A stretch of 61,370 nt of DNA, taken from the NCBI GenBank assembly GCA_963575655.1, contig CAUYTY010000033.1:1-61370 (forward strand). The letters run 5' to 3'. The position numbers and the translations under genes are program-made. The DNA comes from Gammaproteobacteria bacterium (lineage in GTDB: Bacteria > Pseudomonadota > Gammaproteobacteria > CAIRSR01). This document shows, piece after piece, positions 1 to 61,370 of this stretch; the stretch's first letter is position 1, and each line of letters begins with the position of its first letter. The notes under the pieces were generated by a model. The model did no database searches and had not been told where the DNA came from. It saw only the letters and a list, made by a program, of their open reading frames with translations.

Positions 1-55
1 CTGAATTTTCCAATATCTCCGCAGCCGTACTGTTGGATCGGCGCAAGCATGCTCC
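1..55 (+). pseudogene. 55 bp fragment of the chemoreceptor gene (inverted copy)
   Basis: These 55 bases are an exact reverse complement of positions 2803-2857, inside the chemoreceptor gene on the other strand. Translated on the plus strand they encode the periplasmic-domain stretch [18 protein letters not shown]. Homology stops abruptly at base 55 and an in-frame TGA follows at 65-67. It is a broken duplicate (or the edge of a rearrangement or misassembly); the window edge hides how much more of the copy exists. Confidence 0.8.
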
Positions 56-67
56 GAAAAGGGATGA

Positions 68-256
68 AAAAATAGGAAAAAGTACCATCGAGCGATCAAG
101 CAGGTTTATCACATCGAACACTTCCAGATACGCACCTTGGCAGCTATACAAAACCAGGTGTTCGCGGCCATTTGCGGCTACATTCAATTACAACGGCTGT
201 GTTTCATAGATGTACTCAAAAATTTCAAGAGTAATGAAATCTATTCAATGGCATAG
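68..256 (+). pseudogene. C-terminal fragment of a DDE transposase
   Basis: The frame reads YHRAIKQVYHIEHFQIRT, then NQVFAAICGYIQLQ, and stops at TAG 254-256. The pattern YHR-x-IKQ followed about 20 residues later by an aromatic/hydrophobic F-A-A-x-x-GYI helix is the usual C-terminal end of IS4/IS701-like DDE transposases, where the catalytic Glu sits in the YHRxLKQ helix. A TGA at 65-67 closes the frame upstream, right after the chemoreceptor fragment, so only the last 60 or so residues survive. Family assignment is by motif only. Confidence 0.55.
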
Positions 257-395
257 GCGCCGAATTTGTCCGTTTCTTTATGCCAGACAAGGAGTATTTC
301 AATCCACAATTTTATCCCGCTGTCAATGCACAAATCCTATATCTGCGCATGACAGATAGTTTTCGTCCTAGCGCATACTCACCTCTCGCTAAGGA
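257..395. other. Short gap with a decayed reading frame, unidentified
   Basis: On the plus strand an open stretch reads GAEFVRFFMPDKEYFNPQF and continues to LAKECG before a stop at about 405. It has no credible start and I do not recognise it. It looks like the tail of another lost gene; nothing else is visible. Confidence 0.25.
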
Positions 396-617
396 GTGCG
401 GTTAGAACAGATCCGCCCTGAGGAGAAACCCGCCCGCACTGCGGGTATCCTTCCTCATGACATCATTCTCCGTATGGAAAACGTTACAATACGTGATCTC
501 AAGCATTTCCGCACACTGGTCCTCAGTCTTCCCAAGAATCACAACCTCCCGATATTGGTGCTGCGGAAAAATAATTCTATATTTCTAGCCCTGCGTATCC
601 CAGACGCTAGACATTAG
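396..617 (+). pseudogene. PDZ-domain tail, HtrA/Deg-like remnant
   Basis: The 73 residues contain AGILPHDIILRMENVTIRDL, then a helix (LKHFRTLVLSLPKN) and a final strand LPILVLRKNNSIFLALRIP. This is the order of the C-terminal PDZ domain of trypsin-like HtrA/Deg proteases (usual core A-G-[LI]-x-x-G-D-[VI]-I). The usual Gly after the Pro is His here. No protease domain lies upstream; the GTG at 396 is just the first available start codon. Either a truncated gene remnant or a short standalone PDZ protein; remnant is more likely because both neighbours are also fragments. Confidence 0.5.
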
Positions 618-626
618 GTATTTTCA

Positions 627-872
627 AATATTCAGGATCAGGTCTTACAATCAAACATATATTAGATAACCCAAGTTGCTACCTATGCGGTGAGAAACGA
701 AAAAGCCCCTCTCCCCCAGGGAGAGGGGTTGGGGTGAGGGCGGGAATTTGTTGATTCGTCAGCATCACGCCCTCACCCCCGGCCCCTCTCCCGGAGGGAG
801 AGGGGAGAAAAGCGCGCTAGGTAGCAACTTGGGTTAGATATGTTTGATCGCAAAACCTGACCCTGAATATTT
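627..872. repeat. Long compound inverted repeat carrying a terminator core
   Basis: The outer arms (627-662 and 839-872) are imperfect inverted copies of a sequence reading ATATTCAGG-TCAGG-TTACAATCAAACATAT. Inside them, 667-836 is bounded by TAACCCAAGTTGCTACC and its inverse GGTAGCAACTTGGGTTA. The core holds two GC-rich palindromes of the CCCCTCTCCC/GGGAGAGGGG type. Read on the minus strand, the second palindrome is followed by CTTTTTCGTTTCTC, an intrinsic-terminator layout suited to the chemoreceptor gene that ends at 924 on that strand. Related copies lie at 5496-5586, 11804-11897, 38136-38230, 38963-39181, 54069-54200 and a half copy at 60210-60229. Confidence 0.8.
690..727 (-). terminator. 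Intrinsic terminator inside palindromic repeat (chemoreceptor gene)
   Basis: On the minus strand CCCCTCTCCCTGGGGGAGAGGGG forms a GC-rich hairpin directly followed by CTTTTTCG. It sits about 200 bases beyond the stop codon of the chemoreceptor gene and points the same way. Confidence 0.6.
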
Positions 873-923
873 TCTTAGCTGCAAGACCTGCCTCTAATAT
901 TCTTCAATATATTATGCAAATTG

Positions 924-3089
924 CTAAACAGTAAACTTGCTCACCGCATTTTGCAGGTCGGCGGCGAATTGTTCCAGATTATGTGCCGATGCCGAAGAGC
1001 GGATCACGGATATATTGTTTTGCTTGGCCATAGCGGCGATACCTTCAACGTTACGTACGATTTCCTGTCCGGCGCTGTTTTGTTCTCTGGTGGCGTCAGC
1101 GATGGATCGCACCATTTGGAGAGTTTCATTGGCACCCTGGTTAATCTGACCCAGAGAGTCAGCAGCTTTGGTTGCCAACTTGACCCCTTCCTGGGCTTGG
1201 CTACTGCACTGTTCCATATTGGTTACCGCCTGCCTGGTTTCATTTTGAATGGCGGAAATCATGCGGGTGATCTCTGCGGTAGATTTGGCAGTGCGTTCCG
1301 CCAAACTACGCACTTCATCCGCCACTACGGCAAAACCCCGTCCCTGCTCACCCGCTCGAGCCGCCTCAATGGCCGCGTTAAGAGCCAGAAGATTAGTTTG
1401 CTCGGCGATATCCTTAATTACCCGAACAATGCCGGAAATCTCCCCCGATCGCTCGCCCAACTGACTGATTAGCTTGGAGGAGTGATTGACGGATTCGGCG
1501 ATTTTGATCATTTCGTTCGAGGCTCTCTGGACTACTTCATATCCTTCGCGCGACAGGTTACTGGCACGGGTGGAGATGGAATGAGTATTCTCGACTTGTT
1601 CCGCCACCCGCTGAATAGTGGCAGTGAGTTGTTCAACGTTGGAGGCGGTAGATTGCGCAGAAATACTTTGGCGGTGAGATCCGTCTGCGACCTGGGCGGA
1701 TATCTGCACAAGATCGGCCGATGAATTCGATACCTGGCCCGCGACCACCAGCACGCGATCGACGGTGTCGTCCATTTTGTCCACGAAGCTATTAATCCAG
1801 CGACCCAGTTCTCCTGATTCGTCGGCGTGAAAACTGTCCAAATCAATTCTGTTTTTGAGGGTGGCACCGCACTCCGCTACCTGGAGGAAAAACTTGGTCA
1901 TGGTCTCCAACCGACGAATAATTGGATTCAGTCCCACGGTATAAAATGTAGCGGCCCCTATCGCCAGTAGGCCGACAATGATGGCCTGCATAGTATACTC
2001 ATCGAGATGAACCTGGTACCACAGCACATTCAAGGCAAACCAAATACTGCCGCCCACCAGCAATGCCAATCGCATCAGCTTGTAATTGATTGAGCGCCGT
2101 CGGTAGACCTCTTCCAGGTCGGCTTCGCACATCATACCCCAACGATCTGAGGAACCCGGCAATTGGAAGGTAATACCTTTTCCAATCACCGGTACGTGGC
2201 GATAATCGGAGTAGGCCGGATAGGTCACGAATATGTTTTCGCCACGCCGGATTGTTTCGCGCACGCCTGGGTGAAGTGCGCGTGTCGCAGGATCGGTAAA
2301 GATTAATTCCAATTCGGTGTGCTTTGCCACTCGTACTACGCCGAAGTCAGTGCGTACCCCTTGTTTGAGGTTGTCCCCTAAACTAAAAGAATCATCTTCG
2401 AAACGTGAACGTGATAATGCTGTGCCGGGTTTAATGGTCGGGTCGAAACGCGATTCCACCATAAACAGGTAATTGTCTCCAGAATCTCGATAGACGTGAC
2501 CTGCCTCACGCTGAATCAGATCGCTCATGACGTCGTTGGGTATGCGCCCGCACAAGCAGCCCAGAGTTTGTCCGCCCAAGGAAATTGGTTGGTAGAACAT
2601 CAGGGTAACCGCATCGTGGAACTTAGACACGGACGGCCCCAGCACCAGAGTTTCCGGATCGGAATAGGGGCCAAGCAAAAAAGGGGCTTTTAGTCCTTCG
2701 CTATGGGCACGGGGATTGGTATCTTGCCGCCCTACGTGTAATGCGTGGGTAGACGCCAATATCTTACCTTGGGCATTGGTGACGTAAAGTTCTGAGAAAT
2801 CAGGAGCATGCTTGCGCCGATCCAACAGTACGGCTGCGGAGATATTGGAAAATTCAGAGGAAATCATCAGGGCCAAACGTTGGAGGTAATCCCAGTGCCC
2901 TGTGACCCAGTGGGTCAGAATTTCTTTGCGGGTGTCGGCAATACCTTCGAAAGTGTGCTCCACCACTCCGTAGGTATGACGGTTGAGAAAACTCGACCAG
3001 CCCATCGCTAGCTTACCGGTCTTGCCCAGCCAAGGCAGCCAGCCGCGCTCGCTGGCCGTGAGCGCCATTGAATCACTCTTCAGTACCAT
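924..3089 (-). CDS. Methyl-accepting chemotaxis protein
   Basis: A 721-residue transmembrane chemoreceptor. The N-terminal ~340 residues form the sensing part, with a Cache-like layout: alternating strands with [16 protein letters not shown] and [16 protein letters not shown]. Two hydrophobic segments follow (about 338-362 and 368-390), then a HAMP-like linker and a long coiled-coil signalling domain. The highly conserved hairpin tip is present: [20 protein letters not shown] followed by [18 protein letters not shown], which binds CheA and CheW. No canonical N-terminal first membrane helix is visible before the sensor, so topology is uncertain. It stands alone, without che genes. A 55 bp piece of the gene is duplicated in inverted orientation at 1-55. 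Ligand unknown. Confidence 0.93.
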
Positions 3090-3433
3090 TGTTTCCCCAG
3101 TGGTTAAATCTACGGCAAGTTGTCCGCAGATGGTTATTTAACTTTTTGTCCCTAGATAAATAATTATTGGGGGGAGACGGAAGGCAATTCCCATTCCAAA
3201 TCACATACCTATCGGAAATACCAACTAAAACACACAGTCACACCACGAGATGGCGGACAGGCTCATGACAGAGGCACTGATTGTGTGCAGACAATTAGGC
3301 GGAAGCACGAATTTTGTGCATAGAACGACTCCTAGAGCGTTTTCATTTTGAGTGTACGGTATACCCGGCCCCATGGAATGGAAAAACTGACTGCGTGGTA
3401 TCTAAAACTCCGTACAAGCAAAATAAAAATGCT
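3090..3433. other. Intergenic gap holding a small inverted-repeat element
   Basis: No credible gene. The only structure is a 27 bp imperfect inverted repeat, described separately at 3333-3436. Confidence 0.6.
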
Positions 3434-3436
3434 CTA
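3333..3436. repeat. Small MITE-like inverted-repeat element (~104 bp)
   Basis: The left end 3333-3359 begins TAGAGCGTTTTCATTTTG and ends GTACGG. The right end 3410-3436, reversed, begins TAGAGCATTTTTATTTTG and ends GTACGG. Roughly 22 of 27 bases match. The interior has no reading frame. The layout is that of a non-autonomous miniature transposable element; no parent transposase with these ends is in the window. Confidence 0.5.
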
Positions 3437-3530
3437 AGCCCGGAATCGAGAATGCCTCTGATTTCTGATCGAATCTAAAGTAGCCATCCGATCTTTTTGT
3501 AAGCGATCAGATAGTGGTACGATTTTGTTA

Positions 3531-3715
3531 GGCGGATTGCAACCTTGAAGTACAATGGATGAGTTAGCCAGTGGTAACTCATTATTGAACACCTCAATAG
3601 GAGTTTTGAATTCGAGGTGTTTTCGTGGTCGGTGATTTAGGAGATCTTTGGCCCTTTTGATGAGTTTCTCAGAGATGGCTAATTCATCCATTGCACTTCA
3701 AGGTTACAATCCGCC
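3531..3715 (-). mobile_element. Deletion derivative of an IS30-family element
   Basis: Inverted ends of 40 bp (3531-3570 and 3676-3715) match at 36 or so positions and begin GGCGGATTG. Between them the minus strand encodes SEKLIKRAKDLLNHRPRKHL and FKTPIEVFNNE, the characteristic C-terminal end of IS30-family transposases (RPRKRL-x-F-x-TP-x-EVF). Everything upstream of this tail has been lost, so the unit is a ~185 bp non-autonomous element that keeps both ends. The 85-codon frame 3434-3691 simply reads through one end and is not a real gene. Confidence 0.7.
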
Positions 3716-3769
3716 TTTGCCTTCCTTTCCGCAGAAAGGATTCAAACTACTTAAATTCCCAGTCAGACA

Positions 3770-5245
3770 TTAATCGGATTTTTCTAGAGAATTCTCCAAC
3801 AATCCATGTTGTGCGAAGAGTTCCATCAAGCGTTGGCAACCCGCCCGAAGTTGGCCGTCGGGAGGTAGCTCTGGTATCCCCCCCCTGACCACGGCTCGTG
3901 CGGTATGGTGGGCCAGATACATCACCACGTCTGCGACCAATTCATCCAGCGTGCGAGTACCATCCATAAGCTGTACCAACTGTCCTGCCAAGGGATCAAT
4001 CTCCAAGGTTGTGTGACGCACGGTAGCCAAGTGTCCGAGTCGGGCCGCCGCCTGGGCACGGGCCAAGGCATGAGCCCGTGGACGTAACGGTAGCGGGCCA
4101 TGATAAAAAGTCTCAGGGGCTAGGGTTAGACGCACCGCGCGATGGGCATAGAGGGAAAACAATTCTCCGATGAGGTGCTCGACATCCCATTCGTCCTCCC
4201 CTGTGGCTGCGAGACGACGTAGTGCCGCCGCTTCGAGGGCTGGATAGGCAACGGCGTCGGGATATACCTCAGCGAGATGCAACAGCGCAGCCTTGGTGAG
4301 GGGGTGGGCAACCCCAAAGCGCACCCCGTCAGGGGCGGCGAAGTCTTCCGTGGCGATGTGGGCGAGATCAACTTCCTGCACTGGCAGAAGTAGCGCGGAG
4401 AGGGAGAATTCTTGCAATCGGGTCAGATCTAGCTCGCGGGTTAATGGCGCATCAGCACGACACAGCAGGGTCTTGCGAAAGTAGCGGTAGCGCAGAAAAT
4501 CCATGTGTTGCTCCCGATCAACAAGATCCGCCATGGATTCGACCAGGGCGGCAGCTCCCTCCAACAGAGTCGAGGGGAACATGGTGTAGAGTTCCGCCTC
4601 TGCGAGGTAAGACAGCCCGTGTTGGGCCGCCCTCTGGACAAATTCCTCAAACAAAACAGGAGTATTGTTCTCTTCCAGGTATTCGTGGAAGAGATAGCCA
4701 GGATGGGTGCGACGTAGCTCGGCAACCTCTTGAGCCAGATAGTTGGCTACGGGGGTATCGTCTCCATGCCAAGCTGTTGCTAACTGCTCTAGCAACGCCT
4801 GCGCAGCAACTAGGCGCATCCTTGGCTCAGAGAGTGTGCGGGTATGGTAGAGCAGCAGGTCCCGCACCACACCGCGCAGGTGCCAGCCGGGTAGGGTGTT
4901 GTAGCTCACGTAGGCGATACCTTGCGGGGCCAGACAGGCACCGCACAGGCGTAGCAGTTGTTCCTGCGCCGGAAGAGGTATCCACGACCACACCCCATGG
5001 GCCACGATGTAGTCAAATTCCCCGAGTGTTGCCGGGTCAAGATTGAGGATGTCCGCTTGGCGTAGGACCAAGTTGGATAACCCCAATCGTTCCGCCAAAA
5101 CCTGACCCGCTGCTAGCGGGGCTGCTGCCCGATCTATCCCCAAAAACGTGGCCTCGGGTAGATACCAGGCCATGGGGATTAGATTACCTCCGCCAGCGCA
5201 GCCCAATTCGAGGACCCGCGCACGCGCCGGAGGTGCTGGCATCAT
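3770..5245 (-). CDS. SAM-dependent methyltransferase with regulatory domain
   Basis: The first ATG gives 491 residues. Residues 12-16 are VLELGCAGGGNLIPMA, the SAM-binding motif I of class I methyltransferases, followed by GIDRA (acidic end of beta-2) and a DYIVAHGVWSWIP segment. After the Rossmann domain comes a long helical part with WHLRGVVRDLLLYHTR and a winged-helix-like C-terminal end (LAGQLVQLMDGTRTLDELV), the layout of proteins annotated methyltransferase plus methyltransferase regulatory domain. The substrate is unknown. In frame and upstream of this ATG, the sequence continues with YDAIPYDSTP and THPSTLAALGRWFG, which is the conserved N-terminus of this family. Yet no ATG, GTG or TTG occurs before the TAA at 5393-5395. 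The gene has therefore probably lost its start or carries a frameshift near the T-run at about 5370. Confidence 0.8.
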   Translation of the reverse strand: MMPAPPARARVLELGCAGGGNLIPMAWYLPEATFLGIDRAAAPLAAGQVLAERLGLSNLVLRQADILNLDPATLGEFDYIVAHGVWSWIPLPAQEQLLRLCGACLAPQGIAYVSYNTLPGWHLRGVVRDLLLYHTRTLSEPRMRLVAAQALLEQLATAWHGDDTPVANYLAQEVAELRRTHPGYLFHEYLEENNTPVLFEEFVQRAAQHGLSYLAEAELYTMFPSTLLEGAAALVESMADLVDREQHMDFLRYRYFRKTLLCRADAPLTRELDLTRLQEFSLSALLLPVQEVDLAHIATEDFAAPDGVRFGVAHPLTKAALLHLAEVYPDAVAYPALEAAALRRLAATGEDEWDVEHLIGELFSLYAHRAVRLTLAPETFYHGPLPLRPRAHALARAQAAARLGHLATVRHTTLEIDPLAGQLVQLMDGTRTLDELVADVVMYLAHHTARAVVRGGIPELPPDGQLRAGCQRLMELFAQHGLLENSLEKSD

Positions 5246-5626
5246 TCCAAACCAACGGCCAAGGGCGGCCAGGGTGGAAGGGTGAGTATCCGTCAGGGGC
5301 GTACTGTCGTAGGGGATGGCGTCGTAGGATTCGATGGCGTGCTCCCGGAAAGTAGACAGTGGTGAAGGTAAAAAAGGGCATTCGTTCGCAGATTACGTAA
5401 AACTCAAGACTCGTTGACGCCCACCGGTTCTCTCTCTCCAACAAGAGGGAGGTAATGTTTCCGACAATGTCAATGCGATATTAAACATTATTGAGCCCAA
5501 CTTACTACCAGGCAAACGGTTAGGTCACCCAACATTCCCCATCGGAATGACCAGCCTAACGGCATTGAAAGGTAACAACTTGGGTTAAGATATTGTCAGA
5601 ACATAGCTACCACCCCTCAGACGCCC
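5246..5626. other. Gap: orphaned methyltransferase N-terminus and degenerate repeat
   Basis: Positions 5246-5392 (minus strand) hold the conserved but start-less N-terminus of the methyltransferase. Positions 5496-5586 hold a degraded copy of the window's palindromic repeat, with CCCAACTTACTACC at the left and GGTAACAACTTGGGTTA at the right, without a recognisable GC core. Confidence 0.6.
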
Positions 5627-6997
5627 ATGACCGCACCCTACATCTTGGTAGTAGACGACGAGCCGGACATTCGTGCCCTCGTCAAGGAAATTCTAGAAGA
5701 CGAAGGTTACGAGGTCGGAATTGCCGAGAACGGTAGCCAAGCCCGCGACCGGCGTCGGGAGCGACGACCTGACCTGGTATTACTCGATATCTGGATGCCC
5801 GACGTAGATGGCATCACCCTACTCAAAGAATGGGCAGGTGAAGGCGGAGTGAAAGCCCCCGTTCTGATGATGTCCGGCCATGGCACGGTGGAAACCGCAG
5901 TGGAGGCCACACGCAGCGGAGCCTACGACTTCTTGGAAAAACCACTTTCCATGGCAAAGTTGCTACTCACGGTGGAGCGCGCCTTGGAGACCGCTCGCCT
6001 CCAGCGAGAAAATCTGGGGTTACGTCGTCACTCTGCCACGGTAACCGAACCCGTCGGTCGTAGTTCGGTAATGGCTCACCTCCGCGAACAGGTCAAGCGC
6101 ATCGCCAGTCACGACACCTCCGTCCTTGTCAGTGGTGAACCGGGTAGCGGTAAGGAGGTCTTTGCCCGCTACCTACACGCCAATAGTGCTCGCCGAAATA
6201 ATCCCTTTATCGACGTAGCGGTAGCCGGTGTGGTGCGGGAAAACGCCGCAGTGGAATTATTTGGCATCGAAGAGGGGGATCGCATCCATTATGGATACCT
6301 AGAGCAGGCACGTGGTGGCATTCTGTTTCTCAATGATATTGCCAACATGGATCTTGCCACCCAAGGACGACTACTTTCGGCCCTGGAGAGCCGTTCCTTT
6401 CTGCGGGTAGGCGGTGCCGAGCCCGTTCAAGTCAATATCCGCGTCGTGGCCACGACCCATCATGACCTAGAGGAAGAGGTACATGCAGGACGCTTCCGTG
6501 AAGACCTCTACTACCACCTTAACGTGGTACCGATGCATGTCCCCCCATTACGGGAGCATTGCGAAGACGTATCGGACCTCCTCAATTACTACGTCAACCT
6601 ATTCGTAGCCCAGGAAAGTCTTCCCTATCGTAGTTTTTCCGTGGCGGCCCAGAATCGGCTACGTAACCATTCTTGGCCTGGTAATGTGCGCGAACTCAAG
6701 AATTTAGTTCAACGCCTCCTCATTCTAGGGATAGGGCCTGAGGTCGAGCTAGAGGAATTGGAGCGCGCCCTCGGTACCCCGATACGCCGCGCCACGCCCC
6801 CCGAATTCAGCGAATCAAGCTGGCTCGACTTGTCTCTGCGTGACGCGCGCGACAAATTCGAGAAGACCTATCTGGAGCACCACCTGCATCTCTCGGGAGG
6901 TAATGTAGCACGTTTGGCCAAACAAACCGGCATGGAACGTACCCATCTCTACCGAAAATTGCGGGCACTAAATATCGAAGTGCGCCAAAAAGGGTAG
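5627..6997 (+). CDS. ntrX: NtrX-like sigma-54-type response regulator lacking GAFTGA
   Basis: A 456-residue response regulator: receiver domain (1-120) with acidic pocket D10-D11, phospho-acceptor D54 and K105; AAA+ domain (145-375) with Walker A GEPGSGKE at 170-177; and a C-terminal Fis-type helix-turn-helix (LSGGNVARLAKQTGMERTHLYRKL). The loop where activators of sigma-54 carry GAFTGA reads FGIEEGDRIHYGYLEQARGG and has no such motif, as is seen in the NtrX branch. Walker B reads LFLND in place of LFLDE, so both acidic positions are changed (D to N236, E to D237). In NtrX systems the partner is the membrane kinase NtrY; none is adjacent here. It could be a DNA-binding regulator that does not remodel sigma-54 holoenzyme. 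Confidence 0.85.
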   Translation: MTAPYILVVDDEPDIRALVKEILEDEGYEVGIAENGSQARDRRRERRPDLVLLDIWMPDVDGITLLKEWAGEGGVKAPVLMMSGHGTVETAVEATRSGAYDFLEKPLSMAKLLLTVERALETARLQRENLGLRRHSATVTEPVGRSSVMAHLREQVKRIASHDTSVLVSGEPGSGKEVFARYLHANSARRNNPFIDVAVAGVVRENAAVELFGIEEGDRIHYGYLEQARGGILFLNDIANMDLATQGRLLSALESRSFLRVGGAEPVQVNIRVVATTHHDLEEEVHAGRFREDLYYHLNVVPMHVPPLREHCEDVSDLLNYYVNLFVAQESLPYRSFSVAAQNRLRNHSWPGNVRELKNLVQRLLILGIGPEVELEELERALGTPIRRATPPEFSESSWLDLSLRDARDKFEKTYLEHHLHLSGGNVARLAKQTGMERTHLYRKLRALNIEVRQKG

Positions 6998-7307
6998 ATT
7001 GTGTAATTCGCTTCTTAAAGAATTCACTTACCATTTGAATTTAGCCATCGTTTCATCAACCCGCGTAGGATGCGATGAGGAACAAACAGTATCACTCGCG
7101 TCGACCAACTTCCACGCTTATATTCAGAGCAATGTGTAGGTTGGACTGATGAAGGAACCCCCAACTTAATTTTCCGAGAATTGCTTATATTCCAAGGCTG
7201 GGCTTCGCAAAAAGATGCTCAGCCCAGCCTATGTGCTACCTGGATTTCAGTATTCCCTATACGGAATGTCGGCTGACTTGTGAGATGTTTTCAGTAATTT
7301 CTCTGGC
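6998..7307. other. Intergenic gap with REP-like inverted repeat
   Basis: No gene. A perfect 10 bp inverted repeat AGGCTGGGCT (7195-7204) / AGCCCAGCCT (7221-7230) has a 16 base loop. With the nearby GTAGGATGCGATGAGGAAC and GTAGGTTGGACTGATGAAGG it resembles the extragenic palindromes common in gammaproteobacteria. No T-run follows on either strand, so it is not an obvious terminator. Confidence 0.5.
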
Positions 7308-10300
7308 CTATTCTGTTTTTACCGTTGCCGTGCGCTCCAATTTATTCCATCCCACCACAATTCCCTTTAACGATGCCAGAGTTGCCTTGATCGCCACGTA
7401 ATACATCAACTGGCGATAGAAGAACCGCTGCAAGAATAGCCACAAGAGCAAACTCCAGTCTTCACGGTATTCAAGCAGAAAGGCCAGTGCTGCTGCCAAA
7501 AAGTCCACGGCTACGAACAGAGAATAATAGAACAGGATCCGTTGTAGGCCATCATCGGAAAATTGATCGGGATGCTGCCACCAATCCAGACCGGCCATGG
7601 CCAGCGACGTTACCAAAAGTAGATCCATCACCGGCGACACTAACGGAAAGAGCACCTGGAACACAAGAATATTGGGCAGGGCTATGGTCCCTAAGGATCC
7701 ATAACGAGGGCGGAACAAGACATCGCGGTGGCGCCAAGCGGCCTGCATGGTGCCATACATCCAACGATAGCGTTGTCGGATAAAACCGCGCACCGTGTCT
7801 GGAGCCTCAGTAAGCGCAATCGCCGTTTCCTCGTAGCGAATGGCGTAACCGAGTCGGCGAATCGCCAGAGTTAGATCGGTATCCTCCGCCAGTGTTAGAT
7901 CGCTAAACCCCCCTGCCTGTATTACCAATTCCCGCCGCCACGCCCCTACTGCCCCCGGAACTACCGTGATGCAATTGAGTACGTCAAAGGCGCGGCGATC
8001 CAAATTCTGACTAGTAATGTACTCCAGGGCCTGCCAACGGGTGAGCAGATTAGTACGGTTACCCACCTTGGCATTACCGGCAACGGCACCCACGTTTGGG
8101 TCACAAAAGTGGCGGAGCAATTGCGAAATGGTGTCACGGGTAAAGACCGTATCCGCATCCAAAGCCACTACCACCTCAGCCTCGGTTTTTGAAATACCCA
8201 TGTTTAGGGCTGATGCTTTGCCACCATTCTTCTTGGTATAGAGCTGTACCCGTGTCTCTTGGACAAAGGCATTGTGTACAGTGTGATAAGTATCGTCGGT
8301 CGAACCATCATCCACCACGATAATCTCGAAACGATCTGGGTGATCGCTGGCAAGCAGCGAGGCAATGGTCTGATTGATAACCTTGGCCTCGTTATAGGCC
8401 GGGAGAATGATCGCCACACTCGGCTTATAGTTCGGTACAAAAACGTAACGCCGCCCGCGCAGCAAGCGTTGGATTACGGCTAAGGTACCGATGAATAATA
8501 GCCGTCCCACCCCCAATACAACCCCCACAATAAATAACCAGTGGATTGCGGTGATCACGAATTCAACAACAGCAAAGGCAGTACGATCAGCCCAAAGATC
8601 CCAGGGATTACGCGCAAGCGGTGGCATGACTTCATCTCGGGTATGCCCTAACAAATCGGCGACCGAGACGATTTTAAATCCCTGGCTTTGCAGGACTCGC
8701 ACCAATCGAGGAATTGCCTCCACCGTTTGGATACGATCGCCACCTGAATCGTGAAGCAGAACGATATTACCCTCTCCTTTTACAGCCCCCTCCACTACTC
8801 GTTTTACAATTTCATCCGTTCCCGGACGTTGCCAATCATTGGGGTCGATCTGCATCCCCACTGAGAGATAACCTCGCTCGGAGGCAATCTCCAAGGGACG
8901 AATTTCATCGGGAGTTTCAGGTTCCGCATCTACCGCATAGGGGGCACGAAATAACCGGGTCTGGCGACCAACCACGCTCTCCAAAAGGCGCTGGGTCGCG
9001 GATAACTCAAGTTGAAATTGGAGCGGAGGAATATTGGCAACATTGGGGTGGGTAAAAGTATGATTACCAATCTCATGGCCTTCGTCAACGATACGCCGGA
9101 GTAATTCAGGATACTGTTGAGCATTGGCCCCAATGATGAAAAAAGTGGCACGGACATTGGCACGTTTAAGCGCATCCAAAACTGCGGGGGTCCATTCAGG
9201 ATCAGGACCATCATCAAAGGTCAGTGCAATCTGTTTGGCGAGGTAGCCATAGCGATTGATGACGTAGGGGGAAGGATAGACCGTAAATTGCTCATCGACC
9301 ACCAAGCCACGAGCCGCGTCATAGAGAATCTTACGCTCCCCCGCACGGGGCTGTGCCGTAATTCTCAGGATCTCCCCTTGACCTTCGTAGTCCAGGGCAT
9401 AGCTAAATCGAATCGCTTTCAACGAAATTGCCGCAGCGTTATCGAGGGGTTCCTCTCGGTCCAGAATATTCCAAACCGCTGGGTCCTCGCTGCCCAAACG
9501 CCACAAGGCATAGCCCCGAGGGTGGAGAGGGTGTGCCGCGACTAATTGATTAAACAGGCTAACCGCATCCAACATCCAGACATGATGAAGGGCGCCATCA
9601 TCATCCTCGTAATCAAAGAAAGGATTCAGGGAAGTCGTGTCGAGGGTAATCTCCGCCCCGGATTCTTTAGCCGTCAAGACGGCCTCCCCGAAAGTTCGTT
9701 CCTGAGCAGGACCTTTAGTGGGCCAATCGTAGGCATAATTGGCCAGTGCCACCACTAGCTTTTCGGGAGGAATCTCGGTGCTTTGTTTCACCAACACCTG
9801 GGCAAACCAACCCTCGCTGGCAATGGGGCCTGGGGTGCCACTCGACCAATGTTCATCATAGGCCATGACAATAATCAGATCCGCCACCTTGGCGTATTCC
9901 GCATAATTCCAAGAAGGGTTCAACGCAGGTACATTGATGGATACTGAAAGTCCCCGAGGACGTGTTGCTTTATAAAGCTCGCTCATGAAGATTAACATCC
10001 CCGACTGCGCCCGATGGGGAATGTTTTCCAGATCGATACTTATCCCCTGGAAACCATTGTTGCCTAGATATTCCAGGATCCCCTGGATAAGTTTCTCTCG
10101 GGCCTTGGGATCTTCCACCAAAAGGGCGACCTTCGCGCCTTCCCATTCGGTTCCATTCCAATTATTGAGCAGCGGTGTAATCGCTAGCCCCGGATAGCGG
10201 CGGCGGATATATTGGGTTACTTGGTGTTGATGGATAGGGTCATCTTCACGCAGACTGCCATCAGCCTCGGCCAAATGTAGCCACTCGGGAATGATTATAT

Positions 10301-10724
10301 CCAAGCGATCCAGGTGATCCTTCAAAGAACTAAAACTTGCATCGTCCCAATTAACGTAGTAACCAATAGTTAGTGTTTGCCCATCGCCAGTTTTGGGGTG
10401 CGGAGCGTGCGCCTCCTGCAAAAGTTTCTCCAGGGTTCTCTCCTGTTCTTGCACTAATTGTGCCTGCGCCCTTCTAAGTGCCCACTCTGCCCTGGTAGCG
10501 GGATGATTTTCGGGTTGGGGCGGTACACTATGACCACCTCGAGGCAACAATGAGGAACTGGGAAGGTTTAACGCAGGTAATACGGGATTGATGAGAATAC
10601 TAACAACCAAAAGTCCACCTAGCGTGAACAGAACTATTCCCACAAGCAGAATAGCCAGCCGCAACCGTGGCCAACGCCGACATTCAGGGTCAAAGAAAAC
10701 TGGGAGGGGACGAGGATCTGACAT
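7308..10724 (-). CDS. Three-domain GH18-like / polysaccharide deacetylase / GT2 membrane protein
   Basis: An 1138-residue fusion. After an N-terminal membrane segment (22-46) comes a GH18 chitinase-like domain (about 115-430) with GFQGISIDLENI: the catalytic-type D231 and E233 are kept, but the two earlier Asp positions of DxxDxDxE are Q and S. Next is a NodB/CE4 deacetylase domain (about 495-695) with TFDDGPD (D504, D505) and HTFTH (H555, H559), then RAPY. A membrane segment (719-745) leads to a family 2 glycosyltransferase (about 768-1010) with VVDDGS, ALDADT, AEDTD and the processive-synthase motif QRYRW (984-988), then C-terminal membrane helices. The layout implies synthesis of a beta-linked, probably N-acetylglucosamine-type polymer at the inner membrane, with deacetylation and hydrolase-like binding or trimming outside. 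The product is inferred, not shown. No other exopolysaccharide genes are adjacent. Confidence 0.9.
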   Translation of the reverse strand: MSDPRPLPVFFDPECRRWPRLRLAILLVGIVLFTLGGLLVVSILINPVLPALNLPSSSLLPRGGHSVPPQPENHPATRAEWALRRAQAQLVQEQERTLEKLLQEAHAPHPKTGDGQTLTIGYYVNWDDASFSSLKDHLDRLDIIIPEWLHLAEADGSLREDDPIHQHQVTQYIRRRYPGLAITPLLNNWNGTEWEGAKVALLVEDPKAREKLIQGILEYLGNNGFQGISIDLENIPHRAQSGMLIFMSELYKATRPRGLSVSINVPALNPSWNYAEYAKVADLIIVMAYDEHWSSGTPGPIASEGWFAQVLVKQSTEIPPEKLVVALANYAYDWPTKGPAQERTFGEAVLTAKESGAEITLDTTSLNPFFDYEDDDGALHHVWMLDAVSLFNQLVAAHPLHPRGYALWRLGSEDPAVWNILDREEPLDNAAAISLKAIRFSYALDYEGQGEILRITAQPRAGERKILYDAARGLVVDEQFTVYPSPYVINRYGYLAKQIALTFDDGPDPEWTPAVLDALKRANVRATFFIIGANAQQYPELLRRIVDEGHEIGNHTFTHPNVANIPPLQFQLELSATQRLLESVVGRQTRLFRAPYAVDAEPETPDEIRPLEIASERGYLSVGMQIDPNDWQRPGTDEIVKRVVEGAVKGEGNIVLLHDSGGDRIQTVEAIPRLVRVLQSQGFKIVSVADLLGHTRDEVMPPLARNPWDLWADRTAFAVVEFVITAIHWLFIVGVVLGVGRLLFIGTLAVIQRLLRGRRYVFVPNYKPSVAIILPAYNEAKVINQTIASLLASDHPDRFEIIVVDDGSTDDTYHTVHNAFVQETRVQLYTKKNGGKASALNMGISKTEAEVVVALDADTVFTRDTISQLLRHFCDPNVGAVAGNAKVGNRTNLLTRWQALEYITSQNLDRRAFDVLNCITVVPGAVGAWRRELVIQAGGFSDLTLAEDTDLTLAIRRLGYAIRYEETAIALTEAPDTVRGFIRQRYRWMYGTMQAAWRHRDVLFRPRYGSLGTIALPNILVFQVLFPLVSPVMDLLLVTSLAMAGLDWWQHPDQFSDDGLQRILFYYSLFVAVDFLAAALAFLLEYREDWSLLLWLFLQRFFYRQLMYYVAIKATLASLKGIVVGWNKLERTATVKTE

Positions 10725-10779
10725 AATTCTTCTATATTGATTTCTTAATTAATAAAACTACCATCTATCCATGGTTGCG

Positions 10780-10860
10780 AAGCTCCGGTAGAAATGCGTG
10801 CAGAGCATGGTAGGTTAGTCCGATAAGGGAGGTTCAACCTACCGATCTTTACCCAACGGG
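10780..10860. repeat. REP-like palindrome
   Basis: GGTAGGTT and AACCTACC form an 8 bp inverted repeat separated by about 20 bases between the polysaccharide gene and the TVP38-like gene. It has no T-run and resembles the extragenic palindrome near 7140-7230. Confidence 0.35.
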
Positions 10861-10907
10861 TTACTCTCCGGTAGCAACGGAAACCGTGCAACAACCCTAG
10901 TTACCAT

Positions 10908-11672
10908 CTAATCGGCATCGGGCAGATCCTCCGGTAATCCCCGGCGCTGGCGATGCCATAGCCAAACACCCAAAAAACTAGAGATCACAAACAGAGCAAC
11001 ACTCAGAGCGGTACGCAGACCGGGGTCGAGATTGAAACCCGAACCTAACAAAGCAAAAATTAACGTCTGAGGGAGATAACCCAAAGCCGAACCAATAAAA
11101 AATGGTACCAGCTGTACCCCCGAGATACCTCCTGCGAGGTTCGTCGCAAGGTTATTGGTAAATGGGGACAGTCGCAGAATTAAGGTCATGCTCATGGTAT
11201 GACCGGCCAGAAAATCGTCAATTTTTTTGATGCGGTGAGGGAAATGCTTAACCAAAAAGGAACGCCCCATGAATCGAGCATATTGAAAAGCAAGCACCGC
11301 CCCAAGTAAGGTTGCCAGTAGCGCCAATCCCGTACCTACGATAAAATCGAAGGCGTAGCCCGCGAGGAAACTCAATATTTGACGGGGTAGGCCAATAGCA
11401 GTAAAGGCTGTCCCAACCGCAACGAATAACATCCCACCGGTCAGCCCATGGCCACGAACTTCACTATCGATCCAGCGGGTCTCAAACAACGTATGGATAT
11501 CCAACCGCTGCAACAATAAACCAATCACCCCCAAAGTAGTAATCAGTATCAGCCCACGCCAGAGAAAAGGCGCGGTACGGATAAGAAAATGCGTGGGGGG
11601 ATCTTCGGGATCCGTGGATTTACAAGATTCACCATACAATTCACTCATTACCAAGCACCTTAGGTGATCCAT
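10908..11672 (-). CDS. TVP38/TMEM64 (DedA-like) membrane protein
   Basis: A 254-residue polytopic membrane protein with about five to six hydrophobic segments. The core FVAVGTAFTAIGLPRQILSF, then GYAFDFIVGTGLALLATLLG, then FLAGHTMSMTLILRLSPFTNN and LAGGISGVQLVPFFIGSALG follows the two re-entrant loops of the VTT (SNARE-associated) domain. The R-L-S-P and G-x-x-P features are typical of the TVP38 branch. These proteins are linked to lipid transport or membrane homeostasis; the exact role of this one is unknown. It is transcribed in the same direction as the large polysaccharide gene 183 bases downstream. Confidence 0.85.
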   Translation of the reverse strand: MDHLRCLVMSELYGESCKSTDPEDPPTHFLIRTAPFLWRGLILITTLGVIGLLLQRLDIHTLFETRWIDSEVRGHGLTGGMLFVAVGTAFTAIGLPRQILSFLAGYAFDFIVGTGLALLATLLGAVLAFQYARFMGRSFLVKHFPHRIKKIDDFLAGHTMSMTLILRLSPFTNNLATNLAGGISGVQLVPFFIGSALGYLPQTLIFALLGSGFNLDPGLRTALSVALFVISSFLGVWLWHRQRRGLPEDLPDAD

Positions 11673-11803
11673 CTGGATTAAATAATAACCTTTTCGAGCA
11701 ACCGTCGACTTTTAAGAGACACGTCACCACCAATCCCAATGACTACCAATAACCCAACCCAATCATCATTTCGCTAAAATTTTCGGAATGACAATGTAAT
11801 AAC

Positions 11804-11897
11804 CTAATCCAGGGTACTACCTATGCGATGAGAAACGAAAAAGCCCCTCTCCCTCAGGGAGAAGTAAGAAAAGCGCGCAAGGTGGCAACTTGGGTTA
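11804..11897 (-). repeat. Palindromic repeat copy with terminator core
   Basis: On the minus strand the element runs TAACCCAAGTTGCCACC ... CTCCCTGAGGGAGAGGGG CTTTTTCGTTTCTC ... GGTAGTACCCTGGATTA. The stem plus T-run points the same way as the GlcF-like gene, whose stop lies 22 bases upstream. It probably terminates that transcript. The right arm is more degraded than the left. Confidence 0.7.
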
Positions 11898-11918
11898 ACT
11901 TATTGGTAGCAACGTGAA

Positions 11919-13184
11919 TTAGCCAATTTGGCGTGCCAGCAGTGTTACCGGATGCATAACTTCTACCGCAATTCCCGCCTTGCGCGCCCCTTGGGCAAGG
12001 TGCAACGCGCAACCTAGATTGGAGCTCACCAGAATATCCGGTGCGACCTCACGCAGGGCCTCGATTTTATCGGCACGCAGGGCATGGCCCAGGGCGGATT
12101 CTGTCAATAGCGACGCCCCCGCACCACCACAGCATTGGCGATTACCGGGCAGGGGGATCACCGTAAGCCCCGGGATACGGCGCAATAGCGTATAAGGGGC
12201 CTGCGATTGGCGCAGGACATTGGCGAGCGAACAGGGGTCATGGACCGCAACTCGCGCACACAGCGGGCGTAGCGTAACCTCTTCTGGCCAGGGAATCCGG
12301 GCGAGGAAATTACTGATGTCGATGACTCGTTGCGCCAGCGGTGGCGCACCTTCGGTAGTGGCTTCATTCTGGGTAGGATACTCGGCTAGGGTCGCACCAC
12401 AACCACTGGCAGTGGTCACAATAGCCTCCGACCCAAAGCGGGCGAAGGCCTCCTGATTACGCTGGATGAGGCGCTGGGCGCCTGCGACATCACCATTGTG
12501 GAGGTGCAAGGCGCCACAACAGCCCTGCTGGGGGGGAACCACTACCCCATACCCCAGGTAGGTAAGTACTTTCAGCGCGGCCTCCAGGGTGGAGCGGTCC
12601 ATGACCCCGGCAAGACAACCGATAAACAGTGCGAGTCGTCCCCGCTCCGCCCCCTGTGCCGGATAGTACGGCCGGAGGGTACGCGGGGAGGGAAGCAACG
12701 GCAGCAGGTCGGCAAGTCGTCCCAGTCTCACGAGAGGAGCAAGGCGGACGAGAGCGGTACGTTGCAGTAGGTACAGTATCCAACCTAGACCGCGCAACCA
12801 TCGCGGCTGGGCGATCAACCCCTCTAACAAAACGCGACGGGTGAGACGGGTCATAGGAGATGGCGGGTCAACATGAAGAAGCAACGCACGCCCCGCATCG
12901 ATGAGCCGACCGTAGGGTACCTGCGAGGGACAGACGCGTTCACAGGCCCGACATACCAGACAGTGGTCGAGGTGAGCATGCAGACGTGACGAAGGAAGGA
13001 GGTCGCCCGAGGCTAGGGCTACCATCAGGGAGATACGACCACGCGGCGACTCGCCCTCATCCCGGCTCTTGAGGTAGCTGGGGCAGTGCGCCAAACACAT
13101 CCCGCACATCACGCACCGATCCGCCTCTTTCATAGGAAAATAGGGGGCAAGAGGGGGATAGCGCATGGAGTCGGAAGGATTCAT
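11919..13184 (-). CDS. glcF: GlcF-like iron-sulfur oxidoreductase subunit
   Basis: A 421-residue protein with two 4Fe-4S ferredoxin motifs near the N-terminus (C24-x2-C27-x2-C30-x3-C34 and C75-x2-C78-x2-C81-x3-C85) followed by two CCG domains (GCLAGVMDRS ... QQGCCGALH and HDPCSLANVL ... RQCCGGAGA). This is the architecture of the iron-sulfur subunit of glycolate oxidase; the related lactate-oxidation subunit LutA lacks the double ferredoxin part. In bacteria GlcF works with the flavin subunits GlcD and GlcE, which are not in the window, so the partner must be elsewhere and the glycolate assignment is by family only. A palindromic terminator repeat follows directly downstream. Confidence 0.85.
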   Translation of the reverse strand: MNPSDSMRYPPLAPYFPMKEADRCVMCGMCLAHCPSYLKSRDEGESPRGRISLMVALASGDLLPSSRLHAHLDHCLVCRACERVCPSQVPYGRLIDAGRALLLHVDPPSPMTRLTRRVLLEGLIAQPRWLRGLGWILYLLQRTALVRLAPLVRLGRLADLLPLLPSPRTLRPYYPAQGAERGRLALFIGCLAGVMDRSTLEAALKVLTYLGYGVVVPPQQGCCGALHLHNGDVAGAQRLIQRNQEAFARFGSEAIVTTASGCGATLAEYPTQNEATTEGAPPLAQRVIDISNFLARIPWPEEVTLRPLCARVAVHDPCSLANVLRQSQAPYTLLRRIPGLTVIPLPGNRQCCGGAGASLLTESALGHALRADKIEALREVAPDILVSSNLGCALHLAQGARKAGIAVEVMHPVTLLARQIG

Positions 13185-13331
13185 AGGAAGGCAGGGGTAA
13201 GGGGGGACGACGGCCCGGCATATTACCTCAAGTCAACGTTTCTGCGGTGAACGCATCCCAAACGATGTCAATAGTTTTTATTTCCCTCACCATTTAACTT
13301 TTCCCAAAGCGGTGGTCTTAAACTTCGCAAT

Positions 13332-14015
13332 ATGCGTCCATATTCTAAAAAACAAAAAATGGATCCCGCAACCGAGTTGCACTGGATCTATAACATGTTA
13401 CTCTCCGCTTATGGTCCCCAACACTGGTGGCCAGGGGATACTTCCTTCGAAGTCATGGTGGGGGCCATACTTACCCAAAATACTACCTGGCGCAATGTGG
13501 AACGAGCGATTCAGGCTTTAGTAGCGGCCGACCATCTTAATCCAACGGCGCTTGCTAGCGCCAATCCCGAAACCTTGGGGGCTTGGTTACGTCCTGTTGG
13601 TTATTTTAATGTCAAGACCAAGCGACTCCAGAACTTTTGTCGTTGGTATCTGGCGCAAGGTCAGGAAGAAGGATTGGCCAAGATACCTACGATGGAATTA
13701 CGTCGCGAGTTGCTTGCCGTAAACGGGATAGGACCAGAAACCGCCGATGATATTCTTCTCTACGCCTGTAATCGGTCAGTATTTGTCATCGACGCCTATA
13801 CCCGACGTCTACTCGCCCGTTTCATGCTCGCGCGCGGTAATGAATCCTATGAAATGCTCCGCGCTTTCTTCGAAGCAGCATTGGCATCCGATGCGGCGAT
13901 CTACAACGAATACCATGCACTTATCGTTCGCCACGCCAAGGAGGTTTGCTACAAACGCCAACCCGCTTGTGAGTCTTGTGCCCTGGAGGCACACTGCTTG
14001 AAATTTATTATGTAA
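13332..14015 (+). CDS. HhH-GPD DNA glycosylase, MagIII-like with Fe-S cluster motif
   Basis: A 227-residue endonuclease III-superfamily base-excision enzyme. Near the N-terminus is GPQHWWPGDTSFEVMVGAIL, the signature of the endonuclease III-related group that contains Helicobacter pylori MagIII. The helix-hairpin-helix reads LLAVNGIGPETADDILLYA, followed by catalytic Asp154 in VIDAYTRR. Where endonuclease III has its lyase Lys (K120) this protein has Glu136, so it should be a monofunctional glycosylase. The C-terminus carries C-x6-C-x2-C-x5-C (CYKRQPACESCALEAHC), the endonuclease III 4Fe-4S motif. Substrate is probably alkylated purine by family analogy, not proven. The start is the first ATG; an in-frame ATG a few codons later is possible. 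It converges on the RuBisCO-like gene with an 18 base gap. Confidence 0.85.
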   Translation: MRPYSKKQKMDPATELHWIYNMLLSAYGPQHWWPGDTSFEVMVGAILTQNTTWRNVERAIQALVAADHLNPTALASANPETLGAWLRPVGYFNVKTKRLQNFCRWYLAQGQEEGLAKIPTMELRRELLAVNGIGPETADDILLYACNRSVFVIDAYTRRLLARFMLARGNESYEMLRAFFEAALASDAAIYNEYHALIVRHAKEVCYKRQPACESCALEAHCLKFIM

Positions 14016-14033
14016 CCGATACCCTGCGGCGGA

Positions 14034-15158
14034 TCAGGAAAGTGAATTGACTAGCTCCCTGAAATAGCAGGCATTGGCCCGCAAATCGGGGCTGTGACCG
14101 AGCAGGCCGCCCCCCATTAAGAATATAACCTCCCGACCAAAAACCTCCATCAATTCGGGAATACGTTCTAAGGTCATCCCCCCACCCGGACAAGGAAATA
14201 TTGTCTTGATACTATCCATTGCCGTCTCGGTCCCAGCCACAATCGAGAAGCATTCTGCCTGGGAAAACGCGAAGCGCCCCCCATAGTTCGGAAAAATTAC
14301 CGCATCAGCCCCAGCCAATCGAGTCAATTGGCCGAGCAGGCTGAAATGGGACATACCATTTCCAGGGCTAGTCAGATAACTGCCCTGAAAGGCCGGGTGG
14401 CTAAGGATCGGGAGTCTCAACGATTCGTCCTTCGCCAAACAACGCATCGCGTCGAGCCCTGTCAGGGCTGGACAGATTAGCAGCCCACCGGCCGCTGCCT
14501 TTTTCGCAAAGTGTGCCCGCGCCACTATCTGATCAAATGGCGCCGTGACATTAGGAATATAAAGGGAGTGTTCACCAGTTTGGTGATTGGCCCGCGCTAC
14601 GGCATCAGCACAGCGTTGGACCCGCTCTTCAAATGGAGCAAAAGCCTGATTAGTCAATCCGTGGTCATCCTTGATCAGATCAATCCCCCCCAATGCCAAC
14701 TGGTAGGCCATCTCCGCCAATTGCACAGCGGAGAATCCCATGGGTTTGAGCGCGGCACACAATAGCGGACGTTTTGGTACCCCCAATAATTCCCGTAGGC
14801 CCACCCTACCCAATTGCGGTCCCGGAAATTTCGCGAAGAACGTTGGCGTCAAATCAAAGCGTAGCACCTGGATCCCTGGCAAGATACTAATATTGCCAAA
14901 GACTAGGTTAATAAACTGGGGCAATTCTGCTGCTGCTGTCTCTACGGCATAGCTCACGGTGACTTCAAATCCTGCCAGGCCGGGTTCCAGCCCCTCAATA
15001 CGGCCCACTACTTCATCGCGAATAAACCCAGCGGGAACTCCCTCCTCAGGGAGTTCAACGGTCTGTTCCAGACAAATGCGTTGGGCATTTATCCGAACCT
15101 GTGCCTCACTACCCGCCAAACCATAGACAACGCGGAATCGTTCGCCGCTCAGTGCCAT
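14034..15158 (-). CDS. RuBisCO-like protein (form IV)
   Basis: A 374-residue homologue of the RuBisCO large chain, shorter than the ~470 of true RuBisCO. Landmarks: ALKPMG with K138 (K175 region), GGIDLIKDDHGL with the carbamylation Lys K163 and metal ligand D165 but His166 in place of the Glu, H254 and H271 in the places of the active-site histidines, a PCPGGGM loop and MGGGLLGH, the phosphate-binding glycines. The loop 6 Lys (GKLEG in RuBisCO) is replaced by NYGGRFAF. It therefore cannot be a normal CO2-fixing enzyme; known relatives are enolases, isomerases or decarboxylases acting on phosphorylated sugar-type substrates. Its ATG overlaps the stop of the transketolase C-half (TAATG), so the three genes form one coupled operon. 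The substrate is likely related to transketolase chemistry. Confidence 0.9.
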   Translation of the reverse strand: MALSGERFRVVYGLAGSEAQVRINAQRICLEQTVELPEEGVPAGFIRDEVVGRIEGLEPGLAGFEVTVSYAVETAAAELPQFINLVFGNISILPGIQVLRFDLTPTFFAKFPGPQLGRVGLRELLGVPKRPLLCAALKPMGFSAVQLAEMAYQLALGGIDLIKDDHGLTNQAFAPFEERVQRCADAVARANHQTGEHSLYIPNVTAPFDQIVARAHFAKKAAAGGLLICPALTGLDAMRCLAKDESLRLPILSHPAFQGSYLTSPGNGMSHFSLLGQLTRLAGADAVIFPNYGGRFAFSQAECFSIVAGTETAMDSIKTIFPCPGGGMTLERIPELMEVFGREVIFLMGGGLLGHSPDLRANACYFRELVNSLS

Positions 15159-16165
15159 TACAATGCCTCCGCCTTGGCCGCGCTATGAACAGCAGTCAAA
15201 TAGGCGGTAGATAATTCCTCTGGGGAAATCTTAAAACATTTTCCCATCAGAACCTCTACTTGGGCAATCAGGGCCATAGCATCGAGATTATAGGTACGCA
15301 TCAGATAGGGGCGACTTCCCCCGTGGGCAAAGGTATCTTGTAATCCAATCCGAATGAGCCGTTTTCCAAGACCCGCCTCCGCCATACTTTCCGCTACCCG
15401 CGAACCCAGGCCACCATGGATAACGTGATTTTCCATGGTAATCACCCCGATCTTTGCCGATGCGGCCATGGCCACCGCCATAGTGCTATTGAATGGTTTC
15501 AGGGTGGAGACCTGTACATGCTGAATGGATACCCCGCGTTGTTGCAAAACGGGTATTGCCCGTAGCGCCTCTTCCGTGCAAATTCCGCAGGAGAATAACG
15601 TAATGTCCGCGCCCTGTGACAATATTCGTGGTTGCCCAAAAGACATTGGGTCAGTAGTGGCGAACAGTCGGGGGATCTCTCCGCGCAGCATTCGCACATA
15701 GACCGGCCCCTTAATTGCGTAGGCTACCTCTAATACTGACTCTACATCCGTCGCGTCGGCACATTCCAATATGGTCATATTGGGTAGTGCCGACATTATG
15801 GCGATATCCTCAATCGCCTGATGAGTCGCCCCACCGGGAGTAGTAATTCCGGGCAGAAATCCAAAGAACTTTACGGGCAGATTGGGATAGGCTACCGACA
15901 TTGCTACTTGGTCGTAGGCACGACGATAGATGAATACCGCAAAGGTATGAATTAATGGTATAAAACCCTCGCGCGCCAACCCCCCGGCCCAACTCACCAT
16001 ATTTTGCTCGGCGACTCCAAAGGACAGGAAACGATCGGGGTAACTCTTCTGAAAAAGATCTGCCTCCGTAGAGCTAGTCAGGTCCGCAGATAATAATAAT
16101 ACCTCGGGTTTATCTTTGGCCCAGTGTACGAGATTCTTGGCATGTACGCGGCTCAGGATGGCCAT
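15158..16165 (-). CDS. Transketolase C-terminal half (Pyr and C domains)
   Basis: A 335-residue protein with the pyrimidine-binding domain of transketolase (SADLTSSTEADLFQKSYPDR, then FGVAEQNMVSWAGGLAREG with the catalytic Glu, and GGATHQAIEDIAIM) and the C-terminal domain (ITMENHVIHGGLGSRVAE). The start is set at 16165, where ATG overlaps the TAA of the upstream half (TAATG); the same overlap joins it to the downstream RuBisCO-like gene. An ATG 18 bases further upstream is open but less likely. With its partner it should form a heteromeric thiamin-diphosphate ketol transferase. Such split halves are common for specialised transketolases in sugar-acid or ascorbate-type pathways, so this is probably not the housekeeping TktA. 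Confidence 0.9.
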   Translation of the reverse strand: MAILSRVHAKNLVHWAKDKPEVLLLSADLTSSTEADLFQKSYPDRFLSFGVAEQNMVSWAGGLAREGFIPLIHTFAVFIYRRAYDQVAMSVAYPNLPVKFFGFLPGITTPGGATHQAIEDIAIMSALPNMTILECADATDVESVLEVAYAIKGPVYVRMLRGEIPRLFATTDPMSFGQPRILSQGADITLFSCGICTEEALRAIPVLQQRGVSIQHVQVSTLKPFNSTMAVAMAASAKIGVITMENHVIHGGLGSRVAESMAEAGLGKRLIRIGLQDTFAHGGSRPYLMRTYNLDAMALIAQVEVLMGKCFKISPEELSTAYLTAVHSAAKAEAL

Positions 16166-17130
16166 TAATTGGTCCCTCCCCACTCGCTCCGAATGTTTTG
16201 GTAAAACGCCTCATAGGTCGCGAACTCTGCCGAGTCGATAAAGCGCAGATAGTGAAGTTTCGGTATTCGTTTTTCCAAGAGCGGCAGACCACGGCAGGGA
16301 TCGGTGTAGGCCAGAATAATAGTTGGCTGCCCCTCTGAGGAAACCTTGGTGGTTGCCGCGAGCGCCTTGAGGTCGTGACCATCGATGGTAATAACCCGTG
16401 CCCCAAAAGCGGTCAGCCGTTGGGCAAGTGGCTCCAGAGTCATTACTGTGGTCACCGCCCCATCACACTGTTGGCCGTTCATATCGACAATTGCCCACAG
16501 ATTATCTAGTCGGTGAAATCCTGCGGCCTGTACCGCCTCCCAATTCTGCCCTGATTGAAATTCTCCATCTGACATCATCAACCACACTCGACCGGATTCT
16601 CCGCGACGTTTGCGGGCCATGGCAATTCCAGCGCCTTGGCTTAATCCCTGCCCCAGTGACCCGGTCATGACTTCCATTCCGGGCGAGTGCTCCGCGCCAA
16701 TCATCTCGACGGTGCCACCATCTTGATTAAATTGGGTCATGCCGTCTGGATCCATTCGCCCGACTTCAACCAGCGTTGCATACAGAATCAAGGCGTACTG
16801 CGCGGGTGAAAGTATAAAGCGATCATAGTGTGGACCTTGCGGACCATTATAATATCCCCCGGACTGATAACGCGGATTTCGCGCCCCGGCCACGCCATTA
16901 AATGGGGGCGGCATGATTGGTGGAATCACTAATCCAAGATTCATCATTTGGGTATACAAAGCGGCAAACATCTCGGCACTGGAGCACGCCTGACTCATAT
17001 AGCCACCACGGTGGCGTAAGGTATGCTCCAATACCCGCAACCGGATCCGATTGGCAATGGATTGGGCGGCGGTCAACCAGGATTCTCCGCTATAGCGCGG
17101 GGCTGGGGAGGTTTTATTGATAGCTTGCAT
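16165..17130 (-). CDS. Transketolase N-terminal half (thiamin diphosphate-binding)
   Basis: About 321 residues from the ATG at 17130 (MQAINKTSP); an upstream ATG at 17196 would add 22 residues that look non-conserved. It carries HRGGYMSQACSSAEMFAALY, IGAEHSPGMEVMTGSLGQGL and the thiamin diphosphate/metal signature MSDGEFQSGQNWEAVQAAG...NLWAIVDMN. The family pattern is GDGE-x(~25)-N; here the first Gly is Ser. It forms the PP domain of the transketolase heterodimer and is translationally coupled to the C-terminal half. It is the first gene of the operon; the region upstream shows no clear promoter because the helicase gene ends only 93 bases away on the same strand. Confidence 0.88.
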   Translation of the reverse strand: MQAINKTSPAPRYSGESWLTAAQSIANRIRLRVLEHTLRHRGGYMSQACSSAEMFAALYTQMMNLGLVIPPIMPPPFNGVAGARNPRYQSGGYYNGPQGPHYDRFILSPAQYALILYATLVEVGRMDPDGMTQFNQDGGTVEMIGAEHSPGMEVMTGSLGQGLSQGAGIAMARKRRGESGRVWLMMSDGEFQSGQNWEAVQAAGFHRLDNLWAIVDMNGQQCDGAVTTVMTLEPLAQRLTAFGARVITIDGHDLKALAATTKVSSEGQPTIILAYTDPCRGLPLLEKRIPKLHYLRFIDSAEFATYEAFYQNIRSEWGGTN

Positions 17131-17223
17131 CAATTTACCAATGGGTAACCGTGTGAAAGAGAATGTAAACTTGATTTGAACCGGAATTATGAACAAAGCG
17201 GAATATTCGTTTGCCGCCTTGAA

Positions 17224-18681
17224 TTATTTCCGTTCACCGGTTGGAGTGTTTTGTGGATTTGCAGACACAACCGAGATTTGTTGCTCGCGGTAAATGGCCT
17301 GACGCTTGCGGAAACTCGCCCAAGCCAGGGGGTGAGAGTCCAAAAAGTCGGCCACATATCCACGAGTCTTGCCGGCATGGGGCCGCACCACACGGCCAAA
17401 GGCCTGAAGCAGGCGCACCCGTGACGATACCGGTGAGGCCAACACCAAGGCCCCCCAACTTGCTACGTCCAGTCCTTCTCCCAACATTCCCACCGTGCCA
17501 ATGGTGAGGCGGGTGAGTGGTAGCGCATCAATCGCTGCGGATCGCTCCTTTGCCGGCATTGCGCCATGGACCAGCACACAGGGGATTGTTGCTAGAGCAG
17601 CCAGGGCCTCGGCATGCTGAACCCGTTCCACCAAGACCAACACCGACATCCGCCCCGCCGCACGCTCGGCAGTAGTGATGATGAGGCGATTGCGTGACTC
17701 GTTGGTCGTGAGTGAATCGATGAACTCGGCCCAGCTCGACACATTACCGGGGTCAATATTCGTCTCCAGTACCTTAACCATAACCGGCACCGTCCCACCG
17801 ACCATTTCCACCTCTTCCCGGCTCACTCGTGACAAGGTTGGACCAATCACTCGGTGGATAAGCACATCTAAACCATCGCGGCGGTGGGGGGTAGCGCTAA
17901 GTCCATAACGGTAGCGCGCTGGTAGCCAAGAAAGAACCTCGGCGAAGGTCAGAGCGGGTACGTGGTGGCACTCATCAAGCAGCGTTACCCCATATCCCTT
18001 ACCCATATCACGAGTACGTTCTGGATTGCGGTGGAGTGTTTGTAGCATCGCCACAGTGACGATTTCACCTTCCTCCCATTGACCGGCACCAACCATACCG
18101 GCCTCGATACCCAATCTGGTAGCGATGACCTCCCGCCATTGTCGTGCTAATTCGCGGGAATGGACCATCAGCAGGGCACGATGCCCCAAATGGGATAGCA
18201 ATCCAAGGCCAGTCAGTGACTTACCTGCCCCGGTCGGGGCCTCGATCACCCCTTGTTCCGCCTTCAACGCGTCCGAGATGGCACGCTCCTGATACGAACG
18301 CAGGGTCACACCCTGGAGCAATGGAAAATCAACCCGAACATCGGTACGGCGATCCTCCACCTGAAAATCGGGGGACAATGCCAGAAGATCGGCAAAATAA
18401 CCCCGAGGCAGCACCATCGTGCCATCCAGGTCCTGGTAAGTCCGGATCTCGCAATCAATACCACGGGTACTCCGACCAGAACGAGTGGCCTCCAAGTAGG
18501 CGGGATTTGGATAGGTATTCGCCTCCTGAACAATGCGCACCAAATCAGCAGGTGCTACGGTGATTGTCAGCTCACAATGGAGGAGAACCTTGTGGCTCGA
18601 TGGTCTGTGGGAGGTCTTCGCGCGCATTTTCACCCTAATATCCACTCGGGGGGCGGATGTGTTGCCACTTTCCGCTGGCAA
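17224..18681 (-). CDS. DEAD/DEAH-box helicase, XPB/Ssl2-like
   Basis: A 485-residue superfamily 2 helicase. Motifs in order: Walker A IEAPTGAGKSLTGLGLL, Walker B LLDECHHV (DECH), motif III GLSATPHRRDG, motif V TIGTVGMLGEGLDVASWGAL and motif VI QAFGRVVRP. The N-terminal ~110 residues (PRGYFADLLAL ... LRSYQERAISDALKAEQGV) place the Q-like region before the ATP site, and the short length with no extra domain fits XPB/UvsW-type enzymes found in many bacterial chromosomes and accessory regions. It could act in DNA repair or in defence; nothing adjacent settles this. It precedes the transketolase operon on the same strand and follows the AT-rich unknown genes, separated by 220 bases. Confidence 0.85.
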   Translation of the reverse strand: MPAESGNTSAPRVDIRVKMRAKTSHRPSSHKVLLHCELTITVAPADLVRIVQEANTYPNPAYLEATRSGRSTRGIDCEIRTYQDLDGTMVLPRGYFADLLALSPDFQVEDRRTDVRVDFPLLQGVTLRSYQERAISDALKAEQGVIEAPTGAGKSLTGLGLLSHLGHRALLMVHSRELARQWREVIATRLGIEAGMVGAGQWEEGEIVTVAMLQTLHRNPERTRDMGKGYGVTLLDECHHVPALTFAEVLSWLPARYRYGLSATPHRRDGLDVLIHRVIGPTLSRVSREEVEMVGGTVPVMVKVLETNIDPGNVSSWAEFIDSLTTNESRNRLIITTAERAAGRMSVLVLVERVQHAEALAALATIPCVLVHGAMPAKERSAAIDALPLTRLTIGTVGMLGEGLDVASWGALVLASPVSSRVRLLQAFGRVVRPHAGKTRGYVADFLDSHPLAWASFRKRQAIYREQQISVVSANPQNTPTGERK

Positions 18682-18901
18682 TCTTTCGCGGTATCAGAAA
18701 TCGATCAGACCCTTCAGGGATCTTGCATATTAGCGTTGAAAAGGAAACAACCTGCCGTAGTCTAACCTAGCATCACGTATGGTATCCCACCACTGATGCA
18801 AATTCACAAAGAATAATCGGTTAACTTTGTTACCACAAATGGATAGTGCTAGTGATTGGTTGCATTCTATTATTTCGAATTGCCTTCTCATCTTTATCTA
18901 A

Positions 18902-21900
18902 CTAAGATGTGATTTTCTCGGCAATAGTCTTGGACGAAACAATAGTTCGAATGAGACCACAAAAGTTAGGAAACAATTCCCGAATCTTGGCCGGAAGATG
19001 AAACTTGGCACTATCACTCCGTGCGAGCTTGGTTAACATATTGTCAAGAGTCGTCTCAAAACCAGCACCCTTGGCATGAACATACATCACGCTTAATGTT
19101 GCATGGGTGATGCTGTTTGCGATGTAAGATACGGCCACGATATCGTCAGGTTTTTGGAGAATCGAAATCTCGATGGGCGTTCGCGGTTTTACATGATGAT
19201 ACAGTATTACCTGATTAATTGCCTCTTTCTGCTTTAAGGCACCATCACCATTAGGAAACCACCGTTCCCACGCGGAATTAAAAATATCGGACCCATTTTT
19301 CTGATGAGTTAAATACTCATTAAACAACGCCTCGCCACCTCGTAAACCTCCCCGGTTAGGAGAAAAAGCCCCCCCGAACTCAATCATACCAAGATTGTGC
19401 CACAAACCAGCCAATGCATAAGTTAAATGCTCTTCTTGCGAGAGCTTTTTATTTCTAGCCCAAAACAACATCAGAATCATCACCGCAAGTGAATGGTAAA
19501 GCCAGGCTTTCTCTAGCTGATCCGGTGGCTCTTGTGGGAAACATGAACGAAAAACATCCATCAATAAATCAGGATTATTATTGGTAGCCTTCAGAAACGC
19601 CCCCATAACATCCACTGTTTGTTCCCATGTATTGTTTAAACCAAGTCTTGTCGCTAGCGGATATCGTGCTGGGAAGTCGGGAAATGGGCAGCATAAGACT
19701 TGAGATAATAGCTGACGGATCGCGTCCAGAGAACCCAAAGAAAATAGTCTAAGAAAATCTACTTTGGTGAATACCGCATCATAGGGGTAGCTGGTTTGTG
19801 GATTCAGAAGATTGTTCAAATAGGTGGAGGTTATCTCTTCTTCAGACAAACGATAATTGGCATTATAATAAATTGGCGGGAGAGCCATCCCCTGATGAAT
19901 CGGAAGCCTCCGCGGATCGATGCTCACTTGAAATGTCTGGGGATCGGTTGGCGTTAACCCAGAAGAAGGAGCATTACTCTCCGCAGAGGAAGTTAGTCCT
20001 CTTTGTAGAAAAACGTTAATTTCCGGAGGTAACGTAACCCCGTTGACTCGAAACAGATGGGTTAATAAATGAAATAATGGCAAAAAGCTTCTGCTCCTTT
20101 CATATATCCAACCCATATCTATTTCGGACAGGTTTTGTTTGAGTATTCTATCGGATATCTGATACGCCGTCGGAACATTTCCCTTGAAGAAACGTGCGCT
20201 TTCCTCGAGTCGCTCACTATCTTGAAGAATATTCGTCACTGGAATGGAATCAATATCAGCGTCAAGGGCATTCTCGTCTGGGTCAGAGAATCCGTCGGGA
20301 AACATCTCTTCTATAATTATGGAAATATCTTTAATGGATTGCGCCTTGGCCAATCTTCGTTCCCAGACTGCCGCCCAAAAGTCGAACTCGTTATAAAAAA
20401 CTTTATTCGCAAAGATCAATAGCTGGGGGGTGGTAGTTCGTAATGCTTTTTGTATCTTATCAATCTCTTTTGGCCAGAGGGGAGAGATCGCAGACAAACT
20501 CTCCGCCACGTGTCTCGCCACTGCTGAAATATCTCGTCGACCAAGCAGTTTTTGCATAGGTCTTAATGAGTAATCATTATCAACGATCTCTTTCGCATCA
20601 TGGGAGGGGCTCTCTAAGACAAAATTACTCCATTGCTTCAATGCTAACGTAGAAAACGGTGGTATCCCCCCACTTTTCTCAAAAATATATTTTGCGTCAT
20701 CTACTTTTCCATGCACCAATAATCCTGCAACCGTTAGTAAGCGAATATCCCCACCCACCAAACCAGCGGGAAAATCTTCTAGGTCAATTGGTTGGTTATA
20801 TTCATTTTCTTCTTGCAGATCAGTAAATAATCTTGCTAGAGATAATGCTTTTTGTGCGTTTAAAGTGTAAATAACCTCCCCGGTTTTATCGTGAACAAAC
20901 CATCCTACGGGAGGTTGCATGTTATGAAAACTACTGGGGGTCGCGTCGAACAATAATTGTTCGTCATCCGGGCCGAGGTTTTTCTTATCCGATAATGAAG
21001 ACCTGATATTCTTATGAAGTTCCGTGAGCACGGTAGAAACATTCAACTTAAACGCATTCTTTTCATTTACACTGGAAAGCAGATTGAGTTTCTCGGTAAA
21101 TAGTTTAAGAAATTTAGGGGGGGTTACAGAACGAAACTTGTTCAACTTCTTTTCGGAGATTCCGAAAGGACTTCTTATCATCGCTAAGAGTGATAGCAAG
21201 GTATCAATATCAGGAAGTGGTTCTTCCTGATGCCCCTTGATCAAGGAAGCGGCCTGATTGATCAATCCATAGGCCTCATCGGTAGTTGCATATGACGCGA
21301 TCTCACTAGCCGTAAGTGATGCATAGACCGGGGTTGATGAGGCATTAGCCTTCAGCGCATCAAACACGCTAACCGCGGTCACTTTTCCTTTAACGTTTAG
21401 ATAGAAGGCGGTTGCATTTTCCAAATACATTTGGAGGTAGTCGATTAACCCTTGCGGAGAAAATCGATTCACTCTTTGTAGGCGGAAAGATTGATTCGGT
21501 ATTCGCTGATATTGGGGATCGGCTAACACCGAAACTAAAATAGATTTACAACGTCTTAGGCTAGGTAGCGGTAGATCTAGCAATTCTTGCAAGTAAGGCC
21601 GTTGGCGTATCGATTCAATCAGTGAACCAATAAGTTCAGCCTCTGAACCATTATCAATAGCCAGAATGATGGCACGAAGGTCGGTGTCGTTCGTTCCTGG
21701 GAAATATTTCTCGATAATGTTTCTTAATTTTTCTGGCTCAAATTCAGATGCGCTCTTAGTGGCACCTATAATTTCCTTAATTTCCGAGGAAAAAATAGTT
21801 CTCAGCAAAGCCTCTTCGGAAAATAGAAATTGATTCTCGTAAAAAAAGATACCGATCTGAATAACGTTGGTGACCCGAACGGTTTGTAAAATTAGTTCTC

Positions 21901-22873
21901 TTGGTAGTGATGATTTCCTGTTCTTTATTTTAATCTCATCGTTTATTCCGTTTTTGTAAAATCTCGACAGAAATTCATTATTGGTGCTCGCCACCAACAT
22001 TAACTCGGCTTTGTTTTTTGCTTTTTCGGTAACGCCTGAGAAAATATCAAATAGCTGTCTGGCACAATATGGAGATATTTCAGGTAGTGGGGTTTGTGGA
22101 TCCAGCAAGTGTTTCGAAAATTCCACAAGGGCATTCTTTAGTTCGTCACCAAATATTGGCTCAATCTCCTCGGGTGATTCTTCCTTATCGAGTTCGTCCA
22201 GATCGGTTATATATCCTGGCGGGGCGGAATGGGCATGTTCATCCCCATCAACAGAGGCCAAGGCCATTAATATATAAACTAACCTGATACGGGAATAAGG
22301 ATCTTTTCTAAATATTTCAACAATTGTTCTAACCTCTTCTTTTTGTAGCGTCCGACGTTCTTCTTCCCTTAATTGCTGAATTTCCTGAGTGAATAACGAG
22401 AATTTTGTGGCACCAGATTGCAACGTTATAAAATAACCGATCTCTGATGTTGTTAGTGATGGTGTGGCTAGTTTCTCGTTCGTAATAATACTTGCCACTT
22501 GAGAATAAATGGTTTTAATAAAAGTATAATCGGTAGTTTTCTTGAAGAAACCAACGGCATCTCTTAGTGTTTTTCCAGAGCTGGAGATCTGACCAAAGGA
22601 AATTAACAAAGCTTGTTGATGTTCAGGCAAAATCGCTGCCCAATAATCTTCGAGTGGTAGGTCCGCACAGATGCGAAGGATATACGACTTGACGGCCTCT
22701 GCCTTAGATATGGATTCTTCAGTCTGCGGGTCTTGGCAATACATCCAATAAAGACCAAAGGATGCCATGACAGTAATTTGCGCTGAGTGCAGTGGCACGC
22801 TAATACCTGCCCACACTATCGTGTCCTGAGAAGAATTGATTGGAGTAACAACAGGTTCGCTACTAATACTCAT
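18902..22873 (-). CDS. Very large protein of unknown function with degenerate C-terminal HD/HDOD-like domain
   Basis: A 1323-residue, mostly helical protein that I do not recognise. No signal peptide or membrane segment is apparent. The last ~200 residues look like an HD/HDOD-type metal phosphohydrolase fold: H1127 in HSLAVMILMLF, GLWHNLG with H1159-N1160 where active enzymes have His-Asp, and ILYHHVKPRTP with H1226-H1227, followed by VSYIANSITHA, as in HDOD proteins. The His-Asp pair is lost, so it is probably non-catalytic and signalling. The rest gives no motif by eye. Codon use is clearly more AT-rich than in the operons on both sides. It lies downstream of another unknown gene on the same strand, with a 24 bp perfect palindrome between them, so the pair may be one accessory module. 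Confidence 0.85.
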   Translation of the reverse strand: MSISSEPVVTPINSSQDTIVWAGISVPLHSAQITVMASFGLYWMYCQDPQTEESISKAEAVKSYILRICADLPLEDYWAAILPEHQQALLISFGQISSSGKTLRDAVGFFKKTTDYTFIKTIYSQVASIITNEKLATPSLTTSEIGYFITLQSGATKFSLFTQEIQQLREEERRTLQKEEVRTIVEIFRKDPYSRIRLVYILMALASVDGDEHAHSAPPGYITDLDELDKEESPEEIEPIFGDELKNALVEFSKHLLDPQTPLPEISPYCARQLFDIFSGVTEKAKNKAELMLVASTNNEFLSRFYKNGINDEIKIKNRKSSLPRELILQTVRVTNVIQIGIFFYENQFLFSEEALLRTIFSSEIKEIIGATKSASEFEPEKLRNIIEKYFPGTNDTDLRAIILAIDNGSEAELIGSLIESIRQRPYLQELLDLPLPSLRRCKSILVSVLADPQYQRIPNQSFRLQRVNRFSPQGLIDYLQMYLENATAFYLNVKGKVTAVSVFDALKANASSTPVYASLTASEIASYATTDEAYGLINQAASLIKGHQEEPLPDIDTLLSLLAMIRSPFGISEKKLNKFRSVTPPKFLKLFTEKLNLLSSVNEKNAFKLNVSTVLTELHKNIRSSLSDKKNLGPDDEQLLFDATPSSFHNMQPPVGWFVHDKTGEVIYTLNAQKALSLARLFTDLQEENEYNQPIDLEDFPAGLVGGDIRLLTVAGLLVHGKVDDAKYIFEKSGGIPPFSTLALKQWSNFVLESPSHDAKEIVDNDYSLRPMQKLLGRRDISAVARHVAESLSAISPLWPKEIDKIQKALRTTTPQLLIFANKVFYNEFDFWAAVWERRLAKAQSIKDISIIIEEMFPDGFSDPDENALDADIDSIPVTNILQDSERLEESARFFKGNVPTAYQISDRILKQNLSEIDMGWIYERSRSFLPLFHLLTHLFRVNGVTLPPEINVFLQRGLTSSAESNAPSSGLTPTDPQTFQVSIDPRRLPIHQGMALPPIYYNANYRLSEEEITSTYLNNLLNPQTSYPYDAVFTKVDFLRLFSLGSLDAIRQLLSQVLCCPFPDFPARYPLATRLGLNNTWEQTVDVMGAFLKATNNNPDLLMDVFRSCFPQEPPDQLEKAWLYHSLAVMILMLFWARNKKLSQEEHLTYALAGLWHNLGMIEFGGAFSPNRGGLRGGEALFNEYLTHQKNGSDIFNSAWERWFPNGDGALKQKEAINQVILYHHVKPRTPIEISILQKPDDIVAVSYIANSITHATLSVMYVHAKGAGFETTLDNMLTKLARSDSAKFHLPAKIRELFPNFCGLIRTIVSSKTIAEKITS

Positions 22874-22920
22874 CTAACGTTAACTCCCAAAAGATCTAAT
22901 TTGGCCCATAAAGTTAAGAG

Positions 22921-23125
22921 GCCGGTGAATTTTTGACCACCTGCGTAAAGTTGCACAGAAGGGGGGTGTAACCGCTCACTATCTTCCTAAACTCTCCAAG
23001 CCACCTCACTCCCTCACCCCCTCTCCTTAACAGGAGAGGGGGTGAGGGAGTGAGGTTGGAGGGAGTGAACGGTTATGAAGGGACAGATAAACGTCTCTGC
23101 GTAACTTTACGTTGGTGGCCGAATT
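22921..23125. repeat. Nested inverted repeat between the two unknown genes
   Basis: A 24 bp perfect stem with a TAAC loop (23004-23055, starting CCTCACTCCCTCACCCCC) sits inside weaker outer arms containing TGCGTAAAGTTGC (22942-22954) and its inverse GTAACTTTACG (23101-23111). There is no T-run, so it does not look like a simple terminator. The CTCTCCTTAACAGGAGAG core recurs twice at 61150-61260. Confidence 0.7.
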
Positions 23126-23126
23126 T

Positions 23127-25091
23127 TTAAATCTTCTTTTCGGAAATATTTCTCAGAAGGTATTCAACGTTACTCCGAGGACATAACTCTGGGTATTTAT
23201 TCTCAATCTCTTTCCGGACGTTCATTTTTCTAAGAAGAGTTCCGAAGTTGTCGTTTTGGATACTGTCGCTACTATTGCCTGCTTGGTTATAGATGAAATC
23301 GTTAAGGAGAATAATAGACGACAATTCATCCCGATAGGTATTGCTAGTAACATTAGTTATAGTCTCTTTCTTTATTTCTATCGCAGGTGGTGGGATGACT
23401 GGTTGCGATTTTCTAGATCCGTGAAACTTAAAGGCACCGAATTCTAATTGGCACGGCTCCATTTTCTTTCTCCAGGGATGAGAAGAATCTGACTCGTTAC
23501 CGTGAGTGAATATAGCAGGGGGTTCTGCAACAGGTAGTACTGGTTCCTGTATCTTTTCTGATAAGTCGTCTATTTTTTTCTTGGTCTTTTGGGAAGGATT
23601 AAAAGAAGGGTGATCTCCAATTATTCGTTTCCATAATGCTGTTGCCGTTTGACGGTCGGAAAATTCCCCTGGGAGAAAATCTCCCGGCGCAAATAAATAG
23701 ACGTAGACGGGAGAATGTCCTTTATTGCTAACATTTAGCAGCAAAACCCCTTCCTTGTTATCCGCACGGATATCAAAGGGGCTCATAATCTCACCAGACT
23801 TACGTGTGATAAGAGAATCCTTGGAGCGACGATTGGTTGATACTGCCTTTTCTGAATAAGGTGCTACGGTTTTGGTCACCCCCAGCGTGAGATTATTATC
23901 GTCTCGATAACTTCCAGTCTTTGTGGAATAGAATTTTAGCCCAAATAATAGTTGCTCAGGCTCTGGGATCATTAGACAGTATAGCGATCCAGAATTAATA
24001 TAGGCTATAGTAAAAGGAGCGTAGATGATCGCCTGTTTATTAATCTGATGCATGTCCGGCATAATTTCTGGCAACCATTCCTGTTGATTTCTCTTTGAAA
24101 AATATTCTGAAAATTTCGAGATAACCTTCTGGGCAGGAAAATATATAGAAGTAGTTGATTCTTTGTTTATGAAATTTTTCAGAGAGTCGGTTAGCAGAAA
24201 CTGCATTCCCCCGATGGCTCTTAGCCTGTCGCGCTCCTCACTTCTTATTTTCTTAGAAAAATTAGAGATGTTCAACTTGATAAGATCGACGCTAGATCTT
24301 ACCTTATTGATAAAGTCGCCAGAGAGCGACGTTAATCCGGCTTCTTCTAGTTCCATCAATAGCGCAGAAACCATACTGTTCACGGATGTTATATCAGATA
24401 CGATCCCGGTATTGGCTTCATCGTTAATCTCAGATATTAGTGCAGACAGTGCAAACACGATAAGTTGTAGCAAGTCGGATAGTTGCAGGACGGATCTCTC
24501 TGGTCCAATCGTCTCAAAATAACTCTGAATCAATTTTGTTAAGCTGGACAAATAGACTTTTTCATGTTTCTTCCAGAAAACAATTCCTGCTCGTTCTTCT
24601 GTTTGTTTTTGTGCGGCGGACGGGGTCTGATAATTATCGTTGACAACGGGCGGATACAAAATAACAAAGTCTTCGTACTCCTCAAGCATACCTAACCGTA
24701 TAACAGAATCTTTTATTTTAGAGCTATCACCTATGGATGGTGAACCTTCTATCGAGAAAACCGCCTGATAGCAAACTACCTTTTTTAATAGTTCTTCTGT
24801 TTTTGTGAGAAAGTTAAATTTAGAATCCTTCTTGAGGCTTGCCAGTACTTTTGTGTAGGCACCCTGATTTTCGAGAAATAGATCCAAGACGCTCTTCTGC
24901 GTCCTGGACGCGAGGTTCTGACTCTTACCGCAAGAAATATAGTGGTATTGGAATTGTTTTCCGAAGTTGCCATTAAGATTGATTTTGGTTAGCGCCCAAA
25001 GAACACTGAGCTCCATACGGCTTAATCGCATGGAACCCTTGGTATATTCCTCCCATGCCGACTCTCCTCGTAGTTCTTCTTCATTAATCAT
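23127..25091 (-). CDS. Large protein of unknown function
   Basis: A 654-residue protein without a recognisable family. The N-terminal ~330 residues are predicted largely helical (ELSVLWALTKINLNGNF, then a long helix around SSLTKLIQSYFETIGPERSV and SDLLQLIVFALSALISEIND). A beta-rich middle part follows with YAPFTIAYINSGSLYCLMIP and NVSNKGHSPVYVYLFAPGDF, the latter resembling a DUF4384-like or jelly-type strand pair, but this is only an impression. Then come a Pro/Lys-rich linker and a short C-terminal helical end. The base composition is AT-rich like the next gene, 253 bases downstream on the same strand. It begins 247 bases after merR, in the place where other gammaproteobacteria usually carry tRNA-Pro. 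Confidence 0.75.
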   Translation of the reverse strand: MINEEELRGESAWEEYTKGSMRLSRMELSVLWALTKINLNGNFGKQFQYHYISCGKSQNLASRTQKSVLDLFLENQGAYTKVLASLKKDSKFNFLTKTEELLKKVVCYQAVFSIEGSPSIGDSSKIKDSVIRLGMLEEYEDFVILYPPVVNDNYQTPSAAQKQTEERAGIVFWKKHEKVYLSSLTKLIQSYFETIGPERSVLQLSDLLQLIVFALSALISEINDEANTGIVSDITSVNSMVSALLMELEEAGLTSLSGDFINKVRSSVDLIKLNISNFSKKIRSEERDRLRAIGGMQFLLTDSLKNFINKESTTSIYFPAQKVISKFSEYFSKRNQQEWLPEIMPDMHQINKQAIIYAPFTIAYINSGSLYCLMIPEPEQLLFGLKFYSTKTGSYRDDNNLTLGVTKTVAPYSEKAVSTNRRSKDSLITRKSGEIMSPFDIRADNKEGVLLLNVSNKGHSPVYVYLFAPGDFLPGEFSDRQTATALWKRIIGDHPSFNPSQKTKKKIDDLSEKIQEPVLPVAEPPAIFTHGNESDSSHPWRKKMEPCQLEFGAFKFHGSRKSQPVIPPPAIEIKKETITNVTSNTYRDELSSIILLNDFIYNQAGNSSDSIQNDNFGTLLRKMNVRKEIENKYPELCPRSNVEYLLRNISEKKI

Positions 25092-25337
25092 TTTGAGTAG
25101 TTCTCAAGGAATGAGAAATCCAATAGTCTCTCGCAAAATACAAATTGAATTTTTTGTTGTTTTCTGAATAGCAATCGTTTATCTCTTTCCCGTGAGGGGG
25201 GATAAGGAGGGCAATATACAGTTTGTATATAGAATGGGAGAATCGATGGTGGTGTCAGACTCTTCTTAGATGCGGTATTACTCAAGACAAGGACCGGTGG
25301 GTGTTCTCGAATATCAAAGAAAAGGTACGGTATTCTT

Positions 25338-25712
25338 TCAAGGTTCGAGGAGTTTGAGGATCTCATCCAGTTCTTTGCGAATCTGGACCAGGAAATCTTG
25401 TGGGTTTTCGGAGGGAAGGACCTCGGCAACGCAAACCTCGCTAGCGACAGTACCGAGGCGTTGACGGGCACCGCCAATCGTAAAGCCCTGTTCATAGAGC
25501 AGGCTACGAATCTGACGCACCATAAGCACATCATGGCGTTGGTAATAGCGGCGGTTACCGCGCCGCTTTACCGGGCGTAACTGAATGAACTCCTGCTCCC
25601 AATAGCGGAGCACATGCGGCTTGACGTCGCAGAGATCGCTAACTTCGCCAATGGTGAAATAACGTTTCCCTGGTATTGGCGGCAGGTCGCTACGTGTCGT
25701 GGTTTCCGGCAT
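25338..25712 (-). CDS. MerR-family transcriptional regulator of the pheST-ihfA operon
   Basis: A 124-residue MerR protein. The N-terminal winged helix reads [27 protein letters not shown], then [20 protein letters not shown], followed by a short coiled-coil. No metal-binding Cys set is present. It is the small MerR protein that follows ihfA in many gammaproteobacteria and its function is undefined. It overlaps the end of ihfA by 23 bases, so the two are translated together. Confidence 0.9.
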
Positions 25713-25992
25713 AGGCTTCGACCCGCGCCTTGAGTTTCTGCCCAGGGCGGAAGGTAACTACGCGCCGGGCACAGATGGGGATCTCTTCGCCCGTTTTCGG
25801 GTTACGTCCGGGGCGTTGACCTTTATCACGCAGGTCGAAGTTACCAAAACCGGAGAGTTTTACCTGATGTCCACTCTCAAGCGCACTACGAATCTCTTCA
25901 AAGAACATTTCAACGATATCCTTCGCCTCGCGTTTATTCAGTCCGAGTTCTTCGAACAATTTTTCTGCCATGTCGGCCTTGGTCAAAGCCAT
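25690..25992 (-). CDS. ihfA: Integration host factor subunit alpha
   Basis: A 100-residue HU/IHF-fold DNA-bending protein: [51 protein letters not shown] (the conserved arm with the intercalating Pro in GRNPKTG) and a C-terminal helix. With IhfB it forms the heterodimer that bends DNA in recombination and transcription. It follows pheT by 29 bases and overlaps merR, as in related genomes. Confidence 0.97.
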
Positions 25993-26021
25993 ACTTTAGT
26001 TCTCGCCTGGTTTGCTGGATT

Positions 26022-28421
26022 TTATTCGCGCAACGTGGCATCGAATTCCGACGCTAATCGCTGCACCACAGAAGCTACGACGGCGTCTACTTCACTATCC
26101 TTTAGCGTGCGCGAAGGATCCTGCAAGGTCAATCCCATCGCAACACTTTTTCTTCCTGGTTCAATACCTTTTCCGGCATAGATGTCAAACGGCACGAGTC
26201 CTTGGAGTAGGGTTCCGGCGGTTGTGCGTACGCACCGCAACAATGCCTCGACGGACACCCCCTCTCCCACCAAGATCGCAAGATCACGACGGATGGCGGG
26301 AAACTTAGACAAGGGTTGGAACACCGCGCCCCCGCCAGCCTTGAGTGCCTCCAGGTCCAACTCAAAAACCACTGCCGATGAAACTCCTAGGTCGAGATGT
26401 TTCCCTAGGGCCGGGTGAAGGGTCCCGATCCAGCCCACCTGTTGTTCATCGCGCATCAATGCGGCACTTTGGCCGGGATGAAGGCTGGGGTGGACGCGAG
26501 GTTCGTAGCGCAACCCCACCCCTGCACCGACCTGGTCCGCAACGAGGGCCTCCAAATCGCCCTTGATGTCAAAAAAATCAACGGTTCGGCGTGGCTCACC
26601 CCATTGTTCGGGATAGGCCGCCCCGAGGGCAAGACCGGCGATGTGTACCGCTTGGCGCAAATCCGTTCCGGGGGGGGAGGCAGGGTTGGATACGAAGGTC
26701 CGTCCAATCTCGAACAACCGCACCCGCTCCTGTTGGCGGTGAAAGTTGTAACGCGCTGCTTGGACCAATCCTGGCCAAAGGCTGGTGCGCATCACCGCCA
26801 AATCTGTAGAAAGTGGATTGGCCAAGGGCAACGGTGCACGCTGCGGGTCGAGCGAAAATCGAAGGGTGGGATCCACAAAGCTGTAGGTAATGACTTCCTG
26901 GTAGTCCCGCGCCACCAAAAACCGAGCAGCCTTGGCGGGGTCCACGGTATTTTCAGGACGAGGACCCATCGCGGTGGCAATAGCTGGACGGGTGTGAGGG
27001 ATGTGTTCGTAACCCCTAACCCGTGCGAGTTCCTCGATTAGGTCGACCTCCAGGCTTATGTCGAAACGAAAGTCAGGGGGGGTGACCTGCCAGCCGTCGG
27101 GGATCCGTGCGACGGTCATCCCCAAGCGCGTGAGGATGTCCACGACCATTTCAGACTCAATCTCAACCCCGAGGAGGCGTTGGATACGAGATGGGCGCAG
27201 GGCAATAGCGGCGGGATTGGGGAGGTATTCTGCAGCAGCGACCTCGATCACCGGTCCGGGCGCACCGCCCACAATGTCGCGTAATAGGTGAGTGGCACGT
27301 TCTACGGCGGCACGTTGGAGGTTGGGGGCAACACCACGCTCAAAGCGATAGGAGGAGTCGGTCTGGAGGCCATAACGGCGCGGCCGACCGATGATGGCGG
27401 CCGGTGCGAAAAAGGCGCTTTCCAGGAATAGATCAGTCGTCCCCGCGCTGATAGCGCTGCCTTCACCACCCATAATGCCGGCCAGGGCCAATGGACCACG
27501 CTGGTCGGCGATGACCAGGGTATCGGGGTCTAGGGTAAGCGAGGCGCCGTCCAACAGGGTGATGGACTCGGCGGGCGTCGCCCGACGCACCACGATGCCA
27601 CCAGTAAGGCGGTTTAGGTCGAAGGCGTGCATGGGTTGACCAAGTTCGAGCATCACGTAGTTAGTGACATCAACCAAGGGACCCAGACTGCGCAAACCAC
27701 TCCGACGCAAGCGTTCTTGCATCCACAGGGGAGTAGGGCGCGTGCGATCTACGCCTCGGATCACTCGGCCCACATAGCGTGGGCAATCCTCAGGGGTACG
27801 TACTTCAACCGGGAAGGTATCCGTACCAGTAGCGGGTAGTGGATCCAAAACGGGACTGTGCACCGGGAGACGATTGCGTACCCCAACCTCACGGGCCAGA
27901 CCGGCCAGGGAGAGGCAATCACCACGATTGGGGGTGATATTCACCTCCAAGGTCACGTCATCCAGACCTAGAAAGGTACGCAGGTCGGCCCCTGGAGGGG
28001 CGTCGGCAGGCAGCTCCAGCAACCCCGCAGAAGTGGCGACAAGCCCCAACTCCACGGCGGAACAAAGCATCCCGTGGGACTCTACGCCCCGTAGTTTGGA
28101 GCGTCTGATACGGATTCCACCGGGAAGATTGGCTCCGGTCCGCGCACAGGGGGCGAACATTCCCGCGTAAACGTTGGCCGCACCGCACACAATTTGCAGT
28201 GGTTCTGCCTCTCCCACGTTCACTTGGCATACTCGCAACCGTTCCGCGTCAGGATGAGGCGCCACGGACACAACCTGTCCGACCACCACACCATCAAAGG
28301 CACCGGCAACCGGTTCGACGGCCTCTATCTCCAGACCGGCCAAGGTGAGTTGGGCTGCCAGCGTGGAGGTATCCACCGGCGGATCGACCCATTTCCGCAA
28401 CCACTGCACACTGATTTTCAT
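26022..28421 (-). CDS. pheT: Phenylalanyl-tRNA synthetase beta subunit
   Basis: A 799-residue protein with the expected domain order: N-terminal tRNA-binding OB domain (MKISVQWLRKWVDPPV ... VVGQVVSVAPHPDAERLRVC), B3/B4 editing core, B5 domain (around PSRIQRLLGVEIESEMVVDI), catalytic-like module (EELARVRGYEHIPHTRP) and C-terminal ferredoxin-like anticodon-binding domain (FQPLSKFPAIRRDLAILV). Length agrees with the family. It pairs with PheS; the gap to pheS is 73 bases. Confidence 0.98.
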   Translation of the reverse strand: MKISVQWLRKWVDPPVDTSTLAAQLTLAGLEIEAVEPVAGAFDGVVVGQVVSVAPHPDAERLRVCQVNVGEAEPLQIVCGAANVYAGMFAPCARTGANLPGGIRIRRSKLRGVESHGMLCSAVELGLVATSAGLLELPADAPPGADLRTFLGLDDVTLEVNITPNRGDCLSLAGLAREVGVRNRLPVHSPVLDPLPATGTDTFPVEVRTPEDCPRYVGRVIRGVDRTRPTPLWMQERLRRSGLRSLGPLVDVTNYVMLELGQPMHAFDLNRLTGGIVVRRATPAESITLLDGASLTLDPDTLVIADQRGPLALAGIMGGEGSAISAGTTDLFLESAFFAPAAIIGRPRRYGLQTDSSYRFERGVAPNLQRAAVERATHLLRDIVGGAPGPVIEVAAAEYLPNPAAIALRPSRIQRLLGVEIESEMVVDILTRLGMTVARIPDGWQVTPPDFRFDISLEVDLIEELARVRGYEHIPHTRPAIATAMGPRPENTVDPAKAARFLVARDYQEVITYSFVDPTLRFSLDPQRAPLPLANPLSTDLAVMRTSLWPGLVQAARYNFHRQQERVRLFEIGRTFVSNPASPPGTDLRQAVHIAGLALGAAYPEQWGEPRRTVDFFDIKGDLEALVADQVGAGVGLRYEPRVHPSLHPGQSAALMRDEQQVGWIGTLHPALGKHLDLGVSSAVVFELDLEALKAGGGAVFQPLSKFPAIRRDLAILVGEGVSVEALLRCVRTTAGTLLQGLVPFDIYAGKGIEPGRKSVAMGLTLQDPSRTLKDSEVDAVVASVVQRLASEFDATLRE

Positions 28422-28494
28422 CTTTTTTAATTTTGCGATAAAAGAGAAATTCTGTCGATTCTGACGCCGATTCCAACTTCAATTTCCAGCCCAC

Positions 28495-29520
<1,026 letters not shown>

Positions 29521-29536
29521 TTAGAATCATCCAAAT

Positions 29537-29565
29537 AAAAAGGGAAAGGCCGGACTGCCTTTCCC
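29537..29565 (-). terminator. Hairpin with T-run between rplT and pheS
   Basis: On the minus strand GGGAAAGGC / GCCTTTCCC pair perfectly over 9 bp with a 6 base loop, followed by TTTTTATT. It lies between the stop of rplT and the start of pheS. It either ends the ribosomal-protein transcript partially or serves as an attenuator for pheST. Confidence 0.7.
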
Positions 29566-29613
29566 CTGGAGCGACAGCCACCGCGTCCGATAGCGATGAC
29601 GCATACCGGGGCA

Positions 29614-29961
29614 TCAACCCTTGGCGCGTTCGGCCAAGGCGGCGAATGCTGGCTTGTCGAATACCGCCATATCGGCGAGAACCTTGCGGTCGATCTCAAT
29701 GGCGGCCAACTTCAAACCATTCATGAAGCGGCTGTAAGACAGGCCGCACTCGCGGGCCGCTGCATTAATACGAGCGATCCACAGGGCACGAAATTGGCGT
29801 TTTTTCTGACGGCGGTCACGGTAGGCATATTGTCCGGCCTTGGTAACCGCCTGGATAGCAACGCGGTAGACGTTTTTGCGCCGACCACGATAGCCCTTGG
29901 CCTGCTCTAAGACCTTTTTGTGGCGGGCGTGGGCGGTAGTGCCGCGTTTAACTCGGGGCAT
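29614..29961 (-). CDS. rplT: 50S ribosomal protein L20
   Basis: A 115-residue basic protein: [20 protein letters not shown], then [16 protein letters not shown] and [18 protein letters not shown], the full length of L20. It assembles early on 23S rRNA and in related bacteria also represses the operon. It follows rpmI after 13 bases. Confidence 0.98.
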
Positions 29962-29974
29962 GGTCTCGATCTCT

Positions 29975-30175
29975 TCAAATGGTGTATGGCATCATCTGCC
30001 GCACAGCGCGTACATCAGAGGGACTGATCATCGCTGTGGGGCGTAGATTCCGTTTACGCTTGGTACTTTTCTTGGTGAGGATGTGGTTCAGGTGGGAGTG
30101 AGCACACTTATAACCACCAGAGGCGGTGCGCTGGAAGCGCTTGGCCGCACCACTGTTAGTTTTAATCTTCGGCAT
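29975..30175 (-). CDS. rpmI: 50S ribosomal protein L35
   Basis: A 66-residue L35: [20 protein letters not shown], then [19 protein letters not shown] and a short tail. It lies between infC (34 bases) and rplT, the standard order. Confidence 0.98.
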
Positions 30176-30209
30176 TGGGTTGGATTCTCCACGGAAAATT
30201 TAATGGCGG

Positions 30210-30737
30210 CTAATGTCCAGGTTTCTTTTTGGGGGCAATCATCATCGTCATCTGGCGGCCTTCCATTTTCGCCGTTTGTTCAACGACGCCAAGCTCTCCG
30301 ACATCTGCCTCTAAACGGTCAAGGAGCTTTTTGCCCAACTCTGGATGAGCAAACTCCCGTCCCCGAAAGCGCAGGGTGATCTTAGCCTTGTCGCCTTCTT
30401 CCAGGAACCGGATAATGTTGCGTAGTTTGATCTGATAATCCCCTTCGTCAGTCCCGGGACGAAACTTAATTTCCTTGACTTGAATCTGCTTCTGCTTCTT
30501 TTTAGCCGTCGCCTTACGTTTATTTTCTTCGAAGATAAACTTGCCGTAGTCCATGATACGGCAGACGGGGGGTTTGGCTTGAGGGGCAATTTCCACCAGA
30601 TCCAGCTCGGCCTCCATAGCCATTTGCTGGGCCTTGGAGACGGCTACCACGCCGATCTGTTCGCCATCCGCGCCGAGTAGGCGAACCTCGGGCGCGTTGA
30701 TCTCCTCGTTTAATCGGACGGTCTTTTCTGCGACGAT
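30210..30737 (-). CDS. infC: Translation initiation factor IF-3 (ATC start)
   Basis: The frame extends upstream of its first ATG/GTG candidates. IF-3 normally begins with a peptide like xxKRxRxNEEI; here the sequence [20 protein letters not shown] starts at ATC 30737-30735. A ribosome-binding GGAGG sits 8 bases before it, overlapping the end of thrS. The rare ATT/ATC-type start of infC is the classic feature used for autoregulation by IF-3. From this ATC the product is 175 residues, close to the family length. Beginning at the GTG at 30650 would drop the conserved N-terminal strand, so it is rejected. N-domain and C-domain ([28 protein letters not shown]) are complete. Confidence 0.93.
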
Positions 30738-30740
30738 GTT

Positions 30741-32666
30741 TCAGCCCTCCACTACAGTTCGGCCGTGACTCGCCACCTCGACGGCGAGTCGCGCACCCAA
30801 ATCCTGGAGCCCCATGGCACCCAGGTCCTTGCCGGTGCGGGTACGCACGGACACAGTCTGATTCTCCACCTCACGATCCCCCACTACCAGCAGATAGGGG
30901 ACACGCTGCAAGGTATGTTCCCGGATTTTAAAGCCCAACTTTTCATTCCTCAAGTCTGAAACTACGCGCAGTCCCTGTTTTTTTAGGAGCTTCTCCGCCT
31001 CGGCGGCATAGGTCGCGTGGCGTTCGGTAAGGCTGAGGACCACTGCTTGAACCGGTGCGAGCCAAACAGGCAACGCCCCGGTGTGTTCCTCGATAAGAAT
31101 GCCGATGAAGCGCTCCATAGAGCCGAGAATGGCCCGGTGCAGCATCACTGGTACCCGTCGGGCACCGTCCTCGGCCACGTAGTTCGCCCCCAGGCGGCCA
31201 GGCATCGAGAAGTCTACCTGGATGGTCCCGCACTGCCAAACGCGAGCCAGGCAATCGCGTAGCGAAAATTCAATCTTGGGTCCGTAAAAGGCGCCTTCCC
31301 CAGGCTGAAGGTCGAAGGTCAGACCACGCGCATTCAGTGCCTGCTCCAGGGCGTGCTCGGCCTTGTCCCAGTCCTCGTCCGTGCCTACCCTCTGGGCCGG
31401 ACGGGTAGAGAGTTTGACCAGGACATCCCGAAATCCGAAATCGTCGTAGACCTTGAAGACCAAATCGATAAAGGCGCTCACCTCAGACTGGATCTGGTCC
31501 TCCGTGCAGAAGATATGGGCATCATCTTGGACAAAGTTGCGTACCCGCATCAGTCCATGCAGTGTCCCCGACGCCTCGTTGCGATGGCAGGAACCGAACT
31601 CCGCCAAACGCAGGGGTAGGTCTCGGTAGCTCCGTAGCCCCTGGTTGTAGATCTGGATATGGGCGGGGCAATTCATGGGCTTGATGGCGTACTCCCGATT
31701 CTCTGAGCGGGTAGTAAACATCGCCTCCCGGAATTTCTCCCAGTGACCAGAGCGTTCCCACAGCGAGCGGTCGATGACTTCGGGGGTATGGACCTCTTGA
31801 TAACCGTTTTCGCGCAACAAGTCGCGGATGTACTGTTCAACCACCTTGTAGATGCGCCAGCCCTTGTCGTGCCAGAACACCATACCCGGTGCCTCTTCCT
31901 GATGGTGAAAGAGGTCAAGTTGTCGACCCAGACGGCGATGGTCGCGCTTCTCCGCCTCTTCCAGGCGGTGGAGATATTCTTTGAGCTGCTTGCGGTCGGC
32001 CCAGGCCGTCCCGTAGATGCGCTGGAGCATCTCGTTACGGGAGTCACCACGCCAATAGGCCCCCGCCACCTTCATCAGTCGAAAGGCTTTGAGACGACCG
32101 GTACTCGGCACATGGGGACCCCGGCAAAGGTCAATAAAGTCTCCCTGCCGGTAGAGGGAAATAGCATCAACCGATGGAATAGAGGCAATGATCTCTGCCT
32201 TGTAGCGCTCACCCATCCCGGTAAAGAAGGCGACCGCCTCGTCGCGTGGCATGACGCTACGCTCCACCGGAAGGTCTTTGGCGGCAAGATCTTCCATGCG
32301 CGCCTGAATTATCTCCAAGTCATCGGGAGTAAAGGGGCGAGCGTAGGCGAAGTCGTAGTAGAACCCATCCTCCACCACTGGACCGATGGTAACCTGGGCT
32401 TCGGGGAATAACTGTTTGACCGCTTGCGCCAAGAGATGGGCTGTGGAGTGACGGATAACCGCAAGACCATAGGGGTCATCCCCGGTGACAATGGCCAGGG
32501 TTGTATCATGGTCGAGGAGCGTCGAGGTATCTACCAGATGTCCATCTACCCTGCCTGCCACGGCAACACGAGCCAGACCGGCACCGATGGAAGCGGCAAC
32601 CTCTTGCACAGTTAGGGGATGGTCGAAACAACGTTCGGATCCATCGGGAAGCGTAACGACCAGCAT
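30741..32666 (-). CDS. thrS: Threonyl-tRNA synthetase
   Basis: A 641-residue class II synthetase. It has the N-terminal TGS domain ([20 protein letters not shown]), the editing domain with zinc-type residues [16 protein letters not shown] and [10 protein letters not shown], and the catalytic core with [22 protein letters not shown], then [11 protein letters not shown] and a C-terminal anticodon-binding domain ([17 protein letters not shown]). Length fits. It is the first gene of the operon and ends 3 bases before infC's start codon. The upstream tRNA-Val terminator separates them. Confidence 0.98.
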
Positions 32667-32707
32667 GACGGTTGGATTCGGGATGGCAAAGTGCCCGTGA
32701 GAAAATC

Positions 32708-32734
32708 AAAAAAGGCACTGCAAAGCAGTGCCTT
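32708..32734 (-). terminator. Intrinsic terminator after tRNA-Val
   Basis: On the minus strand AAGGCACTGC / GCAGTGCCTT form a 10 bp stem with a 3 base loop, followed by TTTTTTG. It lies 18 bases beyond the CCA end of tRNA-Val and before thrS. Confidence 0.9.
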
Positions 32735-32751
32735 ATGAGTCGGTAAGCATT

Positions 32752-32826
32752 TGGTAGGCGCGAGTGGTATCGAACCACCGACCACTACCATGTCAAGGTA
32801 GTGCTCTACCACTGAGCTACGCGCCT
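32752..32826 (-). tRNA. tRNA-Val(GAC)
   Basis: On the minus strand a complete cloverleaf: acceptor AGGCGCG/CGCGCCT, D arm GCTC...GAGC, anticodon arm CTACC-TTGACAT-GGTAG with anticodon GAC, T arm GGTGG-TTCGATA-CCACT. The CCA end is encoded (32752-32754). The anticodon decodes GUC valine. A good -10/-35 pair lies upstream and a terminator directly downstream. Confidence 0.95.
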
Positions 32827-32836
32827 AAGGATCCCT

Positions 32837-32865
32837 AGATTAGCCTTGCTTGCGAAACCACGCAA
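32837..32865 (-). promoter_or_regulatory. Candidate sigma-70 promoter for tRNA-Val
   Basis: Minus strand: TTGCGT (32860-32865), a 17 base spacer and TAATCT (32837-32842); the mature tRNA start is 10 bases further on. Spacing and -10 are near consensus. Confidence 0.5.
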
Positions 32866-32983
32866 GCCTTTGTCGGCGGATTGTTAGCGATCTAGCAACC
32901 TAGCAACCAGGCAGGTAGACAAAGACCCGCCGCGTCTGCACAATACCCGGCTTTCTCCGTTCAGCCCCCCAGGAGTCATCCCT

Positions 32984-33265
32984 TTGGCCAACACTGCCCA
33001 AGCAAAGAAGCGCGCGCGCCAAGCCGAAATCCGTCGTCAACAGAACGTTAATCACCGCTCCAAACTGCGTACCTACATCAAGAAGGTGGTCAAAGCCATC
33101 GGCAGCGGTGACCGCACCCAGGCCGAAACTGCCTACAAAGATGCGGTCCCTATCATTGATAGCATGGCCCGTAAGGGTATTATTCACACTAACAAGGCAG
33201 CCCGGCACAAGAGCCGTCTCAACCATCACATCCATGGGATGGCAGTGGCAGCAGCCGCTGGTTGA
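32984..33265 (+). CDS. rpsT: 30S ribosomal protein S20 (TTG start)
   Basis: A 93-residue S20: MANTAQAKKRARQAEIRRQQ, then KLRTYIKKVVKAIGSGDRTQA and HTNKAARHKSRLNHHI. The only in-frame start that preserves the conserved N-terminus is TTG at 32984, 8 bases after an AGGAG. A TTG start is also used by rpsT of Escherichia coli, where it is tied to autoregulation, so this looks conserved and functional. Confidence 0.96.
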   Translation: MANTAQAKKRARQAEIRRQQNVNHRSKLRTYIKKVVKAIGSGDRTQAETAYKDAVPIIDSMARKGIIHTNKAARHKSRLNHHIHGMAVAAAAG

Positions 33266-33434
33266 TGAAGGCTGCGGTGTAGGTAAGCCTGTCTTCCTGT
33301 GTTTCAGCGCCAACCTGCCGGTTTTTGAGCCGGTGGGTCGTTGCCTGCGATTCCGCCAGATTTTAATCGTTTACCCTGTGGTAGGCGGTAGTCTGGTCTG
33401 TCGCCCCTCGAAATGGCCAGAGTCCAGGACCTTG

Positions 33435-34208
33435 TCACGGATGGATCTCTCCGGTCCTGGCTACGGTCCACACTTCGATCTCCCTCGCCTCTGCCTGGCG
33501 CAGCACCTGAGCAAATGCCTCCACCGTATTGCCAGTGGTTACCACGTCATCGAAGATTGCCACTCGGCGCCCCGCTATCCTCTCCCTCCCCGCGACGGCA
33601 AAGGCTCCATGCACGTTGCTTTGCCGCATTTTCGCACCGATGAGAGACTGCGCAGCGGTAGCTCGTACCCGTCGACACAGAGTGGGGGCTATGGATAGCC
33701 CCAAGCGTCGAGCAACGGGGCGCGCCAGTTCTAGAGCCTGGTTATAGCCGCGCGCCCGTAGTCGGGTTGGGTGGAGGGGAACCGGTAGGATCAACTCGGG
33801 TAGAGGTGCTTCTCGGGCTGTTAGATAATCGGCCAACAGTTCACCCAACAGGCGAGCGTGCGCAAGGTGGCCGTAGAATTTGAGATTGACGATCAGATGA
33901 TCCACAGGTGGCTCGTAGGAGAATGCAGCGAACATGCGGTCATAGGATGGTGGACGCTGTTGGCAACGACCACATAGATTGGAAACGGGGAAAAGCACGG
34001 ACAGAGGTAGACCGCAACGTAGACAGACGGTTTCGGTCCAGGGCAGATCGGCTCTACAACCAGGACACAGGTCCAATCCTTCACCACGACCTCCGCACAA
34101 GACGCAGACCGGTGGGAACAGGGTTTCGTGTACAAAATTTGTCCAGTGATGAACGATACCGCCCAACCCCAACGAATGCTTGATCCATTCCCTCGGTGTT
34201 ATCGCCAT
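33435..34208 (-). CDS. comF: ComF-family phosphoribosyltransferase-like protein
   Basis: About 257 residues from the ATG at 34208, which has AGGAG 7 bases upstream; an earlier ATG at 34262 has no good ribosome-binding site. The N-terminal zinc-ribbon reads CVLCGGRGEGLDLCPGC ... CLRCGLPLS ... CGRC. The C-terminal phosphoribosyltransferase part has LILPVPLHPTRLRARGYNQA and the PRPP loop VAIFDDVVTTGNT. ComF/GntX proteins are needed for DNA uptake in some bacteria, but their chemistry is not clear. Isolated gene, convergent with rpsT. Confidence 0.92.
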   Translation of the reverse strand: MAITPREWIKHSLGLGGIVHHWTNFVHETLFPPVCVLCGGRGEGLDLCPGCRADLPWTETVCLRCGLPLSVLFPVSNLCGRCQQRPPSYDRMFAAFSYEPPVDHLIVNLKFYGHLAHARLLGELLADYLTAREAPLPELILPVPLHPTRLRARGYNQALELARPVARRLGLSIAPTLCRRVRATAAQSLIGAKMRQSNVHGAFAVAGRERIAGRRVAIFDDVVTTGNTVEAFAQVLRQAEAREIEVWTVARTGEIHP

Positions 34209-34262
34209 GAGTATTCTCCTGCATATAAAATATAGCGGTATTTCTGTTTCACTGGTCAACAC

Positions 34263-34831
34263 AACAAAGTCTAACCCGATCTAAATCTCCTCGGGAGCGC
34301 AACCATATTGGTCGCACAAAAGCGGGCGGGACATTCATTTTTCCAGGAGGGGCGATCAAGAATTACTGATTCAATCTACTGGCTATCGGTTGTATTTTAG
34401 ATTGCCGTTCTCCGAAACTTACCCATCTATCACGATGACAAATGGTGTTCGGTTCCTACTTCATCGAGGCCGCCCAGAGAATGGCTTGGTTTTCGCCAGT
34501 AAGACTCCCCTTAGCGGGGAGTTTTACGCGGATTGCGCCGCAGCCGACAACTCCCTCAGGTCTCACGATCTCTCCACAGGCTTAAGATTCCGTGGAACTC
34601 ACGGTACGTTGATATTGTTGACTATCCAGTTTGGTTTAGCAAACGAGCCGAGGTGGATAAAAACATCCAGTGGTCCTATGTCGAGGGGGTGTATCTGTGA
34701 ATGTATGTCCATAAAAGAGCACATACCTGACACCAGTCGATTACCCCTGCCCTCTCGCTGGGAGGGAGCGAATGGTTACGCAGTTGCTAACTCTAGGCTG
34801 CGGCTCACAATTCATGGAGATTAGGCAACCA
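34263..34831. other. Intergenic gap, no recognisable gene
   Basis: A plus-strand frame (34390-34824) of 144 codons gives a low-complexity, composition-odd protein that I do not recognise, and I do not regard it as a gene. The one clear structure is a hairpin at 34504-34522. Nothing else is seen. Confidence 0.4.
34504..34526 (+). terminator. Terminator-like hairpin
   Basis: ACTCCCC-TTAGC-GGGGAGT followed by TTTTA. A 7 bp GC-rich stem, 5 base loop and a short T-run on the plus strand. No gene of the plus strand ends just before it, so it may be a relic, for example of an IS200/IS605 end. Confidence 0.4.
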
Positions 34832-36166
34832 ATGTCGATTTGGGTCCAGATTTCACTCATTTGCTTATTGATATTGCTTAATGGTTTTTTTGCCATGTCC
34901 GAGCTTGCCCTCATGCTGGCGCGCAAGGTACGTCTGGAGACCATGGCCAAAAATGGCAGCCGTGGAGCGCGGATGGCGCTAGCTCTGGCGGCAAAACCCG
35001 CTCGTTTTCTATCCACGGTGCAGGTTGGTATCACGCTAGTGGGGATCTGTACTGGTGCGCTTACCGGGGCCACCTTGGCCGAAAAAGCAGGGCACTGGCT
35101 ACTTACCGAGGTGCCGGAACTCGGGCACTGGGCTGCGCCACTAGCCCTCATTGTAGTACTCACAGTCGTTGGGTATTTATCTCTGGTGGGTGAGTTGGCC
35201 CCCAAACAACTCGCAATTTTCAGCCCCGAGGCGATTGCGATCGTTGTAGCGTGGCCGATGCGTGTGTTGTCGGCAGTAACTGCCCCCATGGTGTGGTTGC
35301 TGGAGACATCCATCCATCTGGTACTACGACTCCTCGGTCGCCACGAGGCGACGCCTCAGACTGTTACCGAGGAGGAGGTACGGGCCTTTATTGCGGAAGG
35401 AGCCCGCTCAGGGGCACTCAAACCCGCCGAGCGCGACATGATGGCGGGCGTTATGCGTCTCGCCGATTGGCGGGTACGTGTCTTCATGACTCCACGGCCA
35501 AGCATTCACTGGATCGACATCGATGATGACTCCCCAACCGTACAACGTAAGCTGCGGGAGAGTAACTATTCTCGGCTCCCAGTGGGCAGGGGGGATCTAG
35601 ACGAATTGCTGGGGATAGTGCAGGCCAAGGACCTTCTTGACCAGATTTTGGATGGCCATCCCTTGGATATCCGTGCAGCATTGCGTGAGGCAGTGGTGGT
35701 CCATGATGGTAGTCCGGCGTTGGGGGTGTTGGAGGTGCTGCGGGCATCGCCGTTGCACTTGGCAATGGTGGTGGATGAGTACGGCAGCGTCCAAGGCATC
35801 ATCACCGCCACGGATATACTGCAAGCCATTGTGGGCAGTTTGGCCAAACCCGATGCAGAGCCAAGCCCAGGGGTAGTTCAACGCAAGGATGGAAGTTGGC
35901 TGGTAGATGGTGACCTAGCCTTCGATATGGCCCGTGACCTGTTGAACCTCAAGGATCTACCCTCTGGCGAAGGAGAGTACACAACGGTAGCGGGTTTCAT
36001 TCTTACGCATCTTGGGCATATTCCCATCGCCGGAGAATATTTTTACTGGAGCAACTATCGCTTTGAGGTGTTGGATATGGACGGCCGACGCATCGATAAG
36101 TTATTGGTGATGTGTCAAGGTGAAGAGATTGACGGATGTGACGATGAGAACCTCCCGTCATTCTAA
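34832..36166 (+). CDS. CNNM/CorC-type transporter (DUF21 plus CBS pair plus CorC domain)
   Basis: About 444 residues from ATG 34832 (GGAGATTAGG lies upstream; ATGs at 34772 and 34814 are also open). Residues 1-190 hold the DUF21 membrane domain (ISLICLLILLNGFFAMSELALML, LVGICTGALTGATLAEKAG, LIVVLTVVGYLSLVGELAPKQ with the conserved GELAPK). Then come two CBS domains (MTPRPSIHWIDIDDDSP; HLAMVVDEYGSVQGIITATD) and a C-terminal CorC/HlyC domain (GEYTTVAGFILTHLGHIP). The family handles divalent cations such as Mg2+ or Co2+. The old name haemolysin is historical. Substrate not determinable from sequence. Confidence 0.92.
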   Translation: MSIWVQISLICLLILLNGFFAMSELALMLARKVRLETMAKNGSRGARMALALAAKPARFLSTVQVGITLVGICTGALTGATLAEKAGHWLLTEVPELGHWAAPLALIVVLTVVGYLSLVGELAPKQLAIFSPEAIAIVVAWPMRVLSAVTAPMVWLLETSIHLVLRLLGRHEATPQTVTEEEVRAFIAEGARSGALKPAERDMMAGVMRLADWRVRVFMTPRPSIHWIDIDDDSPTVQRKLRESNYSRLPVGRGDLDELLGIVQAKDLLDQILDGHPLDIRAALREAVVVHDGSPALGVLEVLRASPLHLAMVVDEYGSVQGIITATDILQAIVGSLAKPDAEPSPGVVQRKDGSWLVDGDLAFDMARDLLNLKDLPSGEGEYTTVAGFILTHLGHIPIAGEYFYWSNYRFEVLDMDGRRIDKLLVMCQGEEIDGCDDENLPSF

Positions 36167-36252
36167 AAGCGACGCCCTCTTAATTACTGCTTGCCAACGG
36201 GAACCGCCAGAATCACCACAAGCAGCCGCCCCCCTCTAACGATGATCGATTG

Positions 36253-37044
36253 ATGCGTTTCGCCCTGGGATTAGAATACGACGGTAGTGCATTTCATGGT
36301 TGGCAGACCCAACAGGATGGGGTCCGCACCGTGCAGAATTGCCTAGAACGGGCCTTGTCTCTGGTTGCCAATCAGCCGACGGAGGTGGTGGTGGCGGGGC
36401 GTACTGATGCGGGAGTCCACGCCGGTAATGGAGGAAACTACGGACAGGTTGTCCATTTTGATACTACGGTGCATCGTCCTCTCCGTGCCTGGGTCTTGGG
36501 TAGCAATTTCCATCTTCCCCACGATATTGCTGTTCGCTGGGTGCGGATGGTACGCGATGATTTCCATGCTCGTTTTTCCGCCCGTGCCCGTCACTATCGT
36601 TACGTCATCTACAACGGTCCCACCCGTCCCGCCCTAGACCGTACCCGCGTCACCTGGGACCATCGGCCGCTGGACGTGGCGGCCATGGCCGATGCTGCTC
36701 GTTCACTGATCGGGACCCATGATTTCTCCTCGTACCGTGCCCAGGGTTGCCAGGCCAAGAGTCCGGTTCGTACCCTCCACCGCTTAGAAGTGATTCGGGA
36801 GGGTTCACACGGTAATATCGTTATTGAAGCCGTGGCAAATGCCTTTCTCCACCACATGGTGCGCAACCTTGCTGGGGTTCTACTCGCCATTGGTGCGGGT
36901 GAACACTCACCGGAATGGGCCAGGGAGGTTCTGGAGCGACGTGATCGCTCCCAAGGAGGAATTACCGCACCACCAACGGGCCTATACCTGGTGGGAGTAG
37001 AGTACCCACCTGAGTTTGGTGTTCCCCCCGAAACAACCTGGTAG
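36253..37044 (+). CDS. truA: tRNA pseudouridine(38-40) synthase TruA
   Basis: A 263-residue TruA. The start is taken at ATG 36253; a TTG directly before it is in frame but unneeded. The catalytic motif AGRTDAGVHA is intact. After it comes GNGGNYGQVVHF where other TruA proteins read about VHxTGQVVHF, so there are five or so extra residues in the loop next to the active site. The rest matches: FHARFSARARHYRYVIYN, LHRLEVIR, FLHHMVRNLAGVLLAIG. The enzyme makes pseudouridine at tRNA positions 38-40. Confidence 0.95.
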   Translation: MRFALGLEYDGSAFHGWQTQQDGVRTVQNCLERALSLVANQPTEVVVAGRTDAGVHAGNGGNYGQVVHFDTTVHRPLRAWVLGSNFHLPHDIAVRWVRMVRDDFHARFSARARHYRYVIYNGPTRPALDRTRVTWDHRPLDVAAMADAARSLIGTHDFSSYRAQGCQAKSPVRTLHRLEVIREGSHGNIVIEAVANAFLHHMVRNLAGVLLAIGAGEHSPEWAREVLERRDRSQGGITAPPTGLYLVGVEYPPEFGVPPETTW

Positions 37045-37162
37045 GTTAATGGAAGAGATCCACGTTGCTTGATTGAGAAGATAAGCCAGGAAACAGGTAT
37101 ATCCCGACCGACTACCCCAGCCTATAATGCGCCCCCTTCACTCACTCCGGGGGATTCCCGCC

Positions 37163-38122
37163 GTGCTATTCAAAAATCTCTACCTTTTCCGACTGGTTAA
37201 ACCCTTTGATCTGACCCCCGAACAATTAGACGAACACCTCGCCAAGGTACCGTTTCGTCCCTGTGGTCCACTGGAGATGGGTACCCTTGGTTTTGTTCCT
37301 CCCCTTGGTAAGACGGCACGTGTGCTGGTTCACGCCAACGGCGGGCGAATGATGCTCTGCGTCCGTTCCGAGGAGAAACTGCTGCCGGGGAGCGTGGTAC
37401 GTGAAATGGTGGCCGAGAAGGTGGCCGAGATAGAAGAGGAGCAAATGCGTAAGGTGAGCCGCAAGGAACGTGACAATCTCAAGGACGAGGTACTCCAGGA
37501 TCTCCTTCCCCGGGCCTTCACGCGTTCGCGAACGACCTACCTCTACCTAGACCCCCAGCTCCACTACCTCATCGTGGACAATAGCAGCCCCAAGCGTGCC
37601 GAGGAAATTACGGTACTACTGCGTAAGTGTCTAGGTTCCCTTGAGATATTACCCCCCCAGGTCAATACCAGTCCTTCGGTAGTGATGACGCAATGGCTAC
37701 TGGGCCAGGACATACCGCCGGGTTTTGTCGTGGAAGAGCAGTGCGAGCTGCGTACACCCGGTGAACAGGGCAGCCAGGTCCGCCTCGACCGTCAGGACCT
37801 TGGGGCCGAGGAGGTGCGCGCCCATGTCGATGCAGGAAAACGAGTAGTGAAACTTGCTCTGACCTGGGAAGACCGTCTCTCCTTGGTGTTCGATGAATCC
37901 CTGATGGTACGTCGGTTGCGTTTCTTGGACATCGACCAGGATACCGCCGTCGGACAACAGGCCCCACCTTCATCTCCTCCCTTACCGGGAGCGGCAGGAA
38001 GTGGAAACGCCGAGGCCGAACGTTTTGATGCCGATTTCACCCTAATGAGTTTAGAGATCGCCAAACTCCTCCCTGCATTGTTCGCGGCCTGCGGTGGAGA
38101 GGCGCCGCCCGCCGACAAATAA
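37163..38122 (+). CDS. rdgC: Recombination-associated protein RdgC
   Basis: About 319 residues. The conserved N-terminus VLFKNLYLFRL is best started at GTG 37163, because RdgC normally begins MLFKNL; the ATG at 37127 would add 12 foreign residues. Family landmarks: FRPCGPLEMGTLGFVPPLG, FTRSRTTYLYLDPQ, SSPKRAEEITVLLRKCLGSL, WLLGQDIPPGFVVEEQCELR. RdgC forms a ring around DNA and opposes RecA in recombination. A palindromic repeat with a forward terminator begins 14 bases after the stop. Confidence 0.95.
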   Translation: MLFKNLYLFRLVKPFDLTPEQLDEHLAKVPFRPCGPLEMGTLGFVPPLGKTARVLVHANGGRMMLCVRSEEKLLPGSVVREMVAEKVAEIEEEQMRKVSRKERDNLKDEVLQDLLPRAFTRSRTTYLYLDPQLHYLIVDNSSPKRAEEITVLLRKCLGSLEILPPQVNTSPSVVMTQWLLGQDIPPGFVVEEQCELRTPGEQGSQVRLDRQDLGAEEVRAHVDAGKRVVKLALTWEDRLSLVFDESLMVRRLRFLDIDQDTAVGQQAPPSSPPLPGAAGSGNAEAERFDADFTLMSLEIAKLLPALFAACGGEAPPADK

Positions 38123-38135
38123 CAAAAACGGGTAA

Positions 38136-38230
38136 CTAATCCAAGTTGCAACCTAGCACGCTTTTCGCCCCTCTCTCTTCAGGAAAGGGGCTTTTTTGTT
38201 TTCTACCGCATAGGTGGGCAACTTGGGTTA
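38136..38230 (+). repeat. Palindromic repeat copy with terminator core
   Basis: Runs TAATCCAAGTTGCAACC ... CGCTTTTCGCCCCTCTCTCTTC AGGAAAGGGGC TTTTTTGTTTTCT ... GTGGGCAACTTGGGTTA. The stem-loop plus T-run reads forward, matching rdgC, which ends 14 bases before. The outer TAA arm also supplies the TAA stop codon of the minus-strand YgiM-like gene (38228). Confidence 0.75.
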
Positions 38231-38890
38231 TAAGGTGTCCCACTGAGAACGTCGCCGCCAACGCACCATTCGAGGTACAAATAGGCTCACCACTAATGAT
38301 GCCAGGGCTACCGCCGCCCCCGTCGCAAACCAATCCCGTGCGGTACGATCCTTGAGCACTACACTTTCTTGCTGAAGCGTCTGGAGAGTACGCTCCAACT
38401 CGATCAAACGCGCCTTCAATTGCTGGTTCTGGTCGTTGATCTCGATAGCATTGGCTGCGGTTTGACGTAGCGTATCGAGGTCGGAACGAAGACGCTGATT
38501 ATCTTCCCGCAATTTCTGATACGCGCCCTCGGTTTGGCCACGCTGATCTGTCACCCCTTTAACCTCGCTCTTTAAACGAGTGTTTTCTAATTCCAAGGTT
38601 GCCACTTTCTGCTCGGCCTGTTCCAAACGATTGCGGGCCGGGGGAGTATTATCAAGAAATTGGTTGAGTATCCAACCTTCTATGCCCTGAGCTTTGACTC
38701 GGGTATTCTCGCTACTGACCTCCAGTACCTCTACCGCAGTCCCGCTAGGTACCATCTTGAGAATCTTGTGCTGAAGCGTAACTCCCGTGCGCATGGGAAC
38801 GGTGAGATTATCCGTAACATAACGCACCGACCCCGCCGTTGCAGCGGTAAAAGGCAAGGCGAAAAGTAAACAAGCAATCAAACGGTACAC
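38228..38890 (-). CDS. ygiM: YgiM-like SH3-domain periplasmic protein
   Basis: A 220-residue protein with a signal peptide (LIACLLFALPFTAATA), an SH3b domain (GSVRYVTDNLTVPMRTGVTL ... GTAVEVLEVS), a long coiled coil (about 85-180, rich in Glu/Gln/Leu heptads) and a C-terminal membrane anchor (WFATGAAVALASLVVSLFV) followed by RWRRR. This is the TIGR04211/YgiM-type architecture. The GTG start at 38890 is supported by the signal peptide. The stop codon is formed by the neighbouring repeat element. Confidence 0.88.
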   Translation of the reverse strand: MYRLIACLLFALPFTAATAGSVRYVTDNLTVPMRTGVTLQHKILKMVPSGTAVEVLEVSSENTRVKAQGIEGWILNQFLDNTPPARNRLEQAEQKVATLELENTRLKSEVKGVTDQRGQTEGAYQKLREDNQRLRSDLDTLRQTAANAIEINDQNQQLKARLIELERTLQTLQQESVVLKDRTARDWFATGAAVALASLVVSLFVPRMVRWRRRSQWDTL

Positions 38891-38962
38891 GAGACCTCCG
38901 AACTGGATGAATGTATTAAATTTCTATATTGAATCATAAGAAGATGATTGAGATCTGATAAT

Positions 38963-39181
38963 TAACCCAAGTTGCCACCTACAGTTTCAATTTGTAATTC
39001 TTTCCAGGCAGGTTATTTTTTGATCGCCCCCCCAACCCCCTTCCGTTGGGAGGGGAAAAAAACAACGCCAACCATTGATATTGGCCACTAAAACTGAAAA
39101 CTCTCGCTCCCCCTCCCAACGGGAGGGGGTTGGGGGGAAGGCGATCAATAAATTACTCAATGTAGGTAGCAATTTGGGTTA
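38963..39181. repeat. Large palindromic repeat copy between ygiQ-like and ygiM-like genes
   Basis: Ends TAACCCAAGTTGCCACC and GGTAGCAATTTGGGTTA. The interior has two GC-rich palindromic blocks (CCCCCAACCCCCTTCCG at 39030-39050; CTCCCAACGGGAGGGGG at about 39112-39128) rather than the CTCCCT/AGGGAG core of other copies. A short A-run at 39055 would give a T-run on the minus strand after one block, but this is weaker than in other copies. Confidence 0.7.
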
Positions 39182-39182
39182 A

Positions 39183-41495
39183 TTATCTTTTCTCTGGGCG
39201 TTTCTTTCCAACTTTGGCGAGCATCTTGGTATTTTTTGTTTTCGTACCAGCCCATCCACTGTTGGCAAATAATTCAGCGGGTACGAGGGTGTGTCCACCC
39301 TTACCAATTAGGTCAGCACGCCCCATCTGATGCAATGCCTCGCGCAGCAACGGCCAATTGTGGGGATCATGCCAGCGTAAGAACGCCTTTTGTAGACGCC
39401 GTTGGCGTCCACCCTTGGGTACGTAGACCATCTCAGCCTTTCCCCCAATTCGGCGTAGGGGGTCTCGGCCGGTATGGTACATGGTAGTGGCCAAGGCCAT
39501 CGGAGAGGGAAGAAAAGTCTGCACCTGGTCGAGTCGGTAGTCATTGTGCTTGAGCCACAGGGCAAGGGCGAGCATGTCCTCGTCCCGAGTCCCTGGATGG
39601 GCCGCGATAAAATAGGGGACAAGGTACTGCTCTTTACCTGCCTCTCGGGAATAGCGGTCGAACAGGGCTTTAAAGTGGTCATACGCCGCAAGACCGGGTT
39701 TCATCATCTTGCTCAGCGGTTCGGACATGATGTGCTCGGGGGCAATCTTGAGATAGCCCCCCACATGGTGAGCGACCAACTCGCGGAGATAATCAGGGGA
39801 AAGCACCGCTAAGTCGTAGCGCAGCCCCGAGGCAATGAGTACCCGTCGAATTCCTGGCAGCGCACGAGCGCGACGATAGAGCTTGACGAGAGGGCCGTGA
39901 TCGGCACCTAGGCGGGGACAGATGTCGGGATAGAGGCAAGATAGACGGCGGCAGGCGGATTCGATACGCGCATCTCGACAACGCATCCGATACATATTGG
40001 CGGTCGGCCCGCCCAGGTCGGAGATTGCCCCGGTAAAACCCGACACCGTGTCCCGTACCTGCTCAATCTCACGGAGCACGGATTCCTCGGAGCGCGACTG
40101 GACGATGCGTCCCTCATGCACGGTGATCGAGCAGAAAGTACACCCACCGAAACAGCCCCGGAGGATCGTTACCGAACAGCGGATCATCTCGTAGGCCGGG
40201 ATCCGGGCGCTACCGTAGGCCGGGTGGGGACTGCGGGCGTAGGGCAGCTCGTAGATGCGATCTAGTTCTTGGGTGGTCAGTGGGAAAGGCGGTGGATTAA
40301 CCCACAGGTCGCGCTGGCCATGCCCCTGAACTAAGGCACGAGCATTACCGGGATTAGTCTCCCGGTGCAAGACTCGCGAGGCATGGGCATAAAGCATTGG
40401 GTCACGACAAACCTCTTCATAGGACGGCAAGCGAATCACCGTGTGGGTGCGCTCGATGTCACCACGATGGAGGGTGACCGTAATGCCTTCGTTCGGGTCG
40501 ATGTCGCCAGCCTGCGAACGAGATACTTGGTGGAATGCCCCCGGAGCTTTGGCCACTACCTTGGGATGGACCATGCCCCTTGCCTGCCCATCCTTCCCCG
40601 AAGAAAGGGGGGAGAACGTGGGTGGGAGCGGAGGTCGCTTTCCCACCGGAGAAGTGGCCGAGAGGATTGGCGAACTCGATACCGAAGGAGACGACAGCAA
40701 TGATTCAATGGCCGTAGAGGCTAGTTCGATCCAGCCATCGGGGGATCCTCGCCCCAAAAAGACGCTGCCACGAAGGTTGCGAATGGCACTAATCGGCTCA
40801 CCTCGCGCCAGACGCGCCGCTAACTCGACCACCGCGCGCTCGGCATTACCATAGAGCAACAGGTCAGCTTTAGCATCCACAAGAAGGGAGCGGCGCACCA
40901 GGTCAGACCAGTAGTCGTAGTGGGCTACTCGACGCAGACTGGCCTCAATCCCCCCGATCACTAACGGTATCTCTGCAAAGGCCTCCCTCAAACGCTGGCA
41001 GTAGACGATCACTGCCCGATCCGGGCGTCGTCCGGCCTCCCCGTTGGGGGTGTAGGCGTCGTCACTACGCAGCCGACGGTCGGCGGTATAGCGGTTGACC
41101 ATGGAATCCATATTTCCCGCAGTAACCCCAAAGAACAACGTAGGGCGACCCAAGACTCGGAACGGGTCGGCACTGTGCCAATCGGGCTGGGCAATGACCC
41201 CCACCCGGTAGCCCTGAGCCTCCAGCAGCCTCCCGATGAGGGCCATGCCAAAACTTGGATGGTCCACATAGGCGTCCCCTGTGACGAGGATGATGTCGCA
41301 AGCGTCCCAACCAAGGGCATCCATCTCGGTACGGGACATGGGCAAAAAAGGGACGGTACCAAAACGCTTGGCCCAGAAACGGGGATAGGCAAAAAGGTTG
41401 GTCACTACATTCCCAGCGTTGACGGCACCGCCCCCGCGTTCATCCGTGGAGCCGGTACCGTCAGGGGATCGAGTGACTGTTTTTATCGCCACCAT
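39183..41495 (-). CDS. ygiQ: YgiQ-family radical SAM protein
   Basis: A 770-residue YgiQ-type protein. The N-terminal UPF0313 domain reads [20 protein letters not shown] and [20 protein letters not shown], the usual beginning; the listed ATG lies about 50 residues upstream, so the true start may be the ATG at MSRTEMD. The radical SAM core has [11 protein letters not shown] (Cys-x3-Cys-x2-Cys). A variable linker of roughly 60 residues around residue 265-330 ([13 protein letters not shown] ...) has an odd Pro/Ser-rich composition and may have taken in a palindromic repeat. The exact substrate of YgiQ is unknown. Confidence 0.9.
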
Positions 41496-41686
41496 AACGT
41501 CGCCATAACGCCGTCATTCTGACGGCCGTCCCCTTGACCCAGTGAGTGAGCCAATATTCCGCCCCCTTCCTTGTAATCATCTGACTCTTCTCCCCAAAAA
41601 CCTTCAGAATCATTCTCTAAACAAAATTTAGTCATTTTATCAAGGAGTTAGGTGCGCGAGGGGGGGGATGTCGAACGTAGAGCGAT

Positions 41687-42067
41687 TCAGACAGCTTGGG
41701 TAGGAATAGCACTACGAATGTGACTAATACGATTAAGGTTGTCTACATAAACCAGGGAAGGTTTGAACTGGCACAGTTCTTGATCTGACAAGGCTGCGTA
41801 GGCACAGATGATGACCAGATGGCCGGGATTCGCCTTGTGTGCGGCGGCACCGTTGACCGAGATGATGCCAGATCCGTCCTCGGCACGGATGGCGTAGGTG
41901 ACAAAGCGTTCGCCGTTGTCGATGTTGTAGACGTGGATCTGTTCGTACTCATGGATCCCGGCGGCGTCGAGCAACCGTCCATCGATGGCACAAGAGCCTT
42001 CGTACTGAAGCTCGGCGTGGGTAACGGTGACGCGGTGCAGCTTCGCCTTCAACATCATGCACTGCAT
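41687..42067 (-). CDS. panD: Aspartate 1-decarboxylase precursor
   Basis: A 126-residue Pan[19 protein letters not shown], then the self-cleavage site E-G24-S25-C, where Ser25 becomes the catalytic pyruvoyl group. [23 protein letters not shown] and [20 protein letters not shown] follow. It makes beta-alanine for pantothenate synthesis. The N-terminus has three Met codons in 5 positions; I use the first. It stands alone. Confidence 0.96.
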
Positions 42068-42226
42068 GGGTGAGCACCTCTGAAGTCGGTGTGAATGGAT
42101 TCCCGATAGTGTAGTGGGCTAGTGCCCACTAGCCCACTACCTTATTTGCCCTGCAGAAAGTTGGCAAATAGTTTTTGTGGCGTTTATACCTATCATATTT
42201 TTTTCTCGCAACGGGTGTTTTTGGTG

Positions 42227-42254
42227 TTGACATGGAAAAACGCTAAGGTAGAAT
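42227..42254 (+). promoter_or_regulatory. Strong sigma-70-like promoter
   Basis: TTGACA (42227-42232), 16 base spacer, TAGAAT (42249-42254). Perfect -35 and a good -10. It points at the first DUF3579 gene about 170 bases downstream. Confidence 0.7.
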
Positions 42255-42273
42255 GCGAAGCCATGTAAGGGTT

Positions 42274-42342
42274 ATCCCTAACCGACCGAGGTGTACCACC
42301 TAGACGACAAATGGTACCCCTTAGGGATGGGGGACATTTTTT
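42274..42342 (+). promoter_or_regulatory. Structured 5' leader, attenuator- or riboswitch-like
   Basis: ATCCCTAA (42274-42281) pairs with TTAGGGAT (42321-42328). Inside, AGGTGTACCA (42289-42298) pairs with TGGTACCCCT (42312-42321) with one mismatch. GGGGGACATTTTTT follows, with the T-tract at 42337-42342, near enough to suggest premature termination. The gap between hairpin and T-tract (about 8 bases) is longer than in typical terminators. The structure lies within the predicted transcript from the promoter at 42227-42254. Confidence 0.55.
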
Positions 42343-42426
42343 GTAAAGAAGTATTAGAAACACCAAATATTCATAGATTTCCAATCCAGCGTCCACCTAT
42401 CAATAGCGTATTACGAGGAGTTCACC

Positions 42427-42741
42427 ATGAATACCCAAGCCAAACCTCTCCGTCTCATCATCCAGGGCAAGAACAGTCGTGGTCAGCAGTTCCGTCCCCG
42501 TGACTGGGCAGAGCGTCTGTGTGGCTGTTTGGCCACCTTCGGGCCCGGACGTAAGCCACACTATTCCCCATATGTATACGTCAGCTTCTCTTCCGAGGTA
42601 AAGTCCTTGGTAGTAGAGCGTGAGCTGTGTGAGAAGAGCCCGAGGGACTACGAGTTCCTGATGTCCTTTGCCCGCGATAACGATCTGAGAATGGTCGAGG
42701 AAAGCGAGCAGTCAGGATTTGCCATGGCCGTTGGTCAATGA
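42427..42741 (+). CDS. DUF3579 family protein, first copy
   Basis: A 104-residue protein with AGGAG 8 bases before its ATG. It has LIIQGKNSRGQQFRPRDWAE, then LCGCLATFGP, SSEVKSLVVERELCEKSPRDYEFL and MSFARDNDLRM, which match the DUF3579 pattern (IxGxTxxGxxFRPSDWAER ... FLMxFARDNDL). The function is unknown. It follows a strong promoter and structured leader. A second, diverged copy lies at 43119-43499; the two share about 40% identity by eye. Confidence 0.8.
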   Translation: MNTQAKPLRLIIQGKNSRGQQFRPRDWAERLCGCLATFGPGRKPHYSPYVYVSFSSEVKSLVVERELCEKSPRDYEFLMSFARDNDLRMVEESEQSGFAMAVGQ

Positions 42742-43118
42742 GGAGGGAGGGCCTTGGCTCAGGACGAGCGGTGATGAGGTACGCCATCCCTCTACCTCGC
42801 ATGGACGGGGTAGAGAATGAGCCAGCGTCGGCGTTTGAGTGGTAGCAGATCAAACGTCTGTACGTCGAGGCGGGCTGTTACTCTTTCCCCGCAGAACATT
42901 CCTCTCAACCGAGCAGAATGGTGTGCTTATGGAGATTAGGCATATCCTCTTTCCGTTTAGAGAATAGAGAGACTTCGCTGCACTCTGGATCACAGCTGTT
43001 TGGGTGCAATCACCGTGAGATGCAGGGAAACCGAGAATCTTCTGTCGTATGATTCTGGCGATCCAAGCTTCGGATTTTGCGGAACGTCTCTCAGCGGTTG
43101 AGCGGAGGAGGCTTGGCA
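42742..43118. other. Gap between the two DUF3579 genes
   Basis: No convincing gene. Runs rich in GAGG and a weak inverted repeat (CCCTCTACCTCGCATGG...CGGGGTAGAG, 42787-42811) are seen. TGGAGATTAGGCATATCC at 42928 resembles the segment before the CNNM-type gene (GGAGATTAGGCAACC at 34816) but is too short to interpret. Confidence 0.4.
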
Positions 43119-43499
43119 GTGAAATCCCGAGGTCGCCCCCAGCGCGTCATTATTCAGGGCATAACCCAACAGGGGCGCCCGTTTCGTTCCAACGATTGGG
43201 CGGAGAAATTGCAGGGGTGCATGGCTTCCTCTGGATACCAGAGTCCTGAACAATTGCAAGGTGGCACGTCAGATTCGAAGACGCAGCGCAGAGGGTCTTT
43301 CTCCCCGCACCTCCAGATTGGTTTCCGCAATGGGGTAAAATCGCTGATTGTGGACCGCGAACTGTGGGAGACCAACCCCTTGGGTTACGAGTTTCTCATC
43401 GGCTTTGCGCGGGATAATGACTTGAATGTCATCATGGAGCCAGCGGAAGAACAAATCGAAACGCCCCAGCAGATTAATTTTCTACGTAGGCCGGAATAA
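43119..43499 (+). CDS. DUF3579 family protein, second copy
   Basis: About 126 residues from a GTG at 43119, which has AGGAGG 7 bases upstream; an earlier GTG-type frame opening at 43077 lacks a binding site. Core motifs: VIIQGITQQGRPFRSNDWAEKL, GVKSLIVDRELWETNPLGYE, FARDNDLNV. It has an inserted stretch (PEQLQGGTSDSKTQRRGSFS) between the two halves compared with the first copy. It is 17 bases from the RND permease gene, so the two are likely cotranscribed. Confidence 0.75.
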   Translation: MKSRGRPQRVIIQGITQQGRPFRSNDWAEKLQGCMASSGYQSPEQLQGGTSDSKTQRRGSFSPHLQIGFRNGVKSLIVDRELWETNPLGYEFLIGFARDNDLNVIMEPAEEQIETPQQINFLRRPE

Positions 43500-43516
43500 C
43501 CCTCGAAGATTAGGTG

Positions 43517-46500
43517 ATGAATCTCTCCGCTTTCTTCGTGCAACGTCCGGTGGCTACCACTCTGCTTACCCTGGGATTGATCCTGGCCGGATTGGTCAGC
43601 TTCCGTCAATTGCCGGTGGCGCCGTTACCGCAAGTTGACTTTCCTACCATTTCAGTGCAGGCGACTCTCCCCGGCGCCAGTCCCTCGACTATGGCGGCCA
43701 CCGTGGCGACTCCCCTAGAACGGTCATTGGGGCGCATCGCCGGGGTCACTGAAATGACCTCCCAAAGCACCGAAGGTGCGACCCGTATCACCCTCCAGTT
43801 CGATCTCGAGCGCAATATCGATGGCGCCGCGCGCGATGTCCAGGCTGCGATCAACGCCGCTCGTGCCTTACTTCCCACGGGTCTGCCCAGTAATCCGTTT
43901 TATCGTAAGGTTAACCCTGCAGACGCGCCGATCATGATTCTTTCCCTCACCTCCGATATGAAATCGCGGGGTGAGATCTACGACGCAGCCTCTACTATTC
44001 TGGCCCAACAACTGGCCCAGGTAGAGGGGGTGGGTCAGGTCAATGTGGGAGGTAGCTCGTTACCAGCGGTGCGGGTAGAACTCAATCCCCATGCCCTAAA
44101 CCACTACGGCATCAGCCTGGAGGATGTGCGCACTGCCATCATCACGGCCAATCCCAATCGTCCCAAAGGTACGGTGGAAGACGCCAATCGTCACTGGCAG
44201 ATCGCTGCCAATGATCAGGCCCAGACTGCCAGCGATTATCTGCCGCTCATTATTGCCTATCGCCAGGGAGCAGCAGTACGCCTCGCCGACGTGGCCGAGG
44301 TCGTAAATGGGGAGCAAGATCTGCGCAATGCCGGTCTTGCCAATGGTCGTCCCGCAGTATTGCTTCTACTCTACCGCCAGCCTGGCGCCAACATTATCGA
44401 GACCGTAGACCGCGTGCGGGCGCTGCTGCCCCAACTCGCCACGCTCCTTCCTACCGCCATCCGACTCGAAGTCGTCATGGACCGTACCCCCACCATTCGG
44501 GCATCGCTCCATGAGGTGGAATTGACCCTCGTACTTTCAGTCGTTCTGGTGGTACTGGTGGTGTTTTTATTTCTCGGTGATGCGCATGCAACGCTGATCC
44601 CAAGTGTGGCAGTACCGCTATCGCTGCTAGGCACTTTTTCAATCATGTACTTATGTAATTACAGCCTCGACAACCTCTCTCTGATGGCCCTAGCAGTGGC
44701 CACTGGATTCGTGGTGGATGATGCCATCGTCGTGCTGGAAAACATCTCGCGCTACTTAGAGGAGGGTATGACCCCTACCGAGGCAACGCTACGCGGGGTA
44801 CGTGAGGTGGGGTTTACTGTAGTGTCCATGAGCCTATCCCTAGTGGCCGTGTTTATCCCGATTCTGTTCATGGGAGGCATTATTGGGCGATTGTTTCGGG
44901 AATTCGGGGTGACGCTAGCGGCAGCGGTCCTGGTCTCATTAGTAATCTCCCTCACAACCACGCCGATGATGTGTGCCCGAATCCTGCGCCCTATTGATAA
45001 GACCGGGATCGATCAGAAAAATTCGCACGGATTTCGACTGGGACCACGCATCTTTGCCGCTTTACAACGTGGTTACGCCCGTAGCCTAGATGTGGCACTG
45101 CGCCATCGAATGCTCACTCTGCTTTTATTGTTTGCCACCATCGCATTCAATATTCATCTTTACTCTATTGTCCCGAAAGGATTCTTTCCCCAACAGGATA
45201 CCGGGCGCATCACTGGCACGATTCAGGCTGACCAGAGCATTTCTTTTCAGGCTATGCAGAAGAAACTTGCCGACTTCATGGAGATTCTACGTTCTGATTC
45301 TGCCGTGGCCAATGTAGTGGGTTTTACCGGTGGACAACAACGTAATGGTGGTTTTATGTTTGTCACACTCAAACCACTCGCCGAGCGTCGCATTAACGCC
45401 GATCAGATTATTGCGCGTCTGCGCCCACAATTAGGACGAGTGGCCGGGGCCAGCTTATTCTTACAACCGGTTCAAGATATTCGTATGGGTGGGCGTCCCG
45501 GTGGCGCTCAATATCAGTATTCGCTACTCTCCGCCGACTTAGAGGAACTCCATACTTGGGAGCCTCGGATACGGGCCGCCTTTGCGGAATTGCCGGGGCT
45601 TACCGATGTAAATACCGACCAACAGGAGCGAGGTCTACAAACTACCCTCACCATTGACCGCGATACCCTAGCTCGTTTTGGTCTAACCATGCGTCAGGTG
45701 GACGCAACCCTCAATGATGCCTTTGGTCAACGTCAAGTATCGACCATCTATCATCCGCTTAATCAATACCACGTAGTGATGGAGTTAGCTCCCATCTATT
45801 GGCAAAATCCAGAATCGCTACAAGCGGTGCATATCGTTACCCACGAAGGAACAGCGGTACCGCTCGCGGCCTTTAGCCAATTCAGCACTACGGCAGCACC
45901 GCTGGCAGTCAGTCACCAAGGGCAATTTGCTGCATCGACCATCTCGTTTAATCTTTTACCTGGTGTAGATCTCGGCACGGCAACCCGCGCTGTTGACGCC
46001 GCTATGGCGCAAAGTGGCGCACCCAATTCAGTGCAAGGCAACTTCCAGGGTACCTCTCGTGCCTTCCAGGATTCCCTAGCCAGCCAACCTTGGCTAATCT
46101 TGGCGGCATTGGTTGCGGTTTATATTACCCTCGGGGTACTCTACGAGAGTTATATTCACCCTCTCACCATTATTTCCACCTTACCTTCGGCGGGAGTCGG
46201 TGCCTTGCTGGCACTGCTCGCAACAAATACTGAGTTTAGCATTATTGCCTTGATCGGGATCATTCTGCTGATTGGTGTAGTAAAGAAAAACGCCATCATG
46301 ATGATCGATTTTGCATTGGAAACCGAACGCTGTAGCGGTATTTCTCCTGTGGAAGCGATCCGTCAGGCTTGCCTGCTACGCTTGCGTCCGATTCTTATGA
46401 CGACCGTTGCAGCGCTCCTGGGGGCGCTGCCGCTTGCTATTGGCCTAGGAGAGGGCAGTGAATTGCGTCGACCGCTGGGGATTAGTATCGTCGGTGGACT

Positions 46501-46600
46501 ATTGGTAAGTCAGATCCTAACGCTCTATACCACCCCGGTAGTCTACCTGTACCTGGATTCACTACGGTTGTGGCTATTGCGGCAACGGTATTTTTCTTAA
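43517..46600 (+). CDS. RND-family multidrug efflux permease (HAE1/MdtC-like)
   Basis: About 1027 residues, the normal length. N-terminal [20 protein letters not shown] then the [20 protein letters not shown] strand, typical of MdtB/MdtC/AcrB permeases; 12 membrane helices in two repeats; [21 protein letters not shown] carries the proton-relay Asp pair, and [19 protein letters not shown] starts the second periplasmic half. It should pump drugs or other compounds across the envelope with a periplasmic adaptor and a TolC-type channel. Neither of those partners is adjacent. The start is ATG 43517; a GTG directly before it is possible. Confidence 0.93.
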
Positions 46601-46660
46601 GTGGGTAGCCTTTCTCAAATTGATTTTTCGAAGAAAGCTCAATACCTTCAACATACAACG
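46598..46660 (+). repeat. 60 bp repeat, copy 1
   Basis: TTAAGTGGGTAGCCTTTCTC then AAATTGATTTTTCGAAGAAAG. A second copy at 54198-54262 reads TTAAGTGGGTAACCTTTCTC then AAATTAACTTTTCGAAGAAGG. Its CTTTCT / AGAAAG arms could form a small hairpin. The TAA stop codon of the RND permease lies at its left edge. Confidence 0.65.
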
Positions 46661-46695
46661 ATGCCAATGTCGACCGTTTCTGCTGCATGGTCTAA

Positions 46696-46851
46696 GAGAT
46701 GTCGGAAAAGGTACAATTTATTTTCATCACCCACAACAAAGCAGCCTCGGAAATGGTCGATCACTTCACCGGCGTTGCCATGCAAGAACCCTGCGTTTCA
46801 CGGCTAGTGACTGTGGACGTGGCGGAGGCGCTGCAATTGGTAGGTAAGTGA
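46696..46851 (+). pseudogene. smc: C-terminal fragment of chromosome segregation protein SMC
   Basis: The 51-residue frame begins [20 protein letters not shown], continues [20 protein letters not shown] and ends at TGA 46849-46851. It matches the very end of SMC, where the ATPase C-terminal lobe has QFIFITHNK-x-x-MEMAD-x-L-x-GVTMxEPGVSRLVSVD. An in-frame TAA at 46693 closes it upstream. It is a remnant far from any smc gene, next to a repeat. Confidence 0.75.
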
Positions 46852-46855
46852 GTGA

Positions 46856-47941
46856 GTGCAAGCGAAAGAACGAACCTGGCATACCGGTTATACGTGTGGC
46901 CCAGCGGGAGTGGATGTTACGGGTAACTATCCCGAGGATGGTGCTTGGCTCTCGGCCATCCTCCATCCCTGGTGCAAGCTAACCAAACCCAGCCAGGGGA
47001 GAGTATCCGTACACATGACTCGTTCCGATGCTCAAGCCCACGATCTCGAACAACAGGTTCATCGCGCAGGTACGCCGGTGGCGTGCTTTGCCCTCGACAC
47101 CCGAACCGTCGTCTTACCGAGCTGGCAAAACGGTGATTCCCTGTGGATCACCGACCCCGAGGCGGGTTGCTTCTACGGCATCAGCGACACAAGCGTGCAC
47201 CTGATCGCGCGCGCCCACTCACCCCAAGCCCGGCTCGGCTTGCTGCGCTTAGTACGTGAACTACTCACCGGAGGCGTACTCGGCGCGGGAAAAGTGATCG
47301 ACCTCCATGCCGCAGCCTTCACAAGGAACGGAAAAGGGGTGCTGCTCGCTGGCGCCAAGGGCGCGGGAAAAACCTCTTTGCTGTGCCATGCCCTATTTTC
47401 TGGTGGCGCCGCACTGTTGGCCAATGACCGAGTGTTCGTGGATCTTGCGGACAAGCGACCAATCATGCGCGGCATTCCCACCATGGTCGCGATCCGACCT
47501 GGCACCCTGGATGTCTTTTCAGTCCTACGGTTATCCCCAAGCGACGCGCACTCCCTGGCTTCCGCCGGACCACCCTCCTCACCCAAGTTGCATTTAACCC
47601 CCGCCGAGTTTGCGCGCCGTCTTGCCGCTCCTTGTGTTTCCCAGGCGGTCCTCCAGGCCATTGTTCTACCCGAGATCTCCGCGACGCTGGAGACTTGGGC
47701 GCTGGAGCGACTGTCCCGTGACGTAGCACAGGCGCGGCTCGAATCCTATCGCTATGGCGCGGCCGTTGGTCGAACAAAGGCGACGCTGTTCGGGGCGTGG
47801 TTGGGTGGAAGCACGCCGTCGCCCCATGCACCAGTAACCCACCTCGCGCAAAAAGTACCCGTGTATCGTTGCACGCTGGGTTCCGGTATCTACCGCACAT
47901 CGGCTCTCTCCCTATTACACGCCCTTGGCCTCGATGACTAA
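46856..47941 (+). CDS. HprK-like serine kinase family protein
   Basis: About 361 residues from a GTG at 46856 (start uncertain; the next ATG at 47015 would drop 53). The middle holds KVIDLHAAAFTRNGKGVLLAGAK with the P-loop GAKGAGKTS at 166-174, and LLANDRVFVDL, the order seen in HPr kinase (H-G-x-x-V ... GPSGAGKS ... DDxxxL). Other HPr-kinase features are weak, and no HPr protein is adjacent. Such HprK-related kinases occur in peptide-modification clusters and in exopolysaccharide-type clusters; here the neighbours are a phosphotransferase, a glycosyltransferase and a nucleotidyltransferase. Its stop overlaps the start of the next gene (ATGACTAA). Confidence 0.7.
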   Translation: MQAKERTWHTGYTCGPAGVDVTGNYPEDGAWLSAILHPWCKLTKPSQGRVSVHMTRSDAQAHDLEQQVHRAGTPVACFALDTRTVVLPSWQNGDSLWITDPEAGCFYGISDTSVHLIARAHSPQARLGLLRLVRELLTGGVLGAGKVIDLHAAAFTRNGKGVLLAGAKGAGKTSLLCHALFSGGAALLANDRVFVDLADKRPIMRGIPTMVAIRPGTLDVFSVLRLSPSDAHSLASAGPPSSPKLHLTPAEFARRLAAPCVSQAVLQAIVLPEISATLETWALERLSRDVAQARLESYRYGAAVGRTKATLFGAWLGGSTPSPHAPVTHLAQKVPVYRCTLGSGIYRTSALSLLHALGLDD

Positions 47942-48788
47942 CGATATTCAGGAAGTACTCGCGCGAGTGGGTCTACGCGCGCGCCAAGTCATGTCTTTGC
48001 ACACCATCCACGATCCGGCCAAGCTGCGGGGAACTTTTCGCGTAGAACTCGACTCCGGCGCGTTCGTCAAGGCGCGTAGGTTGGAAAGCGAGGAAGCGGC
48101 CCAACACCACCAGAAACTCCGCGCCGCGTTACCCCCTGCCTTCGTTCCCGTGTTGGCGAGAAGCGGCGCCGTGTTGATCGAACCGTGGATTTACGGTCAA
48201 CCATTGACCGAGGCGCCGTTGACTGAACCGCTGGTCCACAAAGCAGGCCGCTTGCTAGCCGCGCTGCACGCGACTCCGTGGGTGGGGAAGTCTCCGTCGT
48301 TTTCCTTACAAATCGCGGAATTGCGGGACACTACACTGACATGGCTCACGCGGCTCATGACCGCTGGCATCGTAAAGGTTAGCGTGGCCCATGCGCTTCG
48401 CGCCATCCTGGAAGAAGGTGCTCCCAAGGAGGCACTGCACGGTCTGGTACATACGGATTTTTGTGGTGAGAACATGCTGATTACGGCGGAGGGTCGCTTG
48501 GTTGTCGTGGACAATGAGCACGCCACCCTTGGCCCGTTGGCAATGGACATGGCACGCGCCTGGTATCGCTGGGGACTACGAGACCAAGCCTGGGACTGGT
48601 TCCGCGCGGGTTACACCGCCGGCGGGGGAAATGAGGAAGCGTTTGCACATACTTTGTTTTGGCGCATTGTGAGTGTAACGATCAGCGCGGACCTGCGTTT
48701 TCGAAGTGGGCATGTTCGGTTAGATATCCCCGTGAAATGCCTTGAGTCGCTGGCGCAACCCAATGGAGGGACTGTAATTGACGAATAG
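47934..48788 (+). CDS. Aminoglycoside-phosphotransferase-fold kinase
   Basis: About 284 residues. The start ATG at 47934 overlaps the HprK-like stop. It has an N-terminal lobe with a Lys (FRVELDSGAFVKARRLESEE) and the kinase catalytic loop LVHTDFCGENML (H-x-D-x4-N), then VVVDNEHATLGPLAMDMARAW, where active enzymes have IDWE-type residues. It belongs to the APH/choline-kinase superfamily, which phosphorylates sugars, amino alcohols or antibiotics. Its substrate is unknown. The overlaps on both sides imply one transcript with the flanking genes. Confidence 0.8.
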   Translation: MTNDIQEVLARVGLRARQVMSLHTIHDPAKLRGTFRVELDSGAFVKARRLESEEAAQHHQKLRAALPPAFVPVLARSGAVLIEPWIYGQPLTEAPLTEPLVHKAGRLLAALHATPWVGKSPSFSLQIAELRDTTLTWLTRLMTAGIVKVSVAHALRAILEEGAPKEALHGLVHTDFCGENMLITAEGRLVVVDNEHATLGPLAMDMARAWYRWGLRDQAWDWFRAGYTAGGGNEEAFAHTLFWRIVSVTISADLRFRSGHVRLDIPVKCLESLAQPNGGTVIDE

Positions 48789-49998
48789 GCGTGGTGTTGT
48801 CGCGATGACGGTCCCCGGCCAGGGACACCTCCAGCGGATGCTGCCAGTCGTGGCTGGGTTATGCGACCTCGGGATTCCTGTGCATTTTTTTGCCCATGAA
48901 GGGGGGCGTCCTCAAATCGAGCAGGCCGGCGCCCAGTTCGTGGATCTGTACGCCAACCGCGAGATGGATCGCGCGGATGCTGCATCCCTGCCTGGCCCAA
49001 TCCGCTGCGTCAGCTTTGCCGGCTATTACGGCGATGAGGTGGTGCGTCAGGTCGCACCGCTACAGCCAAGGCTGGTGCTCCACGATACCTTTGCGGTCAT
49101 CGGGCGCGTGGTTGCCCGCCACTTGAGCATTCCGCGCGTCAACATGCGCGCTGGACATAACCTCAATCCAACACGCACGCTCCAGGAGTTGCAACGGAAC
49201 GGTTCAATCCAGATATCGCCGCAGTGCCAAATCGCCGTGCGCGCCCTACGCGAGCGGCATGGTCTCGCCGATGCCTCGCCGTTTTCCTATTTCATGGACG
49301 ACAGCGCCGCATTCAATGTGTACTCGGAGCCACCCGAATTCCTGCCGCCGGATCAACGCAGACCCTTTGAGCCGCTCGCATTCTTCGGTTCCTATTGGCC
49401 GGAGGGCGCAATCATTCCCGAGGCGGCGCCCTCGCCCTATGGACCCGACTCCGGTGTGTACATGCGCGTCTATATTTCCTTCGGCACGGCGATCTGGCGA
49501 GACTGTGAGGCTGAAGCTGTGGCGGTCCTGGATACCTTGGCCACCGCCCTGGCCGAACTCCCAAACGTGCGGGCGCTGATCAGTCTTGGCAGACACAACC
49601 CCCCCGGCTTGGCGACCCGTCTGACGCGCAGCAACGTGCGGGTCGAATCTTACGTGAACCAGATTCACGTATTACGAGAGAGTTCGGTCTATATCACCCA
49701 CCACGGCTTGAATTCCACGCATGAAGCGATCTATCACGGCGTGCCGATGATCTCGTATCCGTTCTTCGCCGATCAACCCGTGCTGGCGGCGCGCTGCCAG
49801 GAATTGGGCCTCGCGGTGCCGTTGGCATCAGGCAAGGGACAACCTGTCACAACCAACGATGTACACCGGGCCGTGGCCAAGATCGTAGCGAGTGGCGCAC
49901 GGTTACAGGTTCGGCTGGCGGAAGCGCGTGCCTGGGAGTTGGCTGTTATCGAACAACGCACCGAGGTGCTGCGCCGCATTGTCGGGTTGATGGCCTAA
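48778..49998 (+). CDS. Family 1 (MGT-like) glycosyltransferase
   Basis: A 406-residue GT-B enzyme. TTG 48778 overlaps the previous stop and has GGAGG 9 bases before it. The N-terminal half has MTVPGQGHLQRMLPVVAGL, the C-terminal half has the family 1 nucleotide-sugar signature HHGLNSTHEAIYHGVPMISY, then FFADQPVLAARCQELGLAV. These enzymes transfer a sugar from UDP- or dTDP-sugars to small lipophilic acceptors such as macrolides or other natural products. Coupled to the two kinase-like genes. Confidence 0.85.
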   Translation: MTNRRGVVAMTVPGQGHLQRMLPVVAGLCDLGIPVHFFAHEGGRPQIEQAGAQFVDLYANREMDRADAASLPGPIRCVSFAGYYGDEVVRQVAPLQPRLVLHDTFAVIGRVVARHLSIPRVNMRAGHNLNPTRTLQELQRNGSIQISPQCQIAVRALRERHGLADASPFSYFMDDSAAFNVYSEPPEFLPPDQRRPFEPLAFFGSYWPEGAIIPEAAPSPYGPDSGVYMRVYISFGTAIWRDCEAEAVAVLDTLATALAELPNVRALISLGRHNPPGLATRLTRSNVRVESYVNQIHVLRESSVYITHHGLNSTHEAIYHGVPMISYPFFADQPVLAARCQELGLAVPLASGKGQPVTTNDVHRAVAKIVASGARLQVRLAEARAWELAVIEQRTEVLRRIVGLMA

Positions 49999-51221
49999 TT
50001 CCGAGTGGGAGGGGAACACACGCCGCGCCAGGCCAGAAGCAAAGCGCCGATCAAAAGCAGGGCGGCCAGGAGAAATGGAGTAGCCGCCAACTGCTGGGGA
50101 TACGCCGTGGTAATCGCCATCGCAAAGGTCATGGTGAACAAGCTAGGCGCAATCAATCCACCAAGGCCATGCAACAAGCTGTTCACCGCCCCTTGCAATA
50201 GCCCCTGTTGCGAAACAGAGACGACGCGACTCATCAGGCTTTGCGCCGCAGGTCCGAACAATCCCCACAGCGCGATGATCGGGGCGCCTATCCAGAGCAC
50301 CGCGCCCGTAGAGGCCAGCCCATACACGGTCAACCCCAGTGCGCCACACCCCAACCCCACCAGTATCGTCCGACGCTCACCGAGCCAGGCGATCATTGGA
50401 GCAACCAGTCCAATTTGCACCAAGGCGATACCCACCCCGACACTACTCAAGGTGAGCCCAACCATCCCGGTATCCCAGCCAAAACGATATTGCGCAAAGA
50501 GCACAAAGGTACTCGGCATTACCTCTAATGCCACGAAGGACAGCAGCATCACCCCAGTGAGGTTGAACAATTCAGGCTGAGTGCGCAAAAATTGAAATGT
50601 ACCCAGCGGATTGGCGCGTTGCCAAGACATCTGTCCACGTTGCTGCCGCGACAGCGATTCTGGCAATAGGAAGAACACCCAACAGAAATTGGTGAGGATC
50701 AATCCAGCCGCCACCCAAAACGGTAGCCGTAAATCCACTGTCCCGAGCAAACCACCTAAGGCTGGTCCTAATCCAAACCCAAAACCGAATGCTGCATTCT
50801 GGATTCCAAAACCACTCGCTCGTTTTTCCAGTGGAGTGATGTCAGCGATATAAGCGCCAGCCGCAGTAAAATTTCCCGCAGCAATACCGGAAATGATCCT
50901 CCCAACCAGCAACCAAGAAAAATGAGGAGCCACTGCCATAAGTACATAATCAAAACCTAGCCCGAGATTCGATAGCAAAATTACCGGACGACGACCAATA
51001 CGATCGGATAACATCCCTAATACGGGTGCAAATAGAAACTGTGTCAGCGCCCAGAGCGTGCCGAATAGGCCAACCATTTGAGCGTTGTAGGCTGCATCCG
51101 CTCCCGTCAGTGTGTGAATCAATTCGGGCAGCACCGGCATAACCATGCCTAGGGCCAAAACATCGAGCATGACCGTTATGAAGATAAACACAAGCGCCCA
51201 TTGTGAAAAGACCACGTTCAT
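49995..51221 (-). CDS. TetA-like MFS drug exporter
   Basis: A 408-residue 12-helix MFS protein with the DHA1/TetA-type motif A at the second loop (GMLSDRIGRRP), a mid-protein motif A-like GERRT loop and motif C (GFGFGLGPALGGLLG). It is close to tetracycline-resistance exporters. It converges with the glycosyltransferase gene, with their ends overlapping by 4 bases, and is transcribed with or next to the outer-membrane gene. Confidence 0.88.
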   Translation of the reverse strand: MNVVFSQWALVFIFITVMLDVLALGMVMPVLPELIHTLTGADAAYNAQMVGLFGTLWALTQFLFAPVLGMLSDRIGRRPVILLSNLGLGFDYVLMAVAPHFSWLLVGRIISGIAAGNFTAAGAYIADITPLEKRASGFGIQNAAFGFGFGLGPALGGLLGTVDLRLPFWVAAGLILTNFCWVFFLLPESLSRQQRGQMSWQRANPLGTFQFLRTQPELFNLTGVMLLSFVALEVMPSTFVLFAQYRFGWDTGMVGLTLSSVGVGIALVQIGLVAPMIAWLGERRTILVGLGCGALGLTVYGLASTGAVLWIGAPIIALWGLFGPAAQSLMSRVVSVSQQGLLQGAVNSLLHGLGGLIAPSLFTMTFAMAITTAYPQQLAATPFLLAALLLIGALLLAWRGVCSPPTRN

Positions 51222-51261
51222 AAATACTCTTCGGTCAAGTTATTTTGGATAGGTACATTCA

Positions 51262-52599
51262 TCAGAAGTATAGAACAATATCACTGGACAGCGTTGTCTG
51301 TCGTGGTGAGGATCCTCCCCCGAATGCGTTCATGCCGTTATTATGCGACTGCCAATCGTGACGTAGTTCCGCGCGAAATATGGCATGTTGGCTTAAAACA
51401 TACTTGAGACCCGCCGTGACGGCATTAAAATCGCTAGATATCGTGGTAACAGGAAATAATGTGATATTTTTGCGATCTCGAAATGCCTCGGCTCGGATGC
51501 CATATTGAAGGAGCGGTGTAAACCGATAGCGTAATTCCCCATTGATTCCAGAATATGTCCCGCTGGTGTAACGCGGACCGGTAAGGAAGTCAATCGTGTC
51601 GGGCAGCCCATCGCCCGCCTGTTTGCCTACAACTGCCTCACCCACTATCTCCCACGCAGCGCTCGGGTGCACCATAATACTTAGTGAGTGATGTTGGCGT
51701 AGCTGTCCACGAGGCGAAATGATACGGGCAATAGGTATTTGCGGCGTAATGTCGGGGCGATTCTGTTCGTTGCCAATCATAAAACTATAATTTACCCAGG
51801 TTTGTAGATTGCTATCACGCCAACGCAGTGCCCCAATCATGGATTTGTTATCATTATTGTCCTTCCAGCTTTGGCGACCGTTGACAATACCAAGCTCGCC
51901 TGCTAAAAACCCGTTGTTACCGCGTATGAGGTTTGCTGATACCAGCGCACCAGCAACCTGGTCAGGCTGGGAAACAAGTGCGTAGCTCTTGGAGTAGAAG
52001 AAATTTGGATTAGGCTGCCATTCTGGGGGTGTCTCACGACCAACCCCCGCACCAAAGCGACCAACCGTTATAGTTACACCTTGGTAAATCGGAAAGTATA
52101 TGGCAAAAGCGACTTGGGGAAATGCCAAGTAGTTTTGGTGATCACGCACTCCCAAATCAGTATCAAATCCGTGCATTCTTGCAGGAAGCCCGCTCTGCCC
52201 GTATAACACTTCCACACGAAATCCCCAGGAAAATTCCTGGGGGATTGGGCCGGGGATCGGCGTGACACGCGGTAGGATATTCGAGACAATTTGTTTTTCG
52301 ATGGCAAATTGCCATGCGTTGAGTTGGAAACCTTCCTCGCTAGGCCCAACCACGGGTAAATTTGAATGGGTATCGCCGGTGGTGCTAATGCCCGATGTGT
52401 CGTTACGCGAGAAACCGAATTGCGCGAACCCAAAAAATTTGAGGCTGGTTGCTTGCTCAAACGCATCAAGCCATGCAAATGGCGCGTCACTACGGTTGCT
52501 ACCATTTTTCTCCAGGGCGGATGCTGCTGTGCCAATACTGGACAGTATCCAGCAAGCAACAATCAGAGAAACCAGTTTTGTGTTCGGAGAGACTTTCAC
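51262..52599 (-). CDS. Outer-membrane beta-barrel protein (BBP2/porin-like)
   Basis: A 445-residue secreted protein with a signal peptide (LVSLIVACWILSSIGTAASA), many alternating aromatic-rich strands (LKFFGFAQFGFSR, WGFRVEVLYGQ, GELRYRFTPLLQYGIRAEAF) and a C-terminal strand ending in Phe (SDIVLYF), the signal for Bam-mediated insertion. It resembles the outer-membrane beta-barrel family often annotated PF07642. It lies 40 bases upstream of the exporter on the same strand, suggesting joint export of a compound. Confidence 0.8.
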   Translation of the reverse strand: MKVSPNTKLVSLIVACWILSSIGTAASALEKNGSNRSDAPFAWLDAFEQATSLKFFGFAQFGFSRNDTSGISTTGDTHSNLPVVGPSEEGFQLNAWQFAIEKQIVSNILPRVTPIPGPIPQEFSWGFRVEVLYGQSGLPARMHGFDTDLGVRDHQNYLAFPQVAFAIYFPIYQGVTITVGRFGAGVGRETPPEWQPNPNFFYSKSYALVSQPDQVAGALVSANLIRGNNGFLAGELGIVNGRQSWKDNNDNKSMIGALRWRDSNLQTWVNYSFMIGNEQNRPDITPQIPIARIISPRGQLRQHHSLSIMVHPSAAWEIVGEAVVGKQAGDGLPDTIDFLTGPRYTSGTYSGINGELRYRFTPLLQYGIRAEAFRDRKNITLFPVTTISSDFNAVTAGLKYVLSQHAIFRAELRHDWQSHNNGMNAFGGGSSPRQTTLSSDIVLYF

Positions 52600-52643
52600 A
52601 ATTTTAAAAAACCTCTGATAAAAATCAGAATTAGGCCATTATT

Positions 52644-54059
52644 ATGCTGGTTGATTCACTAAAAAAATACGAATCCAGATTACCAGATTTCTCGATAACC
52701 TGGGAACGGCTGCTTCTCGCGGTAGGATGCGCGGTGCGGAGTAGCGATGATTTATCAGGATTAAAAGGACTTTCTGAGACTGAGTGGAACAGTCTGCTAG
52801 ATTTGAGCATTCAGCATTGGGTGGCGCCGCTCCTCTATCCCATGATCAAGGCAAGAGGCGACGATCTTGCGGTTCCACGAACGATACGGTGCGCATTCAA
52901 ACGGGTCTACTTATGGTCCAGAGTGCGCAGTAACCAGATCTTCACAAGGATTCAATCGGTCCTCACCGCGTTCAAGAACGCGAATATCGATGTGATCGCA
53001 CTCAAGGGGACTCACCTCGCGGCATTAGTCTATGGCGATATTGCCTTACGTCCCATGATTGACGTCGATTTCCTTGTCCGGAGTACGGACCTAGAAACAG
53101 CGACGCAGATTTTGGTCGGACTCGGATTTCAGCAAGACCACCAGGATCGCGCCCATTTTGATGACGCGCACCATCACTTAAGTCCGTTTCGACATCCAGA
53201 GGCTCCCCCAATCGAACTCCACCGTAACCTTGGGGTTGCCGCGCGGGCGCGGATCCTCGACATTGAGGAACTCTGGCATCGCGCGGAGTGGGGTCAAATT
53301 GCGGGTGTTACGGTATTAGTTCTGTCGGCAGAAGACTTGCTGCTTCATCTGTGCCTGCACGCCGCTGTTCAACATCTTTTTTCCGTCAAACTCCTAAGTC
53401 TTTGTGACATACCAATGGTACTCAATCATTACCGTGATCGGATCGATTGGGTGACGTTTTGGGAGCGTGCGCGGATATGGAGGGTAGAGCGGTCGGTATT
53501 CATCACCCTTATCTTGGTGGAGCGTCGGCTGGCTTGCTGTCTGCCTGAAGGTACCAAGCTGGGCCTGCGACCGATTGGGACTGCCGTTGGGCGTGACATC
53601 CTAATTGTCGCGGCGGAGAACAATATGCGCGAGAAAGCCGCTACCCTAGCCCAGTTAGATAATCGTCCCAAGGCCCAGGACTGTACCAGGTTTAGCAGGA
53701 TTCATAACCACCTTGAAGCAAATGGCAACGAGCATGCAAATGCACCCATTCGTCCCAGCAAGGAACACTTCTCCGGCAACTTAGCCAAAATATGGGACAG
53801 CACCACCTTGACAGGAAAAATGGAAATAATTTTTAGTAGAACATTCCTGCCAAGGTACGAACTAGGAGAAATTTTTGGGATATCGCCTAATTCGTATTGG
53901 CTCCCACTGCTTTATCCAGTACGCCTAGGACAACTTTTGATCCGTTACTCTCGCTTGGTACTGCGCGTGCTACGGAGAGAGCCTAGGACAGTGGATTTAC
54001 TCAATGCGGAAGTAACACGAAACCGTCTGCGGGATTGGCTTCGCGGTTCGCAGGCCTAG
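52644..54059 (+). CDS. PF14907-like nucleotidyltransferase family protein
   Basis: A 471-residue protein. Its middle part has VIALKGTHLAALVYGDIALRPMIDVDFLVRSTD, which is the G-x-x-L-x-x-x-x-Y-x-x-x-x-x-R-x-x-x-D-x-D pattern of the nucleotidyltransferase family found in peptide-modification clusters and exopolysaccharide loci. A helical C-terminal half follows. The family is linked with lasso-peptide and similar clusters, where it occurs together with HPr-kinase-like enzymes. That combination is present here too, 4.7 kb away. Transcribed divergently from the porin-like gene, with a 44 base gap. Confidence 0.8.
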   Translation: MLVDSLKKYESRLPDFSITWERLLLAVGCAVRSSDDLSGLKGLSETEWNSLLDLSIQHWVAPLLYPMIKARGDDLAVPRTIRCAFKRVYLWSRVRSNQIFTRIQSVLTAFKNANIDVIALKGTHLAALVYGDIALRPMIDVDFLVRSTDLETATQILVGLGFQQDHQDRAHFDDAHHHLSPFRHPEAPPIELHRNLGVAARARILDIEELWHRAEWGQIAGVTVLVLSAEDLLLHLCLHAAVQHLFSVKLLSLCDIPMVLNHYRDRIDWVTFWERARIWRVERSVFITLILVERRLACCLPEGTKLGLRPIGTAVGRDILIVAAENNMREKAATLAQLDNRPKAQDCTRFSRIHNHLEANGNEHANAPIRPSKEHFSGNLAKIWDSTTLTGKMEIIFSRTFLPRYELGEIFGISPNSYWLPLLYPVRLGQLLIRYSRLVLRVLRREPRTVDLLNAEVTRNRLRDWLRGSQA

Positions 54060-54068
54060 AGTATTAGG

Positions 54069-54200
54069 TAACCCAGGCAGCCACCTACGAGGTTGGTCTA
54101 ACCATAAACTTAAGTTGCTACCTAGCGCGATTCCCTCCCCCTCTCCCAGAGGGAGAGGGATCTTTTCGTTTCTCACGGCAGAGGTAGCAACCTGAGTTAC
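54069..54200 (+). repeat. Palindromic repeat copy with terminator core
   Basis: The inner unit 54106-54200 runs AAACTTAAGTTGCTACC ... TCCCCCTCTCCCAGAGGGAG AGGGATCTTTTCGTTTCTC ... GGTAGCAACCTGAGTTA. A further half arm TAACCCAGGCAGCCACC lies at 54069. The terminator core reads forward, in line with the nucleotidyltransferase gene that ends just before. Confidence 0.7.
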
Positions 54201-54262
54201 TTAAGTGGGTAACCTTTCTCAAATTAACTTTTCGAAGAAGGCGCCATGTCTTCAACACACAA
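54198..54262 (+). repeat. 60 bp repeat, copy 2
   Basis: Diverged copy of 46598-46660. It lies directly upstream of mog and may be part of its leader. Identity with copy 1 is high only over the first 45 bases. Confidence 0.6.
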
Positions 54263-54274
54263 TTAGGATTCATC

Positions 54275-54826
54275 ATGCTCGAACGAGTACGAATCGGTAT
54301 TGTAACCGTATCCGATCGCGCCAGCCGTGGAGAATATCAAGACCTTGGCGGTCCTGCTATCCATGAAGAACTCACACACATCCTCGCCACCGGCTGGGAA
54401 GCTGTATCCCGAGTTATCCCGGATGAACGCGACCAAATAGAAAACGCCTTGCGTGAATTGTGTGACGTTGAAGGTTGTTGTCTGGTGGTCACGACCGGAG
54501 GTACCGGTCCTGCATTACGTGATGTCACACCAGAAGCTACCGTAGCAGTGTGCGAGAAGATCCTGGATGGATTCGGTGAACAGATGCGTGCGGTATCCCT
54601 ACGTCATGTCCCCACGGCGATCCTGTCCCGCCAAACCGCCGGTATTCGGGGCCGTGCCCTCATCCTTAATCTCCCTGGTAAGCCCTCGGCGATTGCCGAG
54701 TGTTTACGCGCGGTATTTCCCGCTATTCCCTATTGCATCGATCTTATCGGTGGTCCCTACCTGGAGACAAATTCTCAGGTACTGGTGGCCTTTCGTCCTA
54801 AAGGAGCACAACGCCTGAGCACTTAG
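54275..54826 (+). CDS. mog: Molybdopterin adenylyltransferase
   Basis: A 183-residue MogA-type protein: RIGIVTVSDRASRGEYQDLG, the GGTGP loop in VVTTGGTGPALRDVTPEAT, and NLPGKPSAIAECLRAVFPAI. It adenylylates molybdopterin during molybdenum cofactor synthesis. The start ATG has AGGA 6 bases before it. No other cofactor genes are adjacent. Confidence 0.96.
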   Translation: MLERVRIGIVTVSDRASRGEYQDLGGPAIHEELTHILATGWEAVSRVIPDERDQIENALRELCDVEGCCLVVTTGGTGPALRDVTPEATVAVCEKILDGFGEQMRAVSLRHVPTAILSRQTAGIRGRALILNLPGKPSAIAECLRAVFPAIPYCIDLIGGPYLETNSQVLVAFRPKGAQRLST

Positions 54827-55196
54827 GTCGTCAGTTTAGGAAATGTGAGCGATACCTGCTCAAATACGCTTTCTTAGTACTAGTCTATTTAGTGCCTGGC
54901 CAAAAACCGTTTTAACTTTGCAACCTGGAGGGTTTCTAGCCATTAGCCGGGAATTAGCGAAGCGATACTTACAAAAACTTTTACCAAAATCCTTACCACA
55001 GCCTAAAAAACAATACTCGACTTATAATAGGTACTGGTCTATTTTGATTATTGCTATAACCTGCTGAAAATGTTACATTATATCCTCGCCATATAAACTA
55101 CCCCATTTGCGCTAGCTTAAAAGAGAATAATAATTTCAACTAAAATTCATTGCCCTCGTTACAATTCGGAAGACTGTATCGTCTCTAAAACTTATA
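54827..55196. other. AT-rich gap before IS630 copy 1
   Basis: No gene found. The sequence is AT-rich with a possible -10 (TTATAATAGG, about 55021) but without a matching target. The TA at 55195-55196 is the target-site duplicate of the insertion element that follows. Confidence 0.5.
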
Positions 55197-56340
55197 CTAA
55201 CCTGCGCGTTGGTTAGGGGACTCCAGCTAAATAGCATATTGGACGGATTCTTCTTTAAAAAGTTCTCTGACTTTCTCTGGCGATTTTTTTAAATCCTCTA
55301 AAAGTTGAGTAGCTTTATTTTTTAACTCCTCCACATTACGAATAAGGTGACGCGCAATTCCTTGTGTCTTAATATTGCTCCATACTAGCTCGACAGGATT
55401 AAGGTGTGGAGAATAGGTGGGAAGAAAGAATATTTTAACCTTTCCATTTGTCGTCTCCAGATATTCCTTAACTACTTTTGCATGATGGGCAGAATACCCG
55501 TCTGTTACAATATAGATGGGGCATGAATTCTCTTGAGCCAAAATTTTTAGATATTCAACAAACGCACCACCATTGAGCGATGAGGGACCTATTTGGAAAT
55601 GCATCTTTCCTTCAGAAGTTATCGCAGCGATCATATTTATGCGATAACGTCCACCAGTGGAGGGAATTATGGGAGTTAAACCTTCTAGCCCCCAAGTTGT
55701 ACCCGCGTGATAATCGGTGCGCGCCCCAGCCTCATCAAGAAAATAGATTATAGCACCCTCATTACTTGCCAACTCTTTGATTCTAGGAAACTCTTTGTTA
55801 ATCCAATTATCTACTGAAAATTGGTCCCTCTCTATCGCACGATATACTGGCCGTTGTGGAGTTAAATTAATGCGGCGCAAAAAACGGCCCACCGCGGAAC
55901 GACTCATGTAAATAGAAAATTTCCTCTCTATTAATGTCTTTATCATTTCAGTTGTCCATAAGACTGTCGAGAATTCAAAATCCAATGGGGTAAATGCGCA
56001 CAGCCAGAATACTAGTATTCCTTCTTGCTGTTCATTGATGAAGGATTTTCTTCCAGGGACAGGTTTCGCATTTAACGTAGCTAGACCCATCTCTTTTGCC
56101 TTCTTCACCCATTCGTACACCTTCGATCGGTGCATACCGAAAATCTCGCCCACCTCCCTAGGAGACATTCCTTTACGTACAGCTTTTACTGCTTGAAGCC
56201 TTATATACTCAAGGGTAGAGTGATCGAGAGAACGTCCATCAGAATTTTTCATAATTTTAGCAATTTCATGTCTTATTTTTTGGTTGGACTAATAATAGAT
56301 TATTTTTACTTGCTTGTCCCCTAACCAACGCGCAGGTTAG
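55197..56340 (-). mobile_element. IS630-family element, copy 1 (1144 bp)
   Basis: Terminal inverted repeats of 25 bp, perfect: CTAACCTGCGCGTTGGTTAG and five more bases at each end. TA is duplicated at both sides (55195-55196 and 56341-56342), as expected for IS630/Tc1-type insertion. The transposase gene fills the unit. It is identical to copy 2 except at least one base near 56009. Confidence 0.9.
55227..56252 (-). CDS. IS630-family transposase, copy 1
   Basis: A 341-residue transposase. N-terminal helix-turn-helix: RKGMSPREVGEIFGMHRSKVYEWVKKA, then a second DNA-binding part. DDE core: YFLDEAGARTDYHAGTTWGL (first Asp), IVTDGYSAHHAKVV (second Asp) and FLPTYSPHLNPVELVWSNIK (Glu), the typical IS630 ending. 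It is full length and looks functional. The protein is the same as in copy 2. Confidence 0.93.
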   Translation of the reverse strand: MKNSDGRSLDHSTLEYIRLQAVKAVRKGMSPREVGEIFGMHRSKVYEWVKKAKEMGLATLNAKPVPGRKSFINEQQEGILVFWLCAFTPLDFEFSTVLWTTEMIKTLIERKFSIYMSRSAVGRFLRRINLTPQRPVYRAIERDQFSVDNWINKEFPRIKELASNEGAIIYFLDEAGARTDYHAGTTWGLEGLTPIIPSTGGRYRINMIAAITSEGKMHFQIGPSSLNGGAFVEYLKILAQENSCPIYIVTDGYSAHHAKVVKEYLETTNGKVKIFFLPTYSPHLNPVELVWSNIKTQGIARHLIRNVEELKNKATQLLEDLKKSPEKVRELFKEESVQYAI

Positions 56341-56505
56341 TAATACAGCCAACAATGGCAGAAGGAGCCTTTATGAATGTAAGAACTGCCATAATATTTA
56401 TATATCGGAGGGAATTGCAAAATCGAAGGAAACCGCGAATTTCCAACCCATGGATGAGACCAAGAGTCAGTAGGGAAAGAGACCCGCGACGAGGATACTG
56501 GTAAA

Positions 56506-57753
56506 ATGACGACATCGTCAATACCCTATCATCCCGATACCGCCATGAATAGTAATCTCGCATCCCGTATTTCGCAGTTCTGGACCGGACTACAAAACGA
56601 TCTCTTTCCTTTCTTAGTGGAAGAAGAGCACTTGTTGTTGACACCCGTCCTCGAAAGATTAATTCGTGTACTGGAGTTCATCGGGATCGAGCGATTTATC
56701 CCCTCCAGCCGGGGATTCGTGGGGCGTCCACCAAAGGATCGGATCGCGCTGGCACGGGCCTTTGTAGCGAAGGCTGTACTGAACTTGCCAACTACCGAGG
56801 CATTGATTGACCGATTACAGGTGGATCGAACCCTGCGGCGTATTTGTGGATTTGACGTTTTCAATTCAATACCCGACGCATCGCGTTTTTCGCGTGCCTT
56901 TGCTGAGTTCTCTGAAATGGAACTGCCGGCTCAGGTGCATGAGGCATTGATCCGGCAACATCTGGGAGACCAAATCATCGGTCATATCGCACGAGATTCA
57001 ACCGAAATCGAGGCCCGAGAAAAACCAGCCCCCAAGACACCAGAATCCGTAGCGGTAACCCCTCCTATTCAACCGCCCTTACCGATGTCCAATGAATTGA
57101 AGGACTCTGGTGTGAACGGAACAACTCAGCCCCAACCTATCGTCGCGTCAGTATCACCTCCAGTCAAGAAACGCGGACGTCCCCGCAAAGGAGAAGAGCG
57201 CCCCAAGGAGCCGACAGTACTCGAAACTCAGGTCGGTCAGAGTATCAGAGAGGCCCTCGCCAACCTACCCATTGCCTGCGATGTGGGGAACAAGACCAAT
57301 AGCAAGGGCTTCAAGGAGACCTGGACCGAGTATAAGTTGCACATCGATACTGCGGATGGTGATATCCCAGTGACGGCCATTCTCACCTCCGCTTCGGTAC
57401 ACGACAGCCAGGCGGCGATTCCGCTAATGCGTTTGACTGGCGAGCGAGTCACCTATTTGTATGACTTGGCGGACTCTGCCTATTGCAGCGCGATTATTCG
57501 CGATGTGTCCCGCCTGGAGGGGCATGTGCCGATCATTGAGCACAACCCGCGCCGCGGCACAAAGCTCGAATTCGCGCCCCATGAAGCCGAGCGTTACAAA
57601 ACGCGTACCCAAATGGAACGGGTCAACGGTCACCTCAAGGACTACCACGGCGGGAACCACATCTGAGTACGCGGCGCATCCAAGGTCTATACCCATTTGA
57701 TGTTTGGCATTCTGGTGATTGCCGCTGAACAAATCTTGCGCTTACTGCATTAA
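56506..57753 (+). pseudogene. DDE transposase gene with one in-frame stop
   Basis: The frame from ATG 56506 runs 386 codons to TGA 57664-57666, then continues in the same frame for 29 codons (VRGASKVYTHLMFGILVIAA ...) to TAA 57751-57753. The continuation completes the C-terminal end expected for this IS4/IS1182-like type, where the family has H-[IV]-R-VRG, so the TGA most likely arose from a CGA Arg codon. Core features: GFVGRPPKDRIALARAFVAKAVL near the N-terminus, IARDSTEIEAREKP (first Asp), DLADSAYCS (second Asp) and EAERYKTRTQMERVNGHLKD (Glu). No terminal inverted repeats were found by eye. Confidence 0.75.
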
Positions 57754-58033
57754 TGGCTTGACTCTACTGCCGGGGCGCCACTTGCTTGGCCGGAGTTTTC
57801 TTTCGCTGCATATTGAGAAAGACAATGGTTCCATCCGGATAAACGCACACTTACCACCTACTGGGCACAATTAGGATGAAAAATAAGTTGCTCTGCAACT
57901 CTCGACTGGTTTGTGGGTTTCAGTATGGGCTATTTCGCAATTTGCTCGAATGATAAAGTTATCTGATTCTTTAGATTGGTTTCTTACTTATATCCTTGGA
58001 TATACACACACCTTGTCCACCAGGTTCCTACCG
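57754..58033. other. Upstream region of the Crp/Fnr-type regulator
   Basis: No gene. The frame of the regulator can be extended upstream to 57911, but that part (WFLTYILGYTHTLSTRF) does not look like the family, so it is treated as non-coding leader. Confidence 0.45.
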
Positions 58034-58705
58034 ATGCCCATCCACCATAGCGATATCAAACACATTGAATTATTCTCAGCCCTTGAGCCAGAACAACTGG
58101 AGCGTGTACTCCAAGGAGTACATCAAGTATATTTAGACGAGGACCAATTGTTGTTCCAATCTGGCGATCCGGCGCAGCGTTTCTTTTATATATGTAGTGG
58201 CACCATCAAGCTATTCCGTTTGTCACCGGATGGCGCCGAGAAGATCATCGATATTGTCACCCCACAGCAAACTTTCGCTACGGCAGTGATTTTCATGGAG
58301 GCCCCTCTCTATCCAGTAAGCGCCCAAGCGTTGACCGAGACTATTCTGTATGCCGTAGACAATACTATTTTCATGGGGGTACTACGCGAGTCCATGAATA
58401 CTTGTTTGCGGATTATGGCCCATTTAAGCCAACGCCTACACCATTGTATTCGGGAAATCGATAAACTCAGCCTCCAGAATGCCATTCATCGTCTTGCAGA
58501 CTATTTAATTGGGGAACTCTCGACCAATGCAGTAGGTAACGTAAATGTAGTATTGTCGGTTCCCAAAAATGTCCTCGCCTCCCGTCTCTCCATTCAGGCC
58601 GAGACCTTCTCACGCCTGCTTCATACACTTACCAAAGAAGGAATTATTCAGGTAGAAGGGAAAGTTATTCACATACTCGATGTAGAACGTCTGCGAAAAA
58701 TCTAA
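58034..58705 (+). CDS. Dnr-type Crp/Fnr transcription regulator
   Basis: About 223 residues from ATG 58034. The cyclic-nucleotide-type sensor domain has QSGDPAQRFFYICSGTIKLF, LSPDGAEKIIDIVTPQQTF, FMEAPLYPVSAQALTETILY, which match the Dnr branch (nitric-oxide/heme-sensing regulators of denitrification: LSPxGxEKxIEIVxPGxTFAEA). The four-Cys cluster of Fnr is absent. The C-terminal winged helix reads VPKNVLASRLSIQAETFSRLL. It probably responds to NO or to a related signal and controls nitrogen-oxide genes, which are not in the window. Confidence 0.85.
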   Translation: MPIHHSDIKHIELFSALEPEQLERVLQGVHQVYLDEDQLLFQSGDPAQRFFYICSGTIKLFRLSPDGAEKIIDIVTPQQTFATAVIFMEAPLYPVSAQALTETILYAVDNTIFMGVLRESMNTCLRIMAHLSQRLHHCIREIDKLSLQNAIHRLADYLIGELSTNAVGNVNVVLSVPKNVLASRLSIQAETFSRLLHTLTKEGIIQVEGKVIHILDVERLRKI

Positions 58706-58715
58706 TCCACAACAT

Positions 58716-59027
58716 TTACTCATCACCAATCGCTCGATAAAAATCATTTGTCTTGAGCGTTGCTACATGTTTTTTGTAGCCACTGGTGACGTAGTAAATC
58801 AGCCAAGCAGTATAAATGAACGCCGCAACAAAGATAAAGGCCACTCCCCAAACCAGCCCTGTGGCTAATGACAGCGTTAATATCTTGCCACGCGGCATAT
58901 CAAAAAAGAACAATCCCAACAACGGTCCGCAGACCGGTGACAACAAGGCGATAATAGCTATGTCGCTCACAATTCTGCGTTTTTGTGGAAAAAATATGAC
59001 AATCTCAATTTTAGGTTCTGTGGTCAC
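58716..59027 (-). CDS. Small two-helix membrane protein
   Basis: A 103-residue protein from GTG 59027 with two hydrophobic segments (SDIAIIALLSPVCGPLLGLFFF; LATGLVWGVAFIFVAAFIYTAWLIYYV) and charged ends. I do not recognise a family. It converges with the Dnr-type regulator gene, with ends 10 bases apart. Length and hydrophobicity make it a plausible real gene. Confidence 0.55.
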   Translation of the reverse strand: MTTEPKIEIVIFFPQKRRIVSDIAIIALLSPVCGPLLGLFFFDMPRGKILTLSLATGLVWGVAFIFVAAFIYTAWLIYYVTSGYKKHVATLKTNDFYRAIGDE

Positions 59028-59062
59028 TAATTACCCGCCCTCTGATAATGAAAGTTTTATTA

Positions 59063-60206
59063 CTAACCTGCGCGTTGGTTAGGGGACTCCAGCTAAATAG
59101 CATATTGGACGGATTCTTCTTTAAAAAGTTCTCTGACTTTCTCTGGCGATTTTTTTAAATCCTCTAAAAGTTGAGTAGCTTTATTTTTTAACTCCTCCAC
59201 ATTACGAATAAGGTGACGCGCAATTCCTTGTGTCTTAATATTGCTCCATACTAGCTCGACAGGATTAAGGTGTGGAGAATAGGTGGGAAGAAAGAATATT
59301 TTAACCTTTCCATTTGTCGTCTCCAGATATTCCTTAACTACTTTTGCATGATGGGCAGAATACCCGTCTGTTACAATATAGATGGGGCATGAATTCTCTT
59401 GAGCCAAAATTTTTAGATATTCAACAAACGCACCACCATTGAGCGATGAGGGACCTATTTGGAAATGCATCTTTCCTTCAGAAGTTATCGCAGCGATCAT
59501 ATTTATGCGATAACGTCCACCAGTGGAGGGAATTATGGGAGTTAAACCTTCTAGCCCCCAAGTTGTACCCGCGTGATAATCGGTGCGCGCCCCAGCCTCA
59601 TCAAGAAAATAGATTATAGCACCCTCATTACTTGCCAACTCTTTGATTCTAGGAAACTCTTTGTTAATCCAATTATCTACTGAAAATTGGTCCCTCTCTA
59701 TCGCACGATATACTGGCCGTTGTGGAGTTAAATTAATGCGGCGCAAAAAACGGCCCACCGCGGAACGACTCATGTAAATAGAAAATTTCCTCTCTATTAA
59801 TGTCTTTATCATTTCAGTTGTCCATAAGACTGTCGAGAATTCAAAATCCAATGGGGTAAATGCGCACAGCCAGAATACGAGTATTCCTTCTTGCTGTTCA
59901 TTGATGAAGGATTTTCTTCCAGGGACAGGTTTCGCATTTAACGTAGCTAGACCCATCTCTTTTGCCTTCTTCACCCATTCGTACACCTTCGATCGGTGCA
60001 TACCGAAAATCTCGCCCACCTCCCTAGGAGACATTCCTTTACGTACAGCTTTTACTGCTTGAAGCCTTATATACTCAAGGGTAGAGTGATCGAGAGAACG
60101 TCCATCAGAATTTTTCATAATTTTAGCAATTTCATGTCTTATTTTTTGGTTGGACTAATAATAGATTATTTTTACTTGCTTGTCCCCTAACCAACGCGCA
60201 GGTTAG
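59063..60206 (-). mobile_element. IS630-family element, copy 2 (1144 bp)
   Basis: Same length and same perfect 25 bp terminal inverted repeats as copy 1, with TA duplicated at both sides (59061-59062, 60207-60208). One synonymous base difference to copy 1 was found (ACG here versus ACT there in the GILVFW segment). The element sits beside, or within, a palindromic repeat: its right end abuts TAACCCAAGTTGCTACC at 60210. Confidence 0.9.
59093..60118 (-). CDS. IS630-family transposase, copy 2
   Basis: The 341-residue product is identical to that of copy 1, including the full DDE triad. High identity means very recent transposition or gene conversion. Confidence 0.93.
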   Translation of the reverse strand: MKNSDGRSLDHSTLEYIRLQAVKAVRKGMSPREVGEIFGMHRSKVYEWVKKAKEMGLATLNAKPVPGRKSFINEQQEGILVFWLCAFTPLDFEFSTVLWTTEMIKTLIERKFSIYMSRSAVGRFLRRINLTPQRPVYRAIERDQFSVDNWINKEFPRIKELASNEGAIIYFLDEAGARTDYHAGTTWGLEGLTPIIPSTGGRYRINMIAAITSEGKMHFQIGPSSLNGGAFVEYLKILAQENSCPIYIVTDGYSAHHAKVVKEYLETTNGKVKIFFLPTYSPHLNPVELVWSNIKTQGIARHLIRNVEELKNKATQLLEDLKKSPEKVRELFKEESVQYAI

Positions 60207-60209
60207 TAA

Positions 60210-60229
60210 TAACCCAAGTTGCTACCTAC
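60210..60229 (+). repeat. Half copy of the palindromic repeat next to IS630 copy 2
   Basis: TAACCCAAGTTGCTACCTAC, one arm only; no matching arm was found within 300 bases on the far side. IS630 copy 2 sits directly before it, so the insertion may have landed within or at the edge of the repeat. Confidence 0.6.
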
Positions 60230-60405
60230 AAGGGCGGTTTAACCATCCTACGGATAATTGAATCATCCATGGTGAAACAAGTTTATCTTGTTAGGATAAT
60301 TCCATGAATTGGAAACTATGAGCTAGAACAAACAGAAAAGTCTTTAGCTCAAAGAGCTGCGGCGGTGGTGGTGGCATGAATAGTCTTCGGAAACATTGCA
60401 GTAAT

Positions 60406-61031
60406 CATGCTGGTCGTTTAGGTTGTGCCACTTCGGTTGCGTAAACTTTCTCAATTGCAGTTTAGTAAGGAGCGTGTTCGTCGGATGTAAGTAACAAATC
60501 AGTTTTTCCCTCAGTACGTTTACTAACATCTTCAACTAGTTGGAGACAATTCTCCGCCGTACGCTTTCCTGGAACCACGGACAGTACCAACCGACTTTCC
60601 GCATCAATAGCAATATGATCCCAATTATCCCCGCAGTTCTCTCCTTCTGGAGTGCAATTCGCTTCCTTCTTGAATACAAAACTCCATTTTTCATCAAACT
60701 GTACTTCCCTTGTCTGGGGAGAGAACGCAACCAACTCGTCATGTACCAAGACCGCGTGATTTCCAGCCAAGCGTGCGTAACGAGTCACTGTATTCTGGTT
60801 CACATGAATTAGACGCGCCGTCTGCCGCACTCCACATCCTTCACGCAGATGTTCCAACAGGGATTCTACTTTCTCTTCGGGTAAACGACTTTGCTCAAAT
60901 ACATTCCCCTTTCGTTCCGAAAAATATTTCCTGCACGTACGGCAATAAATACCTCGAATCCGATGAGAATGCCCACTCCACCCATGCCACCGCAAGTTTC
61001 CTTTGCCGCGAATTCGGAAATCAGGACAATA
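60406..61031 (-). pseudogene. Decayed IS1-like transposase
   Basis: The minus-strand frame reads YCPDFRIRGKGNLRWHGWSG, then GIYCRTCRKYFSERKGNVFE (zinc-binding N-terminus), GCGVRQTARLIHVNQNTVTR (helix-turn-helix), VQFDEKWSFVFKKE (DE) and LLLTSDEHAPY, the order of IS1-type transposases. After HAPY an in-frame TAA (60462-60464) interrupts, the frame continues TAIEKVYATEVAQPKRPA, and another stop follows at 60406-60408. The family has Glu at the first stop, so it is a nonsense-mutated copy. No start codon is seen at the 5' end, where the frame runs into the 57 bp repeat. Confidence 0.7.
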
Positions 61032-61084
61032 GACCTTATCGGAAACCCCCTACCTAGCTCTGCCGGACAACGCAACCTCATGAT
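61028..61084. repeat. 57 bp direct repeat, copy 1
   Basis: Begins AATAGACCTTATCGGAAACC and ends CGCAACCTCATGAT. It is identical to 61314-61370 over the whole length. It abuts the 5' end of the decayed IS1-like transposase. Confidence 0.85.
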
Positions 61085-61111
61085 TTATATTGACTGTGGT
61101 GGGTGATGAGG

Positions 61112-61272
61112 AGGTTTCCGATAAGGTCTATTATCGGAAACCTCACCCCCCGCCCCCCTCTCCTTAACAGGAGAGGGGGAGAATTATTCCGTTGTTATGC
61201 TTAACTCCTCGACGGAACAGGCAAAAAATCTCCCTCTCTCCTGTTAAGGAGAGAGGGTCGGGGGGTGAGGTT
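61112..61272. repeat. Cluster of GC palindromes and inverted TTTCCGATAAGG motifs
   Basis: Contains GGTTTCCGATAAGGTCTATT (61113), then CCCCTCTCCTTAACAGGAGAGGGG (61155 region) and CTCTCTCCTGTTAAGGAGAGAG (61235 region), then CCGATAATGTCTAAT (61281). The palindrome core equals that between the two large unknown genes (23020-23040). The region between the two 57 bp copies is made entirely of these inverted blocks. Confidence 0.65.
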
Positions 61273-61313
61273 TTGGGTTTCCGATAATGTCTAATATCTA
61301 ACCTATTCTGTTT

Positions 61314-61370
61314 AATAGACCTTATCGGAAACCCCCTACCTAGCTCTGCCGGACAACGCAACCTCATGAT
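61314..61370. repeat. 57 bp direct repeat, copy 2 (at window edge)
   Basis: Identical to 61028-61084 and truncated or continuing at the window end. The pair are 286 bases apart. Together with the palindrome cluster it may be the edge of a larger mobile unit. Confidence 0.85.

Follow-up and report, generated by a model that had tools for sequence, protein, structure and literature searches.

A split transketolase and a RuBisCO-like protein (RLP), encoded by three overlapping genes, probably catalyze the final two steps of a salvage or catabolic branch for methylthioadenosine (MTA) that does not depend on oxygen. That the trio's pathway salvages MTR or a 5'-deoxyribose-type sugar is very likely; its placement there is well supported, and we infer the last chemical step. 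MTA, a toxic sulfur compound left over from S-adenosylmethionine, is produced by every polyamine-making cell and inhibits the enzymes that make it. Its disposal without the oxygen-dependent pathway is only partly known, and the trio would provide a specific answer for many anaerobes and purple sulfur bacteria. The RLP group is known, and its transketolase partner, for which no description was found in the open-access literature, looks like the undescribed part within that literature.

Gene order and conservation of the trio

In the window, i.e., the whole stretch of 61,370 nucleotides that was analyzed, the three genes are located on the minus strand. TktN (17130..16165, 321 aa) matches Pfam Transketolase_N (76.8 bits, 2e-21), TktC (16165..15158, 335 aa) matches Transket_pyr (110 bits, 1e-31) and Transketolase_C (59 bits, 5e-16), and the RLP, a member of the DeepYkr group (15158..14034, 374 aa), matches RuBisCO_large (118 bits). 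The TktN/TktC (16163..16167) and TktC/RLP (15156..15160) junctions, both on the minus strand, are TAATG stop/start overlaps of 1 nt, and the coordinates, frames, and overlaps given in the initial annotation were borne out by a check of the sequence. TAATG recurs at the TktC/RLP junction of six relatives from several phyla, and overlaps of 1 or 4 nt are frequent there among the relatives.

The neighbors in the window are a DEAD/ResIII helicase and an HhH-GPD DNA glycosylase. The earlier remark that no kinase or dehydrogenase is adjacent is hence correct for the window but misleading for the family, because many relatives have MtnK (a kinase) and MtnA (an isomerase) immediately ahead of the trio. 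Among 80 relatives, which were fetched by their RLP, TktC was located upstream of the RLP in 51 and a TktN piece in three more, with about 13 phyla represented. MtnK and/or MtnA are present in 15 of the TktC-RLP loci, often in the order MtnK-MtnA-TktN-TktC-RLP (MtnK model TIGR01767, 492 bits versus a cut-off of 275; MtnA, 434 bits versus 279). This conservation agrees with the initial proposal of one functional unit and, together with the distinct subfamily of the split enzyme, with that of a ketol enzyme dedicated to the substrate or product of the RLP. The first three RLP relatives of the same class (G035, G017, and G047) lacked an adjacent transketolase and spoke for a nonconserved trio, a view that was reversed by the wider scan: G035 harbors TktC elsewhere in its genome, and G017 and G047 have a cupin instead. 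On the RLP tree, the presence of TktC switches 12 times.

Group membership of the RuBisCO-like protein

The RLP belongs to the DeepYkr group and is predicted to be a 5-methylthioribulose-1-phosphate 1,3-isomerase. Its best PDB match by sequence is the Rhodopseudomonas palustris RLP 3qfw (8e-72; runner-up, 2e-47). In a fold search with an AlphaFold model (pLDDT 95.4 from 54 sequences, compared with only 57 for a 4-sequence version), the predicted structure likewise appeared closest to 3qfw (Z 46.1, rmsd 1.6 over 347 residues, 37% identity), with MtnW 2zvi tied at 45.9. K138, K163, D165, H166, H254, and R295 agree with 3qfw. The initial annotation had described K163, D165, H166 in the place of Glu, and the absence of the loop-6 Lys, and all of these are as described (loop-6 region, FPNYGGRF). 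The exchange of Glu for His marks the group, since the KDDH signature is found in 83 of 84 RLP relatives and in 3qfw, whereas MtnW has KDDE.

MtnW, the 2,3-diketo-5-methylthiopentyl-1-P enolase of methionine salvage, is also RuBisCO-like, but MtnW sequences form a separate clade in the RLP tree (support, 99/83). The window RLP groups with 3qfw and the cupin-linked RLPs, away from MtnW, with 3qfw itself being on a long branch of unsure position. The MtnW pathway requires MtnB, MtnX, and MtnD, and a search for strong matches found no MtnD in the window genome. An identity as MtnW was rejected on these grounds, on the signature, and on the score of model TIGR03332 (180 bits versus a cut-off of 514). 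Thus, of the two outcomes that the initial annotation had envisaged for the phylogeny, clustering with MtnW did not apply, and clustering with a known group did, namely, the MTRu-1-P isomerases. Within the DeepYkr group, RLP1 of R. palustris is a proven 5-methylthioribulose-1-P 1,3-isomerase, and its cupin has likewise been proven biochemically (PMC5893883).

Active site of the split transketolase

Judged from its sequence, the split enzyme formed by TktN and TktC (TktNC) is a distinct transketolase subfamily. The ThDP/Mg residues D188 and N218 of TktN are invariant in 51 relatives, the catalytic Glu53 of TktC is also invariant, and S32, R161, and H115 are kept as well. In TktN, Y44 and I144 (or M143) stand where the canonical sugar-binding His residues are expected, and in TktC, L104 and G111 take the places of human H416 and D424. 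Expressed in human transketolase numbering for 51 to 55 sequences, H37 is replaced by Y, H110 by a hydrophobic residue (Phe in DXS), H416 by L, and D424 by G, and E366, D155, N185, S345, and R474 are retained. Measured against a classical transketolase, TktNC therefore has the ThDP/Mg residues and the catalytic Glu but not the sugar-binding H37, H110, H416, and D424, and it invariantly lacks the residues that read the C1-OH of the donor and the aldose acceptor. TktN additionally contains a family-specific, P/G-rich insert of about 28 residues (approximately residues 65 to 93). The missing phosphate-binding His (H416) is unexpected if the 5-phosphate donor is held as in a normal transketolase.

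The same two-chain domain split is known from the transketolase of Carboxydothermus hydrogenoformans (6yaj and 6yak), which is the nearest solved structure to both halves. That enzyme keeps the canonical His/Asp sugar-binding residues, whereas in the trio enzyme they are replaced and TktN carries the extra insert. Split transketolases dedicated to a single catabolic pathway each are the apulose-4-phosphate transketolase AptA/AptB and the sulfo-transketolase SqwGH. To our knowledge, neither of them has a link to MtnK/MtnA or to a DeepYkr RLP.

Co-occurrence, proposed pathway, and alternatives

The RLP is placed in the salvage of MTR or 5'-deoxynucleosides because gene neighborhoods, tree, and co-occurrence all point there. 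MtnA was present in all 35 TktC-plus genomes, that of the window included, versus 9 of 14 control genomes, and the acireductone dioxygenase MtnD/ARD was absent from 33 of the 35, again including the window genome (strong matches only). An MTAP-like gene occurs in most TktC-plus genomes and is missing mainly where the locus contains MtnK. The window genome encodes both enzymes (mtnA, 452 bits; MTAP-like gene, 265 bits, just below the cut-off of 275), with MtnA located on another contig and linked to the trio by co-occurrence only.

The MTA-isoprenoid shunt of Rhodospirillum rubrum and R. palustris (MtnP, MtnA, a DeepYkr RLP, and the cupin MTXu-5-P methylsulfurylase) has the same RLP group, signature, upstream enzymes, and oxygen independence. 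The DeepYkr RLPs of both species convert 5-methylthioribulose-1-P to 1-methylthioxylulose-5-P, from which the cupin of R. rubrum, whose gene comes after that of the RLP, then removes methanethiol to yield DXP. With R. palustris RLP1, MTXu-5-P and MTRu-5-P arise at a ratio of 3:1. The trio differs in having a split ThDP transketolase instead of the cupin and in not needing entry into isoprenoids. The window genome contains MtnA and an MTA phosphorylase-type enzyme but no member of the cupin methylsulfurylase family at E 1e-8, with a model that matches Rru_A2000 (3jzv) at 1e-22. TktC and this cupin are nearly mutually exclusive, the latter being present in 13 of 19 TktC-minus versus 1 of 35 TktC-plus genomes (Fisher p 3e-7). 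Weak matches in G060, G100, and G102 were set aside as other cupins (less than about 33% identity to Rru_A2000, or no match); counting them results in 4/35 (p 3e-5). Exceptions are six TktC-minus genomes without the cupin and the one TktC-plus genome with both. Of 12 tree-independent pairs, a median of 7 follows the exclusion versus 0 in the opposite direction (median sign-test p 0.016), and on well-supported branches only, there are 2 to 3 pairs versus 0, which is too few. TktNC probably acts on the RLP product in the place of the cupin. Since no Dxr match was found in 14 of the 35 TktC-plus genomes, an isoprenoid fate is not required. A function of TktNC as a stand-in for DXS was rejected, as genomes with TktNC and genomes without it can both have Dxs, and Dxr is also missing from many of the former.

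In the proposed pathway, 5-methylthioribulose-1-phosphate would be supplied by the unlinked MTA phosphorylase-like enzyme and MtnA in the window genome, or by MtnK and MtnA in relatives, and the RLP would shift the carbonyl by 1,3-proton transfer to yield 1-methylthio-D-xylulose-5-phosphate. The ThDP of the split transketolase would then break C2-C3 and release glyceraldehyde-3-phosphate, which would leave 2-(methylthio)-1-hydroxyethylidene-ThDP on the enzyme. Beta-elimination would expel methanethiolate, and the acetyl-ThDP could be discharged as acetyl phosphate or acetate. Some relatives encode an Ald2-like aldolase that might draw on this sugar phosphate too, which speaks against the scheme. 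Phosphoketolase and sulfoacetaldehyde acetyltransferase (Xsc) reach acetyl-ThDP by beta-elimination from a ThDP adduct, with water and sulfite, respectively, as the leaving groups; the proposed chemistry is alike, but both enzymes represent different ThDP subfamilies, and the leaving group of the trio enzyme would be methanethiolate. We give the thiol elimination slightly less than an even chance, and somewhat more tentatively still, TktNC may be a new ThDP enzyme, a methylthio-phosphoketolase (1-methylthioxylulose-5-P + phosphate -> methanethiol + acetyl phosphate + glyceraldehyde-3-P). If so, at least 13 bacterial phyla would share a widespread, energy-yielding, oxygen-independent branch of MTA salvage. 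The transketolase family would gain a new reaction, and volatile methanethiol would have one more biological source.

TktNC might instead split the RLP product without thiol elimination, which we regard as rather unlikely; the C2 unit would leave as 2-methylthioacetaldehyde or go to an acceptor, and aldehyde dehydrogenases, reductases, or a microcompartment would handle the aldehyde. Several relatives have the trio or its partners inside bacterial microcompartment loci. Besides shell proteins, these loci encode an iron alcohol dehydrogenase, a PduL-type phosphotransacylase, and an acetylating acetaldehyde dehydrogenase (in L139, 718 bits versus a cut-off of 620), a set that would suit a volatile aldehyde. 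However, such genes are absent from the surroundings of most trio loci, Ald2 already accounts for the aldehyde in the microcompartment loci, and the exclusion with a thiol-releasing cupin suggests the same job for TktNC. Less probable again is a pathway for 5-deoxyribose from 5'-deoxyadenosine, in which the RLP would turn 5-deoxyribulose-1-P into DXP and TktNC would split the latter into glyceraldehyde-3-P plus either acetaldehyde or acetyl units. In DHAP shunts, 5-deoxyribose is likewise processed by MtnK and MtnA, many of the trio hosts are radical-SAM-rich anaerobes, Ald2-like aldolases occur in some of the loci, and the C1-OH-binding His is replaced by a hydrophobic residue as in DXS; yet this reading leaves the exclusion with a sulfur-removing cupin unexplained, and DXP would be directly useful in Dxr-bearing genomes.

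The initial annotation had favored an acid-sugar pathway in which a ketol transferase feeds or drains a phosphorylated keto-acid sugar, the substrate of the RLP; in an OiaX/OiaT- or apiose-type version, the RLP would decarboxylate this keto-acid. Apiose catabolism does comprise both split transketolases and RLPs (AptAB, OiaX, and OiaT), but the OiaX model NF042437 scored 85 bits versus a cut-off of 700, the neighbors are MtnK/MtnA rather than acid-sugar kinases or dehydrogenases, and the RLP sits with the MTRu-1-P isomerases, so that this proposal had to be abandoned as very improbable in favor of MTR or 5'-deoxynucleoside salvage. Most improbable of all is an ordinary housekeeping transketolase that adjoins the RLP by chance: general transketolase models do detect TktNC, but the pair has stayed with the RLP across about 13 phyla, its invariant sugar-binding residues are replaced, and the window genome already has a full-length transketolase, which is located beside Calvin-cycle genes (L118).

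Distribution and affiliation of the trio

The minus strand of the window encodes the two halves of a split transketolase (TktNC), i.e., TktN (17130-16165; Pfam Transketolase_N) and TktC (16165-15158; Transket_pyr and Transketolase_C), followed by a RuBisCO-like protein (RLP; 15158-14034; RuBisCO_large), with TAATG stop-start overlaps at both junctions, as described in the initial annotation. The trio is flanked by a codirectional DEAD/ResIII helicase gene upstream and an HhH-GPD glycosylase gene in convergent orientation, neither of which gives a hint of its function. The genome of the window (G000) further encodes a bona fide RuBisCO large subunit as well as a full-length transketolase on another contig, so its Calvin cycle set is distinct from the trio. 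A second, unrelated split transketolase pair (~28% identity to that of the trio) is located on contig C211 (locus L119:2995-4784), adjoining, as judged by eye, genes for a TPR protein and a radical-SAM-like protein. Elsewhere in the window, two big adjoining minus-strand ORFs (18902-22873 and 23127-25091; 1323 and 654 aa) lack a Pfam match at 1e-5, and two DDE_3 transposase ORFs of 341 aa each (55227-56252 and 59093-60118; ~4 kb apart) score identically with Pfam and are apparently copies of one insertion element.

Among 56 genomes, comprising that of the window and relatives nearly all of its class, only three more close relatives of the RLP were found, none of them adjoined by a transketolase. 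Screening 84,980 species genomes with an RLP alignment yielded 80 relatives (41-59% identity), 51 of which have TktC upstream, mostly right after TktN; a TktN piece occurs in three further loci. According to the record titles, the hosts belong to the Chloroflexota, Bacillota, Spirochaetota, Nitrospirota, Calditrichota, Pseudomonadota, Acidobacteriota, Elusimicrobiota, Myxococcota, Deinococcota, Planctomycetota, Actinomycetota, and Thermotogota. The TAATG overlap recurs in relatives as well. The trio is a real and widespread unit.

The nearest solved structure to the RLP is 3qfw of Rhodopseudomonas palustris (8e-72 by sequence; for the predicted model, pLDDT 95.4, a fold match of Z 46.1 with an rmsd of 1.6 over 347 residues), with the methionine salvage RLP MtnW as runner-up by sequence (2e-47) and tied by fold (Z 45.9). 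Entry 3qfw differs from the R. palustris rlp2 entry 2qyg, and we take it to be of the RLP1 type, on which its title is silent. The His166 highlighted previously is present but not an oddity, because the motif KDDH marks the RLP group (83 of 84 relatives and 3qfw); MtnW has KDDE and forms a separate clade (99/83) in a likelihood tree, in which the long 3qfw branch is loosely placed. R. palustris RLP1, which is of the DeepYkr type and homologous to the Rhodospirillum rubrum enzyme, converts 5-methylthioribulose-1-phosphate (MTRu-1-P) to 1-methylthioxylulose-5-phosphate (MTXu-5-P) with a kcat of 1.3 per s, and the cupin RPA2170 subsequently frees methanethiol (PMC5893883); the product of the R. 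rubrum counterpart of this cupin step is DXP. The RLP of the window belongs to this known group. The acid-sugar pathway that had been proposed for it was rejected, as the RLP did not pass the score test with the model of the acid-sugar RLP OiaX.

Salvage genes and the cupin-transketolase exclusion

The isomerase MtnA (TIGR00512, 434 bits versus a cut-off of 279) and the kinase MtnK (TIGR01767, 492 versus 275) are the standout neighbor families of the relatives' loci. One or both occur in 15 of the 80 RLP loci, and the order MtnK-MtnA-TktN-TktC-RLP is found in Anaerosolibacter (L035), Alicyclobacillus (L077), Acidimicrobiia (L087), Devosia (L094), and Thermotogae (L095); the loci also frequently contain ribose-type ABC transporters and regulators of the SorC/DeoR type. 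In whole-genome searches, MtnA was present in 35/35 genomes with TktC and 51/54 with a trio-type RLP versus 9/14 controls. Most RLP genomes have a methylthioadenosine (MTA) phosphorylase-type gene, and those lacking it mostly carry MtnK at the locus. For the oxygen-dependent acireductone dioxygenase MtnD, only 2 of 54 RLP genomes gave a strong match, many searched genomes being metagenome assembled, so that gene absences are soft. The search of G000 detected MtnA (contig C79) and an MTA phosphorylase-like gene (C4) but neither MtnD nor the cupin; MTRu-1-P accordingly needs an exit outside the classical pathway.

A profile built from cupins adjoining or fused to trio-type RLPs matches Rru_A2000 (3jzv), presumably the methanethiol-releasing enzyme of R. 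rubrum, at 1e-22. Within the 54 RLP genomes, the cupin is present in 13/19 without a TktC ortholog versus 1/35 with TktC (Fisher P = 3e-7; 4/35 and P = 3e-5 if three doubtful cupins are included). The RLP tree shows recurrent swaps between both states (TktC changes 12 times), e.g., within Chromatiaceae between Lamprocystis (transketolase) and Thiodictyon (cupin). In 12 phylogenetically independent pairs differing in TktC on the best tree, the cupin state is opposite in a median of 7 and the same in 0 (median P = 0.016); well-supported branches alone leave six pairs, too few for test power. We interpret this exclusion as one enzyme substituting for the other at a single pathway step.

An RLP with a C-terminal cupin fusion (L025:9038-10609) is encoded on contig C1 of the single-contig 2.4-Mb genome G047, in which Dxr was found and Dxs not matched; the MTA shunt may be its sole DXP source, fitting an open question in PMC10663253. 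In G000, dxr is intact and dxs homology is spread over four overlapping pieces in shifting frames (C224:11321-13119), representing a decayed gene or assembly errors.

Active site and proposed cleavage

TktN/TktC sequences (51 to 55) were aligned with human transketolase, the Carboxydothermus hydrogenoformans split enzyme (the closest solved structure), the G000 transketolase, and two DXS. The cofactor residues (human D155 and N185), catalytic Glu366, Ser345, and Arg474 are kept, and H37 (to Tyr), H416 (to Leu in 53/54), and D424 (to Gly) are invariantly replaced. The H110 position is hydrophobic (Ile144 or Met143, the alignment being uncertain by one residue); DXS, whose donor has a methyl there, carries Phe. 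In transketolase structures, the contacts are H110 to the C1-hydroxyl of the donor, D424 to the hydroxyl of the acceptor, and H416 to the phosphate of the substrate. The pocket changes would suit a donor that carries CH3S- where the C1-hydroxyl normally sits, with no aldose taking part as acceptor; this reading leaves the loss of H416 unaccounted for. A further feature of TktN is a conserved insertion of ~28 residues.

In the proposed pathway, the RLP would form MTXu-5-P from MTRu-1-P, as its homology to an enzyme of demonstrated activity suggests. The ThDP of TktNC would then attack C2 of MTXu-5-P, and C2-C3 cleavage would free glyceraldehyde-3-phosphate, as suggested by the exclusion with the cupin, the gene order, and the active-site changes. 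The remaining enamine would bear a beta methylthio leaving group; we infer from the chemistry that its expulsion could give acetyl-ThDP, for which phosphoketolase and Xsc are precedents, and phosphate or water would yield acetyl phosphate or acetate. The new element of this variant of a known pathway type would be the dedicated split transketolase in the cupin's stead; no earlier description was found in the open-access literature.

Apparent microcompartment loci and possible alternatives

Two alternatives to this thiol elimination are retained, and both draw on apparent methylthioribose/5-deoxyribose microcompartment loci, a type of which we know no description, from Anaerolineaceae, Lachnospiraceae, and Alkalispirochaeta (L138:917-18915, L141:6023-15000, L139:596-19501, and L142:48-14376). 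They combine MtnK, MtnA, an Ald2-like aldolase, a ribose-type ABC transporter, and the trio or parts of it with shell proteins (in L142 a EutN-type one alone) and acetylating acetaldehyde dehydrogenase, PduL, or an iron alcohol dehydrogenase. TktNC might release an aldehyde, in line with the acetylating dehydrogenase, PduL, and shell protein genes that accompany the trio genes in some relatives, or the substrate might be 5-deoxyribose, which MtnK/MtnA and the aldolase could serve. RbsD/FucU-type mutarotase-like genes adjoining trio genes at L099:4819-5277 (by eye) and L139:12809-13339 (87 bits with the L-fucose mutarotase model, under the cut-off) suggest the uptake of free sugar.
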